Position numbers and translations under genes: made by a program. From a virus: a stretch of DNA of 22,447 bases. The notes beneath the pieces are model-generated. The model saw only the letters and a list, made by a program, of their open reading frames with translations, made no database searches and was not told the origin of the DNA. The stretch covers positions 1 through 22,447 of the IMG/VR virus record IMGVR_UViG_3300024346_000563. One strand, written 5' to 3'. Positions 1 to 22,447 of this stretch are shown in pieces (the first letter of the stretch is position 1; each line of letters begins with the position of its first letter).

Positions 1-1813
1 TCAATATCTGCGGATTAGCAAATGCTTTTAAACCGGCAGCAGCGCCTTTCATTACGCCTGCACCCATTTGTCCTACAAAGTTACCAATTTGTGCGCCTGC
101 TCTGCCGCCAGCTGCTCCTGGTTTTCCTTTTGGTGCTTTAGGTGTACCGCCGCCTGTTGCAGCGTCACCACCACTAAACATTTTACCAGCTATATTAGAT
201 ACAGTTCCTCCAATTGCAGATTTAAATGCACCAGCTAATGCACCTGTAACTGCTTTAGCAGCAAATAATGCCCCTATGCCAACTACTATGCCTGCAACTA
301 AACCTTTGTTTTCCCAAATTTTTCCTAGCCCGTCACCTAACATTTCAAATATAGTACCAAAAGGATCTTCTGAAAACTTTGTAAGCATACTTGCAAAGTA
401 TTCTGTTGCGCTAAGTAGTTGTTCTGAGAATGTAACTAGTAACTCAGATAACTTAGCTGCCATTCCTGATTCTACAAATACATCAACAAATGCTTGACGT
501 ACTTGCATTAAGCTATCTTGGAATGTACTAAGTCCTTCGTTGATTCTATTACGTCTAGCTTGTTCTTTTTCTGCTTCGGCACTATCAAAATTACTATCAA
601 CAAACTTACGCATTTCGTGAACACTATTTAGCATTTCACTAAAGCCTTCTTGTTGCAATAGTGCAGAACGTGTTGTAGCATCTAAACTATCAACAAATTC
701 TAATAGTTGCGGTCCACCGACGTTTTTTAGACTATTAAAAAATTCGTTTTGTGTTATTTCACCTCTACCAAACGCTGCTGCTGCATCTGCAACTGCCGGG
801 CTTAACGCTGCTAATTTTTTACCAAGAGGTGTTTGTGCAACACCGTCAGCAAGGTCTTCAAGTGCATCGCCAAATCCAGGTAGTAGTTTTCTAGCTGCTG
901 CCATACCTGCTAAGAAATTTTGTCCACCTTGACCTCCAATAGCATCTGCAAGAGCTTGTAAATTACTTTTTGCTGCCATTGCAGATATTTCTTCTTGCAG
1001 TGCTTTTCTTGATTGTCCGGTTACACGAGCAAGTCTATCTAATTCTGTTAGATACGTCTGTGAGCCTTGCACAAGTTGCTGATTACTCATTTGACCTGCA
1101 CGACCTAGCCTTGCCTGTAAGTCAATGTAGTTTCCTAATCCTTCAGTAAGTTCTTCAGTAGTAAAACCCATGTTTAGCAATCTTCTGCCAATATCACCGG
1201 CTCTCATATCTTTAGCAAGACCAGCAAAAACTTTTGCACCTTGAGATGTAGTATTACCTAATAAACGCATACTATCTGCATTTTGCAAAACTAGGCTTCC
1301 AAACATATCTAAAGGTAACCCTGCACTTGCTGCTACTTTACGCAATTCTAATAAATCATTGCCGAATCCAGCACCAACATCTGATAGTGTTCTAAACGTA
1401 TCTAAACTATCTTGTAAAAATCCAGTTAACATACCTAGGCTTCCGCCTATAATAGGAATATGCTGTGCAAAATCTCCTAATTCGTCTCCACCTGTAGCAA
1501 GTTCTTTTACAAAGTTTGTTGTAACACCAGCAGCAGCACCCAAGGCTTTGCCGAAATTTTCAATTGTAAAGGTTTTCTTTAAAACCTTTCCTACATCTTC
1601 CATAATAGTTGTAGTTTTTTCAATCTCGTTAGAAAATGTTTTAAACGTTCCTGTACTATCTTTAGCTGCTTTTGCTAGAGCCTCTAAATTCTTTTTGCCT
1701 TTAGTATCAAGTGACTTAGCTTTTTCAAAAGCAGAAACAAGTCGCTGAAGTGTAACTTCAGACGCAACGCCGTCTTTTCCAACATTGGAAATAATTACTT
1801 CATCTTCAGCCAT
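1..1813 (-). CDS. Tail tape measure protein (gp29 role), 3'-truncated
   Basis: The frame stays open from an ATG at 1813-1811 to the left edge, giving 604 codons and no stop, so the C-terminus is missing. It begins MAEDEVIISNVGKDG. The protein is rich in Ala, Gly and Leu and mostly predicted helical. One clear hydrophobic segment (about residues 503-525, GLVAGIVVGIGALFAAKAV) is followed by a Gly/Ala/Pro-rich stretch. Length, composition and a single membrane-type segment in a helical protein are typical of tape measures, which set tail length and enter the envelope during injection; T4 gp29 is 590 residues. It is transcribed divergently from gp26, with a late-type promoter about 65 bp upstream. 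The call rests on architecture and context rather than a diagnostic motif, so another large tail protein is possible. Confidence 0.72.
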   Translation of the reverse strand, partial: MAEDEVIISNVGKDGVASEVTLQRLVSAFEKAKSLDTKGKKNLEALAKAAKDSTGTFKTFSNEIEKTTTIMEDVGKVLKKTFTIENFGKALGAAAGVTTNFVKELATGGDELGDFAQHIPIIGGSLGMLTGFLQDSLDTFRTLSDVGAGFGNDLLELRKVAASAGLPLDMFGSLVLQNADSMRLLGNTTSQGAKVFAGLAKDMRAGDIGRRLLNMGFTTEELTEGLGNYIDLQARLGRAGQMSNQQLVQGSQTYLTELDRLARVTGQSRKALQEEISAMAAKSNLQALADAIGGQGGQNFLAGMAAARKLLPGFGDALEDLADGVAQTPLGKKLAALSPAVADAAAAFGRGEITQNEFFNSLKNVGGPQLLEFVDSLDATTRSALLQQEGFSEMLNSVHEMRKFVDSNFDSAEAEKEQARRNRINEGLSTFQDSLMQVRQAFVDVFVESGMAAKLSELLVTFSEQLLSATEYFASMLTKFSEDPFGTIFEMLGDGLGKIWENKGLVAGIVVGIGALFAAKAVTGALAGAFKSAIGGTVSNIAGKMFSGGDAATGGGTPKAPKGKPGAAGGRAGAQIGNFVGQMGAGVMKGAAAGLKAFANPQIL

Positions 1814-1840
1814 ATATTAACTCAACCTATTAACTGCGCA

Positions 1841-1848
1841 TATAAATA
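1841..1848 (+). promoter_or_regulatory. T4-type late promoter for gp26
   Basis: The octamer TATAAATA matches exactly the -10 element that T4 gp55 recognises. It lies about 46 bp upstream of the gp26 start, in the 81-bp gap between divergent genes. No -35 is expected for this promoter class. Confidence 0.7.
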
Positions 1849-1875
1849 ATAGAGATACATACTACTATACACATG

Positions 1876-1883
1876 TATTTATG
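1876..1883 (-). promoter_or_regulatory. Late-promoter variant for the tape measure gene
   Basis: The minus strand reads CATAAATA (7 of 8 matches to TATAAATA). It would start a transcript near 1870, leaving a leader of about 57 nt before the tape measure ATG. The two late elements face away from each other across the same short gap, so the two transcripts would overlap slightly. Confidence 0.5.
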
Positions 1884-1894
1884 CGGAGTAAAAA

Positions 1895-2752
1895 GTGGTG
1901 GAAAAAACTAACCAAAATCCTTTAGGAAAATACTTTAGACAACCTAAAATCTATATAAAATTACCAAGTAACGGAAGATTTTATGATCCTGGTGCTCTAG
2001 AAAAAACTGAGACAGGTGAATATCCTGTGTTTGCAATGACAGCACGAGATGAACTATCAATGAAAACTCCTGATGCATTATTAAATGGACAGGCAACAGT
2101 TGATGTAATTCAAAGTTGTATTCCAAATATAAAAAATGCATGGGCAATGCCTAGCATTGATCTTGATGCTGTACTAACTGCAATACGTATTGCAAGTATA
2201 GGTGAAACAATGGATATGACAGTGACTATACCTAACACAGAAATAGAAACTACTTATACTGTTGATTTACGTAGAGTTTTAGATAATTTTCAAAATATAG
2301 ATTATAATAATGTTGTATATGTAAACGACATGGCAATTCATTTAAAACCGTTAAACTACAAAACGTTTACAAAAAATGCTATTAAAACATTTGAAGAACA
2401 GCGTATTTTTAGTATTGTTAATGATGAAAATATGACAGATGAACAAAAAATTGATTTGTTTTCTAAAAGTTTTCAAAAATTAACAGCATTAACAGTTGGT
2501 GTTGTTTCGCAAGGTATTGAAAAAATTGAAGTCGAAGAATCTACAGTAGTAAATCCTTTACATATACAAGAATTTATAAACAATGCAGATACAAAGTTCT
2601 ATAATGCAATTATGGAGCATATGGAAACTGAAAAAGCTAAATTTGATATTCAACCAGTAAAGATTACAACTGACGAGGAACAACAAAAAGCAGGTGCTCC
2701 AAAAGAGTTTGACCTTCCAATAGTATTGGATGCAGCAAATTTTTTCGTATAA
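1895..2752 (+). CDS. gp26: Baseplate hub / tail assembly protein gp26
   Basis: This 285-residue protein carries features I associate with the T4-like gp26 / T4 baseplate family: LPSNGRFYDPG near residue 24, then a KTPDALLNGQATVDVI stretch and a DLDAVLTAIRIAS stretch in residues 57-100. T4 gp26 is 208 residues and acts in assembly of the baseplate hub. The start is GTG: GGAG at 1885-1888 lies 6 nt before the first GTG and 9 nt before a second (1898), so either may be used; the ATG at 1881 is out of frame. A late promoter lies upstream. The last codons contain a T-TTT-TTC heptamer (2740-2746) from which a -1 slip would continue into the downstream gp51-like frame. A chaperone role for the tape measure is inferred from position. 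Confidence 0.85.
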   Translation: MVEKTNQNPLGKYFRQPKIYIKLPSNGRFYDPGALEKTETGEYPVFAMTARDELSMKTPDALLNGQATVDVIQSCIPNIKNAWAMPSIDLDAVLTAIRIASIGETMDMTVTIPNTEIETTYTVDLRRVLDNFQNIDYNNVVYVNDMAIHLKPLNYKTFTKNAIKTFEEQRIFSIVNDENMTDEQKIDLFSKSFQKLTALTVGVVSQGIEKIEVEESTVVNPLHIQEFINNADTKFYNAIMEHMETEKAKFDIQPVKITTDEEQQKAGAPKEFDLPIVLDAANFFV

Positions 2753-2762
2753 GGATTCTAAC

Positions 2763-2976
2763 ATGGCCAATTGATCGTATTCTTGCAGAAGTTAAGAATA
2801 TGGAAAATCAATCTAAGAATATAAAATTAGAATTGTTTAAATTAAGTTGGTTAATGCGTGGAGGTTTAAGTATAGATGAAGCGTTTGCGTTAGGATCCGA
2901 AGAAAGAGAAATAATTGGTGAACTTGTTAAAGAAAATTTTGAAGTAACTAAAAAAACACAAATGCCTTATTTTTGA
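2763..2976 (+). CDS. gp51: gp51-like baseplate hub assembly protein, start out of frame
   Basis: The frame 2764-2976 encodes about 70 residues: WPIDRILAEVKNM, then SWLMRGGLSIDEAFALG, EEREII, and TKKTQMPYF at the C-terminus. The W-x-MRGG-x-S-x-DEA core followed by EERE and a C-terminal TKK-x-x-MP matches the small gp51 'hub assembly catalyst' of marine T4-like phages as I recall it. The expected start is present (AAGGA at 2751-2755, ATG at 2763) but is one base out of frame: that ATG reads M-A-N-stop. Removing one C at 2767-2768 would give M-A-I-D-R-I-L-A-E and an intact gene. As written, expression would need the in-frame ATG at 2800 (58 residues), an ATT start at 2755, or a -1 frameshift from gp26. 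The 3' end overlaps the convergent gene by 10 bp. Confidence 0.68.
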
Positions 2977-3566
2977 GGTGCTGGTTTAAATGGTTGCTTT
3001 GGATTTCCTGTTGCTCGCACTTTTGGCTTAACTAATTGTGTTTTTATAACATCATTTATTCCAGCTGCTTTTATTTCAGCAGCTAATTTTTTAAGATCAA
3101 TATTTTCTGGTTTAGGATCTTTTTGTAATTTTACATTACTTTGTACAGAAATAGCCTGTATTAAATCTTTGTCTAATCCTGCATCGTATAATATATCGTA
3201 TATACTGCCAACGTCTTTAGGACGTCCTAAGTTATTCCAAGCAGTCATTAATTTTTTCTGTGTAATTTTGTTACCTAGTTCTTTTCGCACCGGAGCAGTT
3301 TTAGCTGCAACTGCTTGAGCTCCTGCTTTTGCTTTGTCTACACCAGTTTTCATTAGCCCTGCTGCTTTACTTGCAATATTACCAAATGGTCCTTCTTGTA
3401 AATAAACTTCGTATGCTTGTTCTATAGATTCTTTTCTGCTAATCACTTTGCCTAATGCAGTTTTATTTGATCCACTTTCAGCAGCAACTTCAGCAGCAGT
3501 TTGGAAAACTAATTGAATTTGGGGAGTACTTAATTTTTTTTGTAATGTAACTTCTTGTAACTTCAT
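2967..3566 (-). CDS. Lysine-rich protein of unknown function, paralog of its upstream neighbour
   Basis: I do not recognise this 199-residue protein by family. It is basic, helical and rich in Lys and Ala, with a Lys/Pro-rich tail (KPKVRATGNPKQPFKPAPQK). It resembles the upstream 192-residue protein in plan. Both begin MK and have a short N-terminal region ending in E-(G/A)-PF-x-(N/D)-(I/L). A Gly/Lys/Ala repeat-like stretch follows (residues 60-95), then a compact segment of about 50 residues ending in an xGL(D/P) turn (IYDILYDAGLDKDLIQAI). L-Q-E at residues 56-58 just before GPF fits the (L/I)-x-E rule for cleavage by the T4 prohead protease gp21. Its ATG overlaps the upstream stop by 4 nt (ATGA), so the two are translationally coupled. 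A role as a packaged head protein is inference only. Confidence 0.8.
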   Translation of the reverse strand: MKLQEVTLQKKLSTPQIQLVFQTAAEVAAESGSNKTALGKVISRKESIEQAYEVYLQEGPFGNIASKAAGLMKTGVDKAKAGAQAVAAKTAPVRKELGNKITQKKLMTAWNNLGRPKDVGSIYDILYDAGLDKDLIQAISVQSNVKLQKDPKPENIDLKKLAAEIKAAGINDVIKTQLVKPKVRATGNPKQPFKPAPQK

Positions 3567-4141
3567 AACAATGCTGCCAATTCTTTTTTCTGTTTAGGAC
3601 TTAGTGCATCTATTTGTTGTTGCACTTGGGGAGAAATTTTTACTTTAGCATTAGGACTTTTATCAGTTGGCATTGTTTTACCGGCATTAGGATGATTACT
3701 TTGAGACACTGATTTTGAAATAATAGTTTGTACTTGTTTATCTGATAAATCTTTTTCGATAGTCTTTAACAGCTCTGTAGGTAATCCTTGTTTAGCCATA
3801 AAATTTGCAAGTGTCTGAGCGTCAACTCTATTTTTATCTATTTTAGCAGAAGCAGCAGCACTTAACCAACGACGATAAATTAAATTAGTTTTTTCTTTTC
3901 TATCAACGTCACCTGCCATACTTGCAGCAGTACTTTTTGCACCTAGTTTAGCAGCAGTTTTTGCTCCTAACTTTTTAAGACCAGTACCTAAATCACTAAA
4001 TGGAGCTTCGCCGACTAATTTATCTCTACTAATATTCTTAGTAGTTCCTGCCTTCATTTTTTTAGGCATTGGTGTTTTTGCTTTGAATTGTCCTTTAGAA
4101 CCCTCATGCTGTTTTTCAGTAATTATTTGATTTACTTTCAT
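3563..4141 (-). CDS. Lysine-rich protein with a capsid-targeting-like N-terminus
   Basis: This 192-residue basic protein is of no family I can name. The N-terminus MKVNQIITE resembles the T4 capsid-targeting sequence (MKTYQEFIAE in T4 internal proteins) and ends in I-x-E, the consensus cut by prohead protease gp21. A second Glu (E45) precedes APFSDLG, the position equivalent to L-Q-E/GPF in the downstream paralog. Residues 50-75 are Ala/Lys/Gly-rich, 85-140 look like a small helical domain, and the C-terminus QQQIDALSPKQKKELAALL is helical. An exact late promoter TATAAATA lies 28-35 nt upstream, so it is expressed with virion genes. I infer an internal head protein packaged with the DNA; a scaffold or unrelated DNA-binding role is also possible. 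Confidence 0.82.
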   Translation of the reverse strand: MKVNQIITEKQHEGSKGQFKAKTPMPKKMKAGTTKNISRDKLVGEAPFSDLGTGLKKLGAKTAAKLGAKSTAASMAGDVDRKEKTNLIYRRWLSAAASAKIDKNRVDAQTLANFMAKQGLPTELLKTIEKDLSDKQVQTIISKSVSQSNHPNAGKTMPTDKSPNAKVKISPQVQQQIDALSPKQKKELAALL

Positions 4142-4168
4142 AATTTTTCCGTTTATAAGCTATAAAAG

Positions 4169-4176
4169 TATTTATA
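4169..4176 (-). promoter_or_regulatory. T4-type late promoter for the two paralogous genes
   Basis: The minus strand reads TATAAATA exactly, ending 27 nt before the ATG at 4141. A transcript would start near 4163. GGAAA just upstream of the ATG is the likely ribosome binding site. Confidence 0.7.
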
Positions 4177-4184
4177 TTATTATG

Positions 4185-4205
4185 TATATCTACTTCGTAG
4201 ATATA
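4185..4205. repeat. Perfect hairpin 1 (9-bp stem, 3-nt loop)
   Basis: TATATCTAC (4185-4193) pairs perfectly with GTAGATATA (4197-4205) around a TTC loop. It lies just upstream of the late promoter of the paralog genes. The right arm motif GTAGAT recurs at 4255 and 4306, so the left arm could pair elsewhere. Confidence 0.75.
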
Positions 4206-4263
4206 AGTTTTCGCTAAACGCTCAAACTACTTACACTTCGTTTTGATTAAAGCAGTAGATATG

Positions 4264-4298
4264 AATTAAAGCAATGTTACGATAGTAACATTGTAATT
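4264..4298. repeat. Perfect hairpin 2 (9-bp stem, GATA loop) with outer stem
   Basis: CAATGTTAC (4272-4280) pairs with GTAACATTG (4285-4293) around GATA. AATTA (4264-4268) can pair with TAATT (4294-4298) across a 3-nt bulge. An alternative 7-bp pairing, AAGCAAT (4269-4275) with ATTGCTT (4296-4302), would exclude that outer stem. On the minus strand the stem is followed by CTTTAATT, so weak terminator activity for the nuclease operon is possible. Confidence 0.75.
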
Positions 4299-4321
4299 GC
4301 TTCATGTAGATTGTTTCAGTC

Positions 4322-4349
4322 AGATGGAACCTACTAAGCGGTTCCATCT
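4322..4349. repeat. Perfect hairpin 3 (10-bp stem, 8-nt loop)
   Basis: AGATGGAACC (4322-4331) pairs perfectly with GGTTCCATCT (4340-4349) around an 8-nt loop. There is no U-tract on either side, so it is not a standard intrinsic terminator. It borders the G+C-rich island. Confidence 0.8.
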
Positions 4350-4645
4350 AATCTTGGTCTTCATGTGAGTTCGTCACAGCCGAGATTCGGAAGTAGGTAA
4401 TTGTTTATACACTTAGTTCAATGGGCTCTGACCTTACCCAACCTACGTCGACATCGTTGTTTCCAACTACCTCTCGCCTCGTTCCTATTGCTAAAGAGTT
4501 TTTATGAACTGTGTTGTGTTTTTCGATTGCTAACAGTCAACCTACGTCAATCCTGCCGCCCTACTACCGGACGCGGCTCAACGTGTACGAGTGTGATTCT
4601 CACGTCACCCTTTACTCAGCGGTAATATAAACTGGCCCGCTAACC

Positions 4646-5095
4646 TTATGTGTTAGATTGTTTTGCCTGGATGTGATGTTCTAGCAATGCCTGTTTGAGC
4701 TTGTCTGATCCGCCTACTCTAACATTGATGATACCATTGTAGTATTCATCTGTTTCAAGTACACGCCTATCAAACTGTTCTCTTGCCTCAATATAAGACA
4801 TTTCGCCTCTACCTTTACATAGGTATAATATTTCTCTTGTAAAGTACTTTTCGCCTAGTGCAGCTACATCTGCATTTAATCTGTCTGAACTACCATAGTA
4901 AGTCTTCCAGTCGCTTTCTTTGTAACCTCTACGCTTATTTTTTCTGCCTTTAAGTGGTGGCTTAGTAGTTTTAAATTTTGCTAGTTTTTTGCCTATGTAT
5001 TTCTGACCAGTTTTTTTATTCGTTATTAAATAAACGAATCCTTCGTACTCGTCTGGTATTTCTGTAATTTTTTTGCCTTTGTAAGTCCAGTGCAT
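4646..5095 (-). CDS. segE: GIY-YIG endonuclease, SegE type
   Basis: This 149-residue protein has the GIY-YIG core: GFVY (residues 19-22) and KYIG (32-35), followed by a basic loop (K36-R56), YYGSS (66-70), a helix with the probable metal-binding Glu (E103 in YIEAREQF), and YYNGIIN (118-124) with the conserved Asn. This is the pattern of the SegE-type putative endonucleases of T4-like phages, a group that includes freestanding homing nucleases. All key residues are present, so it may be active. It lies 26 nt after the 65-residue gene at the end of the gp47-gp46 operon, and a structured non-coding stretch follows its stop. No strong Shine-Dalgarno precedes the ATG. A domesticated replication or repair function is possible. 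Confidence 0.88.
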   Translation of the reverse strand: MHWTYKGKKITEIPDEYEGFVYLITNKKTGQKYIGKKLAKFKTTKPPLKGRKNKRRGYKESDWKTYYGSSDRLNADVAALGEKYFTREILYLCKGRGEMSYIEAREQFDRRVLETDEYYNGIINVRVGGSDKLKQALLEHHIQAKQSNT

Positions 5096-5121
5096 ATGCT
5101 ACTTATAGCAAACACTAAAAA

Positions 5122-5319
5122 TTAATTGCCTTTTCGAACTCTAGTAGTATTATGCTTTATATGTATTTCATCTGCTCTTAGTTTAGCATACATTCTGATT
5201 TCACGCAAGAATTTTCTGCTTTCTCTGTGTGTTCTAACACTATTTCGAGCTTCAAATTTTTCGTTAGCTTTAAAGTATTGTAGATATGCTTCTACTAATT
5301 TATCGTGTACATCGCTCAT
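5122..5319 (-). CDS. Small charged helical protein of unknown function
   Basis: A 65-residue protein begins MSDVHDKLVEAYLQYFKANEKF and is dominated by Lys, Arg and Glu, with a basic C-terminus. It looks like a two-helix protein with no catalytic motif. Its ATG overlaps the gp46 stop as ATGA (5316-5319), so it is coupled to gp46. As I recall, a similar small ORF follows gp46 in marine T4-like phages, but no function is known to me. A modulator of the gp46/gp47 complex or a nucleic-acid binder would be speculation from position and charge. Confidence 0.8.
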   Translation of the reverse strand: MSDVHDKLVEAYLQYFKANEKFEARNSVRTHRESRKFLREIRMYAKLRADEIHIKHNTTRVRKGN

Positions 5320-7088
5320 TCTATAATATCTATATCATTAGCATAACTTGTAAATCCATTTTCTTTAACAACCTTCATAACGTGATTTACTCGTCCAACT
5401 AACTCATCCTTATGTGAAATTAAATAAACATTTTTATTACGTTCTCTGCCCATCTTTTTAAGAACTGCTAGTGATCCTTCAACACCTGCTGTGTCCATGC
5501 CACTATCAATTAATTCATCAATAAACAACAAGTTGATATTTTGATATAAACTTTCCCAAACGTCACGGAATGCAAAACTCATACCAAGGATAAGTCTGTT
5601 GCGTTCGCCTCTGCTCAAGTTATCAAAGTCTAAGTCTTGTCCTAACTGCGTAATCTCAACATTCAAATCGTTTTGGAACAACACCTGATGCGGTAATCCT
5701 AGTTTGTCAAGATAGTATGTAAGTCGATTATTTAAATATGCTAGATTCTGATCAATAATTTTCTTACGAATAAAACTATCTTTATTTGTAAGTAATTTTT
5801 GTAAAAACTCTTGATGTTCTTTTAAATTTGTTAGTTCGTTAACTATATTCCAATTAACATCAACAAGAGCTGAATTGCTTAACTCATCAATTTGTGTTTG
5901 ATATGGATCAATTTCATCCTGTTTATTAGTAAGAGCAGTTTTTAAACTATCAACATTTTGTCTATGTTCGTATGCTTCTTTTGCAGTATCATAGAATGTA
6001 GTAGGCTTACCGTTAATATCACCGATTTCTTCAAGTGCTTTCATTACTTGAACTACTTTACCTGCAACTTCTTGTTGATATACAGTTGCATCAGAAAACT
6101 CTTTGTTCTTACGTTCTGCAATTTCTGCTTTTTTGTCTGCATGTAGTTCTTGCCCACACGTATAACATACAGCATCTTCTAAATCTGCGATATCTTTAGA
6201 CGCCTTTTCAACACTCTTGTCAGCACGTAATAGTGCAGGCTCTAATGTGCTTAATTCTTTTCTAAGAGCCAAAATAGCATTATTATGTTCAGTCCAATTA
6301 GCAAGTTTTTCGTGCGAATCTAACTCAATATCAATGTTTAAATGTTCTAATTCGTCGATTGCAGATGATAAATTATCGCTATCTGTGCGTCTTTTTGATA
6401 ACCATGCTTTTTGTGTATTCTTTAAACTAGTAATAGTACTTTCAATTTTACTATTTGCAGATTGTATAGCTTCTATTTTTAGAGTTTCTTCAGTAATAGA
6501 ATCTTTAGTAGTGCGTATTTGTTCTTTTAGCACTTCAGCTTTTTCGCTTAGGATAGTTATACCTAATAATTGTTCGATAATAGCACGTTGATCATTTTGA
6601 CGCATACTTAAAAACGGTTCTGTATATGTGTTTAATGCAACAATGTGTTTAAACATGTCGTGACTCATATTAAGAAGATTATTGATATGTTCTTGTGTCT
6701 TGCGTGAATCACCTTGCGACTCGTCAACCATTTCTTGTTCTTGGTCGTTTATATAGAACTTAAGAATATTAGGAGATCTGCCTCTTTCTATTCTATAATC
6801 TTGGCCGTCCTTTTCAAAATGCAATGTGACTAACATGCCTTTTGAATTAGTTTTATTAATTAAATTGTTTCTTTTAATATTAGTAAGAGCAGTGCCATAC
6901 AATGCATATGACAACGCATTAATGATTGTTGTCTTGCCTGTACCGTTGCGTGATCCTGTATCATCGCCGCCTTGGTCTAAATTTTCGCCTAATACAAGAG
7001 TTAGTTGTTCCTTATCAAAATCAACTGCTTGAGTTTGATTGCCAACACTCATAAAATTCTTTACGGTTAAATCTTTAATACGTATCAT
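5316..7088 (-). CDS. gp46: Recombination endonuclease subunit gp46 (Rad50/SbcC-like ATPase)
   Basis: This 590-residue SMC-type ATPase pairs with gp47 to resect double-strand ends for recombination-dependent replication and to degrade host DNA. The N-terminal Walker A lies in GSRNGTGKTT (residues 45-54), within the marine-phage form preceded by NLDQGGDDT. Long coiled coils flank a zinc hook, C308-Y-T-C311-G, which dimerises the ATPase. The C-terminal half has the ABC signature LSRGE (491-495), Walker B NLLFIDE (519-525) and the switch histidine ISH (557-559). T4 gp46 is 560 residues, so this is full length. The gp47 stop and the gp46 ATG overlap by 4 nt (7085-7088). All active residues are intact. 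Confidence 0.96.
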   Translation of the reverse strand: MIRIKDLTVKNFMSVGNQTQAVDFDKEQLTLVLGENLDQGGDDTGSRNGTGKTTIINALSYALYGTALTNIKRNNLINKTNSKGMLVTLHFEKDGQDYRIERGRSPNILKFYINDQEQEMVDESQGDSRKTQEHINNLLNMSHDMFKHIVALNTYTEPFLSMRQNDQRAIIEQLLGITILSEKAEVLKEQIRTTKDSITEETLKIEAIQSANSKIESTITSLKNTQKAWLSKRRTDSDNLSSAIDELEHLNIDIELDSHEKLANWTEHNNAILALRKELSTLEPALLRADKSVEKASKDIADLEDAVCYTCGQELHADKKAEIAERKNKEFSDATVYQQEVAGKVVQVMKALEEIGDINGKPTTFYDTAKEAYEHRQNVDSLKTALTNKQDEIDPYQTQIDELSNSALVDVNWNIVNELTNLKEHQEFLQKLLTNKDSFIRKKIIDQNLAYLNNRLTYYLDKLGLPHQVLFQNDLNVEITQLGQDLDFDNLSRGERNRLILGMSFAFRDVWESLYQNINLLFIDELIDSGMDTAGVEGSLAVLKKMGRERNKNVYLISHKDELVGRVNHVMKVVKENGFTSYANDIDIIE

Positions 7089-8095
7089 AGTTCGTTATAG
7101 ATGTCCAATAGAAGTTTCTTATTAAAACTATCACTATCGATAGCTGATATTTCTTTAGATACAATTTCGTCAACGCTTTCAAATGTTGATATATCTAATT
7201 CGGTTGTTATTTCTTCAATTTGTTTTTGCGGTATAAGTGTAATCTCTCTGCACTTATATTGACTAATATAAGTTTCTTTAATAAAACTTGCTTCTTCGTA
7301 ACTAATCGGAACATCAATAGTAACACGCAAATACATATTATTTTTAATAATATTTTGATCAGGATCAAGAAGTTTACTTAGTGTAGTTGTGCGATACTTA
7401 GGACAGTCGGGCCAGTTAATGTACTCTGGCTCTGCATTGTTTTCACGATCTAATATCATCATACCACGATCATCATCCCATGCATCAGCATAGTTGTGCG
7501 GAAATGCATTACCTAAGTAGTGTACTACACCTTGTTGTTGACGTTTGTGGAAGTGGCCACTAAACACATAAGATTGATTAGCAAAGTCTTCAGCTCTAAG
7601 TTCACCGTGATCGGGCATCTGAACCATTGCATTCATATAAAAGCTAGGAAGTTCAAAATGACCGAAAATATATTTACTATCAATTTCTTTAAGTTTCTTC
7701 CATTCTTCGCCTACTAACCACGGAACAAGAGTTACATCGTCAATAGTAGTAATCTCGTCAATAAATGTAATACCAGGAATATATTGTGCAAATGCTGTTG
7801 AATTTACATCACGTTTGTCTTTGTAGTATAAGTCGTGGTTACCATCAAAGAAGTAAAACTTTTCAAATGCAGAACCTAGTTTTTCCATACAACGTATTGT
7901 TGCATCCATTGTAGTAAGATTAAGTGCATTCCTATTGTGATGCCAATCTCCACAGAAGATACCAGTTTCACAGTTATGTGCCTTGGCTTGTTCAATATAC
8001 CAGTCTATAAAGGCTTCGCAGTCGTCATTATGCATACGACTGTTGCCTTTTAATCCAAAATGAATGTCTGTAAAGACTGCTGCTTTTTTAAACAA
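7085..8095 (-). CDS. gp47: Recombination endonuclease subunit gp47 (Mre11/SbcD-like nuclease)
   Basis: A 336-residue metallophosphoesterase and nuclease partner of gp46, close to the 339 residues of T4 gp47. Metal-binding motifs occur in order: D10-I-H12, GDWHHN (49-54), GNHD (85-88), a GHFE (145-148) and GHFH (180-183). The C-terminal third would bind the gp46 coiled-coil base. The start is TTG at 8095-8093: it is the first start after an in-frame TAG, lies 7 nt after AAGGA, and leaves the DIH motif at the usual distance from the N-terminus; the next ATG (codon 21) would remove that motif. A strong sigma-70-type promoter lies directly upstream, so the operon can be read by unmodified host polymerase. 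Confidence 0.95.
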   Translation of the reverse strand: MFKKAAVFTDIHFGLKGNSRMHNDDCEAFIDWYIEQAKAHNCETGIFCGDWHHNRNALNLTTMDATIRCMEKLGSAFEKFYFFDGNHDLYYKDKRDVNSTAFAQYIPGITFIDEITTIDDVTLVPWLVGEEWKKLKEIDSKYIFGHFELPSFYMNAMVQMPDHGELRAEDFANQSYVFSGHFHKRQQQGVVHYLGNAFPHNYADAWDDDRGMMILDRENNAEPEYINWPDCPKYRTTTLSKLLDPDQNIIKNNMYLRVTIDVPISYEEASFIKETYISQYKCREITLIPQKQIEEITTELDISTFESVDEIVSKEISAIDSDSFNKKLLLDIYNEL

Positions 8096-8108
8096 ATGAA
8101 GATCCTTC

Positions 8109-8152
8109 TATATACGATTACATATACAATTATATACGATTATATAAGATTA
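8109..8152. repeat. Short direct repeats in the gp47 promoter
   Basis: TATATACGATTA occurs at 8109-8120 and 8131-8142, and the variant TATATAAGATTA at 8141-8152. The -10 box and spacer lie within these repeats, so they could be a binding site for a phage regulator. They could also be only AT-rich drift. Confidence 0.55.
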
Positions 8153-8157
8153 GTCAA
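8129..8157 (-). promoter_or_regulatory. Host sigma-70-type promoter for gp47-gp46
   Basis: On the minus strand TTGACT (8157-8152) and TATAAT (8134-8129) are separated by exactly 17 bp, 11 of 12 matches to the bacterial consensus. The start would be near 8122, about 27 nt before the TTG codon of gp47. It lies in the 67-bp gap between gp55 and gp47. Confidence 0.75.
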
Positions 8158-8162
8158 GAGGT

Positions 8163-8984
8163 TTATTTGATGCCTTGCTCTCGTTTTACAGAAGCTTCCC
8201 ATTCTCCTGCATGTTGTCTAGTATAACTAGGATCTAATCCGTTTTGTTCTAAGATGTCGTCTCTAATGTTTTGATTGCGTTTTTCAATGTTGATAACACG
8301 TACAAATGAGTTTGTGACTGCCGCTGTGTAGTAAGCAAACGGGTTGTTTGATTTGCTTTCATCAAACTGTAAACCAATTTGAGCAAGTTGCAATATTGCT
8401 TGTCCACGCATTTCATCATTGTAGGTGTATCCTCTCACATTTCCTCGTGTTGCGTATCTTTCACACAGTTTCATCCACATCATAGCAAGGTTATTAGTTG
8501 CTTTTCCGTGATCTTTACTAAAATAACCGTTTCCCATAGCACCAACCCAATGGCTTTTACCTACACAGTATAATTCTCCTTGATCATTAAATTTATAATG
8601 TTGAAAGGGAGGAAAGTTTAATTTTGTTTTTGTATCTGCAACTGTTTTAGGAGTTTTCTTCCTTCCAGGTTCGTCGGGTACATGATCAAATGTCATAATA
8701 CGAAATATTAATTCTTCTTTTGTAATTTTTCTATAATCAATTTCACATTCGGCTTGTTTTACTTTTTCTCCAGCTAGTTTACGTGCTTCGTACTCAGCAT
8801 TGCCTAAACGTTTTGCTTTATTGCGTTTTGCTTCTGCAATAGTTCTAACATTAATTTTTTTAATTTCGGATAAAATTATATCGTATTGTGCATAGTCTTT
8901 TTCTGTATAACTACAAAAACTCATTTTTGATTTATGTATTTCTTTTAGCATATCTTTGTTGTTTAGATAATTTTGTCTTCTCAT
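8163..8984 (-). CDS. gp55: Late-transcription sigma factor gp55
   Basis: This 273-residue protein is the T4-type sigma factor that directs RNA polymerase to TATAAATA late promoters. The diagnostic C-terminal block NPFAYYTAAVTNSFVRVIN (residues 214-232), followed by KRNQNIRDDIL, matches the gp55 region related to sigma region 2. T4 gp55 is 185 residues; here about 100 extra residues lie at the N-terminus, including a basic helical stretch (48-85) and a Lys/Pro segment (108-120). The C-terminus ends KREQGIK and shows no obvious hydrophobic/acidic clamp-binding tail of the kind used by T4 gp55 to contact gp45. It is preceded by TAGGAAC as ribosome binding site and a consensus sigma-70 promoter. 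Exact late-promoter octamers elsewhere in the window support an active gp55. Confidence 0.93.
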   Translation of the reverse strand: MRRQNYLNNKDMLKEIHKSKMSFCSYTEKDYAQYDIILSEIKKINVRTIAEAKRNKAKRLGNAEYEARKLAGEKVKQAECEIDYRKITKEELIFRIMTFDHVPDEPGRKKTPKTVADTKTKLNFPPFQHYKFNDQGELYCVGKSHWVGAMGNGYFSKDHGKATNNLAMMWMKLCERYATRGNVRGYTYNDEMRGQAILQLAQIGLQFDESKSNNPFAYYTAAVTNSFVRVINIEKRNQNIRDDILEQNGLDPSYTRQHAGEWEASVKREQGIK

Positions 8985-9017
8985 TTATAGTTCCTAACTA
9001 GATTGTATTTACTATAT

Positions 9018-9046
9018 ATTATAATATACATACTTAATTTTGTCAA
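9018..9046 (-). promoter_or_regulatory. Perfect-consensus sigma-70 promoter for gp55
   Basis: On the minus strand TTGACA (9046-9041) and TATAAT (9023-9018) are separated by 17 bp, a 12/12 match to the bacterial consensus. The predicted start is near 9011, about 27 nt before the gp55 ATG. Confidence 0.85.
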
Positions 9047-9053
9047 CTAAATA
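9046..9053 (+). promoter_or_regulatory. Possible late promoter for the baseplate operon
   Basis: ACTAAATA matches the late octamer at 6 of 8 positions and sits 22-29 nt before the gp48-like ATG. It touches the -35 box of the divergent gp55 promoter. AGGAG at 9061-9065 follows as ribosome binding site. Confidence 0.4.
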
Positions 9054-9074
9054 GTAGTATAGGAGTTTATTATT

Positions 9075-9824
9075 ATGACCACTAGACGTACTAGATCTTA
9101 CCAAGCGTATGACCAAAATGGCAAAGAAATAAGTGAAGATAGATTCAACACTCAATACGGAAGAACATCGTCTTCAGCACCAAGAGATGGTATTATGCAG
9201 CAACGCACAACTTCTAATGCAGTTTGGTCAGGTTACAATTCTGATTGGCGTGTTAAACTTGGATATAAGAAAGGATCTTATACAGATATAATGGCGCCGT
9301 TATCTATCACCGGTGGTGTAGTTTTTCCTTATACTCCTACAGTTATTGTTAATCATACAGCAAATTATGATGCAATGCATCCTGTACATAGTAATTATCC
9401 ATTTTATGCTTATCAAAATAGCCAAGTTGATCAAATGACAATTACAGGAGACTTTGTTCAACAGACAGAAGCTGACGCAGAATATTGGGTTGCTGTGATG
9501 CACTTTTTAAGAAGTGCAACAAAAATGGCATACGGCGAAACATCTAACCAAGGCAACCCGCCACCTTTATTAAAATTAAACGGATACGGACAATTTGTGT
9601 TTAATAATATTCCAGTATTATTGCAAACATTTATGATTGACTTACCGTCTGACGTTGATTATATTGAAACAACATTTGGCGGTGGCGGAAAAACATTTGT
9701 ACCTGTTAAGTGTCAAATTGCACTTACATTAGTACCTCAATATAGTAGACGTAAGGTAGAGCAATTTAGTCTAGATAAGTTTATAAGTGGCAGCTATCTT
9801 AAAACAGGTGGAGGATTTATGTAA
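9075..9824 (+). CDS. gp48: Baseplate tail-tube cap / initiator, gp48-like
   Basis: A 249-residue protein at the head of the baseplate operon. The body (residues 75-230) reads as a beta-rich tube-fold domain: SITGGVVFPYTPTV, HPVHSNYPFYAYQNSQVDQMTITGDF, then a helix EADAEYWVAVMHFLRSATKMAYG and FMIDLPSDVDYIET. This fits the gp48/gp54 proteins that sit on the baseplate and start tube polymerisation. I favour gp48 because that is how marine T4-like phages label this protein next to gp53, but gp54 cannot be excluded. T4 gp48 is 364 residues, so this is a shorter form. The N-terminal 60 residues are polar. AGGAG lies 9 nt before the ATG, and TAATG joins it to gp53. Confidence 0.75.
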   Translation: MTTRRTRSYQAYDQNGKEISEDRFNTQYGRTSSSAPRDGIMQQRTTSNAVWSGYNSDWRVKLGYKKGSYTDIMAPLSITGGVVFPYTPTVIVNHTANYDAMHPVHSNYPFYAYQNSQVDQMTITGDFVQQTEADAEYWVAVMHFLRSATKMAYGETSNQGNPPPLLKLNGYGQFVFNNIPVLLQTFMIDLPSDVDYIETTFGGGGKTFVPVKCQIALTLVPQYSRRKVEQFSLDKFISGSYLKTGGGFM

Positions 9825-10120
9825 TGGCATACGATTCATCTAGTCCTTATGCAGCAACTCCGTATACAGAAAATTATTTAGATTTTTTACAAGTCAGACC
9901 AGTGCCAAAAACAACAAGTGATGTGTTATATACTATTGAACCAATATTTCACCAACGTCCTGATCTAGCTGCAAATTACATATATAATAATCATAAATTA
10001 TGGTGGGTGTTTGCACAGCGAAATATGGATATATTAATCGATCCTGTTTTTGATTTTAAAGCAGGCACACAAATATACTTACTAAACGGACCATCTTTAC
10101 GTGAACTTTTAGGATTATAG
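9824..10120 (+). CDS. gp53: Baseplate wedge protein gp53
   Basis: A 98-residue protein dominated by a LysM-like module: HQRPDLAANYIYNNHKLWWVFAQ (residues 45-67), NMDILIDP and FKAGTQIYLL. This is the gp53 pattern (YxxP-L-x-x-Y-x-LWW-N-x-I-x-P-G-x-x-I). In T4, gp53 clamps adjacent baseplate wedges. T4 gp53 is 196 residues, so this is a minimal form retaining the LysM-like core. The ATG overlaps the upstream stop by one base (TAATG), and only one base separates its own stop from the next ATG, implying strong translational coupling. Confidence 0.88.
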   Translation: MAYDSSSPYAATPYTENYLDFLQVRPVPKTTSDVLYTIEPIFHQRPDLAANYIYNNHKLWWVFAQRNMDILIDPVFDFKAGTQIYLLNGPSLRELLGL

Positions 10121-10121
10121 C

Positions 10122-12497
10122 ATGGCATCAAACGAAGATATTATCAAAGCGGATGTTGCAGGCAGAACAAATGACCTCAATCAAGCAGCACGAGAGTTTA
10201 ATGACGGCGAATATGGACAACCTATAAGTAGTGGTAGTATAGGTAGTTCGGGTAAAGAACCTAACGAATTAGAACAATTTTCAAATGGAACATTTAAATT
10301 TACTTTAGCAGTATTATCAAGTACTCAAATGGCATATCCTGAAAAAACTTATAGAGCAGGTCAAAGTGTAAAGACAATATTACAAAGTGGTGGAGGATTA
10401 GCAGCAACAAAAGCTATAACTGCATATGAAGGCGAATCTGGAAGAGTAGAATACTTTATAGATGATATAGACATTGAAGCAATTATTGCTCCAACTACAT
10501 CACAGCGAGCTACAAATGCTACTAACATTCAGTTTAAAGTAATGGAACCGTATAGCATGGGTTTATTTTTACAAACTCTACAAATTGCTGCTGCTGAAGA
10601 ATATAGAAATTATCTTGAAACTCCTCTATTGCTTACTTTAGAATTTTTAGGTCAAGATGACGATGGAAATTTTATTGGTAGTGTAAGTAAAAGATTTTTT
10701 CCTCTTAAAATAGTAAACATGGATATGAATGTTACTGGCGGCGGCACTGTATATGATGTCACCGCAGTTCCATATAATGAAATTAGTCTTACTAATGCAA
10801 TACAAACAATGACCAATGATGTTGAATTAACAGGATCTACATTAGATGAAATTTTAGAGTCAGGTCCCCAAAGTTTATCAGCTACAATTAATGCACAAAT
10901 GATAGAACAAATTAACGTAGGGCAAGGAACTAGACCTAGTGAATTTGTAATTATTTTTCCTAAAGATGTTGCATCTACCAGTGGTAGCGCAGGATCAGCA
11001 GATAGCAGAAGTAATATACAGAGCGTACTTTATGATATGACACAAAACGGCAATGCTCCTAGTGTACCTAGATTTAATATTGGAGATTTAGGCATTGGAA
11101 TTGGAAATTCGACTAATAGAGCAGCAGTTACTCAAAGCTCAAAAGAATATATTGCACGTAAATCAAACATATCAGGAAAATTAAAAGAAAATATAGGTGG
11201 CAATATTAATAGTATTGGTAAATCTACACTTGCAAACAGTATTGATGTTCCAGGAAATCATCCTTTAAATAAAGCAGGTTTAACTTATAACGAAGAAACA
11301 TTATTATTTGAAAATGATAAAATGAGTGTAAGTCATGATTTAAGAACTTACACGTTTCCTAAAGGTTCAAAAATACAAGATATTATTGAAGAACTTGTAA
11401 TTATTAGTGATTACGGTAAAAAATTTGCCGAACCTCGTCCTGATAGTGTTGGAATGGTTGATTGGTTTAAAATTGAAACCGAAGTATATCCAATAGCAGA
11501 TGCTGAAGAACAACGTCGAACAGGCACAACGCCAAAAATTTATGTATATAAAGTTGTGCCATATAAAGTACATCTAGCAACAATTTCTAGTCCAACACAA
11601 ACTGCTCCAGGATTTGAAAGATTAAAACAACTTGCTAATAAACAATATGATTATATCTATACCGGTGCAAATAATGATATATTAGATTTTGAAATTAATC
11701 TAAATAACCAATTTTTTAGTGCATTAAGTGCTGACGGTGATGCACTTTCGGCAACTAGTGTTACTTCTACAAAATCTAGTACGAGTGCAACCGGAGAAGC
11801 TCAAGCAACACCTAGCCAAGGCGGCTCTTCAGGTCAAAACGGAGGACGCACAGGTAGAACAGGAACACACAGTACTGGTACTATAGGAGGCGGCAGCAGT
11901 GAAAGTGTTGCTACTAGAGTTGCTAGATCTTTTCATGATAGTATAGTAAACAGTCGAGTTGATTTAGTTACAATTACTTTTAATATTATAGGAGATCCTT
12001 ATTATCTATCAGACAGCGGAATGGGAAATTATAATAGTAGAGCTGGAACATTAAATATTACACAAGACGGACAAATGGATTATCAACGAAGTGAAGTTGA
12101 TATTATTATAAATTTTAGAACCCCAATTGATTATAATGATAATACAGGACTTATGGATTTTCCAGAAGATACAGTTCCTGTAGAACCGTTTAGTGGATTA
12201 TATAAGGTAATCAAAGTTCAATCAAGATTTGCTGGCGGAAGATTTACACAAGAATTAGAATGCATACGTAGAATTAATCAAGAAGGAAAATCAACAGGAC
12301 AAAGTGCATACAAACAATTTGACGGAAACGCCGGAGCGTTAGATAATTCAGGAAGAGCAACAGGAACTCCGGCAGCCGCAAATGCGCAAGATAACCCTAC
12401 AATTAAAGAACAAGTAGCTTTATCAAGAACAGCTCGAACAGAAAATGCTAATAGTCGTTTAGCAGATATTAAACGTGGTATTATACGAGGATTTTAA
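10122..12497 (+). CDS. Large baseplate protein, putative hub (gp27/gpD-like)
   Basis: A 791-residue structural protein immediately before the gp5 spike. Residues 50-245 are beta-rich (FTLAVLSSTQMAYPEKTYRAG; FFPLKIVNMDMNVTGGGTVYDV). A second region (395-540) contains VDWFKIETEVYPI and YDYIYTGANNDILDFEINLN. A Ser/Gly/Thr-rich linker spans about 540-600. The C-terminal region (605-720) ends in SGLYKVIKVQSRFAGGRFTQELECIR, which resembles the last strands of phage hub proteins of the gpD/gp27 type (Y-x-V-x-x-V-x-(H/S)-x-F-x-x-G-x-FT-x-x-L). In those phages the hub trimer holds the spike, which fits the adjacent gp5. No gp27 homologue is otherwise visible here, so I infer this is the hub. Sequence similarity to T4 gp27 is not evident by eye. 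Confidence 0.6.
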   Translation: MASNEDIIKADVAGRTNDLNQAAREFNDGEYGQPISSGSIGSSGKEPNELEQFSNGTFKFTLAVLSSTQMAYPEKTYRAGQSVKTILQSGGGLAATKAITAYEGESGRVEYFIDDIDIEAIIAPTTSQRATNATNIQFKVMEPYSMGLFLQTLQIAAAEEYRNYLETPLLLTLEFLGQDDDGNFIGSVSKRFFPLKIVNMDMNVTGGGTVYDVTAVPYNEISLTNAIQTMTNDVELTGSTLDEILESGPQSLSATINAQMIEQINVGQGTRPSEFVIIFPKDVASTSGSAGSADSRSNIQSVLYDMTQNGNAPSVPRFNIGDLGIGIGNSTNRAAVTQSSKEYIARKSNISGKLKENIGGNINSIGKSTLANSIDVPGNHPLNKAGLTYNEETLLFENDKMSVSHDLRTYTFPKGSKIQDIIEELVIISDYGKKFAEPRPDSVGMVDWFKIETEVYPIADAEEQRRTGTTPKIYVYKVVPYKVHLATISSPTQTAPGFERLKQLANKQYDYIYTGANNDILDFEINLNNQFFSALSADGDALSATSVTSTKSSTSATGEAQATPSQGGSSGQNGGRTGRTGTHSTGTIGGGSSESVATRVARSFHDSIVNSRVDLVTITFNIIGDPYYLSDSGMGNYNSRAGTLNITQDGQMDYQRSEVDIIINFRTPIDYNDNTGLMDFPEDTVPVEPFSGLYKVIKVQSRFAGGRFTQELECIRRINQEGKSTGQSAYKQFDGNAGALDNSGRATGTPAAANAQDNPTIKEQVALSRTARTENANSRLADIKRGIIRGF

Positions 12498-15085
12498 TGA
12501 AAGATAAACGCAGTAATAAAAAAGCACTAACTCCTGATTTACATAATACTGGACCGTACGAGGCACTTATAGTAAGTCATCTAGATCCGTATTACGGAGG
12601 TGGTTTAGAAGTTGAATTGCTAAAAAGTTCATCATCAGGAAATAGTCCCGAAAAGTCAGGACAGTTAGTAACGGTAAAATATCTAAGCCCGTTTTACGGA
12701 GTTAGTCCCCTTGCAGGAAGCGGCAAAAAAGATCAATATAATGCTACACAAAAAAGTTACGGATTTTGGGCAGTTCCGCCAGACATTGGAACAAAAGTCC
12801 TTGTAATATTTGCTGAAGGAAAAATTAATCAAGGATATTGGATAGGATGTGTACAAGATACACATATGAACTTTATGGTTCCTGACGGTAGGGCTTCTAC
12901 TTCTTACAACAGTACAGGTACAAAATTACCTGTAGGTGAATTTAACAAACTATTAGAAACAAGAGGCGACCATCCAACTGCTTATAATAAACCAGTCAAC
13001 GTTGATTATGCAAATAGAATGTTTAATCAAGGATTAGATAAAGACGAAGTTCGAGGTCTAAGTACTACTTCTGCTAGACGAGGAGCAGTATCTAATGTTT
13101 ATGGGTGGAATACACCTGGGCCGTTAGACAAAAGACCAGGCGCACCTAAGGTTAGGTACGGCGATAAAGAACACAAAGCTACAATACCTGTTAATCGTTT
13201 AGGCGGTTCGAGTTTTGTAATGGACGACGGTGACGAAACACAGTTACGTAGAGGACCAGCTAAAGATACGCCAATGGAGTATACAAATCAACGTGCTGGC
13301 GAATCAGGCGGAGATAAAACTTTACCTGCAAATGAACTTACAAGAATACGTACAAGAACAGGTCATCAAATTTTACTTCATAATACAGAAGATTTAGTTT
13401 ACATATCTCATGGTAGTGGCAGTAGTTGGATAGAATTAACAGCAAATGGTAAAATTGATATCTATGCACAAGATAGCATTAGTGTACATAGTGCGCAAGA
13501 TTTAAATTTTACCGCAGATAGAGATATTAATTTTACTGCAATACGAGATATGAATACTGTTGTTGGTAGAAATCATAGCGAATCTGCAGGTGATCAGCGA
13601 AATGTAAAAACAGGAACACATACATCTTTTAGTACAGGTACAAGTTTTAATGCAAATGCACAAAGTACTTTATCTTTATATAGTGAACAAAGTACAACCT
13701 TAATTTCGCAAGATCAGATGACTTTACAGAGCAGTAAAGATTTATTTTTAGGTACAACTAGTAATATGAATATAGATGCTTGTGCTGGTTTAAAAATTAC
13801 AACTGATGGTGACGGGCATGTTAAAGCAGTTGGTAATTTAATTGTAAATTCAGATGCTGCTATAGATGTCAAGTCTGCAACAAACACTAAATTATCGTCT
13901 GGAGAGCAAACAGATATACATGCTGGCACAGCAGCACTTGTAACAGCAGCCGGCGGCGGCTTAGATTTACGAGCTAGTGCAAACATCACACAAACCGGTG
14001 CAGAAGTACACTTAAACGGACCAGCAGCTGGCACAGCAGCTATAGCAGGAGATGCAGAAATTGCAGATGCTGCATCTCCAGTTGTTCCAGTTCCACCACA
14101 ACAAGCATTACAAACAACACGCCGCCCTGGACACGAGCCATGGTATGAACACGAAAACTTAAATCCAGCAGCGTATACTCCTGAAAATACAGAAGCAGGT
14201 AAAACACCTATAGATAGTTATGCGCCACAGACTCCTGATACATTTTTAAGAAATAGTAATGTTACAGGTACAAATGCACCTTTAGGAACAGCATCAAATG
14301 TATCTGGTAGTGTTGCACCAGACGGCTCGATTGCAGCAAGTAATACACCTGGCGGTGTTACATCCTCACCTACATTAGGCGGTTCACAAATACCAACTGG
14401 CACACCTGAAGAAATTGCAGACAAAAAAGAACGTGCAAGAATATTTGCAGCTTCACTAAGAACTATAGCAGGATTTAATGAAGAATTTGTAAAAGCAGCC
14501 ATTGCATGTGCAAATACCGAAAGTCAAATTAGTGCTACTGAAGAATCAAGTTACAGCGGAACAAGTAATGACAGAATACGTAGTATTTTTAGTGCATCAA
14601 GAACTGTAAGCGATTCACAATTAACTGAAATTAAAAAAGATAAATTCCAGTTCTTTGAATTAGTATACGGTTATCAAAGTACAATAGGACCAGGTATGGG
14701 CAATAATGCAGCAGGTGATGGTGGAAACTATCTCGGTAGAGGGCTTATTCAGCTAACTGGTAAAGGAAATTATGAGCGTTACGGAAAACTTGCAGGATTA
14801 ACAAATGCACCAATTACAGACAATAATCCATTTGGTGTTGATATTGTAGATGATCCAGGGTTGCTTCTTTCTGACTTTAAACTTTCGTGTGATGTTTGTG
14901 CTGCGTATTTGAAAGATAGGTATAAAGACAAAGGAAGAGGCATATTAGGTAACATGAGACTTTGTATTGCTGGCACTGAACGAGGATATGAATTGGGTAG
15001 AGATCACGATCAGCAATTCTTTGCAGTAGTTGATGCAGATAGTACTTGGTATAGTGCTCCTATAGATGATAGAGGATTTGGATAA
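12497..15085 (+). CDS. gp5: Tail spike gp5 with C-terminal GH19 lysozyme-type domain
   Basis: An 862-residue cell-puncturing spike. Residues 18-130 form the gp5/VgrG OB domain (GPYEALIVSHLDPYYGGGLEVE; YGFWAVPPDIGTKVLVIFAEG; GYWIGCVQD). Residues 290-510 are a beta-helix of short strand repeats (GHQILLHNTEDLVYISHGSG, then SWIELTANGKIDIYAQDSI and many similar). A Pro/Thr/Gly-rich linker covers 520-635. Residues 635-862 form a GH19-family domain: the probable catalytic Glu is E675 in ANTESQ, followed by the hallmark GRGLIQLTGKGNYERYG near 748. In T4 gp5 the lysozyme is a GH24 domain inserted between OB and beta-helix; here that slot is empty and a different fold is attached at the C-terminus. The ATG overlaps the upstream stop by one base. 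Confidence 0.92.
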   Translation: MKDKRSNKKALTPDLHNTGPYEALIVSHLDPYYGGGLEVELLKSSSSGNSPEKSGQLVTVKYLSPFYGVSPLAGSGKKDQYNATQKSYGFWAVPPDIGTKVLVIFAEGKINQGYWIGCVQDTHMNFMVPDGRASTSYNSTGTKLPVGEFNKLLETRGDHPTAYNKPVNVDYANRMFNQGLDKDEVRGLSTTSARRGAVSNVYGWNTPGPLDKRPGAPKVRYGDKEHKATIPVNRLGGSSFVMDDGDETQLRRGPAKDTPMEYTNQRAGESGGDKTLPANELTRIRTRTGHQILLHNTEDLVYISHGSGSSWIELTANGKIDIYAQDSISVHSAQDLNFTADRDINFTAIRDMNTVVGRNHSESAGDQRNVKTGTHTSFSTGTSFNANAQSTLSLYSEQSTTLISQDQMTLQSSKDLFLGTTSNMNIDACAGLKITTDGDGHVKAVGNLIVNSDAAIDVKSATNTKLSSGEQTDIHAGTAALVTAAGGGLDLRASANITQTGAEVHLNGPAAGTAAIAGDAEIADAASPVVPVPPQQALQTTRRPGHEPWYEHENLNPAAYTPENTEAGKTPIDSYAPQTPDTFLRNSNVTGTNAPLGTASNVSGSVAPDGSIAASNTPGGVTSSPTLGGSQIPTGTPEEIADKKERARIFAASLRTIAGFNEEFVKAAIACANTESQISATEESSYSGTSNDRIRSIFSASRTVSDSQLTEIKKDKFQFFELVYGYQSTIGPGMGNNAAGDGGNYLGRGLIQLTGKGNYERYGKLAGLTNAPITDNNPFGVDIVDDPGLLLSDFKLSCDVCAAYLKDRYKDKGRGILGNMRLCIAGTERGYELGRDHDQQFFAVVDADSTWYSAPIDDRGFG

Positions 15086-15885
15086 TGTGTAATGTAGTAA
15101 TACCAGCAAGTGAAGTTATAAGTCCTAACATTCCAATCTACACTGATGAGATTCCTAATGCAGAATCACAGCGTTTTAATTATGACGGCGAGTTTGAACA
15201 GAATCTTGAAGGAGACGTTGTAACTAATCAACAATTTTTATCTTATTCTAATCAAAGTGGAAGACAAGATACATCATCAGGAGGCATTCCAGGACAAGAA
15301 CAAGGAACTATTTCAGGTGCAGAAATTACAGGGCCTGTTCCTCAAAATCCTGGTTATGAAAGACTTGTAGCGTTACTACAAAATTGTTTATCACAGGATT
15401 GGACTGAAAAAGGTAATCCGGGTAATCCAAGAATATTGCAGACATATAGAGTATGTAATCAATCATACGAAAGAGATAGTAGTTCTATGGCATTTGCTTG
15501 GTGTGCTGCTTATGTAAGTTGGGCTTTAGAAGAAGCAGGAATAGGCGGTTTAAAATCTATGAGTTCGCAAGCATACAAAAATTATGGTGCAGAAGTTGCC
15601 TGGCGTAATACATCACAGATTCGTAAAGGAGATGTTGTTGTATTTAAATCAAAAACTAGAGGCGGCGGCCATGTAGGGTTTGTTTGGGAAGTAGATACAA
15701 AAAATAAACGTTTCAAAGTGCTTGGCGGCAATCAAGGCGACAATGCAAAAATATCAAACTATAGATTTGAATCAAACAGTCAATACACACTAACTATTAG
15801 ACGCAACTGGGCAATACCAGCAGAGTTAGATGTACCTATAGACGGATCAACTATTAGTGCTGGTGCAGAAGATAGTACAGTTTAA
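15085..15885 (+). CDS. CHAP-type peptidoglycan hydrolase of the virion
   Basis: A 266-residue protein with a C-terminal CHAP / NlpC-P60-like cysteine hydrolase domain (about residues 95-250). The catalytic Cys is probably C140 in FAWCAAYVSWALEEAGI, the His H196 in GGGHVGFVWEV, and the third polar residue lies in GGNQGDN near 216. Domains of this type cut peptide or amide bonds of peptidoglycan. The first 90 residues are Gln/Ser/Gly-rich and may tether it to another protein. There is no signal peptide or membrane segment, so it is not secreted alone. Its ATG overlaps the gp5 stop (TAATG), and it lies between gp5 and gp25, so I infer a tail-tip enzyme acting at entry rather than a holin-dependent endolysin. 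Confidence 0.85.
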   Translation: MCNVVIPASEVISPNIPIYTDEIPNAESQRFNYDGEFEQNLEGDVVTNQQFLSYSNQSGRQDTSSGGIPGQEQGTISGAEITGPVPQNPGYERLVALLQNCLSQDWTEKGNPGNPRILQTYRVCNQSYERDSSSMAFAWCAAYVSWALEEAGIGGLKSMSSQAYKNYGAEVAWRNTSQIRKGDVVVFKSKTRGGGHVGFVWEVDTKNKRFKVLGGNQGDNAKISNYRFESNSQYTLTIRRNWAIPAELDVPIDGSTISAGAEDSTV

Positions 15886-15894
15886 GGAAGTAAA

Positions 15895-16332
15895 ATGCCA
15901 CAGAAAAATTTATACAAAACAGTAAAAGTTACTAAAAATAGTAGTACTCCAGATCAATCTGTACAATCTTGGTATAAAGGATTTAGCACAATAAATCCTA
16001 ATAATAAAACCTACAGATTGAACGATATTGCACTTATAAAACAAGACATTATAAATCATTTTCATATACGTAAGGGAGAAAAACTAAGTGATCCTAATTT
16101 TGGAACAATTATTTGGGATGTCTTATTTGAGCCATTAACTGAAGAGCTAAAAGAAGCAGTTATAGATGATGTAAACAGTGTGTTACAAAATGACACTAGA
16201 GTTACAATAGAAGAAGTAATTGTAACTGATTATGAAAATGGTTTGCAAATTGAAACAACACTTACGTATCTGCCGTATAATATTACAGAGTCTCTACGTT
16301 TTACATTTGATCAAAACAACGGATTAATATAA
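15895..16332 (+). CDS. gp25: Baseplate wedge protein gp25
   Basis: A 145-residue member of the gp25 / GPW family. The conserved block is I-x-x-D-I-x-x-x-F-x-I-x-K-G-E (residues 48-62), then SDPNFGTIIWDVLFEPL (65-81), with the conserved FEP. In T4 gp25 joins gp6 and gp53 in the core bundle of the wedge and begins sheath assembly. T4 gp25 is 132 residues, so this is a normal size with a short extra N-terminal tail. GGAAG at 15886-15890 lies 4 nt before the ATG. Confidence 0.94.
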   Translation: MPQKNLYKTVKVTKNSSTPDQSVQSWYKGFSTINPNNKTYRLNDIALIKQDIINHFHIRKGEKLSDPNFGTIIWDVLFEPLTEELKEAVIDDVNSVLQNDTRVTIEEVIVTDYENGLQIETTLTYLPYNITESLRFTFDQNNGLI

Positions 16333-16350
16333 TAGCACTTAACTTAATAC

Positions 16351-16358
16351 GATAAATA
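16351..16358 (+). promoter_or_regulatory. Late-type promoter for gp6
   Basis: GATAAATA matches 7 of 8 bases of the late octamer in the 51-bp gap between gp25 and gp6. GAGGAA just before the gp6 ATG is the ribosome binding site. It would give gp6 and the following giant gene an extra late start. Confidence 0.5.
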
Positions 16359-16383
16359 TTAGTAATTAAAATGAGGAACGAAT

Positions 16384-19300
16384 ATGTCATCAACCGATAG
16401 ACAAAACAGACTTTTAGTTGCTGAAGATTGGAAAAGAATTTATCAATCTTTCCGTAATGCAAACTTTAAAAGTTATGATTTTGATAACCTAAGACGAACT
16501 ATGATTAGTTATCTACGAGAAAACTATCCAGAAGATTTTAACGATTATATAGAGTCATCTGAATATCTTGCGTTAATTGATATGATTTGTTTTTTAGGTC
16601 AAAATCTTTCGTTCCGTATTGATCTAAATTCTCGTGAAAACTTTCTTGAGCTTGCAGAACGTAGAGAATCTATATTAAGATTAGCTAGGCTGTTAAGTTA
16701 TAATGCAAAACGTAATTTAGCTGCAAGTGGCTTATTAAAAGTCGAGTCAATTAAAACTACAGAAGATGTTATAGATGCAAACGGATCAAATATTAGTCGT
16801 CAAAGTGTGTTGTGGAATGATAACACTAACCCTGACTGGTACGAGCAATTTACAAAAATTTTAAATGCAGCATTACCGTCAACAAATAAATTTGGCCGCC
16901 CAAGACAGAGTGCTAAAGTAAACAATATATCCTCGCAACAGTATAAACTGAACGGATCGTCAACTGATCTTCCAATCTATAGATTTTCAAAAGTTATTGA
17001 TGGAAAAAATATTCCGTTTGAAGTTGTTTCAGCTGAACTAACATCTGATGAAATAATTGAAGAACCCCCATTAGCAGGAAATAATTTAGGATTTATCTAT
17101 AGAGATGATAACAAAGGTTTTGGCAGTTCAAACACTGGATTCTTTATGCACTTTAAACAAGGGTTATTAGAAGACGGGACATTTACAATTGATACTCCGT
17201 CAACTAATCAAGTAATTAGCATTGAAACTAATAACGTTAATAATACAGATGTTTGGTTATATCAATTAAACACATCTGGGTTTGAAACTGATTTGTGGGA
17301 AAAAGTTGATAGTGCAACAGGAAACAATGCTGTTTACAATAACTTATCGAGTACACAAAAAAATATCTATAGCGTAGTTACACGTTTAGATGATAAAATT
17401 GATTTAGTCTTTAGTGACGGAATATTTGGAAATCTTCCTCAAGGATCATTTAAAAGTTATTTTAGAACTAGTGCAAATTCGTCATTAAATATTACTGCTA
17501 ATAGTATGCAAAAAATTACAATTGACATTGATTATCTTTCTTCAGAAGGAATAGAAGAAACATTAACATTTGAATTAAGTTTAAAATATTCTGTCTTAAA
17601 TAGTGCATCATCTGAAACAAACGAAAGCATTAAGTTAAATGCTCCGGCAGTTTATTACACTCAAAATAGAATGGTTACTGCTGAAGATTATAATATTGTG
17701 CCAAGTACAATAAGTCAAGAAATAATAAAAACAAAAAGTGTAAATAGAACTTCAAGTGGTATAAGTAGATATTTTGATTTAATTGATTCTACAGGAAAGT
17801 ATTCAAAAACAAATATATATGGTAATGACGGTGTGTTGTATAAAGAATACTATCTAGATAAAAATGGATTAACATTTACTACTCGTAATGATATTGAAAA
17901 TTTAATAATTAATACAATACAACCAATACTTACAAAGAAACAACTTAGAAATTATTATTATGATAAATTTACAAGAATTGATTTTTCTTTAAACAATTAT
18001 ATATGGACACAGGCTTCATCTAGTACCAATGAAAGTTCTGGATCATTTTCAGATGCAAATTTAGACGGCCTAAGTTTAAAAACTGGAGGGTTTACATCTA
18101 CTAGTTTAAAATATCTCACTGTTGGATCTATGGTAAAATTTGTTCCTCCTGCAGGCTTCCATTTTATGAAAACCTCTAACAATATTACATTAATGACAAA
18201 CACAACTAACCCTCATGCAGGCCAAGTTGAATATATTTGGGCTAAAGTGATCAGTATTGCAAACGATGGTAGCAATGCTGGAGATATTGTTTTTAACGAA
18301 ATTATACCGTCGTTAACAAATATTAATCCAACAATTGCAGAAATCATACCAGCACTTACAACAGTAGTTAGTTCAGATGTTAAATCACAAATGATTGATA
18401 GAATTTTTACTTATAAGACATTTGCATTAAGATATGATTATCTTGTTGAGAGATGGAAAATTATTACAGAAGACAATATTAATTTTGTAAACGAATTTGG
18501 TCTAGGTAGAGCCGGTGACACTGCATCACAAAATTTAGACGCAAGTTGGTTGTTATTATTTGAAACTAATGGTAATACATACACAATTACTACACGCTCT
18601 ATGAGATATATTTTCGAATCAGACGAAGAAGTAAGATTTTTCTTTGATGGCAGAGATAAAATATATAACAATAAAACTGGTAATACAGTAATTGATACTA
18701 TACGAGTATTAAACATTAACACTAAATTAGATGATCAAGGAATTAATCCGTTAACAACAGATTTTGATTGGGAAATATCCGAGTCATATAGAGATAGCGA
18801 AGGCTACATTAGTAGTAAAAAAATAGAAGTTAACTTTTTTGATAATGACGACGATGGTGTAGTTGACGATCCTGATATATTTGAACAAATTGTTTTACCA
18901 AATATTGATGAATCTGAAAAAATTGTTATGTTAGAAAAATATAATCCATCTTCTGAAGTAGAAGATTATAGATACACAGCCGGTACAAATATTTATAAAA
19001 TTAATAATTTAAATATTATAATTGAAGGTTACAACGAAGGTGATGTTTTTTACAATACATCAACAAATGCTTTTTATAAAATAGAAAATGGTATATTAAA
19101 AATAACAAATGACTATAAATCATATGTTGGCAGATCCAATATTAAATTCCAATATATACACAATGCAGATGAAAATTATAGAATTGATCCTAGTAGTACT
19201 AATATAATTGATACTTACTTACTAACAAAAACATTTGATATTGAGTATAGAAAATATTTAAAAGGATCGATAGAAACTGCGCCTTTGCCATTAAGTTCAG

Positions 19301-19833
19301 ATCAATTATTTTTAAACTTTGGACAAACAATAAATCAACAAAAATCACTTAGTGATGAAGTAATTTATCATCCTGTAAAATATAAACCTTTGTTTGGAGA
19401 AAAGGCACCTACATTGTTACAAGCAAAATTTAAAATAGTAAAAAATGAAAATGTAGTCATAACAGATAACCAATTAAAAGCAGATGTAATTACATATGTG
19501 AATGAATTTTTTGCATTAGAAAATTGGGACTTTGGAGATACATTTTATTTCCAAGAATTGTCAGCATACGTAATACAGCAAATGGCTCCAAATTTAAAAA
19601 CTTTTGTTATTGTTCCAACTAGTGTAGATCAAACATTTGGTAGTTTGTTTGAAATAAAGGCAGAAGACGATGAAATATTTGTAAATGCAGCACAAGTCGA
19701 CGATGTTGAAGTTATATCTGCAATAACAGCAACAAGACTTAAAGCATCTGGCAACGTTATTACTAGTGATACAAGTTCTACAGTGGGCATACAAAGCTCA
19801 GCAGCAAATTTTAGCTCCGGGGAATATAATTAA
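16384..19833 (+). CDS. gp6: Baseplate wedge protein gp6, enlarged
   Basis: A 1149-residue gp6, which in T4 forms the ring that joins baseplate wedges. The N-terminal 120 residues are a typical gp6 start (YDFDNLRRTMISYLRENYPE; YLALIDMICFLGQNLSFRIDL; RRESILRLARLLSYNAKR). The gp6/gpJ-like motif APAVYYTQNRMVTAEDYN lies near residues 420-440, and a conserved C-terminal part begins near 1010 (TLLQAKFKIVKNENVVITD; NWDFGDTFYFQELSAYV). T4 gp6 is 660 residues; most of the extra length lies between about 540 and 1000. In that insertion DNDDDGVVDDPD (820-831) fits the canonical 12-residue EF-hand calcium loop, with D at positions 1, 3, 5, 9 and 12 and G at 6. Confidence 0.92.
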   Translation: MSSTDRQNRLLVAEDWKRIYQSFRNANFKSYDFDNLRRTMISYLRENYPEDFNDYIESSEYLALIDMICFLGQNLSFRIDLNSRENFLELAERRESILRLARLLSYNAKRNLAASGLLKVESIKTTEDVIDANGSNISRQSVLWNDNTNPDWYEQFTKILNAALPSTNKFGRPRQSAKVNNISSQQYKLNGSSTDLPIYRFSKVIDGKNIPFEVVSAELTSDEIIEEPPLAGNNLGFIYRDDNKGFGSSNTGFFMHFKQGLLEDGTFTIDTPSTNQVISIETNNVNNTDVWLYQLNTSGFETDLWEKVDSATGNNAVYNNLSSTQKNIYSVVTRLDDKIDLVFSDGIFGNLPQGSFKSYFRTSANSSLNITANSMQKITIDIDYLSSEGIEETLTFELSLKYSVLNSASSETNESIKLNAPAVYYTQNRMVTAEDYNIVPSTISQEIIKTKSVNRTSSGISRYFDLIDSTGKYSKTNIYGNDGVLYKEYYLDKNGLTFTTRNDIENLIINTIQPILTKKQLRNYYYDKFTRIDFSLNNYIWTQASSSTNESSGSFSDANLDGLSLKTGGFTSTSLKYLTVGSMVKFVPPAGFHFMKTSNNITLMTNTTNPHAGQVEYIWAKVISIANDGSNAGDIVFNEIIPSLTNINPTIAEIIPALTTVVSSDVKSQMIDRIFTYKTFALRYDYLVERWKIITEDNINFVNEFGLGRAGDTASQNLDASWLLLFETNGNTYTITTRSMRYIFESDEEVRFFFDGRDKIYNNKTGNTVIDTIRVLNINTKLDDQGINPLTTDFDWEISESYRDSEGYISSKKIEVNFFDNDDDGVVDDPDIFEQIVLPNIDESEKIVMLEKYNPSSEVEDYRYTAGTNIYKINNLNIIIEGYNEGDVFYNTSTNAFYKIENGILKITNDYKSYVGRSNIKFQYIHNADENYRIDPSSTNIIDTYLLTKTFDIEYRKYLKGSIETAPLPLSSDQLFLNFGQTINQQKSLSDEVIYHPVKYKPLFGEKAPTLLQAKFKIVKNENVVITDNQLKADVITYVNEFFALENWDFGDTFYFQELSAYVIQQMAPNLKTFVIVPTSVDQTFGSLFEIKAEDDEIFVNAAQVDDVEVISAITATRLKASGNVITSDTSSTVGIQSSAANFSSGEYN

Positions 19834-19835
19834 GA

Positions 19836-22447
19836 ATGGCATACGATAATAATCAAAATGAATATCCGATTAGTGATGACAATAACAAATCAGATAAGTT
19901 TATTCCTAAATATTTTAGAACCCTTCCAAACAAAAAGTTTTTATCAGCAACAGTTGATCAATTAATACAACAAGGTACTGCTGAAAAGTTAAATGCATAT
20001 TATGGATTAAAAACAGCTAAAGCATTCACAGCAACAGATAATTATGCTACTGAAACAAATAGTTTAAGGAATAATTATCAATTTGGACCAGCAACAATTA
20101 GTGTTGACGAATTAGATAATGTAAACTTTTACAAAGATTATATTGATTATATTAATCAAATTAAAAACTTAAAAGGTACTGTTTCGAATCATTCTAATTT
20201 AAATGAACAGGAATATTATTCATTTGATCCTCATATTGATTTTGATAAATTTATAAATTATAGAGAATATTATTGGTTACCATATGGGCCGCAGACTGTA
20301 CCTATTGCAGGCAATAGCATCGAAAATACAAGCACTTATACTGTTACTAAAAAAGATAATGTTGATAATTATTCATATGTATTTTCTCCGAACGGAATCA
20401 CAAGTAATCCTGATTTAAAATTACTTAAAGGTCAAACATATGTATTTGAAATTAATACTCCTGGCATGCCAATGCAAATTAGAACTCAGCGTCCAGGCAC
20501 TGCCGAATTTGAATATACTGACGGTGTAACAAATGTTTTTCATGAGGACGGTAGTCAAACACTAACTATTAAAGTTTCTACAACTGCTCCTGAAGTATTA
20601 TACTATGTAAATCAAAACGATATAAATCAAAGCGGCATTTTTAAAATAATAAATGTTGAAGATGCATCTGAGATTAATGTATTAGATGAAGTTATAGGAA
20701 AGAAAAAATATACAAGCGGTAATGGTATTGAATTATCTAATGGTATGAAGATTAGATTTACAGGTACAGTGTATCCTGAAACATATGCTACTAAAGAATG
20801 GTATGTTGAAGGTGTTGGTAACAAAATTACATTAATATCTGAAGAAGATTTATATATTCCGACTACTTATAATACAGATGTTAATGTTCCGTTTGATAGC
20901 GAATTATTTGATAGACTGCCATTTGATGATGCAAGTGGATACGCTGGCACAAAAGATTATATTGTAAGTAACAGAGCTAGCCAAGATAAAAGTTATTGGG
21001 CAAGAAGTAATAAATGGTTTCATAAATCAGTAATAGAAATTTCTGCTGCTGCTAACAATCAGATACCGGTTATTAACGAATCATTAAAAGCAAAAAAACC
21101 TATTATTGAATTTGAACCTAATCTTAAATTAAGTAACTTTGGTACTATTACTAAAAAAGATGTTGATTTAATTGATAATGTAACTACAGATGTATTCAGT
21201 ATCATTGAAGGTAAATCGTCATATAATATTGACGGCATTGATATTGTTCCTGGTATGCGTATTTTGTTTACAGGCGACACTGATGTATTAGTAAAAAATA
21301 AAATTTACGAAGTTAAACAGTTACAATTTATTAATAACATACAATTATCTCTTCAAGAAACTGACGATACAGATCCATTAATAAACGAAACTGTTTTAGT
21401 AAAAAGTGGTATAAATTTTCAAGGTAAAATGTTTTATTTTAATGGTACAGATTGGGTTGCATCACAAAATAAAAATTCAGTTAATCAAGCACCGTTTTTT
21501 GAACTATTTACACAAGAAGGTGAAAGTACACAAACTTTAGAAAATGTATCTCAAATCGGTACAAAGATAATATCTTATAAAACTAGTAGTGGTGTAGTTG
21601 ATAGCGAACTTGGGTTTGCTCTATCATATAGAAGTATTGAAAATATAGGTGATATAGAATTTGATGTTAACTTACTTTCGGATACTATAGAATATACTGT
21701 ACGTAATGTTCAGCAAACTGTATCAACGGATAATTTGTTAATTAGAAAATACCATGGCCGCGATACGTTTGAATATAAAAATGCTTGGGAAAAGGCTCCT
21801 TATCTAAGTAGACAGCCGGTAATAAATCAGACTATTGCAGAAGATTCACAAACTGTATTTCCTATAGATGTTTATGATAATAGTGCAAACATATCTGATT
21901 TGTGGACAAGAGTATACAAAAATAATAAACTTATAACTGATTATACAATTACATCAATTAACAATACTGCAAATGTTATACTTAGTGCCCCTGCATCCAA
22001 AGATGATATTGTGTTAATAAAAACTCATAGTACTTCTCCTAAAAATGACAATGGTCATTATGAAACACCTATTAATTTATCAAACAATCCTGATAATTTT
22101 AATATTGAGAGATTTACATTTGGTGAAATGAATGATCATGTATCAACAATTTTTGAAGAGCTTGAGCTTAAAGGTAATTTTCCTGGTGTAAGTAAATTAA
22201 GAGATGCAGGACTAGTTGCTAAACACGGTAAGCGGTTTGTACAACATAGTGCGCCTATTAATTTTGCAAATTTTCATTTAAATGATGAAAATGCTAATAT
22301 TATTACTGCAATAGAATTTAACAAACGTGAATACGGAAAATTTAAAAGACAATTTTTAGATGTTGCAAATAATTTAGGTTGGGATGGCGATGTAAAAGAA
22401 CATGTTGATAAAGTGTTAGAAGCTATTAATATCAATAAAAATAACTC
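19836..22447 (+). CDS. Very large virion structural protein in the gp7 position, 3'-truncated
   Basis: An open frame begins MAYDNNQNEYPIS at 19836, 2 nt after the gp6 stop, and runs 870 codons to the right edge with no stop. Early residues KFIPKYFRTLPNKKFLSATVDQL and EYYWLPYGPQTV are, as I recall, typical of the huge structural proteins after gp6 in marine T4-like phages. Residues about 189-275 resemble a cupredoxin-like domain (LKGQTYVFEINTPG; AEFEYTDGVTNV; TAPEVLYYVNQND) but lack the usual His/Cys ligands. A later part (about 735-860) has KLRDAGLVAKHGKRFVQH. In T4 the gene after gp6 is gp7, a wedge protein of 1032 residues; position suggests the same role, but no similarity to T4 gp7 is evident. 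Confidence 0.8.
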   Translation, partial: MAYDNNQNEYPISDDNNKSDKFIPKYFRTLPNKKFLSATVDQLIQQGTAEKLNAYYGLKTAKAFTATDNYATETNSLRNNYQFGPATISVDELDNVNFYKDYIDYINQIKNLKGTVSNHSNLNEQEYYSFDPHIDFDKFINYREYYWLPYGPQTVPIAGNSIENTSTYTVTKKDNVDNYSYVFSPNGITSNPDLKLLKGQTYVFEINTPGMPMQIRTQRPGTAEFEYTDGVTNVFHEDGSQTLTIKVSTTAPEVLYYVNQNDINQSGIFKIINVEDASEINVLDEVIGKKKYTSGNGIELSNGMKIRFTGTVYPETYATKEWYVEGVGNKITLISEEDLYIPTTYNTDVNVPFDSELFDRLPFDDASGYAGTKDYIVSNRASQDKSYWARSNKWFHKSVIEISAAANNQIPVINESLKAKKPIIEFEPNLKLSNFGTITKKDVDLIDNVTTDVFSIIEGKSSYNIDGIDIVPGMRILFTGDTDVLVKNKIYEVKQLQFINNIQLSLQETDDTDPLINETVLVKSGINFQGKMFYFNGTDWVASQNKNSVNQAPFFELFTQEGESTQTLENVSQIGTKIISYKTSSGVVDSELGFALSYRSIENIGDIEFDVNLLSDTIEYTVRNVQQTVSTDNLLIRKYHGRDTFEYKNAWEKAPYLSRQPVINQTIAEDSQTVFPIDVYDNSANISDLWTRVYKNNKLITDYTITSINNTANVILSAPASKDDIVLIKTHSTSPKNDNGHYETPINLSNNPDNFNIERFTFGEMNDHVSTIFEELELKGNFPGVSKLRDAGLVAKHGKRFVQHSAPINFANFHLNDENANIITAIEFNKREYGKFKRQFLDVANNLGWDGDVKEHVDKVLEAININKNN

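Follow-up and report, generated by a model that had tools for sequence, protein, structure and literature searches.

The window analysed here, a stretch of 22,447 nucleotides, is a fragment of a T4-related myovirus. Its minus strand carries the genes for the late sigma factor, gp47 and gp46, a 65-amino acid ORF, a SegE-family GIY-YIG endonuclease gene (4646-5095, minus strand; PF19835, 2.5e-35) and a non-coding stretch. Two genes of no assigned function end this series; they lie behind a T4-type late promoter, TATAAATA, which is read directly in the sequence at 4169-4176 (minus strand) and serves the next gene (4141-3563). The closest cultured phages according to gp6 and gp46 are giant T4-like phages, for example Phosso, Salicola SCTP-2, Atu_ph07, Paride and PA5oct, with identities that do not reach 60% in any case. 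ARAGORN finds no tRNA or tmRNA in the window. Between the structured RNA described below and the late promoter, at 4190-4250 (minus strand), a conserved UUUGAGCG-UUAGCGAAAAC stretch, which is kept in many T4-like relatives, is followed by a hairpin (here UAUCUACGAAGUAGAUA).

An initial annotation had described a G+C-rich island at 4381-4640 as a candidate new structured RNA lying between the GIY-YIG nuclease gene and the late promoter, and that location is correct. The G+C content of the island is 46.9%, versus 33.6% for the window, in agreement with the annotated values (about 47% and about a third), and only 0.96% of the 260-nt segments are as rich; the 55% announced for the last 60 bases is 50% when measured. 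Coding DNA near 13.9 kb reaches 51% G+C, more than the island, so composition alone is little proof of a structured RNA. In single-sequence folding, the exact RNA folds slightly better than its shuffles (z = -1.3). The composition was taken as the signature of a structured RNA: the RNA is real, but composition and single-sequence folding do not prove it by themselves. The absence of a credible ORF is confirmed. A plus-strand ORF of 74 amino acids (4401-4625) is broken by stops in many relatives, and the length of a variable hairpin is not a multiple of three (24, 33 and 24 for residues 0, 1 and 2, respectively); conserved coding is absent from the region of the RNA.

The island is real but is only a part of the element, which is a structured RNA of 353 nt spanning 4299-4651 and read from the minus strand, as are all the features that follow. 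It is supported by nhmmer and cmsearch matches and by covariation. The 5' end, ACAUAAGGUU, at 4651, overlaps the stop codon of the GIY-YIG gene, and the 3' end lies just past the second of two identical 7-nt words. The structure was established with 30 members chosen at less than 86% identity, and consists of 17 named helix segments and 82 pairs, including a long-range pseudoknot. Helix P1 closes the RNA by pairing AGGUU (4642-4646) with AAUCU (4308-4312), with 95% of the cells paired and little variation. It encloses the hairpin P2 (GCGG/CCGC, 4619-4640), in which the four pairs all show two-sided changes, the hairpin P3 (4589-4617), which has a variable tip and compensatory changes (U-A/A-U, G-C/C-G), the helix P4 (ACGUUGA/UUGACGU, 4544-4584), which carries exchangeable inner hairpins, is 98% paired and shows two-sided changes in 4 of its 7 pairs, and the hairpin P5 (GGUUG/CAAUC, 4525-4542; 97% paired). 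The first strand of the pseudoknot, CAC-A-GUUCA (4505-4513), covaries with the second, UGAAC-UAA-GUG (4410-4420), and the inner helix is 100% paired. P6 (4471-4498) has a nearly invariant loop motif, AGGAACGA, and is 95% paired with compensatory changes. The variable hairpin P7 (4456-4467) has 4 base pairs here and is much longer in some relatives; its outer cells are 90% paired and show many pair types. The most conserved part is the near invariant P9/P10 core, with the P8 strand just before (GACGUAGGUUGGGUAAGGUCAGAGCCCAUUG ... ACCUACUUC, 4390-4449; 98-99% paired). Downstream are P11 (4351-4386; 82% paired), whose loop contains word 1 (ACAUGAA, 4360-4366), the hairpin P12 (AGAUGGAACC/GGUUCCAUCU, 4322-4349; 95% paired) and the unpaired word 2 (ACAUGAA, 4301-4307), at the 3' border of the conserved element.

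The repeated 11-mer CAACCTACGTC that had been pointed out is present exactly, at 4439-4449 and 4538-4548, but its second copy is not kept in relatives; P9 and the P4/P5 junction thus share the 11-mer by chance, and the repeat is not a feature of the RNA. In 16 of the 106 distinct members (including L140, L108, L270, L273 and L124), P11 is followed by a run of at least six U, an arrangement that resembles an intrinsic terminator midway along the RNA. An AT-rich, weakly terminator-like hairpin (CAATGTTACTATCGTAACATTG CTTTAATT) follows the RNA at 4272-4293. In three members, the word AGAACCCU is found upstream of the RNA and again in the P4 region (L268, 2330-2560; L270, 1960-2150; L273, 7625-7900); a repeat of this type is in general not found outside the terminase-linked group of phages described below.

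Standard pairs form in 90.5% of the cells, compared to 82% after shuffling and 34-40% when the partners are slid; since the same sequences served in part to derive the structure, the slid control is biased towards it, a bias that is absent from the shuffles and from mutual information. Two-sided changes are seen in 35 pairs (23 ± 2 in shuffles) and in 211 cells (75 ± 8 in shuffles), and none of 500 shuffles matched the observed pairing or compensatory change, keeping in mind that the relatedness of the sequences inflates the shuffle results. Independently, the pseudoknot, P3, P4 and P6 are among the highest-ranking by mutual information calculated over 157 sequences. The inner helix of the pseudoknot exists as GUUCA/UGAAC, GUACA/UGUAC, ACACA/UGUGU and GUGCA/UGCAC. 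Compensatory base changes, the mark of a structured noncoding RNA, are therefore present beyond chance. The consensus energy is -107.5 for the minus strand, that of the GIY-YIG gene, versus -88.9 for the other, and conserved G-U pairs (e.g., a U-G in 27 of the 30 members) would be A-C if read on the opposite strand; both observations indicate that the RNA is on the same strand as the GIY-YIG gene.

The RNA is present in more than 170 IMG/VR contigs according to nhmmer and cmsearch, the members being mostly IMG/VR fragments and the E-values of the model being rough. The carriers are uncultured phages, mostly marine T4-like relatives of giant phages. The length of the RNA is about 350-420 nt and differs mainly by the one variable hairpin. 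A pattern made of the 20-nt core finds at least 120 contigs. Among the 80 best viral contigs selected by their GIY-YIG protein, the RNA is present in 61, entire in 56 and truncated by the end of the contig in 5, and nearly all of the others end before it could be complete. Many contigs, namely L005, L006, L010, L013, L018, L033, L036, L046, L052, L054, L064, L069, L071 and L080, stop no more than about 160 nt past the GIY-YIG gene; assemblies probably break at the conserved RNA when several strains that carry it co-occur. These ends are what could be cited in favour of an artefact (an assembly chimera, a host fragment or a chance composition), but the same fold is found in the same place in more than 170 contigs, the matches in prokaryote genomes are due to chance, and there is covariation, so that this explanation is already refuted and has virtually no probability left.

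In T4-like phages, the RNA is placed after gp47-gp46. Other sequence separates it from the GIY-YIG gene in L110, L124 and L148, and several relatives have about 700 extra nucleotides between gp46 and the small ORF that precedes the GIY-YIG gene (L060, L071, L080, L091, L111, L155 and L173). In a second phage group (L108, L115, L203-L205), the RNA comes before the small-terminase gene and has no GIY-YIG gene upstream. The RNA is therefore independent of the nuclease, whose gene is an upstream neighbour and not a required part of it. Relatives identified by their small-terminase protein include two much more divergent members, L268 (52 bits) and L270 (30 bits), and the sequence that these two have in common led to two more, L273/L274 and L275. 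In L275, which also has the RNA, a GIY-YIG gene 46% identical to that of the window lies downstream of the small-terminase gene (11544-11951, minus strand).

Each of the long records searched has a single convincing copy of the RNA. Blastn searches of INPHARED phages with three different members gave nothing convincing, and one pattern scan of 84,980 prokaryote genomes did not find the RNA; two prokaryote contigs contain the 20-nt core, in both cases by chance and within genes. A pattern scan for members ending in TTGG gave three contigs, none of which is recognised by the model. Melnitz, whose genome holds the closest cultured relative of the nuclease, has no match to the RNA. Nor does the model match, with strict filters, five giant phages related by a baseplate or SbcC protein, and an unfiltered search of the Paride region equivalent to the RNA locus gave scores at the level of noise. 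In Pseudomonas phage Paride (L216), the matching place after gp46 (7055-8530) has only very short annotated ORFs, and there may be an unrelated or very distant noncoding element there.

The 7-nt word occurs at model columns 287-293 (the P11 loop) and 345-351 (the 3' end). Of 166 RNAs, 164 carry two identical copies, and the word has nine versions: ACAUGAA (126), ACAUAAU (15), ACAUGAU (8), ACAGAAA (4), ACAUAAA (3), ACGUGAA (3), ACAUGAG (2), ACAGGAA (2) and GUAUGAA (1). In L108, both are AUCAUCAAGU. A tree from which the word columns were left out gives about 19 changes for either word and about 20 for their joint state; the two copies thus share all but about one of the changes. The adjoining positions vary on their own and do not follow the words. 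The identity also holds in the four more distant RNAs, which were found via a neighbouring protein or core sequence and not via the words: L268 (ACAUCAAGU), L270 (AUCAUCAAGUUA), L273 (ACAUCAA) and L275 (ACAUCAAG). Joint changes could partly spread by recombination of the segment of about 65 nt that holds both words.

There is no column complementary to the words inside the RNA, none of the 38 RNAs with a variant word has its exact complement within 900 nt, and there is almost no such complement around the other RNAs. The partner of the words is thus not local. The complement is not enriched in six phage records (up to 236 kb), the phage records have no conserved complementary site at gene starts, and longer complementary matches in them are overall not above the control, with no consistent unusual one. 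A single match, of 14 nt in G003, comes near significance (1.75% of the controls reach it, in one test out of 12), and it does not recur in other records. Both words are predicted to be exposed, as for guides, one in a loop and the other unpaired at the end. That two copies are kept identical without a partner in the RNA suggests that they have a single partner, which acts in trans.

Rfam searches of the window and six homologous loci, with gathering and with relaxed thresholds (E up to 10), return only chance matches, and no description of the RNA was found in the open-access literature. To our knowledge, the word pair has no counterpart. The RNA is counted as new for these two reasons, that no described family matches it and that the word pair has no known counterpart. 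The new structured RNA that had been proposed, fitting no known class, is thus supported on several of the points by which the initial annotation had wanted it judged beforehand: alignment across relatives gives a conserved RNA, pairs covary with compensatory changes, Rfam offers chance matches only, and a chimera or host fragment is ruled out. We regard the existence of a new class of structured phage noncoding RNA as practically certain.

Large structured RNAs are already known in phages. GOLLD and ROOL are large pseudoknotted noncoding RNAs whose function is unknown (PMC12286853), and the RNA described here is like them in being large, pseudoknotted and phage-carried. It differs by its size (350-420 nt versus about 650-800 or more), by the pair of identical words and by the absence of a tRNA gene in the window, and it matches neither their covariance models nor those of OLE and other large RNAs of Rfam. 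Were "phage-borne large structured RNA" considered a single kind, the RNA would count as a new family within it. The size, the pseudoknot, the residence in phages and the single copy per record would also suit a large ornate RNA that self-assembles in the manner of GOLLD and ROOL (PMC12286853), with the words at the contacts between subunits. However, the words are identical instead of complementary, and covariation gives them no pairing partner among the other columns of the RNA, whereas the intermolecular contacts of GOLLD and ROOL are backed by sequence covariation (PMC12286853). We consider self-assembly unlikely.

The bridge RNA of IS110 elements has loop sequences that match the DNA at the ends of the element (PMC11208160), and here the loop word equals word 2 at the 3' border. 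The RNA could be part of an RNA-guided mobile DNA element, whose 3' end (word 2) would be matched by the loop word used by a nuclease or recombinase. Pairing of a loop with the opposite DNA strand needs identity and not complementarity, word 2 is exactly at the conserved 3' border, and the T4-like copies adjoin a GIY-YIG nuclease gene. Yet the locus is fixed in the T4-like group, no IS110 or other recombinase is seen, and the long records searched have no second convincing copy. There is a single word pair: nothing similar to the words exists at the 5' border, where the RNA's own similarity equals that of the control. The cognate recombinase or nuclease that a bridge RNA or omega RNA needs is not found, as the second phage group has no upstream GIY-YIG gene. 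A mobile element is therefore quite improbable.

In T4-like phages, the large pseudoknotted RNA adjoins a gene of the homing-endonuclease type, which recalls group I introns that carry a GIY-YIG gene. The words could then be the two sites of one reaction of a degenerate or unusual self-splicing intron, or of another ribozyme. We give this very little credence: the conserved core of group I or group II introns is not found, relaxing the Rfam thresholds does not bring up an intron or ribozyme either, and splicing would need an internal guide, when nothing in the RNA is complementary to the words. In addition, no gene is split that splicing would restore, the RNA of relatives lying between two separate genes, and the second phage group has no GIY-YIG gene upstream. 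Marine phages such as Melnitz have a two-piece tmRNA (PMC9004378), which is also a structured RNA of marine T4-like phages (PMC9004378). However, neither ARAGORN nor Rfam finds a tmRNA here (a tRNA-like domain with a tag frame), and Melnitz itself has no match to our RNA.

Antisense sRNAs such as RNAIII and Qrr have more than one identical seed, and resemble the phage RNA in repeating identical short single-stranded words within one molecule. These bacterial regulators have known mRNA targets; the phage RNA, in contrast, has no family match and no target was found in the phage records. The words, being seven nucleotides long, could also be protein sites. The RNA may be a cis-acting element, an attenuator or a processed 3' UTR located where the gp46 operon gives way to the late genes, with the words as sites of one protein of drifting specificity. 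Its fixed place between the replication/recombination operon and the late promoter, the U run after P11 and the weak terminator-like hairpin after the RNA agree with such a role, but the neighbours are different in the second phage group, a long pseudoknotted RNA exceeds the needs of a terminator, and protein sites would seldom vary so freely with two copies still identical. The cis-acting element is rather doubtful, and a protein of drifting specificity explains the data less simply than a guide RNA acting in trans.

The reading that we favour is that of a new free-standing class of phage RNA, which presents two identical guide words to one partner in trans; the guide role is inferred, and we judge the chances of this reading to be about even. 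The RNA would be made either as part of the gp47-gp46 operon transcript or from a promoter of its own, and would then be cut at about the closing helix P1. Its rigid fold would display both words for base-pairing with one and the same nucleic acid in trans. This partner would probably be an RNA or DNA of the host and would vary in sequence from host to host. A more specific proposal, which we put forward tentatively, is that two identical, co-evolving 7-nt guide words on a pseudoknotted scaffold engage one variable host nucleic acid, which would make up a guide-RNA system without known relative, common to two unrelated phage groups.

New classes of large structured RNA are rare, and those of phages, such as GOLLD and ROOL, are still without known function. 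The class described here is common in uncultured, mostly marine phages and occurs in two unrelated phage groups. The co-evolution of its words predicts that both read the same partner, which leads to a testable question: which molecule carries the complement?
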